NCBI RefSeq assembly: GCF_000424625.1
Contig: NZ_AUKG01000001.1
Location: 62,001 to 126,000 of the forward strand
Reading direction: 5' to 3'
Length of the DNA stretch: 64,000 bases
Origin: Conexibacter woesei Iso977N
GTDB taxonomy: Bacteria; Actinomycetota; Thermoleophilia; Solirubrobacterales; Solirubrobacteraceae
A program made the translations under genes and the position numbers. Below the pieces are notes generated by a model that searched no databases, was not told the DNA's origin, and saw nothing but the letters and a program-made list of their open reading frames with translations. Below, in pieces: positions 1-64,000 of the stretch. Positions within the stretch are counted from its first letter, which is position 1; each line of letters begins with the position of its first letter.

Positions 1-68
1 AAGAAGCTGACGCGGACGTAGCTGTAGGGCGCGGCGGCGGCGCCTCAGCGCGCCGCCGGCCGCAGGGC

Positions 69-389
69 CTACTTCCTGGCGGCCTTCTTCTTGCGCGTCG
101 CGGCCGCCTTCTTGGCGGCCGCGCTGCGCTTGGCCTTGAGCTGGGCCGCGTTCTTCCTGCGCGTGGCCGCCGCCTTCCTGCCGGCGGCCCTGCGCTTGTC
201 CGGGCCCCTGAGGACCTCGGTGCGGATCGCGGCGGTCGCGTCCTCCAGCTGGTCCAGGAGCGCGCGGGCCTGCTGCTCGCCCTTCTTCGCGCCGCCGCGG
301 CCGCCGGCGATGACGGTCGCGACGCGCTTGCGGATGCCGTCCGCGTGCAGGCGCGCGATGAGGTCTTCCTGCTTGCTGTTGTTGGCCAT
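69..389 (-). CDS. Histone H1-like Lys/Ala-rich basic protein
   Basis: A 106-residue protein. Residues 1-60 form a modest, probably helical segment. Residues 62-106 are almost only Lys, Ala, Arg and Thr, with repeated AAATRKK-type blocks like the C-terminal tails of histone H1 and of actinobacterial nucleoid proteins. Such tails bind DNA or RNA without sequence specificity; a nucleoid role is inferred. The start is an ATG at 387-389. It is divergent from the DsbA-fold gene with only 35 bp between starts, so the promoters must overlap or the messages be nearly leaderless. No named family is certain. Confidence 0.75.
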   Translation of the reverse strand: MANNSKQEDLIARLHADGIRKRVATVIAGGRGGAKKGEQQARALLDQLEDATAAIRTEVLRGPDKRRAAGRKAAATRRKNAAQLKAKRSAAAKKAAATRKKKAARK

Positions 390-424
390 GCGGAAAGCGT
401 GCCCGGCGCGGCTAGCCTCGATGC

Positions 425-1273
425 ATGCCCGCGACCATCCACATCACCGAGTACACCGATCCCGCCTGCCCGTGGGCGTTCTCGGCGGAGCCGTTCCGCT
501 ACAAGCTGGAGTGGCTGTACGGCGACGCGATCGCGTGGAGCACGCGGATGGTCGGGCTGTCGGAGGACCCCGAGGACGCGGTCCGCGCCGGGTTCACGCC
601 CGAGGTGCTCAGCCAGGCGCTGGCGAGGATCGCCGACCTGCACGGGATGCCGATCGACACGTCGATCCGGGAGCGGATGTCCGCGTCGATCCCGGCCTGC
701 CGTGCCGTCGTCGCGACGCGCCTGAACGCACCCGACCGCGAGCGCGCCGTGCTGCGCGCGCTGCGGCTCCGGAACTTCAGGGGCGAGCCGCTCGACGCCG
801 ACGAGACGCTTGCGGGCGCCGCGAGCGACGCACGCGTGGACCCCGCCGACCTCGCCGCCTGGATGGCCGACCCCGCCACCCAGGACGCGCTCGACGCCGA
901 CATGGCCGCGGCCCGCGAGCCCACCGCCGCGGCGCGCGTGATGGATGCCCGCCTGGCCGACTGGCCCGGCGGCCGGCGCTACACGTGCCCGTCCTACGAG
1001 CTGGTCCGCGCGAGCGACGGCCTCCAGCTGTCGGCCCCCGGCTTCCAGCCCTTCCGCGTCTACGACGTCCTGACCGCCAACCTCGCCCCCGAGATCGAAC
1101 GCCGCGACAAGCCCACCGACGTCGCCACCGTCCTCGAATGGTCCGGCGAGCCGCTGGCGACCCGCGAGATCGCCGAGATCTGCGAGATCACCGACGAAGA
1201 AGCCCACACCCAGCTCCTCGAAGTCGCCACCCCCGACAACGTCGGCACCTCCGCCTTCTGGACGCTGCACTAG
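425..1273 (+). CDS. DsbA-fold (FrnE-like) thioredoxin family protein with CPWA motif
   Basis: A 282-residue soluble protein with no signal peptide. The N-terminus has a beta strand followed by DPACPWAFSAEP. This matches the DsbA/FrnE/2-hydroxychromene-2-carboxylate isomerase layout, where the motif is usually CPWC or CPFC. Only the first cysteine (near residue 15) is present, so a classical dithiol cycle is unlikely. The alpha-helical insert and C-terminal part fit the family length. The cytosolic substrate is unknown. A hairpin at 1290-1313 lies just downstream and probably ends transcription. Confidence 0.75.
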   Translation: MPATIHITEYTDPACPWAFSAEPFRYKLEWLYGDAIAWSTRMVGLSEDPEDAVRAGFTPEVLSQALARIADLHGMPIDTSIRERMSASIPACRAVVATRLNAPDRERAVLRALRLRNFRGEPLDADETLAGAASDARVDPADLAAWMADPATQDALDADMAAAREPTAAARVMDARLADWPGGRRYTCPSYELVRASDGLQLSAPGFQPFRVYDVLTANLAPEIERRDKPTDVATVLEWSGEPLATREIAEICEITDEEAHTQLLEVATPDNVGTSAFWTLH

Positions 1274-1289
1274 ACCTACAACAACCCAC

Positions 1290-1313
1290 CGCCGTGCCCT
1301 GGCGGGCACGGCG
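1290..1313 (+). terminator. Perfect 10-bp hairpin after the DsbA-fold gene
   Basis: CGCCGTGCCC (1290-1299) and GGGCACGGCG (1304-1313) are perfect inverted repeats with a TGGC loop. The hairpin starts 17 bp after the stop codon. It has no T tract, as is usual in GC-rich actinobacteria. A terminator role is inferred. Confidence 0.6.
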
Positions 1314-1320
1314 AGCCGAA

Positions 1321-1376
1321 GTTGTTCGGTTCATTTCGCTGGCGCCCATCCGAACAACTCGATATGTTCGGTTCAA
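1321..1376 (+). promoter_or_regulatory. TGTTCGG repeat array upstream of fic
   Basis: Two direct copies of TGTTCGGTTCA (1323-1333 and 1365-1375) flank an inverted CCGAACAAC (1350-1358). This last pairs with GTTGTTCGG at 1321-1329 as a 9-bp inverted repeat. The region is much less GC-rich than its surroundings. The last copy ends 1 bp before the fic ATG, so there is no room for a Shine-Dalgarno. The array looks like a repressor site covering the promoter of a leaderless or near-leaderless message. Confidence 0.55.
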
Positions 1377-2477
1377 ATGACATCGTCTTCTGCGAACAAC
1401 TATGCAGCTGGCGGAACGCGCGGTCGCCCGCCCCGCGATGTCGTCTACGAGCGTCTGCACGTTCAGATCGGCGAGCTACGCGACCGACTCGGCGGATTGC
1501 CGTCGCCACTGGAAGCCAAGGACATCTGGCGAGGGATCTGGCTCGAGGAAGCACACCATTCGACGGCCATCGAAGGCAACACGCTGGTGCTCAAGCAGGT
1601 CGCGCAGCTCCTCAACGAAGGCCGTGCCGTAGGCGACAAGGAGCTCCGCGAGTACATGGAGGTCCAGGGGTACGGCAACGCCGCCGACTGGGTGTACGGC
1701 CACGGCCTGGACCCCGGAGCCTGGTCGAAGAGCGAGCCTCTGACGATCACCGACCTGCGCCACGTACACCGCTTGGTCATGGACCTCGTCTGGGACGTCG
1801 CCCCGCACCCGCAGGCCACGGATCGTGAACGCCCGGGCTCGTTCCGTGAACACGACATCGAGCCTTTTCCCGAGGGGATGCGACCGCCCTCGTTCGTCGA
1901 CGTCCCACGCCTGGTTTCAGACTGGATCGAAGACGTCAGAGGACTGCCCGGCGCAGATCCGCTGAGCTTTCCCGAAGCGCTGGCTCAGATCCACGCTCGA
2001 TTCGAGCAGATCCATCCGTTCCTCGACGGCAACGGTCGCACGGGCCGACTGGCGTTGAACCTGGTCCTCGTCCGCCTCGGCTATCCGCCCGCGATCATCT
2101 ACAAGCGCGAGCGCGCTCAATACCTCAAAGCTCTGCGACGTGCCGATCGCGGAGACCACGGCTCGCTCGGCGAGCTGCTGGCGCGCGCGGTGCTCGACAA
2201 CCTGTACAAGTTCGTCGTCCCGGCCATTGCGGGCCCTGCGCGCCTCGTGCCCCTTCCGGCACTGGCCGACGACCTCCTGTCGGCCGACGCGCTTCGCGTC
2301 GCCGCGGCGCGAGGCCGGCTCGAAGCGACGAAGGGGGCCGACGGCACTTGGCGCAGCTCTCGCGTCTGGGTCGAGGCGTATCGAGCAACTCGACACCAGC
2401 GTCGCGAGAGGATCTCCTCCGTCGTGGAACCAGACGAGGACGCCCCGAACCCGAACCAGACCTCGATGCTCGAGTGA
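1377..2477 (+). CDS. Fic family protein (class II, with C-terminal helix-turn-helix-like segment)
   Basis: A 366-residue protein. The Fic core motif HPFLDGNGR spans residues 213-221, with catalytic His213 and the anion-hole/ATP Gly-Asn-Gly-Arg. Fic enzymes mostly transfer AMP from ATP to target hydroxyls. The autoinhibitory motif STAIEGN (residues 62-68) places it in class II, where the inhibitory glutamate lies N-terminal to the core. Residues of about 300-345 (LLSADALR..GRLEATK..W..SRVWVEAY) resemble excisionase-type DNA-binding helix-turn-helix domains. No separate antitoxin gene is adjacent. The upstream TGTTCGG repeats may be its own operator. The target protein is unknown. Confidence 0.88.
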   Translation: MTSSSANNYAAGGTRGRPPRDVVYERLHVQIGELRDRLGGLPSPLEAKDIWRGIWLEEAHHSTAIEGNTLVLKQVAQLLNEGRAVGDKELREYMEVQGYGNAADWVYGHGLDPGAWSKSEPLTITDLRHVHRLVMDLVWDVAPHPQATDRERPGSFREHDIEPFPEGMRPPSFVDVPRLVSDWIEDVRGLPGADPLSFPEALAQIHARFEQIHPFLDGNGRTGRLALNLVLVRLGYPPAIIYKRERAQYLKALRRADRGDHGSLGELLARAVLDNLYKFVVPAIAGPARLVPLPALADDLLSADALRVAAARGRLEATKGADGTWRSSRVWVEAYRATRHQRRERISSVVEPDEDAPNPNQTSMLE

Positions 2478-2498
2478 GCGCCGTCGCACGGTACTGAG

Positions 2499-3188
2499 CT
2501 AGGACGCCAGGCCTGGGATGCGGGTCAGGGCTGTGGGGACTTCGCGGAGCATGTCGATGACGATGTCGGCGCCGTAGAGGTCGGTGGCTCGGAACGGGCC
2601 GGTGGAGATGGCGATGCAGTGGGTGCCGTCCGCGCGGGCGCAGGCGATGTCGCGGGGTGTGTCGCCGATGACGACTGTCCTCTCCGGGGCGATGTTGCCC
2701 GCGCGGGAACGGGCGAGGGCGGGGAGGTCGGCGCGGTCTTCGGAGTCGCTGCCGAAGGCGCCTTGGCCGGGGGCGAAGAAGTGGCCGAGGCCGCCGGCGG
2801 CGAGCTTCCGGCGGGCGACGCATTCGAGGTTGCCGGTGACGAGCGAGAGCGTCACGTCGTCGCGTGCTGACAGCTTCTCCAGCAGCTCCAGCGCTCCGGG
2901 CGCCACGTGGTCCGACAGGTCCGCGGGGCACAGGCGCTTGTACTCCGCGCACGCCTGCACGCGCACGTCGGCGGCACGCTCGTCGATGCGCTCCGCGCTC
3001 ACGCCGGCAAGCGTCAGGATCTGCCGCGCGATCGCGTCGTCGGTCCGGCCGGCGGCCTCGATCTTGCCTTCTGGGATCTCCCTGAGATGATGCACCCGTC
3101 GCAGCGCAGCGTGCAGCGCCTCGGCGTGAGCCCGCGACGCCTTGAGCATCAGCGTCCCATCGATGTCGAAGAGCAGCAGCGTCGGCAC
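2499..3188 (-). CDS. HAD family hydrolase (phosphoglycolate phosphatase-like)
   Basis: A 229-residue protein with the full HAD motif set. FDIDGT at residues 7-12 gives nucleophile Asp8 and acid/base Asp10. SLVTGN provides motif II, and VVIGDTPRDIACA carries the motif IV acid. An alpha-helical C1 cap lies between motifs I and II, as in the Gph/PGP branch, which dephosphorylates small phosphoesters in the cytosol. The exact substrate cannot be read from sequence. It is convergent with fic and divergent from the sigma factor gene, with a palindrome in the shared upstream region. Confidence 0.85.
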   Translation of the reverse strand: MPTLLLFDIDGTLMLKASRAHAEALHAALRRVHHLREIPEGKIEAAGRTDDAIARQILTLAGVSAERIDERAADVRVQACAEYKRLCPADLSDHVAPGALELLEKLSARDDVTLSLVTGNLECVARRKLAAGGLGHFFAPGQGAFGSDSEDRADLPALARSRAGNIAPERTVVIGDTPRDIACARADGTHCIAISTGPFRATDLYGADIVIDMLREVPTALTRIPGLAS

Positions 3189-3250
3189 CCAGGGGATTAG
3201 ATCACCGACTTCTTCACCACGTGCCCTCGCAATGTGTTTATGCTCAAGTC

Positions 3251-3267
3251 TGCTTTTTCAAAAAGCA
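3251..3267. promoter_or_regulatory. 17-bp palindrome in AT-rich divergent region
   Basis: TGCTTTTT and AAAAAGCA flank a single central base, a perfect 8-bp inverted repeat apart from the centre. It sits in an unusually AT-rich patch (about 3228-3272) between the divergent HAD and sigma-factor genes. A TATGCT hexamer just upstream (about 3238-3243) could be a -10 element for the plus-strand gene, placing the palindrome near +1. An operator role is inferred. Confidence 0.5.
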
Positions 3268-3297
3268 TTTGTCGACGTTGTGAGGCTGGGCTTACGG

Positions 3298-3849
3298 ATG
3301 AGAACGGGGATGCTGACGACGGTGCGGGACGTGGAGACGTTCCGGGACTTCTACCTCGCCAACGCGCAGCGGCTCGTCGTGTTCTTCACGCGGCGCACGC
3401 TCAACGCGGAGGTCGCGCTCGACCTCACGGCGGAGACGTTCGCGGTCGCGCTGCAGCGCCGCGGGCAGTTCAGGGGCGCGACGGAGGCCGAGGCGGAAGG
3501 CTGGCTGTTCGCGATCGCCCGCTCGCAGCTCTCGCACTACTGGCGCCGCGGCGTCGCCGAACGGCGCGCGCTGGAGCAGGTCGGCATCGACCCGCCGTCG
3601 ATCTCCCAGGGCGAGCTCGAGCGGATCGAGGAGCTCGCCGGCCTCCCGGACCTGCGCGACCGGATCCGCGACGCGATCGCCGGCATCCACCCGCAGCAGG
3701 CCTACGCGGTCACCCAGCGCGTCGTCCTGGAGCGCGACTACGAGGACCTCGCGCAGGAGCTCGGCGTCTCCCAGGACGTCGTCCGCGCCCGCGTGTCCCG
3801 CGGCCTGCGCGCGCTCGCGGCGACCGACCGCCTCGCGGCCGCCGCGTAG
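3298..3849 (+). CDS. ECF-type RNA polymerase sigma factor (sigma-70 family)
   Basis: A 183-residue protein. Region 2 includes FYLANAQRLVVFFTRRT and DLTAETFAVALQRRGQF, the pattern of ECF sigma-2 domains that bind core polymerase and the -10 element. WLFAIARSQLSHYWRR closes region 2. Region 4 near the C-terminus has the helix-turn-helix DLAQELGVSQDVVRARVSRGLRAL, which would contact the -35. I chose ATG 3298, in frame with alternative ATG 3310. Longer starts would run into the divergent promoter region. No anti-sigma gene is adjacent, so control is probably by its own promoter or an unlinked partner. Confidence 0.85.
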   Translation: MRTGMLTTVRDVETFRDFYLANAQRLVVFFTRRTLNAEVALDLTAETFAVALQRRGQFRGATEAEAEGWLFAIARSQLSHYWRRGVAERRALEQVGIDPPSISQGELERIEELAGLPDLRDRIRDAIAGIHPQQAYAVTQRVVLERDYEDLAQELGVSQDVVRARVSRGLRALAATDRLAAAA

Positions 3850-3851
3850 AC

Positions 3852-3870
3852 CGCCGGCGCCGCGCCGGCG
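3852..3870. terminator. GC palindrome between convergent genes
   Basis: A near-continuous palindrome with arms CGCCGGCGC and GCGCCGGCG lies between the sigma-factor stop and the stop of the opposite-strand M42 peptidase. It could fold on either transcript as a short stem and serve as a bidirectional terminator. There is no T tract. Confidence 0.45.
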
Positions 3871-4926
3871 CTAGCGCTCGAAGGACGTCTCAGCGGTCAG
3901 CCGCTGCGCGAACGCCGCGATCAGCTGCGCGCCCGCCAGCACGTCGCTCAACTGGACCAGCTCGACCGGCGAGTGCATGTAGCGCAGCGGCAGGCTGATC
4001 AGGCCCGTCGGGATCCCCTGGCGCGCGACGTGGATCGCGTCCGCGTCGGTGCCTGTGAACCGCGCCGAGGCGCTCAGCGTGTGGTCGATCCTCTCGGCCT
4101 CGGCCGCCGCGACCAGCTCGTCGAAGACGCGCGGGTGCATCGTCGAGCCGCGCTCGATCACGGGGCCCGAGCCGAACGGGTGCGAGCCGTTCTCCTTCTC
4201 GTCGATCCCCGGCGCGTCGGTCGCGTGCGTCACGTCGACCACGACGACCACGTCCGGCCGCAGCGAGTACGCCGTCGTCCGCGCGCCCGCGAACGTGATC
4301 TCCTCCTGCACCGCGGCGACCGCCACGACGTCGCCCGCCGCACCGCCGGCCTCGGCGACCAGCCGGGCGGCCTCGTAGGCGACGAAGCAGCCGAGGCGGT
4401 TGTCCATCGCACGCGCGACGAAGCGGTCGTTGGGCAGCTCCAGCGGCTCGGCGTCGATCACCGCGACGTCGCCGACCCGGACCAGCGCCTTCGCCTCGTC
4501 GCCGTCCTTGGCGCCGATGTCGATGTGCATGTCCTTCATCTCGGCGGCGGCCCTGCGCTCGTCCGGCTTGAGCAGGTGGATCGGCTTCTTGCCGACGACG
4601 CCGCGGACCTCGCCGTCCCTCGTCGTCAGCACGACGCGCTGGCCGACCAGGATCACCGGGTCCCAGCCGCCGACGCCGATGAAGTACAGGTAGCCCTTGT
4701 CGTCGATGTGCGTGACGATCAGGCCGATCTCGTCGATGTGGCCGACGATCGCGACCGTCGGGCCGTCGCCGGTCCCCTTCACGCGTGCGGTGACCGAGCC
4801 CATGACGTCGGTCGACACGTCGGCGAACGGCGCGCACGCCTCGGCGAACGCCCTCGCCGGCGCGGTCTCGTAGCCCGAGGGGCCGGTGGCGGTGAGCAGC
4901 GAGCGCAGGACGTCGGGGAGCGGCAT
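3871..4926 (-). CDS. M42 family metallopeptidase (aminopeptidase/endoglucanase-like)
   Basis: A 351-residue cytosolic protein. Metal ligands are visible: H63 and D65 in GHIDEIGLI, the bridging Asp in ARAMDNRLGC, the catalytic Glu-Glu in VQEEITFAG, and a C-terminal His in RYMHSPVE. This is the M42 di-metal aminopeptidase signature; such enzymes form tetrahedral dodecamers that trim peptides. Length is normal. A GTG three codons upstream (4935) is possible, but ATG 4926 is preferred. The gene is divergent from the GGDEF-EAL gene across about 87 bp. Confidence 0.9.
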   Translation of the reverse strand: MPLPDVLRSLLTATGPSGYETAPARAFAEACAPFADVSTDVMGSVTARVKGTGDGPTVAIVGHIDEIGLIVTHIDDKGYLYFIGVGGWDPVILVGQRVVLTTRDGEVRGVVGKKPIHLLKPDERRAAAEMKDMHIDIGAKDGDEAKALVRVGDVAVIDAEPLELPNDRFVARAMDNRLGCFVAYEAARLVAEAGGAAGDVVAVAAVQEEITFAGARTTAYSLRPDVVVVVDVTHATDAPGIDEKENGSHPFGSGPVIERGSTMHPRVFDELVAAAEAERIDHTLSASARFTGTDADAIHVARQGIPTGLISLPLRYMHSPVELVQLSDVLAGAQLIAAFAQRLTAETSFER

Positions 4927-5013
4927 CGCGCGCACGTTATCGCCTGTCCGGGTGGTGCGGGTCCTCCAACCGGGGGATGCTCGCGGGCCCCCAGCGGTCC
5001 GACTACCGGGAAG

Positions 5014-7191
5014 ATGACCGCCGCCCTCTCACTGCAGGGAGTCGAGGACGCACGCCACGTCCTGTTCTGCCTTGCTGCGGCCGCGGCCATCCTCTGGCGC
5101 GCGCGCACGATGCGCGGCGACCGCCGGCTGTGGACGCTGATCGGGATCGCCGCGGCCTGCGACGCGGTCGCCCTGACCCTCTGGACGTACGTCTGGGACA
5201 GCACCCAGCCGTCGCTCGCCGACCCGCTCTGGGCGATGTTCTACATCTTGAACCTGGTCGCGTTCGCGCGCCTGCTGCGCGACCGCGTCGGCGGCGCGCT
5301 GCGGACGTTCTCGTTCGACGCGCTCGGCATCGCGGTCTACCTGACCGCGATCGGCAGCGCGATCTTCGTGCGCGCGACGATGCACCGGACCGGCATCGGC
5401 GAGCTGCAGGCCGCGGGCTACGTCGGCTACGTCGCGCTCGACGCCGCGCTGTTCTCGGTGATCTTCGCGGTGTCGTCGTTCACGGGCCGCGCCACGGGCG
5501 GAGGCCAGGACCGCGTGCTCGGCATGGCGTTCGTGGTCACCTGCGCGGGCGACGCGCTGTTCGTGCTCAGCCAGGCCGGCTGGATCGGCGACACCGAGTG
5601 GATCTCGACGCTCTTCTGGGAGGGCGGGCTGATCGTGCTCGCCTGCGCCGCGTTCGCGCGGCCCCCACGCGCCGGGACGCTGCGCGTCGGCGGCTGGTGG
5701 GAGAGCGTGCCGACGCTGACCTGGATCGCCGCAGGCGGCGGGGTCCTGGTCGCCTCGGTGCTCTGGGACATGCCGGCGATCGTCCCGGTGCTCGGCGCGC
5801 TGACGCTCGTGCTCGCCGGGATCCGCGCGCGCCGCGTCGTCACCGAGGTCAGGGACCTCGTGATCGTCCGGGCCGAGTCGCTCGAGGACGAGCTGACCGG
5901 CCTGCCCAACCAGCGCGCGCTGTTCGGCGAGCTGGAGCTGCTGATGCGCGCCGGCGGGCGCGACGGCCAGCGCCACACGCTGCTGATCGGCCACCTCGAG
6001 GGCTTCAGCGAGCTGACCGACACGCTCGGCCACGAGGCCGCGCAGCAGCTCCTGCGCCACGTCGCCGACCGCCTGCGCGGCGTCGCGCCCGGGACGCTCG
6101 CGCGCCTGGACCGCGACGAGCTCGCCACGATCGTCGAGGACGACGACACGCCCGAGGACGTCGCCGCCGCGCTGGAGCACGCGCTGACCGCCGCGCCGCT
6201 GGTGATGGACGGGATCGCGATCTCGGTCCGGCCGGTCTTCGGCCACGCGCGCTTCCCCGACGACGCGCAGACGGTCGCCGAGCTGGCCCGCCGCGCCGAC
6301 GTCGCGCGCCGCGACGCCCGCGCCCGCGGCCTCGACATCGCGCCGTATGACCCGGCGCGCGACCACCACTCGCGCGACCGCCTGGAGCTGGCCGCCGACC
6401 TGCGCGCCGCGCTGCGCGCGCATCCCGCGTCGCCCGACGGGCTGTGGCTGGCCCTGCAGCCCCAGATCGAGCTGGCCACCGGCGCGGTCGCCGGCGTCGA
6501 GGCGCTGATCCGCTGGGAACATCCGGCGCGCGGGCCGGTCTCCCCCGCCGAGCTGCTGCCGGTCGCCGAGCGCTCCGGCCTGATGAGCGAGCTGACCGAC
6601 TGGGTCCTGGACCGCGCGCTCGCCGACCTGGCGCAGCTGCGCGCCGGCGGCCACCCGCTGCTGCGCGTGTCGGTCAACGTCTCGGCGATCACGCTCGTCG
6701 ACGTCCGGCTCGCCTCCCGGATCGGCGCCGCGCTCCAGCGCCACGCCGTCCCGCCGGAGGCGCTGACCGTCGAGGTCACCGAGGACGCCGTCATGGCCGA
6801 CCACCGCCGCGCGCGCGAGGTGCTGGGCCAGATCGCCGCGCTCGGCGTCGAGATCTCGATCGACGACTTCGGGACCGGCCACTCGTCGCTGGGCCAGCTG
6901 CGCCACGTCCCGGCCGACGAGCTGAAGATCGACCGCAAGTTCGTCTCCGGCATGGCCACCGATCCGCTCGACGAGGAGATCGTCCGATTGGTCGTGGCGC
7001 TTGGGCGGCGGATGGGCCTGCGCGTCGTGGCCGAGGGGATCGAGACCGACCAGGAGGAGCTGATGCTCCGTCGCCTGGGCTGCGATCTGGTGCAGGGCTT
7101 CGGCGTCGGGCGCCCGCTGGGCGCCCCGGACCTCGCGCGCTGGCTGCACGACCGGCGTGACCAAGTCGTGGCTGCCGCGTTGCACGGGTAG
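5014..7191 (+). CDS. Membrane GGDEF (degenerate)-EAL protein, probable c-di-GMP phosphodiesterase
   Basis: A 725-residue protein. Residues 1 to about 275 hold eight or nine hydrophobic segments, an integral-membrane sensor region. A GGDEF domain follows (about 290-420), but its signature reads LDRDE near residue 364 instead of GGDEF, so cyclase activity is unlikely. The EAL domain keeps VEALIRWEH (near 495), DDFGTGHSS (near 616), LKIDRKFV and VVAEGIET, which carry the metal and catalytic residues. Net activity is therefore predicted to be c-di-GMP hydrolysis. The start is ATG 5014 after GGGAAG. A stand-alone receiver gene follows 54 bp downstream. Confidence 0.88.
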   Translation: MTAALSLQGVEDARHVLFCLAAAAAILWRARTMRGDRRLWTLIGIAAACDAVALTLWTYVWDSTQPSLADPLWAMFYILNLVAFARLLRDRVGGALRTFSFDALGIAVYLTAIGSAIFVRATMHRTGIGELQAAGYVGYVALDAALFSVIFAVSSFTGRATGGGQDRVLGMAFVVTCAGDALFVLSQAGWIGDTEWISTLFWEGGLIVLACAAFARPPRAGTLRVGGWWESVPTLTWIAAGGGVLVASVLWDMPAIVPVLGALTLVLAGIRARRVVTEVRDLVIVRAESLEDELTGLPNQRALFGELELLMRAGGRDGQRHTLLIGHLEGFSELTDTLGHEAAQQLLRHVADRLRGVAPGTLARLDRDELATIVEDDDTPEDVAAALEHALTAAPLVMDGIAISVRPVFGHARFPDDAQTVAELARRADVARRDARARGLDIAPYDPARDHHSRDRLELAADLRAALRAHPASPDGLWLALQPQIELATGAVAGVEALIRWEHPARGPVSPAELLPVAERSGLMSELTDWVLDRALADLAQLRAGGHPLLRVSVNVSAITLVDVRLASRIGAALQRHAVPPEALTVEVTEDAVMADHRRAREVLGQIAALGVEISIDDFGTGHSSLGQLRHVPADELKIDRKFVSGMATDPLDEEIVRLVVALGRRMGLRVVAEGIETDQEELMLRRLGCDLVQGFGVGRPLGAPDLARWLHDRRDQVVAAALHG

Positions 7192-7245
7192 GGCCTTCCG
7201 TATTGGCAACGGCGTACCGCGTCGGCCATCCTTCCTCCCCTCCCC

Positions 7246-7644
7246 ATGATCCGCGTCCTCGTCGTCGACGACCACCCCGTGTTGCGTGCCGGGCTCGAGG
7301 CCGTCCTACGGGCAGAGCCCGGATTCCGGTGCGTCGGCGGTGCGGAGAACGGCATCGAGATGTGGACGCTGCTGCGGCGCGGCAGGCCGGACGTCGTCGT
7401 GCTCGACCACCGCCTCGGCGACGAGGACGGCATCGAGCTCTGCATGGAGGTCCGGACCGAGCCGAGCCCGCCGGCGGTGCTGCTCTACACGGCGGACCCG
7501 AGCGCGGCGGTCGAGCGCGCAGCGGTCGCGGCGGGCGCACACGGGATCGTCGACAAGGCGGTCGACGTCGGTGTGCTGTTCGACGCGATCCGGGTCGCCG
7601 GACGGCGACCCGGATCGAGCGGCGAAGACGCTGCGGTGGCCTGA
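7246..7644 (+). CDS. Stand-alone response regulator receiver (REC)
   Basis: A 132-residue protein holding one receiver domain. Acidic residues at DDHP (9-10), the phospho-acceptor Asp in VVVLDHRLG (near 54), a Thr in LLYTAD and the Lys in IVDKAVD are all present. The sequence resembles the NarL/LuxR receiver class but ends after about 20 variable residues with no helix-turn-helix. It may act by protein contact on the neighbouring GGDEF-EAL protein or another kinase partner. It converges on aconitase with 3 bp between stops. Confidence 0.85.
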   Translation: MIRVLVVDDHPVLRAGLEAVLRAEPGFRCVGGAENGIEMWTLLRRGRPDVVVLDHRLGDEDGIELCMEVRTEPSPPAVLLYTADPSAAVERAAVAAGAHGIVDKAVDVGVLFDAIRVAGRRPGSSGEDAAVA

Positions 7645-7647
7645 CGC

Positions 7648-10482
<2,835 letters not shown>

Positions 10483-10497
10483 GGTTTCGTGGTCCTT

Positions 10498-10908
10498 TCA
10501 GCGATCGGCGGGGAGCACCACGAAAGGCTGCCCGTCAGGGGTAAAGACAGATCGGAAGTGCTGGTCGAAGGTGACGATGCGGTCCGTGCGGAGGATGCCC
10601 GCCAGCGCGACCAGCGAGGCGTCGGTCAGGCCGAGGAAGGGATGACGTCGCGCGATGCGGATCGTCTCGTGGAGCCCTTCGGCCCACCAGCGCAAGCCAA
10701 AGGCACCGTCGTCGAAGTTGTCCCACAGGACACGTGCCGCCGGCTCGCCGCCGTACTTCGTGACGAGGTAGTCCATCTCGTTGAGCGCGAGCGGCGTCGT
10801 GAAGAGATCCTCGTCGGTCTCGGCGTACCACTCGGCCGCTTCGCGATGTCGTGGGCTCCGCTCGGCGATGAGCGCGACGAGGAAGTTCGTGTCGAGGACG
10901 ACGCTCAA
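10498..10908 (-). CDS. vapC: PIN-domain ribonuclease toxin (VapC-like)
   Basis: A 136-residue PIN-domain protein. The acidic residues expected of the family are visible: Asp in VLDTNFLVAL (residue 6), Glu in LALNEMDYL, Asp in LGLTDASLVALA and Asp in IVTFDQHF. VapC toxins cleave RNA using Mg. It begins at TTG 10908, overlapping the vapB stop by 4 bp (TTGA), typical of toxin-antitoxin coupling. Its stop lies within the ribosome-binding region of acnA. Confidence 0.88.
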   Translation of the reverse strand: MSVVLDTNFLVALIAERSPRHREAAEWYAETDEDLFTTPLALNEMDYLVTKYGGEPAARVLWDNFDDGAFGLRWWAEGLHETIRIARRHPFLGLTDASLVALAGILRTDRIVTFDQHFRSVFTPDGQPFVVLPADR

Positions 10909-11135
10909 CTCTCGCCCATGCCGTCCAGGTACTTCTCCGCGTTCTCGGCGAGATCGACGGGCACCGGACCCTTGATCATCCCGATGCCCTTCGCCTTCGG
11001 TCGCCTGGGCTTGTCGAGCGACGCGTCGAGCGTCTGGCGGATCAGCTCCGCCTTCGTGACGCCCTCTGCCGCGGCCTTGCGGGCGAGGCCCTGGTCGAGG
11101 CGCTCGTCGAGGTAGATGCTGGTCTTCTTCAGCAT
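10905..11135 (-). CDS. vapB: Ribbon-helix-helix antitoxin (VapB-like)
   Basis: A 76-residue protein. The N-terminus KKTSIYLDERLDQGLARKAA followed by GVTKAELIRQTLD is a ribbon-helix-helix (CopG-type) DNA-binding module. The C-terminal 30 residues (KGIGMIKGPVPVDLAENAEKYL) are the probable toxin-binding tail. It should neutralise VapC and repress its own promoter. A strong inverted repeat sits 7 bp upstream of the start. Confidence 0.85.
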   Translation of the reverse strand: MLKKTSIYLDERLDQGLARKAAAEGVTKAELIRQTLDASLDKPRRPKAKGIGMIKGPVPVDLAENAEKYLDGMGES

Positions 11136-11141
11136 GACAGC

Positions 11142-11178
11142 GCGTAGGGTACCACCCTACGCACCACCCGTACCACCC
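11142..11178 (-). promoter_or_regulatory. Candidate VapB operator: inverted repeat plus direct repeat
   Basis: GCGTAGGGT (11142-11150) and ACCCTACGC (11154-11162) are perfect 9-bp arms around ACC, immediately upstream of vapB. GTACCACCC occurs at 11149-11157 and again at 11170-11178, 21 bp apart, which is two helical turns. This spacing suits cooperative ribbon-helix-helix dimers. Autoregulation by VapB or VapBC is inferred. Confidence 0.6.
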
Positions 11179-11184
11179 CTGATG

Positions 11185-11886
11185 TCAGATGGTCTTCAGC
11201 AGCTGCTCGTTGATCGCCTGGGCCAGCTTGTCGGCCGACGGGACGCCGGCGGAGAGCAGGGAGAGGTCGTTGGTGTCGGTGCCGATCAGGATCGTCGGCG
11301 TCGAGGTCACGGCGTAGCGGGACATCAGCGAGTGGACCGCGGCGAGGTCGTCGCGGATGGTCGGCGAGCGCTCGTCCTTCAGCGCCTGCGCGAGGTCGAT
11401 GCCGTGGATGCCGCTGAGCACGCCGCGCAGGAACGGCTGCGTCACGTAGCCGGAGTTCTCCTGGCCCTGGACGTCGTAGAAGCGCATCGAGGCGTCCCAC
11501 ATCCTGTCCTGGCGCTCGGCCGCCATCACCGCGGTGTTGGCCTTGGCGGAGTCCCTGCCGAGGACGTCGGTCAGGCGCAACTCCATCCGGACCTTCCCGG
11601 TCCGGACGTACCTCTGGACGATGTCCGGCCACGACGTCGCCGCGAACTCGCGGCAGTACGGGCACTGCAGGTCGGCGAACTCGACCAGCAGGACCGGCGC
11701 GTCCGCCCTGCCGAGCACCAGCCCGTTCTGCGGGATCCCGCGCAGGATCCGCGTCACGTCGCGCGTCGCCGGCCTGCGCGGCCTCGCGGCGTCGTTGCCG
11801 CTCTTGGTGCTGATGGCGACGGCGATCACCAGGATCGCCAGGGCGGCGCCGAGGACACCGGAGAAGATCGACAGGCGGCGGGTCAC
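11185..11886 (-). CDS. Membrane-anchored DsbA-like thiol-disulfide oxidoreductase
   Basis: A 233-residue protein. An N-terminal hydrophobic anchor (about 7-26) is followed by a DsbA/thioredoxin-fold domain facing outside. The redox motif C75-P-Y-C78 sits in FADLQCPYCREF and the cis-proline loop is STPTILIG. It probably oxidises or carries cysteines of exported proteins. The GTG start overlaps the VKOR stop by 4 bp. It is one of two related DsbA-like proteins flanking VKOR. Confidence 0.9.
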   Translation of the reverse strand: MTRRLSIFSGVLGAALAILVIAVAISTKSGNDAARPRRPATRDVTRILRGIPQNGLVLGRADAPVLLVEFADLQCPYCREFAATSWPDIVQRYVRTGKVRMELRLTDVLGRDSAKANTAVMAAERQDRMWDASMRFYDVQGQENSGYVTQPFLRGVLSGIHGIDLAQALKDERSPTIRDDLAAVHSLMSRYAVTSTPTILIGTDTNDLSLLSAGVPSADKLAQAINEQLLKTI

Positions 11887-12305
11887 GCCACCATGGTGTC
11901 GGGTTCACGCAGGAGGCGCCACGTGCACACCACTGCCAATCCGGTCATCAGGATCGCCGACCCGACGCACCACTGGCAGATCGCGTCGATCGTGAACAGC
12001 TCGCGGTAGGTCAGGTACATCGAGAACCCGAAGCCGACCAGCGCGGTCAGGGCCGCGATCATCCGGCCGATCTCGCCGTCGAAGATCAACGCCCCCAAGA
12101 TCACCACGTAGCCGATCAGCCCCAACAACGCGACCGGGATCCCCGCGAGCTTCGCGTACGCAGAGGTCTGTACCTTGTGGCACCCGTGCGCGATGTTGCA
12201 GATCGGGTTGATGTCCGCGTAGTGCACGTACACCAGGTAGCCGGCGATGCCGAGGCCGAGCACCACCAGGACGAACCCGGTGGTGCGCAGCGCGCGGTCG
12301 CTCAC
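11883..12305 (-). CDS. Vitamin K epoxide reductase (VKOR) family protein
   Basis: A 140-residue protein with four predicted membrane helices. The loop cysteines C36 and C42 (in NPICNIAHGCHKV) and the active-site pair C110-Q-W-C113 match bacterial VKOR homologues. These pass electrons from DsbA-type proteins to quinone, doing the job of DsbB. Residues DINPICN and IPVALLG are family hallmarks. The GTG start overlaps the upstream dsbA-like stop by 4 bp and its own stop overlaps the next gene by 4 bp, so the three are made as a unit. Confidence 0.92.
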   Translation of the reverse strand: MSDRALRTTGFVLVVLGLGIAGYLVYVHYADINPICNIAHGCHKVQTSAYAKLAGIPVALLGLIGYVVILGALIFDGEIGRMIAALTALVGFGFSMYLTYRELFTIDAICQWCVGSAILMTGLAVVCTWRLLREPDTMVA

Positions 12306-13114
12306 GTCCCGCTCTTGGCGGCCGCGGCGTCGACCAGCCTCGCGATGCCGGCGGCGGTCGGCGCCGACTCCCTGTCGATCTTGAGGTCGCCGCCGGTCGG
12401 GCCGACGAGGATCGTCGGCGTGCCGGTCACGCCGTAGCGGCTGGCCGCCGTCCTGGCGTCGCCGATCATCTGCTGGACGGCCGGGGTCGTCGCGTCCCTC
12501 TGGGCCTTGGCGGCGTCGCCGCCCGCGCCCTTGACGATCCCGTTGAGGAAGTCATCGGTCACGTAGCCCGAGTTCTCCTCACCCTGGTTGCGGTACATCA
12601 GGTCCGCGGTGTTCCAGAGCAGGTTCTGGTTGCCGGTCGCGTTGATCACCTGCGCCGCCGTGACCGAGTCCGGGCCGATGAACGTCAGCAGCCGCAGCTC
12701 CATCTTCGCCTTGCCGGTCCGCACCTGGTCCTGGACGACCTTCGGCATCTCGTTCAAGGTGTACTCCTTGCAGTACGGGCACTGCGGGTCGGCGAACTCG
12801 ACGATCGTGACCGGCGCGTCGGCCCTGCCGAGCGTGATCCCCTTCTGCGGGATCCCGTTCAACATCGCCTTGGTGTCGGACACGCCCGCGACGTCGCCGC
12901 CGCTGGACGCCGTCGGCGTCTTCCTCCTGCCGCCGCTGCTGCTGACGACGATCGCGACGATCACGACGACGACGGCCGCGCCGAGCAGGCCGCCGAGGGT
13001 CAGCAGCCGCTTCCTGCGGGTCGCCGCGGCGGCGGCCGCCTGCTCCTTGGCCTGACGGTCGGCCCTGGCCGCTTCGCGGCGTTCGCGCTTGTTGGGTGTG
13101 GTGGGTTCGGACAT
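12302..13114 (-). CDS. Membrane-anchored DsbA-like thiol-disulfide oxidoreductase
   Basis: A 270-residue protein. A basic N-terminus (KRERREAARADRQAKEQ) is followed by one hydrophobic helix (about 37-57) and an exported DsbA-fold domain. The redox motif is C112-P-Y-C115 in FADPQCPYCKEY, and the cis-Pro loop is GTPTILVG. ATG 13114 is chosen because AGGAAG lies at the right distance upstream; the open frame extends further without a ribosome site. It is the first gene of the DsbA-VKOR-DsbA set. Confidence 0.9.
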   Translation of the reverse strand: MSEPTTPNKRERREAARADRQAKEQAAAAAATRRKRLLTLGGLLGAAVVVVIVAIVVSSSGGRRKTPTASSGGDVAGVSDTKAMLNGIPQKGITLGRADAPVTIVEFADPQCPYCKEYTLNEMPKVVQDQVRTGKAKMELRLLTFIGPDSVTAAQVINATGNQNLLWNTADLMYRNQGEENSGYVTDDFLNGIVKGAGGDAAKAQRDATTPAVQQMIGDARTAASRYGVTGTPTILVGPTGGDLKIDRESAPTAAGIARLVDAAAAKSGT

Positions 13115-13148
13115 GGCGATCTTCCTGAAGGGTACGGAGGGAGGACCT

Positions 13149-13178
13149 CGTGCCGCGACGGTGGTCCGCCGCGGCACG
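13149..13178 (-). terminator. 9-bp hairpin between ycnI and the dsbA-like operon
   Basis: CGTGCCGCG (13149-13157) and CGCGGCACG (13170-13178) are perfect arms with a 12-nt loop. They lie after the ycnI stop (13202) and before the dsbA-like start (13114). The hairpin probably separates the copper locus from the disulfide operon. Confidence 0.55.
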
Positions 13179-13201
13179 TGCTGGTGAGAACTACGTGCGG
13201 A

Positions 13202-13909
13202 CTACGCGCTTCGTCGTGACGCGGCGAGGCCCGCCCCACCGGCCGCCAGGCCCAGCACGCCGACGATCAGAGCGATGATCGCCAGCGTCTTGGAGGAGTC
13301 CGAGGAGTCGTCGGAGGAGGACGACGCGCCGCCCGGGGCCGACGTGTTCTCGGTCGTCGCGGTGCCGCCGGTGGCCGAGGTGCCGCTCGTCGCGGGCGTG
13401 GCCGCCGCGGCGGTCACCTGCACCTGCGGCGCCGGCTTGTCGGCGTCCGGCGCGCCGATCCAGCGCGCGACCGAGCCGTCGCTGTAGTACTGCAGCGCCT
13501 TGAAGGTCAGCGTGTCGCCCGCCTTGCCCGGGATCTGGACGCTCAGCGGGAAGTCCTGGAACTGCCCGGGCTTGATGCCGGACGTCTTGCCGCCCGAGGT
13601 CCACGTGATCGTCTTGACGCCCTCGGTGACCTCGCCGTCGTCGGTCCTGACCGGCGTCGCGAGCTTCTCCTTGGTGACCTTGGCGGTCCAACCCGGGATC
13701 GACTGGTAGCTGACTTCGGCGAAGCCCTCCGGGAACTGGACGGTGATCTTGTTGGTGACCGCGTTGTCGGTCTCGTTCGGGACCCGGACGGACTCCACGG
13801 TGTAGGACCCCGCGGCGGCGGTCTTCGGCTGGACGGTGACGTGCGCGGCTGCGGTGGCCGGGATCGCCAGGACGCCGGCAGCGGCGGTGGCGAGGACGAT
13901 GCGCTTCAT
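13202..13909 (-). CDS. ycnI: YcnI-like copper-associated membrane protein (DUF1775)
   Basis: A 235-residue protein. A signal peptide ends at ATAAAHVTV, leaving a histidine (H23) at the mature N-terminus, as in YcnI proteins where it binds copper. The DUF1775 domain (to about 160) includes RVPNETDNAVTNKI and IPGWTAKV. A Ser/Thr/Asp linker and a C-terminal membrane helix (about 210-228) anchor it outside. The neighbouring CopC-CopD fusion supports a role in copper uptake or handling. RBS-like AGAAGGAAA lies upstream. Confidence 0.88.
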   Translation of the reverse strand: MKRIVLATAAAGVLAIPATAAAHVTVQPKTAAAGSYTVESVRVPNETDNAVTNKITVQFPEGFAEVSYQSIPGWTAKVTKEKLATPVRTDDGEVTEGVKTITWTSGGKTSGIKPGQFQDFPLSVQIPGKAGDTLTFKALQYYSDGSVARWIGAPDADKPAPQVQVTAAAATPATSGTSATGGTATTENTSAPGGASSSSDDSSDSSKTLAIIALIVGVLGLAAGGAGLAASRRSA

Positions 13910-13932
13910 GATGATCTTGGTTTCCTTCTCGT

Positions 13933-13973
13933 GAGTTGATGGTGGTGTCGCTTCCGTTGTTGTCCATCAACTC
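13933..13973 (-). promoter_or_regulatory. 10-bp inverted repeat upstream of ycnI
   Basis: GAGTTGATGG (13933-13942) and CCATCAACTC (13964-13973) are perfect arms, extendable by three bases with one mismatch, around a 21-nt spacer. The element is 24-64 bp before the ycnI start. It could be an operator (arm centres about three helical turns apart) or an mRNA hairpin between the upstream copper genes and ycnI. Copper control is only a guess. Confidence 0.45.
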
Positions 13974-13974
13974 G

Positions 13975-14201
13975 CGCGGCGGCGGCCGCGACGCGATCGC
14001 CGACCCCACCAGCCGCCCGCCCCGCGGCCCGGCCGCGAACGGCCTGCGCGCGATCCGTGCCACGGCTCGCCCGGAACGGCGGCGCGGCCGCGCGCGGTGC
14101 CGCGGCAGCCGCCGGGCGAGCGTGCGCTCGCCCGGGTAGAAGCCCGCCGCGAGCGCGGCGAGCAGCAGCAGGAACGGCAGGCAGTCGAGCAGGAAGCCCA
14201 C
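13975..14201 (-). CDS. Small membrane protein, GExTLxR family (3' end uncertain)
   Basis: A GTG at 14201 shares one base with the copCD stop (TAGTG). It opens a frame starting GFLLDCLPFLLLL, one membrane helix, then GFYPGERTLARRL and an Arg-rich tail to about residue 75. This aligns well with the 110-residue protein at 16759-17091 (YLGEDTLERL, RRR, RGG.L, PP near the end). After the homologous part the frame has no stop until 13191, reading through the ycnI gene in another frame. A TGA lies one base out of frame just after the similarity ends. This suggests a small indel or an extended C-terminus. Function unknown. Confidence 0.5.
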
Positions 14202-15916
14202 TACGACACGGGCACCCTGAACGTCGTGGTGTACTCGTCGAAGTCGGAGACGCGGTCGGTCACCGTGACCGTCCACTTCCCGCCCGGCGCCAACGACATG
14301 GCGTTGGCCACGTAGTGCCCGGGACCGGCCCTGTTGAGCGTCGCGGGCAGCGGGCCGATGCCCTTGCTCGGCAGTTGCGCGCTGACGTCGAGCTCCTTCG
14401 TGCCGTCGAACGGTGAGCCGTCCCTGGCGTTGAAGATGTAGAGGTGGACCGCGTTCTCGCCCGCGCGCGCGGGGTCGACGGTCAGCTCGATCTGCAGCGG
14501 GCCGGTCGTCGCGCTGTGCGAGTACGGCCCGGCGGACAGCGCGGTCGGCGGCGCGTAGGACACCAGCGCGCTCGTCACGGCCAGGACCACGACGACGAGC
14601 CCGACCTCGACCCGCAGCGTGTTGCGCAGGATCCGGCCGGTCGCGCCCGGCGAGCTGCCGTCGCGCGCCGCGGCGCGCAGGCGCGGGACCGACCGCTGCC
14701 GGTTCAGCGCGCCGAGCCCGATCAACGCCACCAACAAGATGATCTTGATCAGCACCGCGCGCCCGAAGGCCGTGTGCAGGAAGTCGCCGAACGACCGCAG
14801 GTGCACGATCGACTGCGCGGTGCCGGTCGCGATCAGCAGCGCCACGCACGTCAGCGCGACCACCGAGAAGCGCGACAGCGCCGTGCTGAGCAGCGGCGTG
14901 CGCGCGGTCGCGTCCGGGATCGCGCGCGTCGCGGCCGGGACCGCGGTCAGCAGCACGACCAGGCCGCCGACCCACGCGCTCATCGCCAGCACGTGGATCA
15001 CGTCCAGCGGCGCGAGCAGCGCGACCGGGTGCTGCGTGGTCGCGTGGCCGCCGAGCGCGGGTGCGACCGCGAGGTACGCCGCGGGGATCGCGTAGGGCAG
15101 GACGCTGCGGCGCAGCGGCGCGCCCCACGTCAGGGCGAGGCCGCCGACGATCGCGAAGTCCAGGATCCGCAGGCCCCAGACGGTCCCGAAGCGCGTGCCC
15201 AGGACCTCCCTGACCGTGCTCGGGTCCAGCGACGACCAGAACGTCGTGCCGCTCGCGGTCGCACCCTGCAGGACCAGGCCCGCCAGGCCCGCCAGCACAC
15301 CGATCAGCGCGCCGGACCAGAGCAGGACGGTGGCGCGGCGCGCGAACGCGTCCTGGGCCTCGAGCGGCGGCCCGGGCGCGCCGTTGGCGCGCGGCCACGC
15401 GAGCAGGATGAACAACAACGTCCCGATGACCAGCGCGATCGCCAGGTAGTCGGCGCCGCGCGCGATCCCGAACGCGGTCTCGGTGACCTTGCCCACCTGC
15501 GCGCCCTTGAGCAGGTCGGAGACGGTCTCGGACGGCGCGACGCCCGCCTTCCCGATCGAGAAGACGAAGCCGCCGCTGACCGGGTGCGAGTCCGCCGAGA
15601 TCACGCGGTAGGTCGCGGTGTAGGTCCCGTCCCTGAGCCCGGACCTGAGCCCGACCGCCAGCTGCGCGCCGGTCCCGTTGGGGTGGATCGTGTGGCCGTC
15701 GTCGACGCGGTCGCCCCTGCCGTCGAAGACGCGGACCGCGCCGAAGTTGCCCTCCACCGACTCGTCGAAGCGCAGGACGACCTGGCGCGGCGCGGTCTTG
15801 GCGACCGCCCCGCGCTCGGGGCTCGTCTGCTCCAGCGTCGCGTGCGCGAACGCCGCCGCGGGCAGCAGCGCCAGCAGCGCGGCGACCGCGCCGATCAGGA
15901 GGGCGAGGCGCTTCAC
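14201..15916 (-). CDS. CopC-CopD fusion copper transport protein (YcnJ-like)
   Basis: A 571-residue protein. A signal peptide (1-24) leaves H25 at the start of a CopC domain (HATLEQTSP, to about 120), with another His in ISADSHPVSGGF. About eight membrane helices of a CopD domain follow (about 150-455). The C-terminal 110 residues form an exported beta domain resembling YtkA/FixH modules (PLQIELTVDPARAGEN). Such fusions import or transfer copper across the membrane. The GTG start overlaps the preceding gene by 4 bp. Confidence 0.9.
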   Translation of the reverse strand: MKRLALLIGAVAALLALLPAAAFAHATLEQTSPERGAVAKTAPRQVVLRFDESVEGNFGAVRVFDGRGDRVDDGHTIHPNGTGAQLAVGLRSGLRDGTYTATYRVISADSHPVSGGFVFSIGKAGVAPSETVSDLLKGAQVGKVTETAFGIARGADYLAIALVIGTLLFILLAWPRANGAPGPPLEAQDAFARRATVLLWSGALIGVLAGLAGLVLQGATASGTTFWSSLDPSTVREVLGTRFGTVWGLRILDFAIVGGLALTWGAPLRRSVLPYAIPAAYLAVAPALGGHATTQHPVALLAPLDVIHVLAMSAWVGGLVVLLTAVPAATRAIPDATARTPLLSTALSRFSVVALTCVALLIATGTAQSIVHLRSFGDFLHTAFGRAVLIKIILLVALIGLGALNRQRSVPRLRAAARDGSSPGATGRILRNTLRVEVGLVVVVLAVTSALVSYAPPTALSAGPYSHSATTGPLQIELTVDPARAGENAVHLYIFNARDGSPFDGTKELDVSAQLPSKGIGPLPATLNRAGPGHYVANAMSLAPGGKWTVTVTDRVSDFDEYTTTFRVPVS

Positions 15917-16659
15917 CAGGCCTCGCCGCCGGTCGCGGCGGGCGCCGCCGGCCGGGCCGTGGGCGCGTCGTCACGCGGCGCGCCGCCGCCGTCCGGATCG
16001 TCGTCGCCGCCACCACCCGCGGCCCGCCTGCGCCGCGTCAGCACGACCGCGCCCACGCTCAGCACCAGCAGGACCACGAACGCCACGATCGCGCCGATCG
16101 GCGCGCCGCCGTCCTTGGGCGGATCCCAGTACAGCGTCCCGAGGATCTTGCCCTGCTGGCTGCCGATCTTGATCGGGATCCTGTAGTCGAAGATCTTGGT
16201 CTTCGCCTTCTTGTCCCTGACCACCGTCGGGACGCCGGTCGACATGTAGTGCATGCGGTGGTCGTGCCACTGGAACACGCCGGTCTTGTCCAGCAGCTGC
16301 CAGTCCGGCGTCGCCTTCGCGTTCGCCGTCTTGGGCACGGTCACCGCGCCGTAGCGGTCCGTGTTGAGGTAGAACGCCGGCGAGTTGTGGTTGACGAGGA
16401 CCGTGCCGTCGGGGGAGATCCTCGCGTAGGGCTCGCTCTCGTAGCCCTGCACCAGGATCGTGTCCCTGCTGCGGTTGGTGATCTGGAAGCGGTCGTCGTT
16501 GTTGAGCACCTGCAGCGTCACGCCAGGCACGCGCGGCGTCAGCTGGTTGACGACCGACTTCATGTTCGGGTTGCCCTGGTGGGCCAGGGCGGCGGCCGGG
16601 ACGAGCGCTGCGGCGACGAGCGACGCGACGGTCAGGGCGAAAGCCAGGGAGCGGCGCAT
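15913..16659 (-). CDS. Exported membrane-anchored protein with WHDHRMHYM motif
   Basis: A 248-residue protein with no function I can name. A signal peptide (1-26) is followed by an exported beta-rich domain and a C-terminal helix (about 188-211) with a charged Gly/Asp/Pro-rich tail. W131-H-D-H-R-M-H-Y-M139 packs three His and two Met into nine residues, and NHNSPAFYLN adds another His. These are plausible copper ligands. Its stop overlaps the copCD start by 4 bp, so the two are coupled. I infer a copper-binding partner of CopC-CopD. Confidence 0.8.
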   Translation of the reverse strand: MRRSLAFALTVASLVAAALVPAAALAHQGNPNMKSVVNQLTPRVPGVTLQVLNNDDRFQITNRSRDTILVQGYESEPYARISPDGTVLVNHNSPAFYLNTDRYGAVTVPKTANAKATPDWQLLDKTGVFQWHDHRMHYMSTGVPTVVRDKKAKTKIFDYRIPIKIGSQQGKILGTLYWDPPKDGGAPIGAIVAFVVLLVLSVGAVVLTRRRRAAGGGGDDDPDGGGAPRDDAPTARPAAPAATGGEAW

Positions 16660-16758
16660 GGGGCGCGTTCCTCCGAGTTATGGATGATGATCTTGCCGGG
16701 CGTGCCGTCTCACGCGCGGGCGCGCGAGCGAGGACACGGGCGATGTGCCGGGACTGCG

Positions 16759-17091
16759 TCAGCGCGCGAGCGCGGGCGGCCCGCGCTCGGCGAGCGCGTC
16801 CGCGAGCAGCAGGCCGCCGCGGGCGACGAGCGCGCGGGGCCGCCGGGGTGCCACGAAGGCGACGACGGTGCCGGCGAAGCGGCGGCGGCGCGGGACGGCG
16901 CGGCGCGCCGCGAGGCGCTCCAGCGTGTCCTCGCCGAGGTAGCGGCCGGCGACCAGCGGCAGTGCGAGCACGAGCGCCGGAGACAGCAGCAGCAGGCCCG
17001 TGTGCAGTCCGGTGACGGACTCGGCCAGCGCGACGATCACGCCGAGGACGGCGATCGCGAGCAGCGGGCGGAGGTCCCGGCGGACGGTCAT
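16759..17091 (-). CDS. Small membrane protein, GExTLxR family
   Basis: A 110-residue protein with two hydrophobic segments (about 8-24 and 30-48), then RYLGEDTLERLAARR and a basic tail rich in Arg and Ala. It is similar to the small ORF after copCD, so the locus seems to hold two copies of this family. No enzyme motif is seen. It is probably the first gene of the copper operon, separated from the WHDH protein by 99 bp with no clear terminator. Function unknown. Confidence 0.7.
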   Translation of the reverse strand: MTVRRDLRPLLAIAVLGVIVALAESVTGLHTGLLLLSPALVLALPLVAGRYLGEDTLERLAARRAVPRRRRFAGTVVAFVAPRRPRALVARGGLLLADALAERGPPALAR

Positions 17092-17176
17092 GCGAACGCA
17101 GACTGTACGCGGTTTCGGTGCGCTGGACCCCCGTTCGCACCTGCCAAGACGTCCAGTCGGACGTCGCGCGGGTGGG

Positions 17177-17587
17177 TCAGGCGGTGCGGTCGAAGCGCCC
17201 GCTGCTGCGGTCGACCTCGAACCACACGCGGCAGCCGCGCGCGGTGCGCTCGACGCCCCAGCGGGTCGCGAGCTTGTCGACCAGGCGCAGGCCGAAGCCC
17301 GCGGTGTCGTGCCGGACGTCCGGGTCGAAGCCCGGGCCGTGGTCGGCGACCTCCACGCGGACGTGGTCGTCGGAGAGCCTGGCGTGGAAGACGATCCGCT
17401 CGTTCGGGTTCAGCGGCCCGGCGTGCCGGACGGCGTTCCCGACCAGCTCGGAGGTGAGCAGCGAGACGGTGTGGTCGAGGTCCGGGTTGAGGCCGCGCTC
17501 ACGCAGGGCGTGGCGCGCGGCGCGGACCGCGTCGGGGATCGGCGCGAAGGCCAGGAGGATGTCGGTACTGGAGCGGGTGAGGGCCAT
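17177..17587 (-). CDS. RsbW-type ATP-binding protein (HATPase, serine kinase-like)
   Basis: A compact HATPase_c domain of about 136 residues. The N box is ELVGNAVRHAG, the G1 box DHGPGFD and the G2 box GFGLRLVD. Stand-alone forms of this kind act as anti-sigma or anti-anti-sigma kinases in partner-switch systems, common in actinobacteria. ATG 17587 or 17593 is the most likely start although no Shine-Dalgarno is visible; a TTG at 17671 would add 28 residues. No sigma or anti-sigma-antagonist gene is adjacent. Confidence 0.8.
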   Translation of the reverse strand: MALTRSSTDILLAFAPIPDAVRAARHALRERGLNPDLDHTVSLLTSELVGNAVRHAGPLNPNERIVFHARLSDDHVRVEVADHGPGFDPDVRHDTAGFGLRLVDKLATRWGVERTARGCRVWFEVDRSSGRFDRTA

Positions 17588-17625
17588 GGGCATGGGGGTG
17601 AGGGGGGACAGCTTGCGGACCGTTC

Positions 17626-17643
17626 CGAGGCCTCGTATGTCAA
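17626..17643 (-). promoter_or_regulatory. TTGACA hexamer and CGAGGCCTCG palindrome
   Basis: On the minus strand a consensus TTGACA (17638-17643) is followed by a perfect 10-bp palindrome (17626-17635), upstream of the HATPase gene. No good -10 is seen at standard spacing, so the promoter call is weak. Confidence 0.3.
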
Positions 17644-17683
17644 GAGGGTCACCGGTCGCGGCGCGCCTCAATCACACGATCGT

Positions 17684-18025
17684 TCAGTTGCCGTTCGAAG
17701 GCGTACGCCGGTCGGAGACGATCAGCGTCGCCCTCATGCCCAGGCGCTCGTGGTCGGCGACCGTGCAGACGAGCAGGTAGCGCCCCGGCGTGCGCAGGTT
17801 CAGGCGCAGCGTGGCGGTGCTCCCGGGCTTGACGATCGTGGCCAGCCCGCCGACCCGCTTCCCGGCGCGCTTGACCACGAGGTCGTGCACGTCCTCGCCC
17901 AGGTTGCGGACGTTGAGCTTGAGACGGCCGGGCCTGACGCGCGGGCGGTAGATGGCGATCGCGTACTCGCGCTCGCCGACGCCGACCGGCGTGGCGGCCG
18001 GGACCGCTGCGGCCTCGGCGAACAT
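17684..18025 (-). CDS. Cupredoxin-like protein with type 1 copper ligands
   Basis: A 113-residue beta-sandwich protein. H47 (GEDVHDLVV), C87, H92 and M97 (CTVADHERLGM) fit the plastocyanin layout Cys-x4-His-x4-Met with an upstream His, a type 1 copper site for electron transfer. The ATG at 18025 directly follows the DUF1501 stop. The N-terminus MFAEAAAVPAATP looks like the end of a signal peptide, but no hydrophobic core precedes it. Export is therefore unclear, and an upstream start is blocked by the neighbouring gene. Confidence 0.8.
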   Translation of the reverse strand: MFAEAAAVPAATPVGVGEREYAIAIYRPRVRPGRLKLNVRNLGEDVHDLVVKRAGKRVGGLATIVKPGSTATLRLNLRTPGRYLLVCTVADHERLGMRATLIVSDRRTPSNGN

Positions 18026-19375
18026 CTAGGCGCGCACCAGCCGGACCTGGCCGAACTGCCCGGCGCCGGGGATGACCTCGGCGGGGTCGGTGCCCAGGTG
18101 CTGGGCCAGCAGCGAGGCGTAGACGCGGCGGAAGTCGACGGTCACCTTGAGGTTCTTCTCCGGGTCCAGATCGGTCAGCGACGGGTACTCGGTGAGGATC
18201 CCGCCGAGCGCGCGCGGGCCCTGGACCCAGGCGACGCCGCCGGCGCCGTGGTCGGTCCCGAGCGACTTGTTGGCCTCGGGGCGGCGGCCGAACTCCGACC
18301 ACACGAAGGTCAGGACGCGGTCGGCGATCCCGCGTTGCTCGAGGTCGGCCTGGAAGGTGGCGAGCGCCTCGCCGACCGCACCGAGGTCGCGCGTGAGCGT
18401 GGCGGCCTGGCCCTGGTGGGTGTCGAACTCGCCGTCGGCGTCGACGGTCGCGACGCGGATCCCGAGCGGCTGGGCGAGCAGGCCGGCGAGCGTCTTGAGG
18501 CGGTCGGCGGTGTCGTTGTCCTCGGGGTAGGCGACGGGGCCCGCGAGCGGGTCGGGCGACCTGGAGTCCCTGCGCCGGAACGGCGCGAGCTGCTCGGAGA
18601 CCTTGTGGGCCAGGCGCGCCGCGCGGGCCGCCGACTGCGGGCCGGCGTGGTGGGGCTGCGTGTCGGCGATCGCCGCGTAGGCCTGGACGGCGGCGTCGCC
18701 CCACTCGCCCCAGACCGACCACATCGACAACTGCGCGTCGGCGGCGTTGGAGATCGAGGCGACCGGCGCGTTGACGGACTTCAGCGTCGGCGAGAGGCCG
18801 TAGCCGGCGCTCAGGCCCTGCAGCGGGTTGTCGCGCGAGCCGTGGCGGTCCAGCCAGCGGCCGAGCCAGCCGGACACCGACTGCTGGGAGACCATGCCGG
18901 TCTCCCAGAACGCGCGCGAGGCGAAGTGCGACAGGTTGGGGTTCGCGTAGTCGATCCCGGGCAGGAAGCCGATCTGCCCGCGGTCGTAGAGGCCCTTGAT
19001 GCCGTTGTTGGGGCCCTTGGTCAGCGCGGGGTGCAGCGCGAGGCCGTTGCCGAGGAGAGCCGGCTCCGCGGGCGTCACCGCGCCGCGGAGGTCGTGGAGC
19101 GGGCCCTCCTGGTTGAGCGGCAGGAGCGTGTCGAGGAGGTCGAGGCCGCCGGGGAGGAAGACGGAGACGAGCACGGGCGCGTCGGGTGCCGCGGCGGCTT
19201 CGGCGCCGGCCGCGTCCAGGAGATGCTGGGTCGGCAGCAGCGAGGACGCGTAGACCGTGACGCCCGCACCGATGCCCCACTTGAGCATCTGGCGGCGCGT
19301 GAGCACGTCGCGGCGCGCGGCCTCGCTGGCGCGGTGGAAGTCCTGGCAGGCGGCGTGGGCTCGGGTCCGAGGCAT
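18026..19375 (-). CDS. DUF1501 family protein, Tat-exported
   Basis: A 449-residue protein of the DUF1501 (sulfatase-like fold) family. A twin-arginine signal is visible: LTRRQMLKWGIGAG, with Arg27-Arg28, then a hydrophobic stretch. Family marks include FLPGGLDLLDTL and FVWSEFGRRPEANKSLGTDHG. DUF1501 genes nearly always sit beside DUF1800 genes, as here; their biochemical role is not established. It lies 15 bp after the DUF1800 gene and directly before the cupredoxin, so the three probably form an operon. Confidence 0.9.
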   Translation of the reverse strand: MPRTRAHAACQDFHRASEAARRDVLTRRQMLKWGIGAGVTVYASSLLPTQHLLDAAGAEAAAAPDAPVLVSVFLPGGLDLLDTLLPLNQEGPLHDLRGAVTPAEPALLGNGLALHPALTKGPNNGIKGLYDRGQIGFLPGIDYANPNLSHFASRAFWETGMVSQQSVSGWLGRWLDRHGSRDNPLQGLSAGYGLSPTLKSVNAPVASISNAADAQLSMWSVWGEWGDAAVQAYAAIADTQPHHAGPQSAARAARLAHKVSEQLAPFRRRDSRSPDPLAGPVAYPEDNDTADRLKTLAGLLAQPLGIRVATVDADGEFDTHQGQAATLTRDLGAVGEALATFQADLEQRGIADRVLTFVWSEFGRRPEANKSLGTDHGAGGVAWVQGPRALGGILTEYPSLTDLDPEKNLKVTVDFRRVYASLLAQHLGTDPAEVIPGAGQFGQVRLVRA

Positions 19376-19390
19376 AGGGGTTGCTCGTTG

Positions 19391-20710
19391 TTAATGCAGT
19401 TGTGCGTCGGGGGCGGAGAGCAGCAGGTGGCGCATCGCGCGCTGGGTCATGTCGGCGGCGGTCTGCTTCTCCCACTTCTGGCCGGCCATCCTCCTGTAGC
19501 CCTTGGCCAGGGAGAGGAGCGCCTTCTTGGTGCGGTCGCTCGCCCACGGGTGGCCGAGCGCGGCGAGCGCGCGGTCGAGCTGCTCGTGGGGCGAGAGGCC
19601 GAGCGGTGTGTCCTTGTCCTTCACGGTCAGGCCGGGCTGGGAGAGCGCGACGTTGGCGGCGGTGAAGCGCACGCGCATGCCGTTGGAGGACATCCAGGCC
19701 GGGCCCCAGTCCCAGCCGGCGACCGAGGGCGGGGAGAAGAGCGTCTGGCCCATCGAGGAGGTGACCCAGACCCAGTCGTCGGTCTTCACGCCGAGGCGGG
19801 TGGCGCGGAGCATGCCGGCGACCTGGACGACGGGGGCCTTGACGAGCGTGGGCTGCCGCAGGTTGGCGTACAACAACGAGTTGTCGAGGATCTCATGCAT
19901 CAAGGGCTTCAACTTGTGCCCGCTGTTGATGTACACGTGTTGCAGGCGCACGCGCGTCGTCTTCGGCAGCGGCTCGTCGATGTAGAACGCCCACAGCCTG
20001 CGGACCAGGAACTCGGCGTGCGCGTGGTGCTGGACGCAGAGGCGCAGGACGTCGTGCGGGCCCCAGTGGCCGCGGTGGCCGAAGATCCTCTTGGAGCCGG
20101 TGTCGTGGTTCTTCGGCTCGAACTTGGTGTTCATGAGGACGCCGCCGACCTCCTTGCCGCGCACGTAGCCGGTGAGCGCGCGGGCGGCCTCCCTGACGTC
20201 GGACTCCGTGTAGCCGTTGCCCTCGCCGAGCGTGAAGAGCTCCATCAGCTCGCGGGCGAAGTTCTCGTTCGGGTCGCCCTTGTAGGAGCCGACCAGGTTG
20301 AGGAACAACCCCATCGCGGGGTCCTGCATGACGTCGGACAGGAGCCCGGGGAACGAGCCGAGCGCGTGGCGGCGGAACAGCGCGTTCTGGCGCAGCATCA
20401 GCGGCGTGTCGACGTCGCGGGTGGCGAAGTGGTCGTGCCAGAAGAGCGTCATCTTCTCCTCCAGCGGGCGCGTGGTCCGGACCATGCGGTCCATCCACCA
20501 GAGGACGTCGTGGCCGTACTCGTTGGCCGGGTCGAGCCTCATCGGCCTGGGCCCATGCTCCAGCGGCGCCCTGTGGCCGTTGGGCGAGAGCAGCCATGCG
20601 AGCGTGGCCGCACGCCCCGCGTGCGACCACTTCCGCGCCTCGTGCTCGAGCGCGCCGAACCCGGCGCGCCACAACACGCGGCGCACGTGTGCCTCGTTCC
20701 AGCCTCCCAC
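19391..20710 (-). CDS. DUF1800 family protein
   Basis: A 439-residue protein of the DUF1800 family. HVRRVLWRAGFG near the N-terminus, FWHDHFATRDVDTPLMLRQN and GNGYTESDVREAARALTG are typical. No clear signal peptide is visible from the GTG start at 20710. It is paired with DUF1501 downstream. The function of the pair is unknown; other bacteria carry many copies linked to the cell surface. Confidence 0.9.
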   Translation of the reverse strand: MGGWNEAHVRRVLWRAGFGALEHEARKWSHAGRAATLAWLLSPNGHRAPLEHGPRPMRLDPANEYGHDVLWWMDRMVRTTRPLEEKMTLFWHDHFATRDVDTPLMLRQNALFRRHALGSFPGLLSDVMQDPAMGLFLNLVGSYKGDPNENFARELMELFTLGEGNGYTESDVREAARALTGYVRGKEVGGVLMNTKFEPKNHDTGSKRIFGHRGHWGPHDVLRLCVQHHAHAEFLVRRLWAFYIDEPLPKTTRVRLQHVYINSGHKLKPLMHEILDNSLLYANLRQPTLVKAPVVQVAGMLRATRLGVKTDDWVWVTSSMGQTLFSPPSVAGWDWGPAWMSSNGMRVRFTAANVALSQPGLTVKDKDTPLGLSPHEQLDRALAALGHPWASDRTKKALLSLAKGYRRMAGQKWEKQTAADMTQRAMRHLLLSAPDAQLH

Positions 20711-20752
20711 TCGAGTTCACCGTAGCTCGCACCGGATCGAGGTGCGGGGCTC

Positions 20753-21613
20753 CTACCGGGTGACTGCCCCGGTTTGCACAGCTTCGAACGCCGAACCCGG
20801 CACCTGTCCGAGCGCGTGCAGGTCGTCGTCGTCCCAGCGGCGGTCCGGCGCGCCGGTGATGTACCAGGGCGAGCCGTTGTCGGCCACGATCAACCCATAG
20901 CGCTTGAGCGCCTTCAGGATGACCAGCGCCTGGCCGTGGAAGGGCCTCGTTTCGAAGCCCGCCTTCAGCCGCAGGCGCAGGCCCATCGGCGGCAGGTCCG
21001 GGTCGGTGTCGGAGGAGGCGAAGTGCCGCGCGGGCAAGATGTAGCCCTTCTGCGTCCGCGGGACCGTGACCCGCAGCGCGTGCGTGATCGTCCGCCTGCC
21101 GACGACCTCGTCGGCGCGCGCGAGCCCCGGGAAGATCGGCAGCCCCGCCGCGTCGGCCGACGTCCACCCCTTCGGCCGCAGCCTGTTCGAGCGCAGGTCG
21201 AACACCGCGCCGTTGCTCGCGCTCCACCCCCGCGCCGTGCGCGCGGCGCCGTACAGCTCGAACAGCCTGCACGTCCCGCGCTGCACGACGATCACGTGCC
21301 GGTCCGACCCACCCTCGACCCTCGCGCCCAGCGGCACCGGATACGGCCCCCTGTCGGACTCGTCGGGGTAGTCGGTGAACCTGATCGAGACCCGCCTCTG
21401 CGCCGTCGGGACGACCGCGAACGGGATCCCGTAGGTCCTCGACGCGAAGTCCGGATGCAGCCTCGCAGCCAACCCGATGCTCTTCACGTACGCCGCCGAA
21501 TGCGCAGCAACCGGGAGCTTCGAGACATCCTCGTTCCACGGGTTGCTCGCCGGGAACACCGGACAGCCCGCCAGCGTGGTCGTGGCGGCGGCGACAGCCA
21601 ACACAGGCAGCAT
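20753..21613 (-). CDS. Conserved exported lipoprotein of unknown function
   Basis: A 286-residue protein starting at ATG 21613 with a lipobox, TTTLAGC. The mature start FPASNPWNEDVSKLPV and blocks FTDYPDESDRGPYP, RHVIVVQRG and ADNGSPWYITGAPDRRWDDDDL match a family of exported actinobacterial and acidobacterial proteins I know only as hypothetical. The open frame extends upstream to 21724, but a start there would lose the signal peptide. No catalytic motif can be assigned. Confidence 0.78.
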   Translation of the reverse strand: MLPVLAVAAATTTLAGCPVFPASNPWNEDVSKLPVAAHSAAYVKSIGLAARLHPDFASRTYGIPFAVVPTAQRRVSIRFTDYPDESDRGPYPVPLGARVEGGSDRHVIVVQRGTCRLFELYGAARTARGWSASNGAVFDLRSNRLRPKGWTSADAAGLPIFPGLARADEVVGRRTITHALRVTVPRTQKGYILPARHFASSDTDPDLPPMGLRLRLKAGFETRPFHGQALVILKALKRYGLIVADNGSPWYITGAPDRRWDDDDLHALGQVPGSAFEAVQTGAVTR

Positions 21614-21838
21614 GCATGCACGATATCCGGCGTGAGCGCGGCGCAACCGGCGCCGCGCCTCAAAGCCACTGACGACGTAACGACGAGCCTCACGTCCGTC
21701 ATCGCCGTCAAGGTCCTTGCGCACAGCGCCACCGAGTAAGTCGGTGACGAGCTGAGCGCCGGCGCGGGCCGACTCGTCGCGTAGTGGGTGAAGTGGATCG
21801 GAACGTTCTTCTGGACCTCCTCCACGACCTCGACGGGC

Positions 21839-21867
21839 GCGCCCCGCAACGTAGAGTGGCGGGGCGC
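21839..21867 (-). terminator. 9-bp GC hairpin
   Basis: GCGCCCCGC (21839-21847) and GCGGGGCGC (21859-21867) are perfect arms with an 11-nt loop. The hairpin starts 11 bp beyond the stop of the exported protein gene at 21879. A terminator is likely. The remaining 220 bp to the next minus-strand gene (21614-21838) holds no convincing ORF, only the promoter region of the lipoprotein. Confidence 0.6.
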
Positions 21868-21878
21868 GGCCGGCGTCG

Positions 21879-22505
21879 TCAGGAGACGCTGAGCGTGAAC
21901 AGCGGCGAAACCGCGTAAATAATTGATGGCCCGGCAGGTGTCGAGACCGTCACGCTGGTGTCGTTCGGCAGCGTCGTGCAGGTGCTGCCCGTCGCGGCGA
22001 GCGACTGGCCCGTGTTCGGCACCGTCACCGTGCCGAGGTTGTCGAATTGCATCGGCACGCTTCCGGCGATCCGCACCCTGCATGTCGGGCTCGCCGAGAG
22101 GGACACGGTGCAGTCGAGCCCTGCCTGGCCCGCCGTGATCCCGGACACGGTGATCCCAAGGACAACCCAGTTCTCCGACGTGGTGCAGCCGATGTTCACG
22201 CTCAGGCCTCCGGTGACCGTGCACGAACCGGAAGCCGGGAACGTCCACGCCACGTTCGAACTGACGAGCAGCGGCGCCTGCCCGGTCGCGCTGATCAGCG
22301 TCGCCCTCAGCTGGCTCGACGTGCAGTTGTACGACTTGCCTGTCGTATTGGACGTGAACCTCACAGCAGAGGACACGGAGCTGATCGCACTCGGGCTCGG
22401 ACTCACCACCGCTGTGAGCCTGGCCGAAGCGGACGCTGGCAGAGCAACCGCGCACGCGCAGCAAGCGAGCAGTGCGAGGAACGACGAGATGCGACGACGA
22501 AACAT
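21879..22505 (-). CDS. Exported Ser/Thr-rich hypothetical protein
   Basis: A 208-residue protein with a signal peptide (FRRRISSFLALLACCACAVALPASASA), then a Ser/Thr/Val-rich, beta-predicted region with six scattered cysteines that could form disulfides. ATG 22505 is chosen because AAGGAGGAG lies 5-7 bases upstream, one of the best ribosome sites in the window. The gene and its upstream region are less GC-rich than their neighbours, hinting at recent acquisition or high expression. I recognise no family. It is divergent from the NlpC/P60-like gene. Confidence 0.7.
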   Translation of the reverse strand: MFRRRISSFLALLACCACAVALPASASARLTAVVSPSPSAISSVSSAVRFTSNTTGKSYNCTSSQLRATLISATGQAPLLVSSNVAWTFPASGSCTVTGGLSVNIGCTTSENWVVLGITVSGITAGQAGLDCTVSLSASPTCRVRIAGSVPMQFDNLGTVTVPNTGQSLAATGSTCTTLPNDTSVTVSTPAGPSIIYAVSPLFTLSVS

Positions 22506-22638
22506 CAGACTCCTCCTTCTTAGCATAGAACTGCGAGTTATTGAACATAGAGCGATACTCACTCATGCGCCACAGCCGATTGGCAGTGGCGCTGAACGTC
22601 CGTTGGCATCGCCGAGCCTCGCCAGTGATAATCCGGAT

Positions 22639-23361
22639 GTGCGCCGGGTTGCCGTAGCCGTGCTGTTCGCCTGCCTGCTCGCGGGCTGTGGTGGCGTGAG
22701 GCAGGACGCGGGGACCGTGCAGGCGTGGAAGGTCGAGGATCCGTACCTGCCGCCGCCGGATCCGGCGTCGTACGGGAAGGCGGATGCGCCCGCGATCGCG
22801 AGCAGGCCCAGGACCGCGACCGAGACCGAGACGACGGCGGCGTCAGAGGACGCGCCGGCCAGGGGCGCGCCCAGCGATGCCGAGGTGACGGCGGACCTGG
22901 AGCAGGCCTACGGCGGCAAGGGCGGGACGGACCTGGACCAGGCCGCGATCGGCGGCGACGGGCTGGCCGTGATCCCGGACACGGCGCCACGCAAGTTGGT
23001 GGCCTTGATGCACGCGGCCAACGACGTCGCGCGCAAGCCCTACGTGTACGGCGGCGGGCACGGCCGCAACGCGGGCGAGATCTGGGCCGACTCGGCCTAC
23101 GACTGCTCGGGCTCGGTCTCCTACGCGCTGGCGGCGGCGGGCTACCTGAAGGGCCCCGAGACGAGCGGCACGTTGATGTCCTTCGGCAAGTCCGGCCCCG
23201 GCAGGTGGGTGACGATCTACGCCAACGCCGGCCACGCGTTCATGGTCGTCGCGGGCCTGCGCTTCGACACCTCCGGCCGTCAGATCACCGGGACGCGCTG
23301 GCAGGACGCGAGGGCCCGCTCATACGCGGGCTTCACCGTCCGCCACCCGATCGGGCTCTGA
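22639..23361 (+). CDS. NlpC/P60-like lipoprotein (putative cell-wall hydrolase)
   Basis: A 240-residue protein. The GTG start gives a lipoprotein signal with lipobox LLAGC (Cys17). A disordered Thr/Glu/Ala linker leads to a C-terminal domain with YDCSGSVSYAL (catalytic Cys near 156) and NAGHAFMVVAG (His near 199). This matches the Cys-His arrangement of NlpC/P60 peptidases cutting peptidoglycan stems. The domain is somewhat divergent. Its 3' end overlaps the opposite-strand PP2C gene by 42 bp. Confidence 0.75.
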   Translation: MRRVAVAVLFACLLAGCGGVRQDAGTVQAWKVEDPYLPPPDPASYGKADAPAIASRPRTATETETTAASEDAPARGAPSDAEVTADLEQAYGGKGGTDLDQAAIGGDGLAVIPDTAPRKLVALMHAANDVARKPYVYGGGHGRNAGEIWADSAYDCSGSVSYALAAAGYLKGPETSGTLMSFGKSGPGRWVTIYANAGHAFMVVAGLRFDTSGRQITGTRWQDARARSYAGFTVRHPIGL

Positions 23362-25224
23362 GGCCCTGCGCTCGTAGGGCGCCGGGTCGCGCAGCGCGCG
23401 GCGCAACCGCACGGTCGAGCCGTGCGGTGCCAGCTCCAGCGTGACCTCGTCGGCGAGCGCGCGCATGAGCTCGATGCCGCGGCCGCGGTCCGGATCGGAG
23501 GGTGCGCGGTCGCGCGAGCCGGCGTCGCGGATCGTGATGGCGACCTCGCCGTGGGGGTTGACCTCGAGCTCGACGTCGATCGTCGTGCGGGCGAAGTTGG
23601 TGCCGTGCTCGAGCGCGTTCTGCCAGGCCTCGTTGGCGGCCATGACGAGGTCGTGGACCTCGTCGCCCTCCGCCCCGGCCTCGCGCAGCCAGCGGGCGGT
23701 GAGGCGCCGCAGCGAGACGAGCGCGTCCTCGTCGGGCGAGAGCTTCAGGCGCGCGAGCGGGCCCAGGGCCGGCTCGGCGCGCACCGCGACGAGCGTGACG
23801 TCGTCGTCGGCCGCCGCCGCGTCGGTCGCCCTCAGCGCGGCGGCCACCAGGGCCGCGGGATCGCCGCCGCCGGCGCAGGCGTCGCGCAGGCGCGCCAGGC
23901 CCGCGTCGAGCCGCTCGCCGCGGCGCTCGACCAGCCCGTCGGTGTACAACAACGCGGTCATCCCCGGCGACAGCGTCGCCACGCGCTCCTCGTAGCGCCA
24001 CGTGTCCATCACGCCCAGCGGCGGGCCGGCGCCCTCGAAGATCCGGGTCGTCCCGTCCTCTTCGACGACAAGCGGCGGCGGGTGCCCGGCGTTGACGAAC
24101 CGCAGCGTCCCCGAGTCGATCTCCAGGATCGCGAACAACATGGTGGTCATGAGGTCGGCGCCCAGCGCGGCGTGGTAGCCGTTCATCCGCTCGACCAGCC
24201 CGACCGTCCCATGGCCCTCCAGCGCATAGGCGCGCGCGACGCTGCGCAGCTCACCCATCCGCGCGGCCGCGTCCACGCCGTGCCCCGCGACATCTCCTAC
24301 AACAAGTCCCAGCCGCCCGCCCGGCAGCGCGATCGCGTCGTACCAGTCGCCGCCGACCCGCGTGCCGCCCGCGCCCGGCGCGATGTGCGCCGCCATCGTC
24401 ACGCCGACGATGTTCGGCAGCCGCTCCGGCAGCAGCGCGCGCTGCAGCGTCGCCGCGATCCGCCGGTCGCGCTCGTCGGTCACCTGGATCAGCAGCTGCT
24501 GCGGGACCCCGTGGACGTCGCGAACGGCGGTCACCGACACGCCCACCGGCACCGGCTGCCCATCGACCCCTACAACATGCGCCGTCCACGGCTCGCCGCC
24601 GTCGCCGTGCGTGCCCGCCGCCGCCAGCCGCTCGCCCAGCTCCGGGCGGTCGCGCTCGAGCAGCACCTCGCCGATCGGCGCCCGCGCCAGCACGCTCGTC
24701 GGCCGCCCGGTCAGGGCCTCCAGCGCCGGGTTGACCTCCAGCGCCAGCCCCTCCAGATCGCACAGCGCCATCCCTGACGGCGACGCCGCGAACGCGTTGC
24801 GCACCAGCTCGTCGGAGCGCGCGAGCTGCCGCCGGTGGCGGTCCAGATCGGCGAAGACCTTCACCTTGGACCGCAGCACCAACGGGTCGAACGGCTTCAG
24901 CAGGAAGTCGACCGCGCCCGCCTCGTAGCCCGCGAACACCTCCGACACGTCGCTCTCCGCAGCGGTCAGGAAGATGATCGGGACGTCCCTCGACCGCTCC
25001 CGCCCCTTGATCAGCTCCGCCGTCTCGAGCCCGTCGATGCCGGGCATCTGGACGTCGAGCAGGATCACCGCGAAGTCCTCGACCAGGACCTCGCGCAGCG
25101 CCTGCTCGCCGGAATCGGCCTCGACGACGTCGACCCGCAACGGCTCCAGGACCGCCTGGAGGGCGATCCGGTTCTCGCGCCGGTCGTCGACCAGCAGGAT
25201 CTTGGGGGGATCGACTTCGACCAT
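23320..25224 (-). CDS. REC-PAS-PP2C(SpoIIE)-HATPase signalling protein
   Basis: A 634-residue protein. The receiver domain (about 8-125) has phospho-acceptor Asp57 in VILLDVQMPG. A PAS domain follows (about 140-260). A SpoIIE/RsbU-type PP2C phosphatase domain (about 270-485) shows VGGDWYDA, VGDVAGHGVDAA and LYTDGLVE. A C-terminal RsbW-like HATPase (about 500-625) has NEAWQNALEHG and DRGRGIELM. It thus joins a phosphorelay input to a partner-switch output. ATG 25224 lies 2 bp after the stop of the hybrid kinase, its likely phospho-donor. Confidence 0.92.
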   Translation of the reverse strand: MVEVDPPKILLVDDRRENRIALQAVLEPLRVDVVEADSGEQALREVLVEDFAVILLDVQMPGIDGLETAELIKGRERSRDVPIIFLTAAESDVSEVFAGYEAGAVDFLLKPFDPLVLRSKVKVFADLDRHRRQLARSDELVRNAFAASPSGMALCDLEGLALEVNPALEALTGRPTSVLARAPIGEVLLERDRPELGERLAAAGTHGDGGEPWTAHVVGVDGQPVPVGVSVTAVRDVHGVPQQLLIQVTDERDRRIAATLQRALLPERLPNIVGVTMAAHIAPGAGGTRVGGDWYDAIALPGGRLGLVVGDVAGHGVDAAARMGELRSVARAYALEGHGTVGLVERMNGYHAALGADLMTTMLFAILEIDSGTLRFVNAGHPPPLVVEEDGTTRIFEGAGPPLGVMDTWRYEERVATLSPGMTALLYTDGLVERRGERLDAGLARLRDACAGGGDPAALVAAALRATDAAAADDDVTLVAVRAEPALGPLARLKLSPDEDALVSLRRLTARWLREAGAEGDEVHDLVMAANEAWQNALEHGTNFARTTIDVELEVNPHGEVAITIRDAGSRDRAPSDPDRGRGIELMRALADEVTLELAPHGSTVRLRRALRDPAPYERRASEPDRVADGEARV

Positions 25225-25226
25225 CG

Positions 25227-30581
<5,355 letters not shown>

Positions 30582-30710
30582 CGATCCTCCTTGGGGTGGT
30601 GTCGGCCGAGCGCCCCACACAGCGCACGGCCAGAGGCCGCTACCCAGTATGGAGGAGCGTCAAACGACCCGCTGGACCGATGTCCGTCCCCGCGGTGCTG
30701 CTACCTACAT

Positions 30711-31130
30711 CTACCGACGCTGCTCCAGCTCGTCGAGACGGCGCTGCGCTTCCTCGGCGCGCTCGTCGTGACGCTCGGCCGCGGTCTGGGACCGCTGGAA
30801 GCGGGCCTCGGCGGTGTCGGCGGCCTCGGCGTGAGCGGCGGCCTCGCGCTCGTGGCGGCGGGCTTCCTCCTCGTGCTGCTCGGCGGCGGCGCGGTGCTCG
30901 TGAGCCTCCTCCGCGACGCTGCCGGCGCGCGAGACGATCGCGTCGCGCTCCTGCTGGTGGCCGGACAGCTCCCCGGCGATCACCTGGCGCTCGCGCTCGA
31001 CGCGGGCACGCTCGGCGGCGCGGCGGCGGGAGAGGATCCCGGCACCGATCGCCACGATGACGAGCGCGACGATGATGACGATGATGGCGACCATGGACGG
31101 GTTGGTACCCAGATCGGGCCGCCGCGCCAC
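30711..31130 (-). CDS. Membrane-anchored coiled-coil protein
   Basis: A 139-residue protein: one N-terminal membrane helix (MVAIIVIIVALVIVAIGAG), then a long charged coiled coil rich in Glu, Arg, Ala and His to the end (EEAHEHRAAAEQHEEEARRHE). The GTG at 31130 gives 12 residues before ATG 31094; neither has a strong ribosome site. Function unknown; a scaffold or envelope-spacing role is possible. It is separated from the DAO-like gene by only 7 bp and may be cotranscribed. Confidence 0.7.
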   Translation of the reverse strand: MARRPDLGTNPSMVAIIVIIVALVIVAIGAGILSRRRAAERARVERERQVIAGELSGHQQERDAIVSRAGSVAEEAHEHRAAAEQHEEEARRHEREAAAHAEAADTAEARFQRSQTAAERHDERAEEAQRRLDELEQRR

Positions 31131-31137
31131 CTCGTCG

Positions 31138-32097
31138 CTACGTCAGCAGCATGGCCACCTCCGCCGCGCAGCCCCAGGACAGCGTCACGCCGGCGCCGCC
31201 GTGGCCGTAGCAGTGGACGATCGTCCGGTCGTTGGTGTGGTCGATCTCGCGCTCCAGCCGGACCGCGGCGCGCCCGGGCCGCAGGCCGACGCCGCGCGAC
31301 AGGATCGGCGCGTCGCGCAGCCGCGGCTCGAGCGCGATCGCGCGCGCGAGGATCGACCGCTCGGTCGCCGGGTCCGGCGTGGTGTCCTCGGCGTGGCGGT
31401 CGGCGGTCCCGCCGAGGACGACGTCGCGTCCGCGCGGGATGATGTAGGTGTCGCCGCCGGGGTTGTCGTCGTCGAGGATCCAGCGGTCGATCCCGGGGTT
31501 GGCGACGCGGACGATCTGGCCGCGGATCGCGTAGGGCTCCGGGTCGCCGGGCAGCTCGCGCGCGCCGAGGCCCGTGGCGACGACGACGCGCGGCGCGTCC
31601 AGCTCGTCCAGCGACGCGACCCGGCGATCCAGCACCACCTCGGCACCCGCGGCCCGGACCTGGTCGAGCAACCACCCCAAGTAGGTCGGCATCTCGACGA
31701 CCGGCAGCTCGCAGAACGTCGCCCGGCCGATGGCGGGGTCGGGCGGCAGCTCGTCGGGCGTGGCCTCGCGGTGGCCCGGGACCTCGTCGGCCCAGGCGAG
31801 GTCCGGCTGCGGGTCGCGGTGGCACATCACGCCGCCGCGCAGCACGACGCCGGTCGCCGGATCGTCGGCGAGCCGGACCAGCTCGCGCAGCGTCGCGCCG
31901 CTCCAGGCCAGGACGCGCTCGGCGGGCGCCGCCTCGTACGGGAACCAGATCGCCGCGGCGACCGCCGACGTCGTGGCGTCCGGCGCGCGGTCGCTGATCA
32001 CACGCACCCGCGCGCCCGCGCGCGCGAGGGCCAGCGCGCACGTCAGCCCGATCACGCCGGCCCCTACGACTTCAACATCAACATCCGTGCCCGCCAT
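31138..32097 (-). CDS. D-amino-acid oxidase-like FAD-dependent oxidoreductase
   Basis: A 319-residue flavoprotein. VVGAGVIGLTCALALARAG at the N-terminus is the Rossmann FAD motif. AAAIWFPYEAAP and the C-terminal HCYGHGGAGVTLSWG are marks of D-amino-acid oxidases, which deaminate D-amino acids to keto acids with H2O2 release. Length is normal. The gene begins 15 bp after the sugar ABC ATPase stop, so it may be the last functional gene of that operon, although its reaction has no obvious link to glucosides. Confidence 0.85.
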   Translation of the reverse strand: MAGTDVDVEVVGAGVIGLTCALALARAGARVRVISDRAPDATTSAVAAAIWFPYEAAPAERVLAWSGATLRELVRLADDPATGVVLRGGVMCHRDPQPDLAWADEVPGHREATPDELPPDPAIGRATFCELPVVEMPTYLGWLLDQVRAAGAEVVLDRRVASLDELDAPRVVVATGLGARELPGDPEPYAIRGQIVRVANPGIDRWILDDDNPGGDTYIIPRGRDVVLGGTADRHAEDTTPDPATERSILARAIALEPRLRDAPILSRGVGLRPGRAAVRLEREIDHTNDRTIVHCYGHGGAGVTLSWGCAAEVAMLLT

Positions 32098-32112
32098 GGG
32101 GCGGACCTTACG

Positions 32113-33267
32113 TCAGCGGATCGCCCGCTCGGTCTCCGGGTCGAAGAAGTGCAGCCGCTCGACGTCGATCACGACCCGGACCCTCTCGCCCGCCCGCACC
32201 GGCGCGCCCGGCGGCAGCCGCAGCGTCATCCGCGACAGCGTCTCCGGCACGGCGTCCTCGGCCAGCTCCTCCTGGTCGGCGGTCAGGACGACCGGCGCGT
32301 CGACGTCGGCGTGGACCAGCAGGTCCGAGCCGAGCGCCTCGGTCAGCGCGACGTCCAGCTCCAGCGTCCGCCCGGCCACCGGGCCGTTCGGCGACTGCGC
32401 CACCGACTCCGGCCGGATCCCGACGACCACGTCCCTGCCTTCGAACAGCCGCAGCGCGGGGCGCGCGGCCCAGACCGCGTCGGTCAGCGCCAGCCGCTGG
32501 TGGCCGATGACGACGTCGCCGCCGTCGATCCGCGCGCGCAGCAGGTTCATCGCGGGCGAGCCCATGAAGCCGGCGACGAACAGGTCGGCCGGCTCGTCGT
32601 AGAGCACCGCGGGCGGGCCGCACTGGGCCAGGCGCCCGTCGCGCATGACCGCGACGCGATCGCCCATCGTCATCGCCTCGGTCTGGTCGTGCGTGACGTA
32701 GACGGTCGTCGTGCCCAGCTCCTGGTGCAGCCGCGCGAGGTAGGCGCGCATCTCGACGCGCAGCTTGGCGTCGAGGTTGCTCAGCGGCTCGTCCATCAGG
32801 AACGCCGCCGGGTCGCGCACGATCGCGCGGCCGACCGCCACGCGCTGGCGCTGGCCGCCCGAGAGCGCCTTCGGCCGGCGCTCGAGCAGCCCGGTGATCC
32901 CGAGCTTTTCGGCCGCGACGTCGACCCGCCTGGCGATCTCGGCCTTCGCGACGCCCTGCATCTTCAGCGCGAAGCCCATGTTCTCGGCCACCGTCATGTG
33001 CGGGTACAACGCGTAGGACTGGAAGACCATCGCCAGGTCGCGGTCCTTGGGCTCGACGTCGTCGACGACACGGTCGCCGATCCGGATCGAGCCGCCCGTG
33101 TTCTCCTCCAGCCCGGCGAGCATCCGCAGGGCGGTGGACTTGCCCGACCCGGACGGGCCGACCAACACCATGAACTCGCCGTCGCGGATCGTGAGGTCGA
33201 GGTTGGCGACGGCGGTGGTGCCGTCCGGGAACGTCTTGGTGACGCCCGCGAAGTCGATGCTCGCCAT
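32113..33267 (-). CDS. Sugar ABC transporter ATPase (MsmK/UgpC type)
   Basis: A 384-residue ATPase. Walker A GPSGSGKST (near 38), signature LSGGQRQRVAVGRA (near 136), Walker B FLMDEPLSNLD and the H-loop VYVTHD are all present. A C-terminal OB-like regulatory domain (about 240-384) matches MalK/UgpC-type subunits that energise carbohydrate importers. It is placed 10 bp after the GH1 gene, in one operon with two permeases and a binding protein. Confidence 0.93.
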   Translation of the reverse strand: MASIDFAGVTKTFPDGTTAVANLDLTIRDGEFMVLVGPSGSGKSTALRMLAGLEENTGGSIRIGDRVVDDVEPKDRDLAMVFQSYALYPHMTVAENMGFALKMQGVAKAEIARRVDVAAEKLGITGLLERRPKALSGGQRQRVAVGRAIVRDPAAFLMDEPLSNLDAKLRVEMRAYLARLHQELGTTTVYVTHDQTEAMTMGDRVAVMRDGRLAQCGPPAVLYDEPADLFVAGFMGSPAMNLLRARIDGGDVVIGHQRLALTDAVWAARPALRLFEGRDVVVGIRPESVAQSPNGPVAGRTLELDVALTEALGSDLLVHADVDAPVVLTADQEELAEDAVPETLSRMTLRLPPGAPVRAGERVRVVIDVERLHFFDPETERAIR

Positions 33268-33277
33268 CGGGTTCTCC

Positions 33278-34672
33278 TTAGTCCTTGCGTGCGCGGTCGA
33301 TGTAGTCGCGGTAGAACAGCGCGCTCGCCTTCGGCGTGCGCGCCTGGCTGTCGAAGTCGACGTGGACGATCCCGAAGCGCTGGTCGTAGCCCTCTTCCCA
33401 CTCGAAGTTGTCCAACAACGACCAGACGTGGTAGCGGCGGACGTCGGAGCCGTCGGCGATCGCCTGGCCGACCGCTTCGAGGTGGCCCGCGAGGTAGGCG
33501 AGGCGCTGCGGGTCGTCGAGGTGGCCGTCGACCACCGCGCCGTCGTCGAACGCCGAGCCGTTCTCGGTGATCATGATCGGCAGGTCCTGGTACTCGGTCC
33601 GGACGCGCGCGAGGACCTCGCGCAGGCCGGCGGGCTTGATCTCCCAGCCCATGCCGGTGACCGGGCCGACCGACGTCGCGTCGCGGACGCGCAGCGGCGC
33701 CTCGTCGCTGGGCTCGACGCGCATCGGGTTGTAGTAGTTGACCCCGAGGAAGTCGTTGGGCGCCGAGATGATGTCCATGTCGCCGTCCTGCGGCGCGTCG
33801 AACGCGGTGCCGGTCTCGCGCTCGTACTGCTGCACCATGTCCTCCGGGTACGCGCCCCGGAACACCGGGTCCAGGAACCAGCGGTTGACGTAGCCGTCGC
33901 GGATCCGCGCGGCTTCATGGTGTTCTTCGTCGTCGCGCGCCGGGACCACCGGGAACAGGTTCAGCGCGATGCCGACCTCCGCGCTGTCGGGCAGCGCGGC
34001 GCGCAGCGCCTGGGCCGCCAGCCCGTGGCTGAGCAGCAGGTGGTGGCTGACGCGCAGCGCGGTCGGCCAGTCGCGGATCCCGGGCGCCTTGGTCCCGTAG
34101 GCGTGGCCCAGGAACGCCGTGCACCACGGCTCGTTCTGCGTGATCCAGGACTCGACGACGCCGCCCAGCTCGGCCCCGACGATCCGTGCGTACTCGGCGA
34201 AGCGCAGCGCGGTGTCGCGCTGCGCCCAGCCGCCGGCGTTCTGCAGCGCCTGCGGGAGGTCCCAGTGGTAGAGGGTCGCGACCGGCTCGATGCCGCGCTC
34301 GCGCAGGCCCTCGGCCAAGCGCTTGTAGAAGTCCAGCCCGCGCTGGTTGACGGTCCCGTTGCCGGTCGGGAGGATCCGCGGCCACGCGATCGAGAAGCGG
34401 TAGGACTCGATCTGCAGCGAGGCCATCAGGTCGAGGTCCTGACGCCAGCGCCTGTAGTGGTCGCAGGCGACGTCGCCGGTGTCGCCGTTGAGCACCATCC
34501 CCGGCGTGTGCGCGAACCGGTCCCAGATCGACTCGCCGCGGCCGTCGGCCAGCGTCGAGCCCTCGATCTGGTAGGCCGCGGTCGCCGCGCCGAAGCGGAA
34601 GCCCGGCGGCGGCGTGAACGGCTGCGGCTCCGCGGCGGCGCGCGCCGCGGGGGTCGCGTCGGTGGCGCTCAT
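33278..34672 (-). CDS. GH1 beta-glucosidase
   Basis: A 464-residue family 1 glycoside hydrolase. FRFGAATAAYQIEGS opens the barrel. The acid/base Glu lies in WITQNEPWC (near 178) and the nucleophile Glu in IMITENGS (near 367). It has no signal peptide and so should act in the cytosol on imported beta-glucosides such as cellobiose. The ATG overlaps the permease stop by 4 bp. It has the expected position for a CebEFG-BglC-like system. Confidence 0.93.
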   Translation of the reverse strand: MSATDATPAARAAAEPQPFTPPPGFRFGAATAAYQIEGSTLADGRGESIWDRFAHTPGMVLNGDTGDVACDHYRRWRQDLDLMASLQIESYRFSIAWPRILPTGNGTVNQRGLDFYKRLAEGLRERGIEPVATLYHWDLPQALQNAGGWAQRDTALRFAEYARIVGAELGGVVESWITQNEPWCTAFLGHAYGTKAPGIRDWPTALRVSHHLLLSHGLAAQALRAALPDSAEVGIALNLFPVVPARDDEEHHEAARIRDGYVNRWFLDPVFRGAYPEDMVQQYERETGTAFDAPQDGDMDIISAPNDFLGVNYYNPMRVEPSDEAPLRVRDATSVGPVTGMGWEIKPAGLREVLARVRTEYQDLPIMITENGSAFDDGAVVDGHLDDPQRLAYLAGHLEAVGQAIADGSDVRRYHVWSLLDNFEWEEGYDQRFGIVHVDFDSQARTPKASALFYRDYIDRARKD

Positions 34673-35511
34673 CCCTTCACCGCCCCGGCCGTCAGGCCCT
34701 GGACGAGCCACCGCTGGGTGGCGAAGAAGGCGAGCATGACGGGGATCGTGGACACGACGCCGGCAGCCATGAGCTGTGCGTACTCCTCGCTGTAGTTCCC
34801 AATGAAGTTGTGGATCCCGACGGGGATCGTCTCGGCCCGGTTCGCCGTGAGCGCGGTGACGAACAGCAGCTCGTCCCACGCCAGCAGGAAGGCGTACACG
34901 AACGTCGCGGCCAGGCCGGGCGCGGCGCTCGGGAGCACGATCCGCCAGAACGCGCCGAAGCGCGTGCAGCCGTCGACCATCGCGGCCTCCTCCAGCTCCG
35001 GCGGGATCGCCAGGAAGAAGTAGCGCATGAACCAGATCGCGACGGGCGTGAAGAACGCCGTGTAGATGAGGATCATGCCCAGCTGCGTGTCGAACAGGTG
35101 GATCGGCGTGTTCTGCTTGAGCCAGATGAACCCGAGGAAGACGGGCAGCAGGAACATCGAGCCGGGGACGAGCTGCGTCCCGACGACGCCCGCGCTGAAC
35201 GACTTCTGCCCGCGGAACGGCAGCCGCGCGAGCGCGTAGCCGGCCGACGCGGCGAAGGCCGTCGCCAGCACCGACGAGATGCCGCAGATGACGATCGAGT
35301 TCGTGAGGTACTTGCTGAAGTCGACCGTCGACCACATCTCGCTGAAGGCCTTGACGGTCGGGTGCAGCAGGTCGTACCTGCCGCTGGCCAGCTGCCCGCG
35401 GGTCTGGAGGCTGCTCGCGACCAGCCAGAAGATCGGCGCGAGCATGATGATCAAGATCCCGTAGGTGAGGGCGTTGAGCCCCCAGTTGGTCATGCGCCTG
35501 CTGCCGACCAT
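34669..35511 (-). CDS. Sugar ABC transporter permease (MalG-like)
   Basis: A 280-residue membrane protein with six helices. The EAA loop is ELEEAAMVDGCTRFGAFWRIVLP, which docks on the ATPase. ATG 35511 shares one base with the upstream permease stop (TGATG). It is the second channel subunit of the importer. Confidence 0.92.
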   Translation of the reverse strand: MVGSRRMTNWGLNALTYGILIIMLAPIFWLVASSLQTRGQLASGRYDLLHPTVKAFSEMWSTVDFSKYLTNSIVICGISSVLATAFAASAGYALARLPFRGQKSFSAGVVGTQLVPGSMFLLPVFLGFIWLKQNTPIHLFDTQLGMILIYTAFFTPVAIWFMRYFFLAIPPELEEAAMVDGCTRFGAFWRIVLPSAAPGLAATFVYAFLLAWDELLFVTALTANRAETIPVGIHNFIGNYSEEYAQLMAAGVVSTIPVMLAFFATQRWLVQGLTAGAVKG

Positions 35512-36500
35512 CACGCCATCTCCAAGTCGCGGCGGAACGCCCGGAACCAGAACGCCACCCAGATCAACATCACGAACATCAACAAGGTGCTCGCCGCCGC
35601 GCCGAACCCGATCAGGTTGTTGGAGAACGACTGCCGGACGATCAAGGTCATGATCAAGTCGGCGTCGCTGCCCGGGTTGCTGCCGAGCATCACGTAGGGG
35701 ATCGTGAACTGGTAGGCGGAGTAGATGACGCCGAACAGCAGCTGCACGGCGATCAGCGGTCGCAGCAGCGGGAACGTGATGTAGCGGAACCGGCGCCACG
35801 GGCCCGCGCCGTCGATTGCCGCAGCCTCGTGCAGCTCGCGCGGCATCGTCTCCAGCCCGGCGAGGAAGATCAGCATCGCCAGTGGGATCCCGCGCCAGAT
35901 CGACGGCACGATGATCGCGAACAGCGAGTTGTGACCCAACAACCACGTCGGGCGGTCGTGGAACAGGTGGAGGTAGTCCACCAGGACCTTGTTGATGATC
36001 CCGGAGTCCGACTGCCACATGAAGCCCCACAACGTCGCGACGACGAAGCTCGGGACCACGTACGGCGCGAGCATCAGCGTCCGCACCAGCCGGCGACCCG
36101 GGAACGACCGCGCGAGGAGGAGCGCGATGCCCAGGCCGCCGGCCAGCGTCCCTGTCACGGTGGCTGCGGTGTAGATGAGGGTGTTGCGCGCCGCGTCGAC
36201 GAACCCGGAGTGCAGCGGGTTGGCGTCGTCGAACAGGATCGCGTTGTAGTTGTGGAACCCGTTCCAGGGCGCACCGAAGAGCCTGGAGAAGGTGAAGGTG
36301 TTGATGTTCTTGAAGCTGAGCGCGAGGCCGCCGAGCGTCGGGATCAGGTGCACGAGCACCATGAAGACCAGCGCGGGGGCGATCAGCCAGTAGGCGAGGT
36401 TGCGGCCCCTGCGGCGGCTGCGGCGAGCGCTCGGGGGCGGCGGCGTGGCGGGCGCGTCGCCGGGCTCGCCGTGCACGATGGGTGGCGTCTGTGTGGTCAT
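35511..36500 (-). CDS. Sugar ABC transporter permease (MalF-like)
   Basis: A 329-residue membrane protein with a Pro/Arg-rich cytosolic N-terminus and six helices. The EAA loop is ELHEAAAIDGAGPWRRFRYITFP. ATG 36500 is chosen because the alternative start at 36533 falls inside the upstream hairpin. It pairs with the MalG-like subunit and the same ATPase. Confidence 0.9.
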   Translation of the reverse strand: MTTQTPPIVHGEPGDAPATPPPPSARRSRRRGRNLAYWLIAPALVFMVLVHLIPTLGGLALSFKNINTFTFSRLFGAPWNGFHNYNAILFDDANPLHSGFVDAARNTLIYTAATVTGTLAGGLGIALLLARSFPGRRLVRTLMLAPYVVPSFVVATLWGFMWQSDSGIINKVLVDYLHLFHDRPTWLLGHNSLFAIIVPSIWRGIPLAMLIFLAGLETMPRELHEAAAIDGAGPWRRFRYITFPLLRPLIAVQLLFGVIYSAYQFTIPYVMLGSNPGSDADLIMTLIVRQSFSNNLIGFGAAASTLLMFVMLIWVAFWFRAFRRDLEMA

Positions 36501-36517
36501 GCGTCGTCGGTGGAGGC

Positions 36518-36558
36518 GAAGGGCGCGAGGCATCGTGGCCGGAAGCCTCGCGCCCTTC
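36518..36558 (-). promoter_or_regulatory. 14-bp intercistronic hairpin between binding protein and permease
   Basis: GAAGGGCGCGAGGC (36518-36531) and GCCTCGCGCCCTTC (36545-36558) are perfect arms with a 13-nt loop. The hairpin lies 12 bp after the binding-protein stop and 17 bp before the first permease start. Hairpins at this place in sugar operons stop or protect part of the message, so that binding protein exceeds permease. No T tract. Confidence 0.7.
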
Positions 36559-36570
36559 TGGGGTGGATGG

Positions 36571-37956
36571 CTAGCCCGCGCTCTGCGCGAGCAGGCCGTC
36601 GGCCTCCTTGGCGGCCTTGTCGAGGCCGGACTGGATGTCCGCGTCGCTCAGCCCGCCCTTGCCGGCCGACTGGTCCAGGATCTGCCCGAACGCGTTCTTG
36701 TAGGCGTTCTCGACCTGGGCCCACTGCGCGATCGGCGCGTAGGACCGGCCCTGGTCCTTGATCGCCGCGTAGAACGCCTGGTGGTCCGGGTCGCTGGACC
36801 CGAGCTCCTCCTGCGGCTTGAGCCGCGCGGGGAACATGCCCATCAGGTTGGCGTAGTCGGTCTGGACCCTGTCCTGGGACAGGTACTTGATCAGCGCCCA
36901 GGCCGCGTCCTTGTGCCTGCTGGCCTTGAACACCATCAGGTTGGACCCACCGATGAAGGTGGAGCCCTTGCTGCCGTCGGTGCCGCCGGGCATCGGCGCC
37001 ACCGCGACGTTCCTGCGCGCCGCGGACGACCAGGTGTCGTCCTCGGGGCGCTTGGCCGACTGCAGGACCCACGGGCCGCCGACGAACACCGCGAGGCGGC
37101 CGCCCTTGAACTCGTTCTCGACCTGCGTGCCGTCACGCTCGAGCATCGACTTGTCCCACAGGCCCCTGCCGACGAGGTCTGTGGCGAACTTGACGCCCTG
37201 GACCGCCTGCGGCGAGTTGATGGTGGACTTGGTCGCGTCGTCGTTGAGCTCCGCGCCGCCCGCGTCCCAGACCCACGGCATCATGTTGTGGACCAGGTCA
37301 TAGGCCTTCTTGCCGGGGCCGCCGAACGGGGCGATCGACTCGCCGCCCAGCTTGGTGACGCTCTTGAGCTTCTCGAGCGTCGCCTCCAGCGCGGCCTCCG
37401 ACGTGAACGCCGTCTTGGGGTCGACGCCCGCGGCCCTCAGCGCGTCCTTGCGGTAGTAGATCGTGCGGGCCTCGGTGAACCACGGGATCCCGAACGTGCC
37501 GTCCTGGCCCTGGATCGTCGAGGTCTTCCAGATGCCGGGCGCGTACGCCGACTGGCCGCCGATCTGGCTGACCTTGTCGCCCACGTTCTCGAACCCGCCG
37601 AGGGCGGCGAAGAACGGGACCTGCGTGGTGCCGGCCTGCGTGACGTCCGGGCCGGTGCCGGAGACCGCGGCGTCGCGGATCCGGTCCTGCTGGACGTCCC
37701 AGCCGACGAGCTGGACGTTGACCCTGATGCCCGTCTGCGCCTCGAACGGCTTGACGAGGCTCTGGGTGTCCTTCACCGGGCTCGGCCCGTTGTTCATGAT
37801 CCACAACGTGACCGTCTGCCCCTTGAGGCTGGCGGCGTCCGTCGTCTTGGTGTCGCTCCTGCCGCCGTTGTCGCTGCTGCTGCCACATGCGGCAACGAAG
37901 AACGACAACATGGCCAGGGCGACCGCCGTCAAGGCGGTGATGCGGCTCTTTCGCAT
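36571..37956 (-). CDS. Sugar ABC transporter substrate-binding lipoprotein
   Basis: A 461-residue family 1 solute-binding protein. The signal ends in lipobox FVAAC (Cys24) followed by a GSSSDNGG linker. The core shows KGQTVTLWIMNNG and GIPWFTEARTIYYRKDAL, typical of MalE/CebE-like proteins for oligosaccharides. ATG 37956 follows AGGAGGG. A LacI-type operator lies 44-59 bp upstream. The specific sugar is inferred from the GH1 neighbour to be a beta-glucoside. Confidence 0.93.
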   Translation of the reverse strand: MRKSRITALTAVALAMLSFFVAACGSSSDNGGRSDTKTTDAASLKGQTVTLWIMNNGPSPVKDTQSLVKPFEAQTGIRVNVQLVGWDVQQDRIRDAAVSGTGPDVTQAGTTQVPFFAALGGFENVGDKVSQIGGQSAYAPGIWKTSTIQGQDGTFGIPWFTEARTIYYRKDALRAAGVDPKTAFTSEAALEATLEKLKSVTKLGGESIAPFGGPGKKAYDLVHNMMPWVWDAGGAELNDDATKSTINSPQAVQGVKFATDLVGRGLWDKSMLERDGTQVENEFKGGRLAVFVGGPWVLQSAKRPEDDTWSSAARRNVAVAPMPGGTDGSKGSTFIGGSNLMVFKASRHKDAAWALIKYLSQDRVQTDYANLMGMFPARLKPQEELGSSDPDHQAFYAAIKDQGRSYAPIAQWAQVENAYKNAFGQILDQSAGKGGLSDADIQSGLDKAAKEADGLLAQSAG

Positions 37957-37999
37957 TCTGCTTCCCTCCTGCTCCCCAACGAGTGAACTTCTGCGGTTT

Positions 38000-38015
38000 A
38001 CAAAAACGTTTACGA
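38000..38015 (-). promoter_or_regulatory. LacI-type operator before the sugar-binding protein gene
   Basis: ACAAAAACGTTTACGA has the AAACGTTT core of LacI-family sites and aligns with the perfect operator before lacI. It sits where it would block transcription of the transport operon. Confidence 0.6.
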
Positions 38016-38066
38016 CCCTGCGGTTTGTGACTGGCGCTGTGGCGTGACGGTCGTGGCAGCGGCTCC

Positions 38067-39131
38067 TTACCCGCCCAGCGGGGGCGTGGTGGTGCCGCGG
38101 ACGACGAGCTCCACGGGCAGCGTGGTCGGCTCGGGCGCGGTCTCCCCCGCGCCGTCGCCTCGCTCGGTGCCGGCGAGCGCGAGGACCGCGCGAGCCGCTG
38201 CTGCCCCGAGGCCGGCCTTGTCCTGGCGGAGCGTCGTGAGCCCCGGCTGGAGGTGGGCGGCAAGCATGATGTCGTCGAAGCCGATGACGCTGAGGTCGCG
38301 CGGCGCGAGCAGGTCGCGCTCGGCGGCGGCGCGGATCGCACCGACGGCCATGAGGTCCGACGCCGCGACGATCGCGGTCGGCGGCTCCTCGAGGTCGAGC
38401 AGGCGCGCGGCCGCCGCGTGGCCGGAGTCGACGTAGAAGTCGCCCTGGACGACGTACTCGTCGCGGTAGGCGAGGCCGTGTTCCTGGAGGGCTTCCCGGT
38501 AGCCCTTGAGGCGGTCGAGGCCGGCGAGCGTCTCGGTCGGCCCGTGGATCGTCGCGATCCGCCGATGCCCAAGCGCCGCAAGGTGATCGACGGCCAGGCG
38601 GCCGCCGGCGGCGTTGTCGGACGAGACGTAGGAGGTGGCGCGGCCGCCGAGCAGCTGGACGTCGACGCCGATCGTCGGGATCGTCGACGCGGTGAGGCGC
38701 CGGACCTCCTCGTCGTGGTGGTCGACGCCCATCAGGATCACGCCGTCGACGTTGTGGTGGCGGCAGCGCTTGACGTAGTTGTGGCGGCCGTAGCCGTTGC
38801 CGGGCTGCTCGGTCGCGAACAGCAGCAGGTCGAAGCCCTGCTGGCCCGCGGTCTCCTGCACGCCGACGAGGACCTCGTGGAAGAACGGGTGCTGCAGGTC
38901 CGGGTGGCCCTCGCCGGTGTCGAGGAAGACGCCGACGACGTGGCTGCGCTGCGTGACGAGGGTCCGGGCCGACGCGCTCGGCGTGTAGTCGAGCTCCTCG
39001 GCGAGGCGTACGATCCGCTCACGGGTGTCCGGGCTCACGTCGGCGTAGCCGTTCAGCGCACGGCTGACGGTGCCGATCGAGACGCCGGACAGGCGTGCCA
39101 ACTCGCGGATGGTTGTGCGCTCGGAACCCAA
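38067..39131 (-). CDS. LacI family transcriptional repressor of the sugar locus
   Basis: A 354-residue LacI-family protein. The helix-turn-helix TIRELARLSGVSIGTVSRAL and hinge YTPSASARTL occupy residues 7-58, then a periplasmic-binding-like sensor domain. The start is TTG 39131 after AGGAGGAGAG. It probably represses its own gene and the adjacent transport/GH1 operon, released by a glucoside or its breakdown product. Confidence 0.93.
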   Translation of the reverse strand: MGSERTTIRELARLSGVSIGTVSRALNGYADVSPDTRERIVRLAEELDYTPSASARTLVTQRSHVVGVFLDTGEGHPDLQHPFFHEVLVGVQETAGQQGFDLLLFATEQPGNGYGRHNYVKRCRHHNVDGVILMGVDHHDEEVRRLTASTIPTIGVDVQLLGGRATSYVSSDNAAGGRLAVDHLAALGHRRIATIHGPTETLAGLDRLKGYREALQEHGLAYRDEYVVQGDFYVDSGHAAAARLLDLEEPPTAIVAASDLMAVGAIRAAAERDLLAPRDLSVIGFDDIMLAAHLQPGLTTLRQDKAGLGAAAARAVLALAGTERGDGAGETAPEPTTLPVELVVRGTTTPPLGG

Positions 39132-39157
39132 GTTCGATCTCTCCTCCTGTGCCGCTG

Positions 39158-39177
39158 TTCCGAAAACGTTTTCGGAA
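39158..39177 (-). promoter_or_regulatory. 20-bp perfect palindromic LacI operator
   Basis: TTCCGAAAACGTTTTCGGAA is a perfect palindrome 27 bp before the lacI start. Its centre ACGT with flanking A/T runs is the LacI-family consensus. This is a likely autoregulatory site and a better match than the site before the binding protein gene. Confidence 0.8.
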
Positions 39178-39215
39178 GCGGCTCGGGGATCCTAACCACA
39201 GCCGCGGGTGCGCTG

Positions 39216-40097
39216 TCAAGAGCGAATTGTGGTCGCCTGGATGACGTGGTCGCGGAACGCGGCGGCCGCGGGGGTGGGTCGCTCGTGGGCGCGCCAGAGG
39301 AGGCTGACGGGCACCCGGACCCTGGGGTGCAGGGGGCGGACGGCGAGCGTTGTTGGTGGTGTCGATGCCACCACCGCGCTGGGCATCAGCGTGACGCCGA
39401 GGCCGAGTGCGACGAGCTCCTGGAGCGTGCCGAGCTCGTTGGCTTCCGCGATGACCTGGGGTTGTTCTACAAGTCGCTCCAGCTCGGCGCGCAGGGCGCT
39501 GCCGGCGCCGTAGGCGACGAGGCGCTCGCCCTGCAGCGCGGCGTGGGGGATGCGCCTGCGCCGGGCGAGCGGGTGGTCGGGGGCGAGGATCAGGACCAGC
39601 TCCTCGTCGGTGAGCCGGCGGCCTTGGAGGGTGGGCGGCAAGGTGGTGGGGTCGATCAGCGCCATCACCAGGTCGAGGCGGCCCTTGCCCAGCTCGTCGA
39701 TCAGCCGCGCGGCGACGTCCTCGCGGATCGTCAGGTCGACGCCCGGATGCTGCGCCGCGAACTCGGCGATCAGCTTGGCCGGGTGCAGGCCCGAGACCGG
39801 CGGGACGCCGCCGATCCGCAGCGAGCCGCGGACGAGGCCGCGCAGCGCGTCGAGGTCCTCGCGGATCGCGTCGGCCTCGGCCATCGCGCGGCGGGCGCGT
39901 TCCAGGACAACTTGCCCCGCCTCGGTCACCTCGACGCGGCGCGTCGTGCGTCTGAGCAGTTCCACCCCAAGTTCCCGTTCGAGCTTGGCGACCTGCTGCG
40001 AGAGCGCGGACTGCGCGACGTGGAGGTCGAGCGCGGCGGCGGTGAACGAGCGAGCGCTCGCGACCGCGTCGAGGTAGCGCAGCTGGCGGAGATCCAT
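39216..40097 (-). CDS. LysR family transcriptional regulator
   Basis: A 293-residue LTTR. The N-terminal winged helix-turn-helix (residues 1-60) reads MDLRQLRYLDAVASARSF, then SALSQQVAKLERELGVELL. The C-terminal effector domain of about 200 residues follows. The inducer and targets are unknown; the nearest divergent gene is a small hypothetical protein. The ATG lies inside a 12-bp inverted repeat and has no Shine-Dalgarno. Confidence 0.92.
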   Translation of the reverse strand: MDLRQLRYLDAVASARSFTAAALDLHVAQSALSQQVAKLERELGVELLRRTTRRVEVTEAGQVVLERARRAMAEADAIREDLDALRGLVRGSLRIGGVPPVSGLHPAKLIAEFAAQHPGVDLTIREDVAARLIDELGKGRLDLVMALIDPTTLPPTLQGRRLTDEELVLILAPDHPLARRRRIPHAALQGERLVAYGAGSALRAELERLVEQPQVIAEANELGTLQELVALGLGVTLMPSAVVASTPPTTLAVRPLHPRVRVPVSLLWRAHERPTPAAAAFRDHVIQATTIRS

Positions 40098-40124
40098 CTA
40101 TCGCGAACGCTAATGGATCTCCGC
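40086..40124 (-). promoter_or_regulatory. 12-bp inverted repeat covering the lysR start codon
   Basis: GCGGAGATCCAT (40086-40097) and ATGGATCTCCGC (40113-40124) are perfect arms, 15 bp apart. The first arm contains the lysR ATG on the minus strand. In mRNA starting upstream, the start codon would be locked in a stem. Alternatively it is the LysR binding site in the divergent promoter. Confidence 0.55.
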
Positions 40125-40159
40125 TCAGATTCCCATTGCCCGATCGCCGTTCCCCACCG

Positions 40160-40483
40160 ATGATGCCCTCCATGCCCCCTCTCCCCCTCCCCACCACCAC
40201 CGCCATCACCCTCCGCGCTGCATTCCCGGACGACCTCAGCGCGATCCGCACCCTGGCCACCCTCGACTCCTCTCCCGCCCCGCCTGAGCCGTTGTTGTTG
40301 GCCTTCGAAGGCGCCACGCTGCGCGCAGCGCTGTCGCTCTCGACCGGCGCCTCGATCGCCGACCCCTTCGCACCGACGACCCGCCTCATCTCGCTCCTCC
40401 ACCGCGCAGCCTCCCGCCGCACAGCCCCACCCCGCTGGTCCTCCCGCCCGCGCCTGGCGCGGCTCGCGCTACGCGCGGGCTAG
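40160..40483 (+). CDS. Small conserved actinobacterial protein
   Basis: A 107-residue protein starting at the ATGATG at 40160. ITLRAAFPDDLSAIRTLATLDS, then LLAFEGATLRAALSLSTGASIADPFAPTTRLISLLHRAA, resembles a small conserved actinobacterial group that looks like a shortened GNAT-type fold. It lacks an acetyl-CoA-binding loop that I can see. Function unknown. It is divergent from lysR and could be its target. Confidence 0.6.
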   Translation: MMPSMPPLPLPTTTAITLRAAFPDDLSAIRTLATLDSSPAPPEPLLLAFEGATLRAALSLSTGASIADPFAPTTRLISLLHRAASRRTAPPRWSSRPRLARLALRAG

Positions 40484-40490
40484 ACGAACT

Positions 40491-40943
40491 TCAGCGGCGC
40501 CGGCGCAGCGATCGACGCGCGTCAGAGTCCGATCGTCGCTGGTCACGCTCTACAGCCTTCTCGACGCGAAGGGCGCGCGCCGCGGTGCGGAGCGTCAGGA
40601 AGCGCTCGACGAGGTGATGCAACCCCCACCCGCCGTTCGCCACGGCGACGACCCCCAGAGAGCCGGCAGCGAGATTGATCTGATGCGTCCATTCGCCCTG
40701 GATCAGGCTCGCGCAGGCGATCACGATGAACAACAACAGGGCGAGGCTCAGCGCGTAGGCGACCGATCGGAAAGCCACCCGCTGGGCGCGCTCAGCGCCC
40801 CGCAGCTCGCTGACGGCGACGTCGTCGAACGCAGCGTCGATGGCCCGCCATCTCACGTCGCTCGCCGCGCGATCCTCCTCGATACCGCCGCGCAGGGCCC
40901 GGATGTCGTCGAGCAGATCGCCGTTGGTCGTCATCGTTGTCAT
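40491..40943 (-). CDS. Two-helix membrane protein of unknown function
   Basis: A 150-residue protein. A charged N-terminus with coiled-coil tendency (LLDDIRALRGGIEEDRAASD) leads to two membrane helices (about 63-82 and 92-108) and a basic C-terminal helix (ALRVEKAVERDQRRSDSDARR). The ATG overlaps the stop of a small upstream ORF (GGATGA), hinting at coupling. No family recognised. Confidence 0.6.
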   Translation of the reverse strand: MTTMTTNGDLLDDIRALRGGIEEDRAASDVRWRAIDAAFDDVAVSELRGAERAQRVAFRSVAYALSLALLLFIVIACASLIQGEWTHQINLAAGSLGVVAVANGGWGLHHLVERFLTLRTAARALRVEKAVERDQRRSDSDARRSLRRRR

Positions 40944-41084
40944 CCCGTGTGCGCCCCGCCGTCCGAAGGGGGTGCGAGCGCATCGACGCGTTGCTCGACA
41001 AGCGTAGTGCGCTGCACCGTGCGCTCCAAGAGATCCGTCAGCCGCCCGAGACGCTCGTAGATCCGCTCGTCAGCCTCCCGCAGT
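40940..41084 (-). pseudogene. Small coiled-coil ORF without normal start (possible frameshifted half)
   Basis: Below 60 codons, this frame reads ALREADERIYERLGRLTDLL and onward through TTLVEQRVDALAPP, a well-formed amphipathic coiled coil ending in TGA. The TGA overlaps the next gene's ATG. There is no ATG, GTG or TTG before it, only CTG. It joins head to tail, in another frame, with the membrane ORF at 41070-41231. A single indel would fuse them into one two-helix plus coiled-coil protein of about 97 residues. Confidence 0.4.
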
Positions 41085-41231
41085 GCCCAGGACGACGGTC
41101 ACGAGGACCCAGAGGCCGAGGCGCGCCCAGGTGTCGCTGCTGATGAGCGTGACCAGCTTGGGCGGAGGCGCGATGAAGATGACCAAGACCGCCGCGACGA
41201 TCGGGCACCCGAAAGGGAGAAGACGTTTCAT
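41070..41231 (-). CDS. Small two-helix membrane ORF (53 aa)
   Basis: ATG 41231 opens a 53-residue ORF with two hydrophobic stretches (IVAAVLVIFIA and LGLWVLVTVVLG) around a short polar loop. No strong ribosome site is visible. It may be an independent small membrane protein or the N-terminal half of a frameshifted gene with the coiled-coil ORF that overlaps its end. Confidence 0.45.
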   Translation of the reverse strand: MKRLLPFGCPIVAAVLVIFIAPPPKLVTLISSDTWARLGLWVLVTVVLGTAGG

Positions 41232-41306
41232 GCCGGGGACTGGAGCCTGGTGTCTATAGACAGCTTTCCAGGACGTCGGCCGGCTGTGGCAGGGCCCAGC
41301 GCGCGC

Positions 41307-41654
41307 TCAGGCGGCCGGCGGCGGCGGCGCGCTGTCGCCGTTGCTGCCGCCGGCGCCGTCCGGGTCGGACTCCTGCTCGGGGTCGACCTCGGCGGGGGCC
41401 TCGGAGAGGGTGCGGCGTGCGGGGATCTGGGCGGCCGCGGTGTCGAGGCGGGTTCGGACCGCCTTGGCGGCGGGGCCGACGATCGCGCGTTCGGCCGCCG
41501 ACATCTCGGGCCAGCGGTCGCGCAGCGCCGAGAGGTGGTCGGCGGCGCGGTCGAGCGCGTCGCGGGCGGCGTCGTGCGCGCCGTCGCCGAGGGCGTCTTC
41601 GGCGGTGGAGATCTCGTGGCCGGCGTCGGCGGCGAGCTTGAGGAGGTCGTCCAT
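41307..41654 (-). CDS. Small helical hypothetical protein
   Basis: A 115-residue protein. Residues 1-80 are helical and charged (DLLKLAADAGHEISTAEDAL, then DALDRAADHLSALRDRWPEM). A Pro/Glu/Asp/Gly-rich disordered tail follows. No motif recognised. It is divergent from the Ada-like/MGMT fusion gene, 60 bp apart. Confidence 0.6.
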   Translation of the reverse strand: MDDLLKLAADAGHEISTAEDALGDGAHDAARDALDRAADHLSALRDRWPEMSAAERAIVGPAAKAVRTRLDTAAAQIPARRTLSEAPAEVDPEQESDPDGAGGSNGDSAPPPPAA

Positions 41655-41714
41655 GGCGTGGGCGATGCTACGCGGCGACCTCACGCGAAGGGCGCGTGGT
41701 TCGTTACGACTTCC

Positions 41715-42449
41715 ATGCAGCAGTACACGCTGATCGGCCCGGACAACGTCCCGTACCGCACGCCCGTGCCCGGCGCGCTCGGCGGCCATCGCGCCGACCG
41801 GATCTACGGGCGGCTCGACTGCCGCGGCGCCGCCCGCGCGATCGCCCGCGGCGGCTACGTCACCCAGCGGGTCTTCTTCGCCGACGAGGCGACCGCGGTG
41901 GCCGCCGGCTACCGCCCGTGCCACACCTGCCTCCCCGAGGCCTACAACAACTGGAAGGAGCGCACCGCCATGCCGCTCGACCACACCATCGTGTCCACCC
42001 CGATCGGCGACGTCCTCCTGCTCGGCGACGCCGACGCGCTCTCCGAGATCCGCTTCGACGCCACGCAGATCCCGCCCGGATCGCGCCGCGTCGACGACGG
42101 CGTCCTCGGCGCGGCCGCGCGCCAGCTGCAGGAGTACGCGCGCGGCGAGCGCGAGACCTTCGACGTCCCGCTCCAGCCCCGCTTCGGCGGCGCCTTCGAG
42201 CGCCGCGTCTGGGCGTACGTCGCGCAGATCCCCTACGGCACGACGACGACCTACGGCGAGATCGCGCAGGCGCTCGACGCGCCCGGCTCGGCCCGCGCAG
42301 TCGGCGCCGCCAACGGCCGCAACCCGATCCCGATCCTCGTCCCCTGCCACCGCGTCATCGGCGCCAGGGGCGCGCTGACCGGCTACGCCGGCGGCCTCGA
42401 CAACAAGCGCCTCCTGCTCGAGCACGAAGGCGCGCTGCTCGCGGTCTGA
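41715..42449 (+). CDS. Ada-like Cys domain fused to O6-alkylguanine-DNA alkyltransferase
   Basis: A 244-residue protein in one frame. Residues 1-80 match the Ada metal-binding/phosphotriester-repair domain: Cys36 in GRLDCRGAARAI, FFADEATAVAAGYRPC with Cys69 and Cys72. Of the four Zn ligands of Ada, the second is missing (Ala40). Residues 90-244 form the alkyltransferase with active Cys211 in LVPCHRVIG and RAVGAANGRNPIP. Repair of O6-methylguanine by suicidal methyl transfer is expected. The AraC-type DNA-binding part of Ada is absent, so it should not act as a transcription factor. Confidence 0.88.
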   Translation: MQQYTLIGPDNVPYRTPVPGALGGHRADRIYGRLDCRGAARAIARGGYVTQRVFFADEATAVAAGYRPCHTCLPEAYNNWKERTAMPLDHTIVSTPIGDVLLLGDADALSEIRFDATQIPPGSRRVDDGVLGAAARQLQEYARGERETFDVPLQPRFGGAFERRVWAYVAQIPYGTTTTYGEIAQALDAPGSARAVGAANGRNPIPILVPCHRVIGARGALTGYAGGLDNKRLLLEHEGALLAV

Positions 42450-42507
42450 CGCGCGGGCGGCTTATCCGGGGGCAAGGAAGCCCTCTAGACTCAACGGCGT
42501 CCACCGG

Positions 42508-43455
42508 ATGTCGCACGAGCCGTCTCTGCCCACCCCGCCCAGAGAGCGGTGGCCCATGGCCATCGCGCTCGCCGCCCTGCTCGGCGGCGCGCTCCTGCTC
42601 GGGATCGCGCTGAGCGGTGGGTTCACGCCGGGTGCGAGGACGGCCGCCGCCGCCGCGCCGCCGCAGGCGCCGCAGGTCGTGGTCGTCACGCCCGCGCCGA
42701 GCCCCGCCGCCACCGCGCAGGTGACCAAGGACACCGAGAAGCCGAAGTCCAACGACGGCGCGCTCTCGCCCAGGCAGCAGCAGGTCCAGCAACGGCGCTT
42801 CACGACCAACGACCAGACCCACGTCCCGGCCGACTGGGTCTCCGGCTTCTACCCGATCTACGCCCAGGCCCAGAGGACCTACGGCGTCAACTGGCTGCTG
42901 ATCGCCTCGGTCCACAAGCAGGAGACCGCGTTCTCCACGCACCCGACGACCTACCACGGCCTCAACTTCGCCAACTGCTGCGCCGGGCCGATGCAGTTCA
43001 ACGTCACCAACGGCGTCAGGGGCGGGATCGGCTCGACCTGGGCGCGCTACAGGAACGCGAGCGCGGCGGCGAAGCGGCCGGCGAGCTACCCGCACAGGAC
43101 GAGCAGGCACCCCAGCGTCTACGACGACTACGACGCGATCATGGCCGGCGCCGCGCTGCTCCGGGACAACGGCGCGGGCGCGAACCTCGACGCCTCCGCC
43201 TGGCGCGCCGCCTACGACTACTACGGCCACGACGCGACCGGCGTCGACTACGCCGACGAGGTCGTCGCCCGCGCGATCGGCTGGGGCCAGAAGGACTTCT
43301 GCATCAACTGCGGGACCGACGCGTCGATGATGTCGGCGGTCGACGCCGCCTGGGGCGCGCCGGTCCGGACCGAGCTCGACGCCGCCGCGGCCGCCGCCGA
43401 GAAGGCGGCCCGCAGGCACCACGACGCGCAGGCCGTCGCGGCGTCCACCAAGTAG
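42508..43455 (+). CDS. Lytic transglycosylase-like exported protein
   Basis: A 315-residue protein. An N-terminal membrane/signal helix (MAIALAALLGGALLLGIAL) and a Pro/Ala/Thr linker precede a transglycosylase-like domain. YGVNWLLIASVHKQETAFS carries catalytic Glu139, and ANCCAGPMQFN is the glycine/Gln motif of the fold. A pair of C-terminal cysteines (DFCINCG) may be structural. It should cleave peptidoglycan glycan strands outside the membrane. Confidence 0.82.
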   Translation: MSHEPSLPTPPRERWPMAIALAALLGGALLLGIALSGGFTPGARTAAAAAPPQAPQVVVVTPAPSPAATAQVTKDTEKPKSNDGALSPRQQQVQQRRFTTNDQTHVPADWVSGFYPIYAQAQRTYGVNWLLIASVHKQETAFSTHPTTYHGLNFANCCAGPMQFNVTNGVRGGIGSTWARYRNASAAAKRPASYPHRTSRHPSVYDDYDAIMAGAALLRDNGAGANLDASAWRAAYDYYGHDATGVDYADEVVARAIGWGQKDFCINCGTDASMMSAVDAAWGAPVRTELDAAAAAAEKAARRHHDAQAVAASTK

Positions 43456-43456
43456 C

Positions 43457-44179
43457 TCAAGCGCGCCGGTGCAACGGCGCGCGCCCGCGCCTGCCCGCAT
43501 CCTCCAAGACCTCCATCGCGCGCAGGCAGTAGGCGATCCGCTGCGCCAGGATCATCCGGACGCCCAACGCCGCCGCCAGCTCGCGCGTCGTGAAGCCCTC
43601 GGCCTCAGCGCCCGCGCCCAGCGCCTCCGGCAGCAGCGCGCCGCACGCCTGCGGCGAGTCGAGCGTCACGGAGTCCAGCACCTCGACCAGCCGCCGCTCG
43701 CCCGGGTCGCGCCGCCGCCGCCCGGACCTCGACCGCCCCGCCTCGGGCGCGCGCACGTGGTCCTCCTTGCACAGCAGCACCTCGACGACGAGGTTCGGGT
43801 GCGCGATCAGCGACGGGAACGACACGAGCCGGTCGAAGACGTCCAGCGCGCTGCCCTTCAGCGGCGACCTGCGCGCCGAGAGCACCTCGCCGTGGTCGTC
43901 GATCCGGATGATCCGCCGCTCCGCGGGCACCGGGAACACGATCCGCATCCGGTTGCCGTCCAGCAGCGCGTCGAGCTTGCGGCCCAGCGGCGAGAAGCCG
44001 CCGGTCTGGATCTCGACCAGCTCGCCGTCGGCGCGCACGAGGTCGATGACGAACCCCTCGACCCGCACCTCGGCCCGGTCGCCCGGCACCGCGAGCAAGT
44101 CCTTGACCGCCGCGTGCAGCGGACCTTCGCGCAGCTCCCCGATCCCGGCCGCAGACACCTCCGGCAGCCTACCTTGCAA
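43457..44179 (-). CDS. Putative nuclease-like protein with C-terminal helix-turn-helix
   Basis: About 240 residues. The N-terminal half contains ELREGPLHAAVKDLL, EGFVIDLVRADGELVEIQTG and KLDALLDG. The spacing of E..D..ExQ resembles PD-(D/E)xK nuclease folds. The C-terminal 70 residues (GFTTRELAAALGVRMILAQR) look like a winged helix. TTG 44179 is one possible start; GTG 44158 is another. The gene is divergent from the NHL gene by about 40 bp. A restriction-like role is speculation. Confidence 0.6.
   Translation of the reverse strand: MQGRLPEVSAAGIGELREGPLHAAVKDLLAVPGDRAEVRVEGFVIDLVRADGELVEIQTGGFSPLGRKLDALLDGNRMRIVFPVPAERRIIRIDDHGEVLSARRSPLKGSALDVFDRLVSFPSLIAHPNLVVEVLLCKEDHVRAPEAGRSRSGRRRRDPGERRLVEVLDSVTLDSPQACGALLPEALGAGAEAEGFTTRELAAALGVRMILAQRIAYCLRAMEVLEDAGRRGRAPLHRRA
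43461..43482. terminator. 8-bp GC hairpin after the transglycosylase
   Basis: GCGCGCCG (43461-43468) and CGGCGCGC (43475-43482) are perfect arms with a 6-nt loop, 5 bp past the transglycosylase stop. The hairpin lies within the last codons of the opposite gene. Confidence 0.5.
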
Positions 44180-44216
44180 GACCGCGACTTCCGGGCCGTA
44201 GCGTGTTGGAACATCG

Positions 44217-46502
44217 ATGCTCCGTAGACGACGCCTCCTGCCCTCGCTCCTGATCGCGGCCGGCGCCCTCCTCGCCGCGGCCGTGGCGACGCCGACCGCT
44301 GCGCTCGCCGACTGCCCCGGCAGCTCGTCGGTCACGTGCGCGTACGCGTCGGTCAGCCAGACCGGCTTCCGCGGCGGCGGCGTGCTGCGCTTCCCGCAGG
44401 CGGTCGCCGTCGGCCCCGACGGCAACGTCTACGTGACCGATCAGGGCTCGCATCTGGTCCAGAAGTTCACGCCCGCCGGCCAGTGGCTGATGGACATCGG
44501 CAGCGCGGGCACGCGCCCCGGCGAGCTGAGCGCGATCGGCGCGATCGCGGTCACCGGCGACAACCAGGTCGTCGTCGCCGACGGCGGCAGCAACCGCGTC
44601 GTGCGCTTCAGCGGCGACTCGGGCGGGCTGATCGGGTCCTGGGGCGGGCCGGGCAACGACCTCGGGAAGTTCCACTTCGGCGCGGGCGGCGGCAACGACG
44701 CCGCGGCGGGCGGCGGGCTGGCGGCGTCCGGATCGACGCTGTACATCGTCGACACCGGCAACGACCGCGTCGTCCGCTTCCAGGCCGACGGCGGCGGCGG
44801 CAGCGAGATCGTCCCGCCCGGGACGCTGCAGAACCCGCGCGGCGTCGCGGTCCGCGGCACCCGGATGCTCGTCGCCGACGACCAACATCATCGTGTCGCC
44901 GCCTTCGACACCGGCGGGCACCTGCTGGCGTCGATCGGCGCGGGCCAGGGCGCGGGGCCGGGCCAGCTGAACTTCCCCTACGGCGTCGCGATCGACGCGC
45001 AGGGCCGCGTGTTCGTCGCCGACGACATGAACCAGCGGATCGTCCGCTACTCGACGCCCGCGACCAAGTACCAGTACAAGGCGCGCTGGGGCTCGTACGG
45101 CACCGGACCCGGGCAGCTCGCCTACCCGCGCGGCGCGGCGACCAACACCAGCGGCGAGCTGTTCGTCGCCAACACCGGCAACGACCGGATCGACGTGTTC
45201 GACGCCTCGGGCACGCTCAAGCGCTCGTTCGGCACGTCGGGCCGCGCGTCGGGTCAGTTCGACGCGCCGCTGGGCGCCGCCGCCGACAGCTCGGGCATCC
45301 GGGCGGTCACCGACTCGGTCAACGGGCGCGTGCAGCTGCTCAACCCGGACAACTCGATCGCGACGACGTGGGGCTCGCCCAACCCCGGGCCGACGATCCT
45401 GCCCGACCCGGTCGCGGTCGCCTTCGACAACGCAGGCAATGGCTATGTGTTGGACCAGCGCCGCTCGCGGATCGTGGTCTTCGACCGCGCGAGCGCGCAG
45501 ACGCCGCGCTCGATCGGCTCGGAGGGCAGCGGCCCCGGGCAGCTGCAGTCGCCGACCGCGCTGTCGATCGACATCGGCGGCAACATCGCCGTGGCCGACT
45601 ACGGCAACGCCCGGATCGCGCGCTTCAGCACCAGCGGCCAGTACCTGGGGTCCTTCCCGACCGAGGCCGGCCCGCGCGGCGTCGCGGTCGCGCCCGACGG
45701 CTCGAGGATCTGGGTCGCCGAGGCCGACAACCACATCCGCGTCTACGACCCGACCGGCATGGAGCTGGCCGACTACGGCGGGACCGGTTCGAAGGTCGGG
45801 AAGTTCAACGCCCCGGCGCAGATCGCGCTCGACGCGGGCGGCAACCTGTGGGTCGCCGACCGCGGCAACAACCGGATCCAGGAGCTCGGGCCCAACGGCG
45901 AGCGGCTCGGCGCGTTCGGCACGCGCGGGACCGGCGACGGGTCGTTCATCCACCCGACCGGCGTGAGCGTCGACTGCAACAACAAGCTGACGGTCACCGA
46001 CACGGAGAACAACCGCGTGTCGACGTTCCAGCTCGCGGCCGGCGCCGCGACCGGCTGCGGTCAGCTCGCCGCGCCCGGGGCCGCGCCGGTCCTGAAGTCG
46101 CCGACGCTGCCGGAGCCGCTCGGCCCGCAGCTGACGGTCAAGATCCTGCGCAAGGCCGGCGTGCTGAGCGCGCGCAACCTGCCGGTCCGGATCGGCTGCG
46201 ACACGACGTGCGACCTGACCGCGACCGCCACGATCGTCCAGCGCGGGACGGCCAGGATCATCAAGAAGGGCAGGAAGAAGAAGGTCGTCAAGCCGGTCTC
46301 GATCGACCTGCCGCCGATCAAGGTCAGCATCCCGGCGGGGACGTCGAGGATCGTCCGGCTGCAGATCAGCAAGGCCCAGGCCGCGAAGCTGAGGAAGGCG
46401 CTCGGCAGGCAGAAGGGCCTCGACGTGACCCTGCAGCTCGAGGCGACGGCCGCCGCCGGCCAGCCGACCAGCGAGGCCGAGCGGATCCAGGCGACGGCCT
46501 AG
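44217..46502 (+). CDS. Exported NHL-repeat beta-propeller protein
   Basis: A 761-residue protein with a signal peptide (1-31). Many NHL repeats of the form FPQAVAVGPDGNVYVTDQGS and NTGNDRVVRF fill residues 60-610, enough for one or two six-bladed propellers. A C-terminal beta domain rich in Lys (GRKKKVVKPVSIDLPPIKVS) ends the protein. NHL propellers bind proteins or glycans at surfaces; no enzyme residues are visible. Such proteins are abundant in this bacterial lineage. Confidence 0.9.
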   Translation: MLRRRRLLPSLLIAAGALLAAAVATPTAALADCPGSSSVTCAYASVSQTGFRGGGVLRFPQAVAVGPDGNVYVTDQGSHLVQKFTPAGQWLMDIGSAGTRPGELSAIGAIAVTGDNQVVVADGGSNRVVRFSGDSGGLIGSWGGPGNDLGKFHFGAGGGNDAAAGGGLAASGSTLYIVDTGNDRVVRFQADGGGGSEIVPPGTLQNPRGVAVRGTRMLVADDQHHRVAAFDTGGHLLASIGAGQGAGPGQLNFPYGVAIDAQGRVFVADDMNQRIVRYSTPATKYQYKARWGSYGTGPGQLAYPRGAATNTSGELFVANTGNDRIDVFDASGTLKRSFGTSGRASGQFDAPLGAAADSSGIRAVTDSVNGRVQLLNPDNSIATTWGSPNPGPTILPDPVAVAFDNAGNGYVLDQRRSRIVVFDRASAQTPRSIGSEGSGPGQLQSPTALSIDIGGNIAVADYGNARIARFSTSGQYLGSFPTEAGPRGVAVAPDGSRIWVAEADNHIRVYDPTGMELADYGGTGSKVGKFNAPAQIALDAGGNLWVADRGNNRIQELGPNGERLGAFGTRGTGDGSFIHPTGVSVDCNNKLTVTDTENNRVSTFQLAAGAATGCGQLAAPGAAPVLKSPTLPEPLGPQLTVKILRKAGVLSARNLPVRIGCDTTCDLTATATIVQRGTARIIKKGRKKKVVKPVSIDLPPIKVSIPAGTSRIVRLQISKAQAAKLRKALGRQKGLDVTLQLEATAAAGQPTSEAERIQATA

Positions 46503-46523
46503 TTGTAGGGGTTGGACTAGGCC
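46496..46523. terminator. Hairpin holding both stop codons of convergent genes
   Basis: GGCCTAG (46496-46502) and CTAGGCC (46517-46523) are perfect arms with a 14-nt loop. The TAG of the NHL gene lies in one arm and that of the opposite gene in the other. This is probably a bidirectional terminator. Confidence 0.5.
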
Positions 46524-46903
46524 CTGGTGAACGTCTTGGACAGCACCAGGGCGCGGCCCATGCAGGCCGTGGTGCGGTCGCCGGTGTTCTTGAAGTGGAG
46601 CTTGCTGCCGGAGCGCGAGAACGTGTAGCGCCCGGTGGGTCTGCACGCGGCCACGCCGCTGGTGTCCCTCATGGTGAGCCTGTTGCCCGAGGTGGTGTAC
46701 TTGCCCCGGACCACGGTCCTGCCGTTGTCGATGACCTTGTAGTTGCCGTGGCTGAACTTGATCGACCACGTGCCGGCCAGCGAGCTGGACCCGTGGATCG
46801 TGGTCGTGAACGTGCCGTTGAGGGAGGCCGCGGAGGCGGTCCCGGCGGTGGCTGCCAGGAGCAGCGCGAGGAGGGCGGTGACGGTCGCGAAGCGCTTCTT
46901 CAT
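46517..46903 (-). CDS. Small exported beta-rich protein
   Basis: A 128-residue protein with a signal peptide (1-25, ending TASAA), then a beta-rich lipocalin-like pattern (LNGTFTTTIHGSSSLAGTWSI, DNGRTVVRGKYTTSGNRLTM) with two cysteines. ATG 46903 is chosen over longer frames because it starts the signal peptide. No ligand residues assignable. Function unknown. Confidence 0.72.
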   Translation of the reverse strand: MKKRFATVTALLALLLAATAGTASAASLNGTFTTTIHGSSSLAGTWSIKFSHGNYKVIDNGRTVVRGKYTTSGNRLTMRDTSGVAACRPTGRYTFSRSGSKLHFKNTGDRTTACMGRALVLSKTFTRA

Positions 46904-46928
46904 GGCGCGCGATCGTATGCGCCGCGCG

Positions 46929-48320
46929 CTACGCGGCCTGGGTGAAGATCTCCCCCACGACGGCGTCGAGCGCGCCAACGACGCGGTCGACGTCGGCGAC
47001 CGTCGTCGCCGGGCCGACCAGCGCCATGTTGTGGAACGGCGTCAGCATCACGCCGCGGTTCAGGAGCGCGGCGTGGATGCGGTCGTCCAGCAGCGGGTCG
47101 ATCGCGTCGTGCGCGTCGGCGCCGGTGGCATGGGCGTGGGGCGTGAAGCCGAACTCGGCGCGGGAGCCGAGGCCGACGATGTGCCACGGCGCGCCGTGCT
47201 TGGCGAAGACGTCCTGCACGCCCGCGACGTAGTGCTCGCACGTGAGCAGCATCGCGCCGTAGGCCTCGTCGGTGAGGACGTCGGTGAGCGTCGCGCGCGC
47301 GGCGGCGAGCGACAGCGCGTTGCCGGCCAGCGTGCCGCCGACGCCGCCCCAGTCGAGGTAGTCGCCCTCGCGGTCGGCGACGACGCGCGCGGCGAAGTCC
47401 TCGCTCAGGCCGTAGGCGCCGATCGGGACGCCCGCGCCGAGCGCCTTGCCGAGCGTGACCGCGTCGGGGTTCAGGTTCCACGCGCGCACGCAGCCGCCGG
47501 TGCCCATCGACATCGTGTGGGTCTCGTCGTAGATCAGCAACGTGCCGGTCTCGGCGCACGCCTCCTCCAACCCCTTCAGGAACCCGTCCTCCGGGAGGAC
47601 CATGCCGACGTTGGTCATCGCGGGCTCGGCGATGACGACCGCGACGTCGCGCGGGGCGAGCGCGGCGCGGACCGCGTCGAGGTCGTTGAAGGGCACCACC
47701 TTGGTCGTCAGCGCGGGGTCGACCGGCGCGCCGACGTTGCCCTCACGAGCAACCACATGGCCTTGCTCGTCCAGCGTGGCGACCGTCTCGTCCACGGTGC
47801 CGTGGTAGGCGTGCAGGAAGATCATGATCCTGCTCCGCCTCTGCACCTGGCGCGCCATCCGCAGGGCGAAGCGGTTGGCGTCGGTGGCGCTGAGCGCGAA
47901 CTGCCACGCCGGGACGCCGAAGCGCCGGCCGAGCTCCTCGCCGACGGCGATCGCGTCCTCCGTGGGCATCATGGTGGTGATCCCGCCGCGGCCGGAGATC
48001 CGCTCGGTGATGGCGTCGACCGTCGCCTGCGGCGAGTGGCCCGGCAGCGAGCCGGTATCGCCGAGCGCGACGTCCACGTACTCGTTGCCGTCCACGTCGG
48101 TGACCCGCGCGCCCCGCGCCTCGGCGAGGAACACCGGCGCGCCACCGGCCCACTTCTGCATCCACGGCATCGGGACGCCGTGCAGCAGCGCGCCCTTCGC
48201 CCGCTCGGCCAGCGCCAGCGACTTGGGGTGCGACGCGGCGAACGCCTCCCGCTCCCGGTCGAGCATGGCCTGGAGGCGCGTGCGGTCGAGGTCGGAGGTC
48301 GGAGCAGACGGAGCGGCCAT
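46929..48320 (-). CDS. Class III aminotransferase / glutamate-1-semialdehyde aminomutase-like
   Basis: A 463-residue PLP enzyme. DVDGNEYVDVALGD, SATDANRFALRMAR and LIYDETHTM (Asp to the PLP nitrogen) and the PLP lysine in AVTLGKALGAG (near 292) are all present. The family includes HemL and omega-aminotransferases; the substrate cannot be fixed from sequence. The catalytic set is complete. It is not next to heme genes, so a HemL role is unlikely. The start is ATG 48320. Confidence 0.88.
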   Translation of the reverse strand: MAAPSAPTSDLDRTRLQAMLDREREAFAASHPKSLALAERAKGALLHGVPMPWMQKWAGGAPVFLAEARGARVTDVDGNEYVDVALGDTGSLPGHSPQATVDAITERISGRGGITTMMPTEDAIAVGEELGRRFGVPAWQFALSATDANRFALRMARQVQRRSRIMIFLHAYHGTVDETVATLDEQGHVVAREGNVGAPVDPALTTKVVPFNDLDAVRAALAPRDVAVVIAEPAMTNVGMVLPEDGFLKGLEEACAETGTLLIYDETHTMSMGTGGCVRAWNLNPDAVTLGKALGAGVPIGAYGLSEDFAARVVADREGDYLDWGGVGGTLAGNALSLAAARATLTDVLTDEAYGAMLLTCEHYVAGVQDVFAKHGAPWHIVGLGSRAEFGFTPHAHATGADAHDAIDPLLDDRIHAALLNRGVMLTPFHNMALVGPATTVADVDRVVGALDAVVGEIFTQAA

Positions 48321-48352
48321 GGCCTCGGAGCCTAGCCGCGGCGGCGCGCGCC

Positions 48353-49303
48353 TCAGACGAGCCGCTCGGCGCGAAGCCAGGCGGCGGTACGGGTCATGCC
48401 TTCGGTGAGGTCGATGGTGGGGGCGTAGCCGAAGGTCTCGCGGGCGCGCGCGATGGAGTACGTGCCGGTGCGGGCGAGGTAGCGGGCCGAGGAGGCGTTG
48501 ACCTCGGTGCGGCCGCGGGCGGCGAGGGAGGCGACGGCGGCGAGGCGGACGGCCAGCGGTGTCGGGACCGAGCGGAGCGGCTTGTCCAACAACTTGGCGT
48601 AGTGATGGAAGAACTCGTGGGTCGTCACGCCCGCCCCGTCGCTGAGCGAGAAGACGCCGCCGGACGCCGCCGGGGACTGCGCCGCCGCGACGATGCCGTC
48701 GACCAGGTTGTCGATGTACACGGGCGAGAAGATGCCGCGGCCGCGCGCGGGCAGGATGAAGCGGTTGCGCCTCAGCTCCTCCAGCGGCAGCAGCGTCCAC
48801 GGGCGCGAGCCGGGACCGTAGACGTCGCCGGGGCGGATCACCGTGCAGTCGATCTCGCCCGCCGCGTGCGCGCGGAGGACCAGCGCCTCGCTCGCGATCT
48901 TCGTGTCGACGTACGGGACGCCGTTGGGCTCGCACGGATACGACTCGTCGACGCCGTCCGGGAACGCGAAGCCGAAGACGGTCACGGAGCTCAGGTGCAC
49001 GAAGCGCGCGGCGCCCGCCCGGCGCGCCGCCTCCAGCGCCCGCGCGGTGCCGAGCGCGTTGACCCGCCAGACCGCGCGCGGGTCGTCGCCGCGCATCGAG
49101 ACGACCGCGGCGGTGTGGATCACGACGTCGGCGCCGGCCGCCGCGTCCTGCCAGGCACCCGGCTCGGCGATGTCGCCCGCGACGACCCCGCGCGCAGCAT
49201 CGGCGACCAGGTCGACACCACCAACATCCCAGCCGTCCGCGGCCAACCGCGTGAGCAGCGCCCGCCCGATGAACCCCGACGCGCCCGTGACGAAGGCCTT
49301 CAT
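48353..49303 (-). CDS. NAD-dependent epimerase/dehydratase (extended SDR)
   Basis: A 316-residue SDR. The NAD site is VTGASGFIGRALL (5-17), the Ser is in HLSSVTVFG, and the catalytic Tyr-Lys is in YVDTKIASEA. It resembles 3-beta-HSD/isomerase-like and sugar epimerase groups. The start overlaps the YbaK stop by 4 bp, so the two genes are coupled. Substrate unknown. Confidence 0.88.
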   Translation of the reverse strand: MKAFVTGASGFIGRALLTRLAADGWDVGGVDLVADAARGVVAGDIAEPGAWQDAAAGADVVIHTAAVVSMRGDDPRAVWRVNALGTARALEAARRAGAARFVHLSSVTVFGFAFPDGVDESYPCEPNGVPYVDTKIASEALVLRAHAAGEIDCTVIRPGDVYGPGSRPWTLLPLEELRRNRFILPARGRGIFSPVYIDNLVDGIVAAAQSPAASGGVFSLSDGAGVTTHEFFHHYAKLLDKPLRSVPTPLAVRLAAVASLAARGRTEVNASSARYLARTGTYSIARARETFGYAPTIDLTEGMTRTAAWLRAERLV

Positions 49304-49770
49304 GATGCTCTCCCCAGGGCGCGGACCTCCGCGCCGGTCAAGGCCACCAGGTCGCCCGGCGCCAGCTCGATCTCCAGCCCGCGCCGCCCGGCCGAGACGT
49401 ACACGGTGTCCCACAGCTCGGCGGTCTCGTCCACGTAGGTCGCCAGCGCGCGCCGCTGGCCCAGCGGCGAGATCCCGCCCGCGACGTAGCCGGTCACCCT
49501 CTCGGCCCGCGCCGGGTCGGCCATCGCCGCGCGCTTGCCCACGGCCTTGAGGTCGAGCGACCCGGACGCGGGAACGACGGCGACCGCGAGGTCACCGTCG
49601 TCAACCGCTACAACAAGCGTCTTGAAGACCCGGTCCGGGTCGAGCCCGAGCACCGCCGCCGCCTCGCCCGCATAGGACTCGGCGCGCGGATCGTGCTCGT
49701 ACTCGTGCAAGGTGTAGGCGATGCCCGCGGCGTCGGCCGCGCGCGTCGCCGGTGTCTGTCGCCCGGCCAT
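49300..49770 (-). CDS. ybaK: YbaK/EbsC-family aminoacyl-tRNA deacylase
   Basis: A 156-residue protein of the YbaK fold, which clears mischarged Cys-tRNA(Pro) in trans. The family marks RVFKTLVVAVDDG, AVGKRAAMAD and GYVAGGISPLGQ (Gly-Xaa-Xaa-Pro loop) are clear. Length is normal. It is the first gene of a two-gene unit with the epimerase. Confidence 0.92.
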   Translation of the reverse strand: MAGRQTPATRAADAAGIAYTLHEYEHDPRAESYAGEAAAVLGLDPDRVFKTLVVAVDDGDLAVAVVPASGSLDLKAVGKRAAMADPARAERVTGYVAGGISPLGQRRALATYVDETAELWDTVYVSAGRRGLEIELAPGDLVALTGAEVRALGRAS

Positions 49771-49782
49771 GCCGGGCCGATC

Positions 49783-52479
49783 CTACGACCCCGCGGCCGC
49801 TTCGCGGGGCAGGACCTGGATCCACCAGTCCAGCGGCGCCGACCGCATGCCCGCCGAGGTGGCGCCGAACCGCACCCGGTAGAAGCCCGGCTTCAGCTTC
49901 GCCAGCCGCACCTTGTTGAGGATCTTGGCCATCGAGGTCGTCCGCGACGGGCTGCCGCCGGCCACCACGCCGCTCGCCAGCGTCTTCGAGGACGCCTTCA
50001 GCGTCGGCCACCGCCTGCTGTCGGCGCACCCGCGCGGCTCCCGCGGCTGCTTGGCGGCGGCGCTCAGCGTCCACGTCACCTTCGTGGCCGGCGACACGCC
50101 GAGCTTCACGCTGTTGGTCGCGGCGCGCTGGCCGAGCGTGACGCACGTCGGCAGCGCCTTCGGCACCGTCACGCGCGGCAGGACCACCGCGGCGAGCGCG
50201 TAGCCGTCGGCCTTCCCGGTCGCCTTGTGGCCGACCGCGATCGTCGCCCCGTAGATGCCCGGCGTCTTCGGCCACTGGAGCTTGACCTTGCAGCGCCCGT
50301 TCGCGCAGGTCTTGCCGATGATCTTGGGCCGGGCCACCTTCTTCACCGCGGCCGCCGTCGCCCGCTGGTCCGCCTTGGCACGGAGAGACTCGATCAGCGA
50401 CGCCTTCGCTATGGCCGACAGCGGCACGCCCGCGACCACGAGCTCGTCGTCCGGACCCATCGTGAGGACGGCGATCATGAAGGCGTTGGCGTCTGCGTCG
50501 TGGTCGGTGGCCACGGTCTGGCCGTTGCGCACGACGGCCACCGTCACCACGCCCTTGGCCAGGGCGACCGAGGAGCTGTCCGAGAACTGCGCCTGGAAGC
50601 CGCTCCCGCCCCCGCTCGGCGAGAGCTGGCCGAAGAGCGCACCGGCGTCCTTGGCGGCGGCGGTCGTCGGCGGCGCGGCCGGGGCCTGTGGCTGCTCCTG
50701 GGGCAGCGTGAACGTGATCGCGGTCGCGGTGATGCTCGTCGTGACGCTGCCGCCGGCACCCTCGCCGTCGACCTTCAGCGTGCCGGCGTGCGTGCCCACG
50801 CCGCTCATCGTGAACGCGGTGTCGACCGTGCAGGCGGCGCCCGCGGCGAGCGTGACGTCCCTGCAGGTGTCGGCCGTGACCGCGAACCCGGCGTCGCCGG
50901 ACGCGGTCGCGCCGGTCAGGTGCGCGCCGATCGCGCTCCCGTTCTTGAAGGTGTAGGTCTTGCGCACGACGTCGCCGACGGTCGCCGTCGACGTGCTGTC
51001 GCCCGGGTCGGTGCTCAGCGCCACGGTCGAGCCGGCGCTGCTGATCGTGAGCGACGCGCCGGCGTCGCCGCCGACCGTGACGGTCGCGTGGATCGGGCCC
51101 GCCAGGATCACGCTGGTCTTGACGCCGACGTCACACGTCGCGCCGACCGCGAGCGTGACGTCCTTGCAGTCGTCGCCCGTGAGGACGACGTTAGCGGCGC
51201 CCTGGCCGGCGACCGTCGCGCCGGTCAGGTGCAGCGGGACGTTGCCGCTGTTGGTGAACACGACGCGGTCGCCGCCGTTGAACGGCGTGTCGCCGAGCGC
51301 GTAGCTGAGCGCGGGGTTCGGCGCGGGCACCGCGACGACCGTCCCGCTCAGCGGGGCGCTGACCGCGCTGACCGCGTCGGACGCGACGTCGAGCTGCGCC
51401 GCCGAGCTGCGTGACGCCGACGCGGCGGCCGGCGCGAAGCGCACGGTGATCGCGCAGGTGTCGGCGAGGTTCAGCGTGTGGCCGTCGCAGCCGTCGCTGA
51501 CGATGCTGTAGTCGGCCCTGTCGGCGCCGGAGATCGAGGACGCCGCCACCGTCAGCGGGTCGCTCGCCGTGCCGGTCAACGTGTAGGTCTTGGTCGCCGT
51601 CGTGCCCGCGGTGACCCCGGAGAACGAACCGCCGCCCGCCGTGACCGTGCCGCCGGGGCGGGCCTGGTGCAGGACCGTGCCGCTGAGCGCGACGCTGATC
51701 GCCGTGTCGGCGTTGGACGTGAAGGCGAGCGTCGCCGACGAGGCGCGCTGCGGACCGTTGGACGACGGCGCCGCGAAGGTGACGCCGACGGCGCAGGTGT
51801 CGCTCTGGTTCAGCGTGGCGCCGGTGCAGGTGTCCGAGTCGATCGTGTAGTCGCCGGTGTCCGTGCCGGCGATCGCGACACCGGTGACCTCCAGCGGGTC
51901 GCTCGACGTGCCGGTCAGGGTGAAGGTCTGCGAGACGCCGGCGCCGACCGTCGCGCTGCCGAAGTCCTTGGACGCCGGCGAGACGGTGCCGGAGTAGGAC
52001 GGCGTGGGCGGCGGCCCGCCGGCGCCGGTGTGCTGCTGGGCGTCGATGTTCAGCGTGCCGTCGGGCATCCCGCCCTCGCTGACGTCGAGGCCGGCCGTGG
52101 CCCGCGAGTGGGTCGCGGCCGTGCCGTCGTCGAGCGGCGCGAACACGAGGTCGAACGTGCACGACCCGCCCATCGACAGCGTCGTCCCGCTGCAGGTGTC
52201 GTTGCTGAGCGTGTAGTAGGGGTCGGAGCTCGAGAGGCCCACGGCGCCGTTGCCGCTCATCAGGCCGGCGTTGAGCGTCACGGTGATCGTGCTGGTGTCG
52301 CCGGTCGCCGTGTCGGGGAACGTCACCGAGCAGCCGGACCCGAACGTGAAGTCGTCGATGTTGCAGGTGGCGGTCGCCGGCGACGCCTGGGCGGAGGCGA
52401 CCGGGAGGGCGAGCGTGAAGAGGGCCGCGGCGAGCAGCGCAGTGAGCATGCCGCGGCGCGGCTTCAGGATGCTGGACAC
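49783..52479 (-). CDS. Large exported protein with choice-of-anchor-type beta repeats
   Basis: An 898-residue protein with a signal peptide (to ASAQA). Several 95-110-residue Ig-like repeats of the choice-of-anchor D/ASPM-SPD2-Hydin sort (SPASKDFGSATVGAGVSQTF ... CAVGVTFAAP) follow to about residue 600. Each repeat carries a paired-Cys pattern (DTCTGATL ... DTCAV). A C-terminal region of about 250 residues (KVKLQWPKTPGIYGATIAVG) is distinct. It is a probable surface or matrix protein. Confidence 0.82.
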   Translation of the reverse strand: MSSILKPRRGMLTALLAAALFTLALPVASAQASPATATCNIDDFTFGSGCSVTFPDTATGDTSTITVTLNAGLMSGNGAVGLSSSDPYYTLSNDTCSGTTLSMGGSCTFDLVFAPLDDGTAATHSRATAGLDVSEGGMPDGTLNIDAQQHTGAGGPPPTPSYSGTVSPASKDFGSATVGAGVSQTFTLTGTSSDPLEVTGVAIAGTDTGDYTIDSDTCTGATLNQSDTCAVGVTFAAPSSNGPQRASSATLAFTSNADTAISVALSGTVLHQARPGGTVTAGGGSFSGVTAGTTATKTYTLTGTASDPLTVAASSISGADRADYSIVSDGCDGHTLNLADTCAITVRFAPAAASASRSSAAQLDVASDAVSAVSAPLSGTVVAVPAPNPALSYALGDTPFNGGDRVVFTNSGNVPLHLTGATVAGQGAANVVLTGDDCKDVTLAVGATCDVGVKTSVILAGPIHATVTVGGDAGASLTISSAGSTVALSTDPGDSTSTATVGDVVRKTYTFKNGSAIGAHLTGATASGDAGFAVTADTCRDVTLAAGAACTVDTAFTMSGVGTHAGTLKVDGEGAGGSVTTSITATAITFTLPQEQPQAPAAPPTTAAAKDAGALFGQLSPSGGGSGFQAQFSDSSSVALAKGVVTVAVVRNGQTVATDHDADANAFMIAVLTMGPDDELVVAGVPLSAIAKASLIESLRAKADQRATAAAVKKVARPKIIGKTCANGRCKVKLQWPKTPGIYGATIAVGHKATGKADGYALAAVVLPRVTVPKALPTCVTLGQRAATNSVKLGVSPATKVTWTLSAAAKQPREPRGCADSRRWPTLKASSKTLASGVVAGGSPSRTTSMAKILNKVRLAKLKPGFYRVRFGATSAGMRSAPLDWWIQVLPREAAAGS

Positions 52480-52549
52480 GCCACCTTCGTCGGTACGTAG
52501 GCATCCCGCTTGAGACCGAACGCCGTTCCGTCATGCAGAATGCGCGCCG

Positions 52550-53965
52550 ATGCCCACCACGCAAGGCTCCAAGTACCTGGTCTTGACCGCGATGATCTTC
52601 GCGGTCGCGATGATGTTCATCGACCAGACGATCGTCGCGATCGCGGTCCCGGCGATCGACAGGGACCTGGACCTCACCGGGACCGGCGCGCAGTGGATCA
52701 TCAACGGCTACCTGCTCGCGCTCGCGGCGCTGTTCGCGCTCGGCGGCAAGCTCAGCGACGTCGTCGGCCACCGCACGATGGTGTTGATCGGGATCGCCGG
52801 CTTCGCGATCGCTTCCGCGTTGTGCGGCGCGGCGCCGAGCAGCGGCGCGGGCGAGGCGTGGCTGATCGCGTTCCGGATCGTCCAGGGCGCGTTCGGCGCG
52901 ATCCTGTTCCCGAGCGCGCTGGCGATCGCCGCCGCGACGTTCGACGTGGCCGAGCGCGGCAAGGCGCTGGCGCTGTTCTTCGGGATCACCGGCGCGCTGA
53001 CGTCGGTCGGCCCGCTGGCCGGCGGCTTCCTGATCGACTGGACGTGGCGCGCGATCTTCTGGATCAACATCCCGGTCGCGCTGATCGCGCTCGCGCTGAC
53101 GCTGCGCGCGAGGCCCGCCGAGGACAAGCGCGTGGTGCCGGTCGACACGCGCGGCGCGATCCTCGTCAGCGCCGGGATGGGCCTCGCCGTCCTTGGCCTA
53201 CAACAAGCTTCGGTGTGGGGCTGGGGCAGCGTCGCGACGATCGCCTGCCTGGTCGTGGGCGCGGCCGTCCTGGCGGGGTTCATCCTGTATGAGCTCCGCA
53301 CGCCGGACCCGCTGATCGAGATGCGGATCTTCGCCGACCGCGGGTTCGCCGCCGACAACGTGGTGCTGTTCCTGCTCTGTGTCTGCTTCGTCCCGCTGTT
53401 CTTCTTCGCCTCGGTCTACGCGCAGGCGGTCCTGCACGACGACGCCGGCGAGACCGGCCTGTACCTGTTGGTGTTCTTCCTCGGCTTCGCGGGCGCGTCG
53501 CAGATCGGCGGCCGGATCCTCGACCGCCACGGCGCGCGGCCGGCGGTGATCGCGGGCTGCGCGATATCGGCCGTGGCCTTCCGGTGGTGGGCGAGCAGGT
53601 TGGGGTCCTCGCTGAGCGACGAGTGGCCTGCGATCGTCGTGACCGGCGCGGGCCTCGGGCTCGTGCTCTCGCCGGTCTCGACCGACGCGCTCAACCGCGC
53701 GCCGCGCGGCTCCTACGGCGAGGTCACCGGCGTGACGCAGACCGTCCGCTACTTCGCGTCGTCGCTGGGGCTCGCCGTGCTCGGGACGGTCTTCCTGAAC
53801 CGGACGCCCGCCCACGGCGTGACCGAGGCGACCGCGACCGTCTACCGCGCGATGGGTGGCGTGATGGCCGTGGCGCTGGTCGTCGCGCTCGTGCTCATGA
53901 AGGGCGGGCGGGTGACGGACGCACCTCCGCCAGCGCCGGCGGAGCGGGCTCCGGCGTCGCCGTAG
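52550..53965 (+). CDS. MFS transporter, DHA2 (EmrB/QacA) family
   Basis: A 471-residue membrane protein with about 14 helices. MFIDQTIVAIAVPAID (motif D1) and GGKLSDVVGHRTM (motif A) are DHA2 marks, and GPLAGGFLIDW is the motif C region. It should export drugs or metabolites using the proton gradient. It is divergent from the large exported protein. Its 3' end overlaps the opposite gene by 71 bp. Substrate unknown. Confidence 0.9.
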   Translation: MPTTQGSKYLVLTAMIFAVAMMFIDQTIVAIAVPAIDRDLDLTGTGAQWIINGYLLALAALFALGGKLSDVVGHRTMVLIGIAGFAIASALCGAAPSSGAGEAWLIAFRIVQGAFGAILFPSALAIAAATFDVAERGKALALFFGITGALTSVGPLAGGFLIDWTWRAIFWINIPVALIALALTLRARPAEDKRVVPVDTRGAILVSAGMGLAVLGLQQASVWGWGSVATIACLVVGAAVLAGFILYELRTPDPLIEMRIFADRGFAADNVVLFLLCVCFVPLFFFASVYAQAVLHDDAGETGLYLLVFFLGFAGASQIGGRILDRHGARPAVIAGCAISAVAFRWWASRLGSSLSDEWPAIVVTGAGLGLVLSPVSTDALNRAPRGSYGEVTGVTQTVRYFASSLGLAVLGTVFLNRTPAHGVTEATATVYRAMGGVMAVALVVALVLMKGGRVTDAPPPAPAERAPASP

Positions 53966-55046
53966 GGGCGGGTGGCGCGCGCTCGGACTGCTCGCGCAGC
54001 GCGGCCATCTGCTCGCGGCGCGGCCGGCCCGCCTCGCGCAGCAGGATCTTGATGACCGCCGCGAACGGCACCGCCAGGATCGCGCCGACCACGCCGAGGA
54101 TCGACGACGCGATCAGCACCGCGACGATCGTCGTGAACGCCGAGAGCTCGACCGCCCTCCTGTAGACGATCGGGTAGACCACGTAGTTCTCGAGCTGCTG
54201 GTAGATCAGCTGGATCACGAGCATCGCGACGCCCGCGGTGGTGGAAACGGTGAGGCCGATCGCGACCAGGACGACCGCGGCGATCGTGGCGCCGACCTGC
54301 GGGATCAGGTCCAGGAAGCCGGTCATCACGGCCAGGACGATCGGGAACGGCAGGCCGAAGGCCCACGCCGACAGGCCCGCGACCGTCGCCGCGACGACCG
54401 AGATCGCGAGGTTGCCGAGCAGCGACGACGAGATCGCCCCGACCGACTCCTCCACGACCGGCCGCCAGCGCTGCTCGACCGGCGGGGTCGCGAAGCCGAA
54501 CAGCCAGTCGGTGATCGTCGGGCGCTCCATCAGCAGGAACAGCGCCAGGAACGTCAGCGTCACGAGCGACAGCACGCCGCCGAAGACGCCGCCCGCGATC
54601 CCGAGGATCGTCGTGGCCGCGTCGGGCAGGCCCGCGGCGAGGTTCTTGAGCCCCTCCTTGATCTGGTCGTCGGCGCCCGCGGTCCCGATCCACTGCTGGA
54701 AGCCGTCGGTGTGCGTCAGCTTGTCCCAGTACGCGGGCAGCGTGTTGACGAACTCGACGATCTGATCCCACAGCGGCCCGGCGGTCAGCAGGACGAGGAC
54801 GACCGCGGCGATGAAGATGCCGACGAACACCGTGAGCGCCGCGACCCCGCGCCTCCAGCCGCGCGCGACGAGCCTGGTGACCGGCGGGTCGAGGCCGAGC
54901 GCGACGATCCCCGCGACGAAGATCGACAGCAGCGTTCCGAGCGACACCAGCACGAGCGCGACCAGCGCGCAGAGCGCCAGCACGCCGAGGACCGTCCGGG
55001 CCGACACGCTGATCTCGACACGCTGTCTGGGCGGTCCGTGCTCCAC
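53895..55046 (-). CDS. AI-2E family transporter (PerM/YdiK-like)
   Basis: A 383-residue membrane protein with about seven helices. VALGLDPPVTRLVARGWRRG and the C-terminal block IPQVGATIAAVVLVA, QQLENYVVYPIVYRRAVELS are family marks. Members export AI-2-like molecules or act as antiporters; only the family is certain. A charged Pro/Ala-rich tail of about 40 residues overlaps the MFS gene end. Confidence 0.88.
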   Translation of the reverse strand: MEHGPPRQRVEISVSARTVLGVLALCALVALVLVSLGTLLSIFVAGIVALGLDPPVTRLVARGWRRGVAALTVFVGIFIAAVVLVLLTAGPLWDQIVEFVNTLPAYWDKLTHTDGFQQWIGTAGADDQIKEGLKNLAAGLPDAATTILGIAGGVFGGVLSLVTLTFLALFLLMERPTITDWLFGFATPPVEQRWRPVVEESVGAISSSLLGNLAISVVAATVAGLSAWAFGLPFPIVLAVMTGFLDLIPQVGATIAAVVLVAIGLTVSTTAGVAMLVIQLIYQQLENYVVYPIVYRRAVELSAFTTIVAVLIASSILGVVGAILAVPFAAVIKILLREAGRPRREQMAALREQSERAPPAPTATPEPAPPALAEVRPSPARPS

Positions 55047-55138
55047 ATCGCGGAGCGTGCCCCCGCGCGGGGTGAGCGCAGTTCACCCAGTGCGGGTGAT
55101 GCTCGGGTGCCCGTGTGCGCGGGAACCTCAGCGCCATC

Positions 55139-55603
55139 ATGGCCTCCACCCCACACCCGGGCTCGCCCACCCCGCTGACCGCGACGCCGTCCGCGGCCGA
55201 GCGCAGGGCCAGCGCCGCGCGCACCTCGGACGTGCCGAACGGCTGGATCCTGTTCGCCGCCGTGACGCTGTTCATGAGCGGCGGGCTGACGATCCTGTTC
55301 GGGCTCGCCGCGTTGTTGAACGACAAGGTCGTCCAGGTCGGCGGAACCGGCGGTCCCGTCGTCTGGGACATCACCGCGTGGGGCTGGGTGCTGCTGATCG
55401 GCGGCATCGTCATGTCGCTCACCGGGATCGCGCTGGCGCTGCAGATGACCGTCGCGCGCTGGCTCGCCGTCGGCTTCGTGCTGCTGCACGCGATCCTGAT
55501 GTTCGCGGTCGCCAGCGAGTTCCCGGTCTTCGCGGTGCTGGTGATCGCGCTCGACGTCGTCGTGCTGTTCCAGCTGACCGCGCAGTGGGGGCGGACGCGA
55601 TGA
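55139..55603 (+). CDS. DUF7144-like four-helix membrane protein
   Basis: A 154-residue protein: a Pro/Ser/Ala-rich N-terminus, then four helices with NGWILFAAVTLFMSGGLTIL and WGWVLLIGGIVMSLTGI, the pattern of DUF7144 proteins common in actinobacteria. A GTG at 55115 would add eight residues. Its stop overlaps the next gene's ATG (ATGA). Function unknown. Confidence 0.75.
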   Translation: MASTPHPGSPTPLTATPSAAERRASAARTSDVPNGWILFAAVTLFMSGGLTILFGLAALLNDKVVQVGGTGGPVVWDITAWGWVLLIGGIVMSLTGIALALQMTVARWLAVGFVLLHAILMFAVASEFPVFAVLVIALDVVVLFQLTAQWGRTR

Positions 55604-56382
55604 CGCCGCCCGCCGCCGCCGCCGCGCCGCCGGTGCGGCTGGTCAGGGACGACAAGCTGGTCGAGCTGCTGTCGCTGCTGCGCGACGCGGACTCGGTCGA
55701 GCTGAAGCTGACGGTCGACGTGCAGGCCCAGCGCAGGGCGGCCGAGGTCCTCGGCCTCGACCCGCTCGACGCGCAGATCCGGATGGTGCACTTCTTCGAC
55801 ACGCCCGACCTCGCGCTCGAGCAGGCCGGCGTCGTCGTCCGCGCCCGGCGCACGCAGGGCAAGCCGGACGACACGGTCGTCAAGCTGCGCCCGGTCGTCC
55901 CGGCCGAGCTGCCGGGCCGGCTGCGCAAGCTCCCGGAGTTCGTGGTCGAGGTCGACGCGATGGAGACCGGCTTCGTCTGCAGCGGCTCGATGAAGGGCCT
56001 GGCGCGCAGGCCGTGCGGGCCGCACCTGGCCGAGGGTGCGCCGCTGCGCAAGCTGTACACCAAGGAGCAGCGGGCGTTCTACGAGGACCACGCGCCGGAA
56101 GGCATCGGCCTTGACGACCTGCGCCTGCTCGGCCCGATCTTCGTGCTCAAGCTGAAGGGGATGACCGCCGGCTTCTCGCGCAAGCTGGTCGGCGAGATGT
56201 GGCTCTACCCGGACGGCTCGCGGATCGTCGAGCTGTCGACGAAGTGCGCGCCGAGCGAGGCCTTCCAGGTCGCGGCCGAGCTGCGCGGCTGGCTGGCCGA
56301 GCGCGGCGTCGCGCCCGCGAGGGGCGCGACCACCAAGACGCGCAAGGCGCTGTCGTTCTTCTCGAGGGCGTTGGAAGCGTGA
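55600..56382 (+). CDS. CYTH-like (triphosphate tunnel) domain protein
   Basis: A 260-residue protein. DSVELKLTVD, IRMVHFFDTPDLALEQAGVVVRARR and DDTVVKLRPV resemble CYTH/triphosphate tunnel metalloenzymes (class IV adenylate cyclase, thiamine triphosphatase), but the leading ExExK is reduced to ExK, so activity is uncertain. It overlaps both neighbours by 4 bp. Confidence 0.65.
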   Translation: MTPPAAAAAPPVRLVRDDKLVELLSLLRDADSVELKLTVDVQAQRRAAEVLGLDPLDAQIRMVHFFDTPDLALEQAGVVVRARRTQGKPDDTVVKLRPVVPAELPGRLRKLPEFVVEVDAMETGFVCSGSMKGLARRPCGPHLAEGAPLRKLYTKEQRAFYEDHAPEGIGLDDLRLLGPIFVLKLKGMTAGFSRKLVGEMWLYPDGSRIVELSTKCAPSEAFQVAAELRGWLAERGVAPARGATTKTRKALSFFSRALEA

Positions 56383-56882
56383 CCGATCAGGACTTCGCTG
56401 TCGTCGGCAGGGGCTCGTGGTGGGACGGCGCCGCCTACTGGGCGACGATCGCCGGCGTGTACCTGATGGTCGGCGGGTTGATGTTCTACTCGGGCAAGGA
56501 GAAGCTGTTCGACGAGAACGGCCACGCGCCCGCGGGGATCAAGAAGCAGTTCTCGACGTCGTTCCTGCACGTGTTCCCCGGGACCGACGCCGCGTGGGTG
56601 ATCCTCGGGATCCTCGAGTTCCTGGTGTTCGTGGTCCTGGTCGTCAGCCTGCTGCGCGCGGAGTTCCTGCCGCACCGGCGCAAGTCGGCGATGATGGTGG
56701 CCTTGGCGATCGCGATGATCACGTTCGCCTGCCTGGCCTTCGGCCAGACCGCGACCGGCCAGTTCGAGGGCACCGCATCGTTGTACCAGTACTTCGGCGC
56801 GACGGCCGTGATCCTGATCCTCGTCACGATGCTGCCCCCGAACCGGTCGGACGCGTGGCTGACCGGAGGCCCGGGGCGTTAG
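56379..56882 (+). CDS. Four-helix membrane protein (DoxX-like)
   Basis: A 167-residue protein starting at GTG 56379, overlapping the upstream stop (GTGA). Four helices are visible, with YWATIAGVYLMVGGLMFYSG, WVILGILEFLVFVVLVVSLL and LPHRRKSAMMVALAIAMITF. The layout is DoxX-like but without clear family residues. It is the last gene of the trio. Confidence 0.7.
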   Translation: MTDQDFAVVGRGSWWDGAAYWATIAGVYLMVGGLMFYSGKEKLFDENGHAPAGIKKQFSTSFLHVFPGTDAAWVILGILEFLVFVVLVVSLLRAEFLPHRRKSAMMVALAIAMITFACLAFGQTATGQFEGTASLYQYFGATAVILILVTMLPPNRSDAWLTGGPGR

Positions 56883-56886
56883 ACGG

Positions 56887-58878
56887 CTAGCGCTTGACCT
56901 TCAGGCGGACGTACGTCGTGATGACGTCGCCGCCGAGGCGGAGCTTGACCTTGATCTTGTGGGTGCCGCGGGTCGCGGTCCTGCCGACCTTCAGCGACAA
57001 CTTGACCGTGCGCGAGGCGCCGGGCCTCGGCGCCGCGACGTCCTTGGCGTGCGTCGTGCCGCCGGCCAGGCGCAGCGCCTTCGGCGCGACGGCGGTCAGC
57101 GTCGCGGTGCCCTTCGGCGAGGCGACGGTGCCGTTGCGCAGGACGAACGCCAGCGCGGCGACGTGGCCGCGGCGCACCGAGGCGGCCGAGGCGCGGGAGA
57201 CGGTCAGCGTGAAGATGCCGTTCCTGCCGTTGCTGCCGTCGGTGCCGTTGCGCCCGGCGGGGCCGGTCGCGCCGGTGTCGCCCTTGGCGCCGTTGGTGCC
57301 GTTCGTGCCCGGGTCGCCCTTGTCGCCCTTGACCGGCGTGGGGTCGACCACGTCGGCCTGCGCCGGGACCTGCGGGATCGTGAAGTCGTCGACCGGCTGG
57401 CCGGTCGGCAGCAGCCGGCCGACCTGGGCCGGGACCCTGGGGTCGGCGGACTCGTCCAGGACGTCGGTCCGGACGAACTTCGCCGAGATGCTGTCCTTGC
57501 CGAAGTTGAACAACAACACGGCAGGCATCGTCGACTGGCTCTGCGACCACGCGACCCACGGCTCGGCGTCGAGCAGGCCGTCGTAGTTCTTGCCGGTCGT
57601 GGACTGCTCCAGGTAGACCGTGCCCTTGCCGGGCGCGACGACCTTCGGCGACAGCTTCGGCTTGTCGGCGTTCCAGTCCGGGGTCGGGACCGCGTTGAGC
57701 GGGTAGCTGCGGACGTTGTGCGCGTCGTGGCCGGAGACGACGAACTCGACGCCGTACTTGTCCATCAACGGCATGATGTCGTCGCGGAACTCGGGGTCGG
57801 CGTACTCGGGGTAGACGCGGCTCGTCTTGGAGTGGAACGGCGGCTGGTGCATCACGACGACCTGGAAGCGCGTGCGCCTGACGGCCGCCGCGAGGTCCTG
57901 GTCGAGCCACTGCAGCTCGTGCTGCCAGTAGGCCGGGAAGGCCGCGGGGTGCACGCCGGGGCTCGCCTCCAGGACCGTCCAGTGGACACCCTCGTAGTCA
58001 TAGGAGTACGAGCGGTCCTCCTGGCCGGTTGGGCCGTTGTCCGGGTTCGGGAAGTGCGCGTAGTACAGCGGCGACGCCGTGCCGGCCTGAGCGGTGTTCT
58101 TGTACTCGTGGTCACCCAAGGCGGACATGAACGGAACCGACCCCATCAACTTGAGCGCGTTGCTGTTGTCGGGGACCGCGTTGCCGGAGTACGTGTACGT
58201 GCCCTGCAGCAGGCGGTCGTACATGCTCTCCATCGTGCCGTCGTTCATGTTGTCGCCGGAGGAGACGACGAACGCCGGGCGCGTGGGCTGGTTGTAGACC
58301 ACGCCGTCGGCCGCGGTGGCGCCGACGACACCCTGGATCGAGTAGTCGCGCGCCGCCCTGGCGCCGAAGTTGACGACGTCGTCGCCGTCGTCCACGTGGA
58401 CCTCGCCGTAGGTCGCGGCGGTGTACTCGGCGTCGCCGCTGTGGGCGGTCCTGAACGTGCCGGGCACGTAGCCGGCCGGCGTCTGGGTGTCGGCGACGAA
58501 CCAGTCGTAGGACGTGTTCGGCGTCAGCCCGGTGAACGTGCCGGTGAAGAACGTGTAGAACGGACCGGCGTTGTTGTCGATGCCCTCGGCGTCGTGACGG
58601 CCGAGCGGCAGCACGATGCAGTCGGCGGGCGCAGGCGTCGCGGTGACGCAGGCCGCGGCACCGCCGCTGCCGCCCGCCGGGCGTGCGTAGGCGGTCGCGT
58701 TGGTGGTGACGTCGGCGGCGTTCTCGTTGAACGTCACGGTCATCGTGGTGGCGGCGTCGCCGGTCAGCGCGAGATGCGCGTCGACGATCGCCGCGTTGGC
58801 GGCAGCGGGGCTCAGTGCGGCGGCGACGGTGGTCGCGGCCAGCAGCAGGCGCCCCCGCCGGGGGAACTGCGGAACCAT
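56887..58878 (-). CDS. Exported metallophosphoesterase with collagen-like segment
   Basis: A 663-residue protein with a signal peptide (to AANA). A fibronectin-like N-domain (LTGDAATTMTVTFNENAADV, GLTPNTSYDWFVAD) precedes a calcineurin-type phosphoesterase: SSGDNMNDGT, MSALGDHEY, VVVMHQPPF, VSGHDAHN give the metal ligands, as in purple acid phosphatases. A Gly-X-Y run (GDKGDPGTNGTNGAKGDTG, about residues 524-559) then leads to a basic beta domain. It probably releases phosphate outside the cell. Confidence 0.88.
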   Translation of the reverse strand: MVPQFPRRGRLLLAATTVAAALSPAAANAAIVDAHLALTGDAATTMTVTFNENAADVTTNATAYARPAGGSGGAAACVTATPAPADCIVLPLGRHDAEGIDNNAGPFYTFFTGTFTGLTPNTSYDWFVADTQTPAGYVPGTFRTAHSGDAEYTAATYGEVHVDDGDDVVNFGARAARDYSIQGVVGATAADGVVYNQPTRPAFVVSSGDNMNDGTMESMYDRLLQGTYTYSGNAVPDNSNALKLMGSVPFMSALGDHEYKNTAQAGTASPLYYAHFPNPDNGPTGQEDRSYSYDYEGVHWTVLEASPGVHPAAFPAYWQHELQWLDQDLAAAVRRTRFQVVVMHQPPFHSKTSRVYPEYADPEFRDDIMPLMDKYGVEFVVSGHDAHNVRSYPLNAVPTPDWNADKPKLSPKVVAPGKGTVYLEQSTTGKNYDGLLDAEPWVAWSQSQSTMPAVLLFNFGKDSISAKFVRTDVLDESADPRVPAQVGRLLPTGQPVDDFTIPQVPAQADVVDPTPVKGDKGDPGTNGTNGAKGDTGATGPAGRNGTDGSNGRNGIFTLTVSRASAASVRRGHVAALAFVLRNGTVASPKGTATLTAVAPKALRLAGGTTHAKDVAAPRPGASRTVKLSLKVGRTATRGTHKIKVKLRLGGDVITTYVRLKVKR

Positions 58879-58919
58879 GTTGTACGTCCTGAACTTGGGG
58901 TGGTGGGACGCTGCGGTAC

Positions 58920-60173
58920 TCAAGCCCCAGCGCCGTCGCCGACTCGTTGCCGAGTGGTGAAGGAGCTGTGGCCTTTCTGGTTCCGCGTGTTTCTGAGCAG
59001 GAAGATCGGGGTCGCGAGCATCGCGACGCCGCTGAGGGCGACCGCGGCCCGCAGGCTCGTCACGCTGGCCAGCACGCCCCAGAGCGCGGTCAGCGCGGCG
59101 ATCGAGGCGCTGGAGGAGACCGACCAGGCCGAGAGCGTCCGGGCGACGCGGTCGTCGGGCGTCAGCTCCAGGCGCCGCGTCGCGTAGACCGGGTTGAAGA
59201 TCCCGATCGTCGTCACCAGCCCGGTCTGGACGGCGATCACCAGCAGGATCCCGCCGATCCCCGCGGGGATGAACGCCAGCGGGATCGTCCAGCACGCGCG
59301 CAGCGAGCCGAAGATCCGCAGGACGCGGTCCTCTCCGAGCCGCGCGACCAGCGGCTTCGACAGCCGCGCGCCGACCAGCCCGCCCACGCACGGCACGCCG
59401 AAGGCGAGCGCGTACTGCCAGGGCGCGAAGCCGAGGCGGCCGAGCATCAGGACCGCCATCAGCGGCGCGGTCGCCATGATCAGGCCGCCAACCAAGATGG
59501 TGTTGAAGAACAGCGGCCGCAGCGCGGGATCGCCGAGGATGTGGCGCCAGCCGTCGAGCAGGTCGCCGGGGCGCGTGACGCGCGCCTGCGCCGCCGGCGC
59601 CGGCCCGCGCGGGACGCGCCGCAGCGCCGCGGCCGAGCCGACGTAGCTGGCGGCGTCGGCGACCATCGTCGCGACCGGTCCCAGGACGCTGATGAGCAGC
59701 CCGCCGAGCGGCGGCCCGGCGACGATCGACGTCCACAGCGTCGACTCCAGCCGCGCGTTGGAGCGCAGCAGCTCCTCCCTCGGGACGAGCGCCTTCACGC
59801 ACGCGCCGCTGGCCGCCTTGAACCCGATGTCGGCCGCGCCGACGACGATCGCGACCGCCACCAGCTGCCCGAACCGCAGCGCGCCGAGCCAGTACGCGAC
59901 CGGGATCGTGACCAGCGCCGCGCACCGGACGAGGTCCATCGCGACCATGACCCCGCGCTTGCGCCGCCGCTCCACCCACGGGCCGAGCGGCACCGCGGCG
60001 ACGGCCGCGACGGCGAGCCCGGCGCTGGCCAGCAGCGACACCTTCGCCGGCCCCGCGTGCAGCACGATGATCGCCACGAGCGAGAACGCGTCGAACGCCA
60101 GGTAGGTCCCGAACGTGCTGACCGCATACGCGGCCCACAGCCATCCGAATCCTCCCCGCAGCCCGTTGCCCAT
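58920..60173 (-). CDS. MFS transporter
   Basis: A 417-residue, 12-helix MFS protein (WLWAAYAVSTFGTYLAFDAF, VPLGPWVERRRKRGVMVAMD as motif A, SNARLESTLWTSIVAGPPLGG). It resembles the MFS_3/Bacilysin-type exporters in actinobacteria. The substrate is unknown. It lies between the phosphoesterase and the SLC13 gene with short gaps. Confidence 0.88.
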   Translation of the reverse strand: MGNGLRGGFGWLWAAYAVSTFGTYLAFDAFSLVAIIVLHAGPAKVSLLASAGLAVAAVAAVPLGPWVERRRKRGVMVAMDLVRCAALVTIPVAYWLGALRFGQLVAVAIVVGAADIGFKAASGACVKALVPREELLRSNARLESTLWTSIVAGPPLGGLLISVLGPVATMVADAASYVGSAAALRRVPRGPAPAAQARVTRPGDLLDGWRHILGDPALRPLFFNTILVGGLIMATAPLMAVLMLGRLGFAPWQYALAFGVPCVGGLVGARLSKPLVARLGEDRVLRIFGSLRACWTIPLAFIPAGIGGILLVIAVQTGLVTTIGIFNPVYATRRLELTPDDRVARTLSAWSVSSSASIAALTALWGVLASVTSLRAAVALSGVAMLATPIFLLRNTRNQKGHSSFTTRQRVGDGAGA

Positions 60174-60189
60174 GAACCGGCGTAGGGAA

Positions 60190-61761
60190 TCAGAAGCTCC
60201 AGACGACGGGGACCCAGAAGATCGCTACGAGCAGGAACAACAGGGTGCAGGGCAGGCCGAAGCGCCAGTAGTCGCCGAAGCGGTAGCCGGCGGGGCTCAT
60301 GATCATGAGGTTGCCGGGCGTGGAGATCGGCGTCAGGAACGACGCGCTGCAGGCCACTGCGAGGCTCATGAGGACGGGGCGCGGCGAGACGTCGAGGGCC
60401 TGGGCGGCGGAGACCCCGACGGGGATCAGGATCAGCGCGGTCGCGGTGTTGCTGACGGCGATGCTGAGCGCGACCGCGGCGAGCCCGAGGACGATCAGCA
60501 GGACGTGCGGGCCGGCGTTGCCGACGACGTCGAGGACGAGGTCGGCGAGGTCGTCGGCCGCGCCGGTCGTCTGGAGCGCGTGCGACAGCGGGATCAGGCC
60601 GGCGATCAGGACCACCGCGGTCCACTCGACCGCCCGGAACGCCTGGTCGACCCCGACGACTTGGAGCAGGACCAGCGCGCCCGCGGCCAGCACGCCCGCG
60701 ACGGCCGCCGGCATCAGCCCGGCCGCGAGCGCGATCACCATGCAGCCGACCACGACCAGCGTGCGGCGCGCGCCCGGGCCGAGCGGCACGACCTGGCGGC
60801 GGACCGCGTCCGGGCGGTCGACCACGAGCACCTCGTCGCCGCCAAGGTGGTGCTCCAGCGCGCCCCACGGTCCCTCGAGCAGCAGCAGGTCACCCTCGCG
60901 CAGCGGCCCGTCGCGTGGCCCGAGGTCGGCGCCCGCGCGCCGGACGGCCAGGACGACGAGGTCGCCGCTCGGCGTCGCCATCCCGGGCACGAGGTCGAGC
61001 CCGACCAGCGCCGACCGCGGCGGCACGACCACCTCCGTCACGCCCGACGCGCGCGTGAACAGCGCGTCCGGGACCGCGTGGCGGACCAAGGTGTAGTCCT
61101 CGACCAGCGTCCGCGCGTGCTCGGACAGGTCCGGCGGCAGCGCGCGCGGCCTGCGCTCCGGCAGCAGCCGCGGGCCGAGCCACATCACCAGCGCCACGAC
61201 GCCCACCACCAGCGGCACGCCGACCAGCGCGAACGTGAAGAAGCCGAACGCGTCGCCGGTCGTCCGGTCGGCCTCCTCGGCGACCAGCACGTTGACCGGC
61301 GAGCCCATCAACACCAACAACGCGCCCGCGTAGGCGCTGTAGGCCATCGGGATCAGCAGCCTCGACGGCGCGCGCCCGGTCCGGACCGCGGCGAGCACGG
61401 TCAGCGGCAGCAGCGCGGCGACCGCGCCGTTGGGCGTCAGGACCGCCGACAACCCCGCCGCCAGCAGCAGGAGCAACACCACCAACTTCCCGCCGCCGTC
61501 CCCCGCGGCGGCGACCAGCCGCTGCCCGGCCCACGTCGTCACGCCGGTCGCGTCCAGCGCCTCGCTGACGACGAACAGCGACGCGATGAACACCACGGTC
61601 GGGTCGCCGAAGCCGGCGAACGCCTCGTCGACGTCGATCACGCCCGCGCCGTACAGCGCCAGCGCCACGCCCAGCGCGACGACCGGCACCGGCAGCCGGT
61701 TCCACACGAACAACACCACCGCAGCGCCCAGCACCACGAAGGTGATGGTCGCGTCGCTCAC
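60190..61761 (-). CDS. SLC13 (DASS/ArsB-like) transporter with RCK_C domain
   Basis: A 523-residue membrane protein. Two repeats each hold the ion/substrate loop of the DASS/ArsB fold (VLTPNGAVAALLPLTVLA and AVSNTATALILIPVGVSAAQ). A central TrkA_C/RCK_C domain (about residues 220-290, EVVVPPRSALVGLDLV) is a soluble regulatory module. GTG 61761 overlaps the AbgT stop by 4 bp. Substrates of this family are dicarboxylates, sulfate or related anions. Confidence 0.88.
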   Translation of the reverse strand: MSDATITFVVLGAAVVLFVWNRLPVPVVALGVALALYGAGVIDVDEAFAGFGDPTVVFIASLFVVSEALDATGVTTWAGQRLVAAAGDGGGKLVVLLLLLAAGLSAVLTPNGAVAALLPLTVLAAVRTGRAPSRLLIPMAYSAYAGALLVLMGSPVNVLVAEEADRTTGDAFGFFTFALVGVPLVVGVVALVMWLGPRLLPERRPRALPPDLSEHARTLVEDYTLVRHAVPDALFTRASGVTEVVVPPRSALVGLDLVPGMATPSGDLVVLAVRRAGADLGPRDGPLREGDLLLLEGPWGALEHHLGGDEVLVVDRPDAVRRQVVPLGPGARRTLVVVGCMVIALAAGLMPAAVAGVLAAGALVLLQVVGVDQAFRAVEWTAVVLIAGLIPLSHALQTTGAADDLADLVLDVVGNAGPHVLLIVLGLAAVALSIAVSNTATALILIPVGVSAAQALDVSPRPVLMSLAVACSASFLTPISTPGNLMIMSPAGYRFGDYWRFGLPCTLLFLLVAIFWVPVVWSF

Positions 61762-63425
61762 ACCGGCCAGCCGGGCCCCAGCGGGATCCCGAGCAGGTAC
61801 CACGCGACGAAGAACAGCACCCAGAACACCGCGACGACCAAGGCGTAGGGCATCATCAACGCGATCACGGTCCCGAGGCCCGCGCTCCTCTGGTAGCGCG
61901 CGGCGAAGACCACCATCAACGGGAAGTAGGGCATCAGCGGCGTGATGACGTTGATCGGCGAGTCGCCGACGCGGTAGGCGGCCAGGACCGTCTGCGGCAA
62001 GACGCCGAGGCGCAGCATCAGCGGGACGAAGATCGGCGCGAGGATCGCCCACTTCGCGATCTTCGCGGGCATGATGATGTCCACGACCATCGTCACGACG
62101 ATGATCCCGAGCAACAACACCACCTTGCCGACGTCCAGGTTCTCGAGGATGTCGCCGAGCGCGATCGCCAGCACCTGCGCGATGTTCGAGAAGTCGAAGT
62201 AGGCGATGAACTGGGCGATCAGCAGGAACAGGAACAGCAGCGACGCGAGGCTCGCCCACGACCTGACGATCATCCCGAGCGCGTCCTCGGAGCTCTTGAT
62301 GACCTTGGTCGCGATCCCGAACGCCAGGCCGGAGGCCAGGAAGCACGCCGAGATGATCACGATCAGCGAGCTCATCAGCGGCGAGTCGCCGATGATGTCG
62401 CCGTTGTCGGGGTTGCGCAGCGGCGCGCCGGACGGGAGCGTCAGCGCCGCCACGACGAGGATCACCGCGAGCAGCGCGTAGAGCGCCCAGCGCAGGCCCT
62501 TGGCCTCCAGCGCCGGGTCGAGCCCCGCGTCGCCCTCCTCGCGCGCCAGCTCCTCCGGGTCGGCGGTCGACCGGTCCCAGACGCCCAGCCGCGGCTCGAC
62601 CAGGCGCGTCGTGACCTGCGTGATCACGACGGTCAGGAACAGCGTCGAGACGATCCCGAACCAGAGGTTGGCCACCAGGTCGAGATGCACCGTCGGGTCG
62701 ACGAGCTGCGCCGCCTCGTTGGTGATGTCGGTCACGACGCCGTCGGCGGGCGTCAGCAGGATGTTGACCGAGAACGCCGCGCTGACCGCGCCGAACGCCG
62801 CGGCCACGCCCGCGAGCGGATGTCTCCCCACGCTGATGAACGCCGCCGCCGCGAGCGGCACCAGCACCAGGTACCCCGCGTCGGACGCGACCGACGACAC
62901 GATCCCGACGAACACGATGATGTAGGTCAACGCCGCCGGTGAGGAGATCGCCACCAACTTGCGGATCAGCGCGCCGACCAGCCCCGAGTGCTCGGCGACC
63001 CCGACGCCGATCATCGCCACCAGGATCACGCCGACCGCGGCGAACCCGAGGAAGTTGGACACGAACGTCGTGAAGATGAAGCGGATGCCGTCGCCGGTCA
63101 GCAGGCCCTTGGCCTCGACGTGCTCCCGGACGATCCTGTACTCGCCCTGGTTGGCCGAGGAGTCGCGCGGGTCGTAGGAGTCGATCGCCGGCGCCGCGCC
63201 GCCCGTGTGCGTCGCGACCTGCGCGGCGGGCGGCTCGGCGACCTGGTGCGTGACGCCGACGTTCGCCCAGTCCAGCACCTGCGAGAGCAGGACCACGAAG
63301 ACGATCAACCCCACGAACAACAGCGCGGGGTTCGGGACGCGGTTGCCCGCGCGCTCGATCCAGCCGAGCCAACCGGTGTTCCCCTCGGGCGGCTCGGCGG
63401 CCGGCTCGGCGGCGGGCTCGCTCAC
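61758..63425 (-). CDS. AbgT family transporter (p-aminobenzoyl-glutamate-type)
   Basis: A 555-residue protein with about nine to eleven helices (FVSNFLGFAAVGVILVAMIG, PLMSSLIVIISACFLASGLA, PINVITPLMPYFPLM). It matches AbgT/MtrF-type transporters for p-aminobenzoyl-glutamate or sulfonamides. The start codon overlaps the M20 peptidase stop by 4 bp. Together they suggest uptake and hydrolysis of an amide of glutamate or a similar dipeptide. Confidence 0.92.
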   Translation of the reverse strand: MSEPAAEPAAEPPEGNTGWLGWIERAGNRVPNPALLFVGLIVFVVLLSQVLDWANVGVTHQVAEPPAAQVATHTGGAAPAIDSYDPRDSSANQGEYRIVREHVEAKGLLTGDGIRFIFTTFVSNFLGFAAVGVILVAMIGVGVAEHSGLVGALIRKLVAISSPAALTYIIVFVGIVSSVASDAGYLVLVPLAAAAFISVGRHPLAGVAAAFGAVSAAFSVNILLTPADGVVTDITNEAAQLVDPTVHLDLVANLWFGIVSTLFLTVVITQVTTRLVEPRLGVWDRSTADPEELAREEGDAGLDPALEAKGLRWALYALLAVILVVAALTLPSGAPLRNPDNGDIIGDSPLMSSLIVIISACFLASGLAFGIATKVIKSSEDALGMIVRSWASLASLLFLFLLIAQFIAYFDFSNIAQVLAIALGDILENLDVGKVVLLLGIIVVTMVVDIIMPAKIAKWAILAPIFVPLMLRLGVLPQTVLAAYRVGDSPINVITPLMPYFPLMVVFAARYQRSAGLGTVIALMMPYALVVAVFWVLFFVAWYLLGIPLGPGWPV

Positions 63426-64000
63426 CGGAACGCCTCGGCGTAGCGCCCGAGGAAGTCCGCCTCGGCCGCGGTCGCGCGCTCCAGCTCGTCGAGCAGCACG
63501 CGCTCGTTGGGCCCGTGGATGTTCGCGTAGCCGTCGGTGGTGCCGACCAGCAGCGCCTCGGCGTCCGGGAGCGCGGCGGCCAGCGCGGAGACGATCGGGA
63601 TCGACCCGCCGGACCCGGCGAACACCGCGTCCTGGTCATAGGCCTTGCTCCAGGCGGCGCGCGCCGCGCCGTAGGCCGGGCCGCCGGTCCTCGCCGCGAA
63701 GCCGTTGCCGGTCGGGCCGGCCGACACCTCCAGCTCGATCCCGTAGGGGCGCGCGGCGCGCAGGTGGCGGATCACGGCGTCCTGCGCCTCGCCCGCGTCC
63801 TGCTCGGGGTGCACGCGGACGTTGAGCAGCGCGCGAGCGTGCGGCGAGACCGCGTTGACCGCGCCGTCGACCGACGGCACGTCGATCCCGACGACCGTGA
63901 TCGCCGGGCCGGACCAGACCCGCTCGGCCAGCGAGCCGGAGCCCAGCAGCGGCAGGCCGTCGAGGACCGTGCCGAGGTCGCGGAACTGCGCCTCGGCCTG
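63422..64000 (-). CDS. M20 family peptidase, C-terminal part (cut by window edge)
   Basis: At least 192 residues; the N-terminus lies beyond the window. The dimerisation domain and C-terminal catalytic half are visible: SPHARALLNVRVHPEQDA, VFAGSGGSIPIV and YANIHGPNERVLLDEL with the metal-binding His. It fits M20 dipeptidases. Its stop overlaps AbgT, so the peptidase is first in the operon. The upstream frame stays open to base 64000, so an internal start is unlikely. Confidence 0.9.
   Translation of the reverse strand, partial: QAEAQFRDLGTVLDGLPLLGSGSLAERVWSGPAITVVGIDVPSVDGAVNAVSPHARALLNVRVHPEQDAGEAQDAVIRHLRAARPYGIELEVSAGPTGNGFAARTGGPAYGAARAAWSKAYDQDAVFAGSGGSIPIVSALAAALPDAEALLVGTTDGYANIHGPNERVLLDELERATAAEADFLGRYAEAFR

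What the first reader, a model, noticed from the sequence alone, without database searches (positions are those of the whole stretch)
15913..16659. Uncharacterised membrane-anchored protein with a WHDHRMHYM metal motif
Three His and two Met in nine residues, an exported position and a 4-bp overlap with copCD argue for a new copper-binding partner of CopC-CopD. I recognise no named family for it.
Basis: partly seen in the sequence, partly recalled or inferred. Interest (0 to 1): 0.55.

Follow-up and report, generated by a model that had tools for sequence, protein, structure and literature searches.

The report
Unnamed copper-pathway partner protein in Actinomycetota
A small unnamed membrane-anchored protein with a conserved three-histidine motif is made next to, and in one bacterium joined to, a copper importer, so it is probably a new outside-facing copper-handling partner, although nobody has yet shown that it binds copper.

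Summary
Window 15913-16659 (-) encodes a 248-aa protein with a signal peptide, one C-terminal membrane helix, WHDHRMHYM at residues 131-139, and a 4-bp overlap with copC-copD. It has no Pfam or NCBIfam match. Relatives occur in 53 of 396 sampled Actinomycetota genomes and 74 of 201 of the order. In rows found without motif selection, all three histidines are kept in 60 of 74, and in 36 of 38 with CopD or DUF1775 in the locus. Met136 is not conserved.

Seven of 80 loci fuse the domain to DyP peroxidases, one in a DUF1775-SCO1-PCuAC-CopCD row. His27 is probably the mature N-terminus, but is not universal. The tail ends in a conserved E-x-W, mostly where CopCD follows.

Best reading: a new family of extracytoplasmic copper-handling partner for the DUF1775/CopCD (YcnI/YcnJ) system. 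Copper binding is inferred; no metal was measured and no coordinates were available.

The parts
15913..16659 (-). coding sequence of the unnamed 248-aa protein
   Evidence: only match in the genome at E<=0.01
16582..16659 (-). signal peptide, residues 1-26, ending ALA before His27
   Evidence: read from the sequence and the family alignment; cleavage not tested
16579..16581 (-). His27, probable first residue of the mature protein
   Evidence: H in 19 of 25 relatives rows and 27 of 50 phylum rows
16243..16269 (-). WHDHRMHYM motif, residues 131-139; conserved core HDHRxHxM
16024..16098 (-). single membrane helix, residues 188-212, ending in Arg residues
   Evidence: AlphaFold2 model; alignment
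15916..15924 (-). C-terminal Glu-Ala-Trp of the tail
   Evidence: 51 of 136 non-redundant members end in W, 39 of them in EAW; codon variation
15913..15916 (-). 4-bp overlap of this gene's stop with the GTG start of copCD
14201..15916 (-). CopC-CopD fusion protein (YcnJ-like)
   Evidence: Pfam CopC 5.7e-22 and CopD 1.1e-20
13202..13909 (-). DUF1775 (YcnI-like) protein
   Evidence: Pfam DUF1775 8.7e-48
16759..17091 (-). small unnamed protein (GRYxGExxL signature), recurrent in these operons
   Evidence: no Pfam match; relatives
12302..13177 (-). DsbA-like exported thioredoxin
   Evidence: Pfam
11886..12305 (-). VKOR-like protein (my own gene call)
   Evidence: Pfam VKOR 8.9e-23
11185..11904 (-). 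second DsbA-like protein
   Evidence: Pfam
17684..18025 (-). cupredoxin-like protein upstream
   Evidence: Pfam Cupredoxin_1 21.3 bits, cut-off 27; Cu-oxidase_2 20.6 bits, cut-off 20.4

Best explanation
The gene belongs to an undescribed protein family whose outside-facing all-beta domain handles copper together with the CopC-CopD importer (YcnJ-like) and DUF1775 (YcnI-like). The signal peptide exports it, one helix anchors it, and the domain faces out. Copper is probably held by His132, His134 and His137, with Asp133 or Met139 possible helpers; in the window's clade the freed N-terminal His27 may complete a histidine-brace-like site. It would pass copper to, or receive it from, CopC, CopD or DUF1775, and in other actinomycetes Sco, PCuAC or a DyP peroxidase. 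The Glu-x-Trp end of the cytoplasmic tail may dock it to CopCD. Shown: sequence anatomy, conservation, operon context, fusions. Inferred: metal binding, copper as the metal, transfer partners, direction of transfer, topology and docking.
For: Context without motif selection: CopD lies in 16 of 24 relatives loci (window's own included) and 23 of 56 phylum loci, DUF1775 in 15 of 24 and 14 of 56, any copper gene searched in 18 of 24 and 33 of 56; the 61 relatives genomes had 0 to 4 CopD matches each. Of these 61, 17 of 21 with the gene have CopD over cut-off against 10 of 40 without it (not corrected for descent). Immediate neighbours in the phylum set, 99 proteins from 53 loci by my own gene calls: DUF1775 10, CopC 7, CopD 5, plastocyanin-type 4, PCuAC 2. 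Fusion: L043 joins the domain to CopD with no CopC match and, by eye, no anchor of its own. Seven of 80 loci fuse it to a DyP peroxidase, in L123 with a cupredoxin and following DUF1775-SCO1-PCuAC-CopCD. Loci without CopCD can still carry SCO1 and PCuAC (L036, L106) or CtaG and a metal ATPase (L100). On an Iamia plasmid a relative lies among CopD, DUF1775 and cupredoxin genes. The His triad is intact in 36 of 38 rows with CopD or DUF1775 in the locus and 24 of 36 without (p 0.0026). No Cys in 74 of 75 ectodomains, so not a Cys-based chaperone. By analogy, B. subtilis YcnI and the CopC domain of YcnJ exchange Cu(II) (PMC12362106, abstract seen), and the sco-ecuc-SLI_4212-dtpA operon is tied to copper enzyme maturation in Streptomyces (PMC4736821, passages seen).
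Against: No metal was measured and no coordinates were available to test site geometry. Arg135 and Asn90 are better conserved than the histidines, which fits a structural role too. His27 is not universal. Of loci examined, 6 of 24 and 23 of 56 had no copper gene detected, and 24 rows keep the triad without CopD or DUF1775 in the locus. Kinase/PASTA (6) and other unrelated families are also among the phylum neighbours. No DyP was detected in the 80 loci of the two unbiased sets, so those fusions belong to a part of the family seen only in the motif-selected set. CopD occurs without a match to this gene in 10 of 61 genomes, so CopD does not depend on it. Only one CopD fusion was seen. L045 sits beside CopCD with a broken triad (H-R-R).
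Confidence: 0.6

Rival explanations
1. It is a maturation factor for an exported copper enzyme (cytochrome oxidase CuA site or a copper radical oxidase), working mainly with Sco, PCuAC and DyP; its place beside CopCD is pathway clustering and it is no partner of the importer.
For: SCO1 and PCuAC in the locus where CopCD is absent (L036, L106) and CtaG in L100; SCO in 7 and PCuAC in 7 of 56 phylum loci; DyP fusions; a galactose-oxidase-like gene directly upstream on a Pseudonocardia plasmid; four UbiA-family neighbours in the phylum set.
Against: CopD and DUF1775 are found in more loci than SCO or PCuAC, and DUF1775 and CopC are the commonest immediate neighbours; L043 is fused to CopD; the E-x-W tail goes with CopCD.
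Confidence: 0.22
2. It is a structural or assembly subunit of the CopCD complex that binds no metal; the motif is a folding element built on Asp133 and Arg135.
For: Arg135 and Asn90 are kept more strictly than the histidines, and an acidic residue at 133 is kept in rows that lost them.
Against: Three His, an acidic residue and a Met kept together in an exported copper-pathway protein are hard to explain by folding alone, and the triad is kept more often where CopD or DUF1775 is in the locus.
Confidence: 0.15
3. For the tail only: Glu-Ala-Trp is a by-product of the ribosome-binding site and GTG start of copCD that overlap it.
For: GAGG inside the Glu-Ala codons can serve as a ribosome-binding site, also before the ATG that follows TAG in L063, L077, L084 and L089, and TGG-TGA supplies the GTG start; the tail goes with CopCD downstream (of 68 scored rows 47 have both, 17 neither, 4 one only).
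Against: Ten of 50 W-ending rows stop with TAG, where the Trp codon gives no GTG start; the third-last codon is GAG 28, GAA 16, GAC 5, CAA 1, and the next encodes Ala, Ser or Val; L045 keeps EAW with CopCD upstream, not downstream.
Confidence: 0.15

Closest known systems
YcnI / DUF1775 (PF07987)
   Same: Exported, one C-terminal membrane helix, beside CopC-CopD. DUF1775 proteins have a very conserved His near the N-terminus (PMC8424229, section 4 read); the window protein has one too.
   Different: No sequence or profile relation (hhalign probability 0.3%; no Pfam match); the core is HDHRxHxM; both proteins are encoded in the same window operon.
CopC (PF04234)
   Same: Outside-facing domain that can be attached to CopD; in L043 this domain takes CopC's place; N-terminal His in part of the family.
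   Different: No Pfam match and hhalign probability 0.2%; about 160 residues with its own anchor; the window has both it and CopC.
Anglerases Ang-1/Ang-2 (PMC12537917, section 8 part 1 and passages read)
   Same: Exported metal-binding domains with an N-terminal His joined to membrane parts; Ang-2 is restricted to Actinomycetota there.
   Different: Those are joined to HupE/UreJ permeases; here CopD, DyP, a single helix, or an unnamed helical domain without a Pfam match.
S. lividans sco-ecuc-SLI_4212-dtpA operon (PMC4736821, passages read)
   Same: L123 holds DUF1775, SCO1, PCuAC, CopCD and a DyP gene in a row.
   Different: In L123 the DyP carries this domain and a membrane part at its N-terminus and a cupredoxin at its C-terminus; the passages read do not mention such a domain.

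Membership tests
CopC | match to the CopC profile | tested here: not met
   0 Pfam families at E<=1 for the window protein; hhalign of A2 against a CopC alignment, probability 0.2%
CopC | CopC fold | tested here: inconclusive
   model pLDDT 96.7 but no Foldseek PDB match with E<=0.001 and best VIA Z 4.7
CopC | N-terminal His after signal cleavage (start of PMC7529816 abstract, seen in the listing) | tested here: inconclusive
   ALA|H in the sequence; H27 in 19 of 25 and 27 of 50 rows; cleavage not shown
DUF1775 / YcnI | match to the DUF1775 profile | tested here: not met
   no match; hhalign probability 0.3%
DUF1775 / YcnI | exported domain with one C-terminal membrane helix next to CopCD | tested here: met
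   (sequence and model)
Sco | Cys pair (recalled) and SCO1-SenC profile | tested here: not met
   no Cys in the window protein; no Pfam match
PCuAC | match to the PCuAC profile | tested here: not met
   no match
histidine-brace copper proteins | copper held by the N-terminal His and a second His | not testable with these tools
   candidate residues present in the window protein; no coordinates and no metal data
Anglerase | fusion to a HupE/UreJ membrane domain | tested here: not met
   one helix in the window protein; 0 Pfam families at E<=0.01 for the multi-helix relatives L119, L102, L047

The most novel reading that the evidence does not exclude
A new copper-site family (HDHRxHxM, sometimes with a mature N-terminal His) is a second gate of the CopD importer that can replace CopC, and is tied to CopCD from the inside by a C-terminal Glu-x-Trp docking signal; in other actinomycetes the same domain feeds copper or electrons to a DyP peroxidase.
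Probability: 0.22. Interest if true: 0.68.

Novelty: new variant of a known kind. Interest (0 to 1): 0.5.

Why it matters
How bacteria recognise and take up outside copper is little known (PMC12362106, abstract and start of the introduction seen); in B. subtilis YcnI and YcnJ have been worked out in part (that paper and PMC13344008, abstract and passages seen). A further component in Actinomycetota, with a natural fusion to CopD and others to DyP peroxidases, would give a concrete new protein to test, and a short tail motif that may predict partnership with the importer.

Tried and rejected
Designed beta-trefoil proteins matched residues 57-87 by sequence (E 1.3e-7; profile E 5.2e-9). The match is one short stretch (YARISPDGTV region) in symmetric synthetic proteins; I take it as local resemblance, not homology, and did not resolve it. 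FGF1 and PSD-95 rows are weak (E 0.2 or worse).

HLA-type hits (E 0.009 or worse) cover the domain end, helix and Arg tail. LPXTG-type and other C-terminal anchor models matched some of 80 members at E 0.00055 or worse, and Pfam DUF4232 two members at 0.00053; no sortase motif was looked for further.

Fold searches of both models gave nothing firm: window domain no Foldseek E<=0.001, VIA best Z 4.7; L119 best Z 8.1 on the helices only, within the range that the tool calls common. Weak rows to the AmoB and PmoB C-terminal domain (Z 3.9 and 3.5) were not used.

A universal histidine brace was considered and rejected: His27 is missing in many relatives. A CopC or DUF1775 origin was tested and found no support. 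The first related-loci scan with the single protein found no relatives; the second used alignment A1, 19 of the 24 members then in hand. The tree test of tail against CopCD had only 2 independent pairs on supported branches, too few for significance; the Fisher p of 6e-12 there is not corrected for descent. One search failed with an error and was rerun in changed form. Literature: none of the papers listed names this family in its title or the start of its abstract; the lists were capped (35: 15 of 206), and only the held open-access library was searched.

Full report
What is there. The ORF at window 15913-16659 (-) is 248 aa, starts with ATG, and its TGA shares 4 bp with the GTG of a CopC-CopD fusion gene. 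A signal peptide ends in ALA just before His27; a domain follows, then one helix, Arg residues and a tail that ends Glu-Ala-Trp. The operon continues with DUF1775, then DsbA-like, VKOR-like and DsbA-like genes. Upstream lie a small unnamed protein and, further off, a cupredoxin-like gene with weak Pfam matches.

Family. The window protein has no Pfam or NCBIfam hit at E<=1. Scanning 19 and then 80 relatives gave only scattered weak matches, many to anchor-type C-termini. Plasmid-borne relatives in Iamia and Pseudonocardia, 3 records, are annotated 'hypothetical protein'. Protein search found it in 21 of 61 relatives genomes (own included); a profile found it in 53 of 396 genomes of the phylum and 74 of 201 of the order. 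A pattern scan of genome contigs found 183 relatives, of which the 80 best were returned. That scan used the motif, so those 80 rows (79 after one duplicate) are not used to judge the motif. They did go into the profile A2 used for the phylum search.

Conservation. For the count I aligned the window with 24 rows from 23 relatives loci (one protein split into its two repeats) and 50 domain rows from the 56 phylum loci; 12 partial matches were dropped. Genomes found in both searches were fetched once, with the relatives. The core is HDHRxHxM; Asn90 (25 of 25 and 50 of 50) and Arg135 (24 of 25 and 50 of 50) are the strictest positions counted. The three histidines are all present in 60 of 74 rows (one gapped row set aside), 36 of 38 when CopD or DUF1775 lies in the locus and 24 of 36 otherwise. 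His27 is common but not universal: rows that begin ADPxxPT lack it.

Context and fusions. CopD lies in 16 of 24 relatives loci (the window's own among them) and 23 of 56 phylum loci; 18 of 24 and 33 of 56 have at least one copper gene among those searched. Loci are of unequal length (3.8 to 19 kb) and some end inside the operon, such as L037, so the counts may be low. L043 is a 683-aa protein with this domain followed by CopD and no CopC match. Seven of 80 loci carry domain, helices and DyP in one frame (an eighth, L110, is split between frames); no DyP was detected in the 24 and 56 loci. L123 has the row DUF1775, SCO1, PCuAC, CopCD, then the domain-DyP-cupredoxin protein.

Tail. Of 136 non-redundant members without CopD or DyP fusion, 51 end in Trp: EAW 39, DVW 4, ESW 3, EVW 2, DAW, QAW and RGW 1 each; three of the 136 run off a contig. 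Among 72 short-tailed rows, 47 have Trp and CopCD downstream, 17 neither, 2 CopCD only, 2 Trp only, 4 could not be scored. Of 2069 stop-to-stop frames of 100 residues or more in 25 loci, 15 end in E[AS][WFY], and all 15 are family members. Codon variation and TAG stops indicate that the residues, not only the DNA, are kept. A role in docking to CopCD is my inference.

Structure. An AlphaFold2 model of residues 27-213 has mean pLDDT 96.7: ten strands, a short helix and the membrane helix; the motif runs from a strand end into a turn. Searches of solved structures gave no firm match, which does not prove a new fold.

Verdict. The evidence makes a copper-pathway role likely and a direct partnership with CopCD plausible; copper binding remains to be measured.

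Noticed in passing
window 16759-17091 (-) and about 13940-14204 (-): A small unnamed protein family with a GRYxGExxL signature occurs just upstream of the finding and apparently again between CopCD and DUF1775; 48 frames in the loci in hand bear the signature, 46 of them also phmmer hits, duplicates included. The second window copy has no stop before running out of frame through DUF1775.
   Followed up: partly
L107, L111, L114, L116, L121, L123, L127: DyP-type peroxidases fused to this domain through a multi-helix membrane part; cupredoxin domains or genes at their C-terminal side in L107, L114, L121 and L123.
   Followed up: partly
L218 3401-5800 and 5956-7068: On a Pseudonocardia plasmid a galactose-oxidase-like gene lies directly upstream of a relative.
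   Followed up: no
L046 3431-4540: One relative carries two copies of the domain in tandem, both with an incomplete His triad.
   Followed up: no
L066 and L082: Record titles name Bifidobacterium breve MAGs, but the sequences resemble Solirubrobacterales relatives; probably mislabelled bins.
   Followed up: no
window 15913-16659, residues 57-87 of the protein: Unexplained local sequence likeness to designed beta-trefoil proteins.
   Followed up: no
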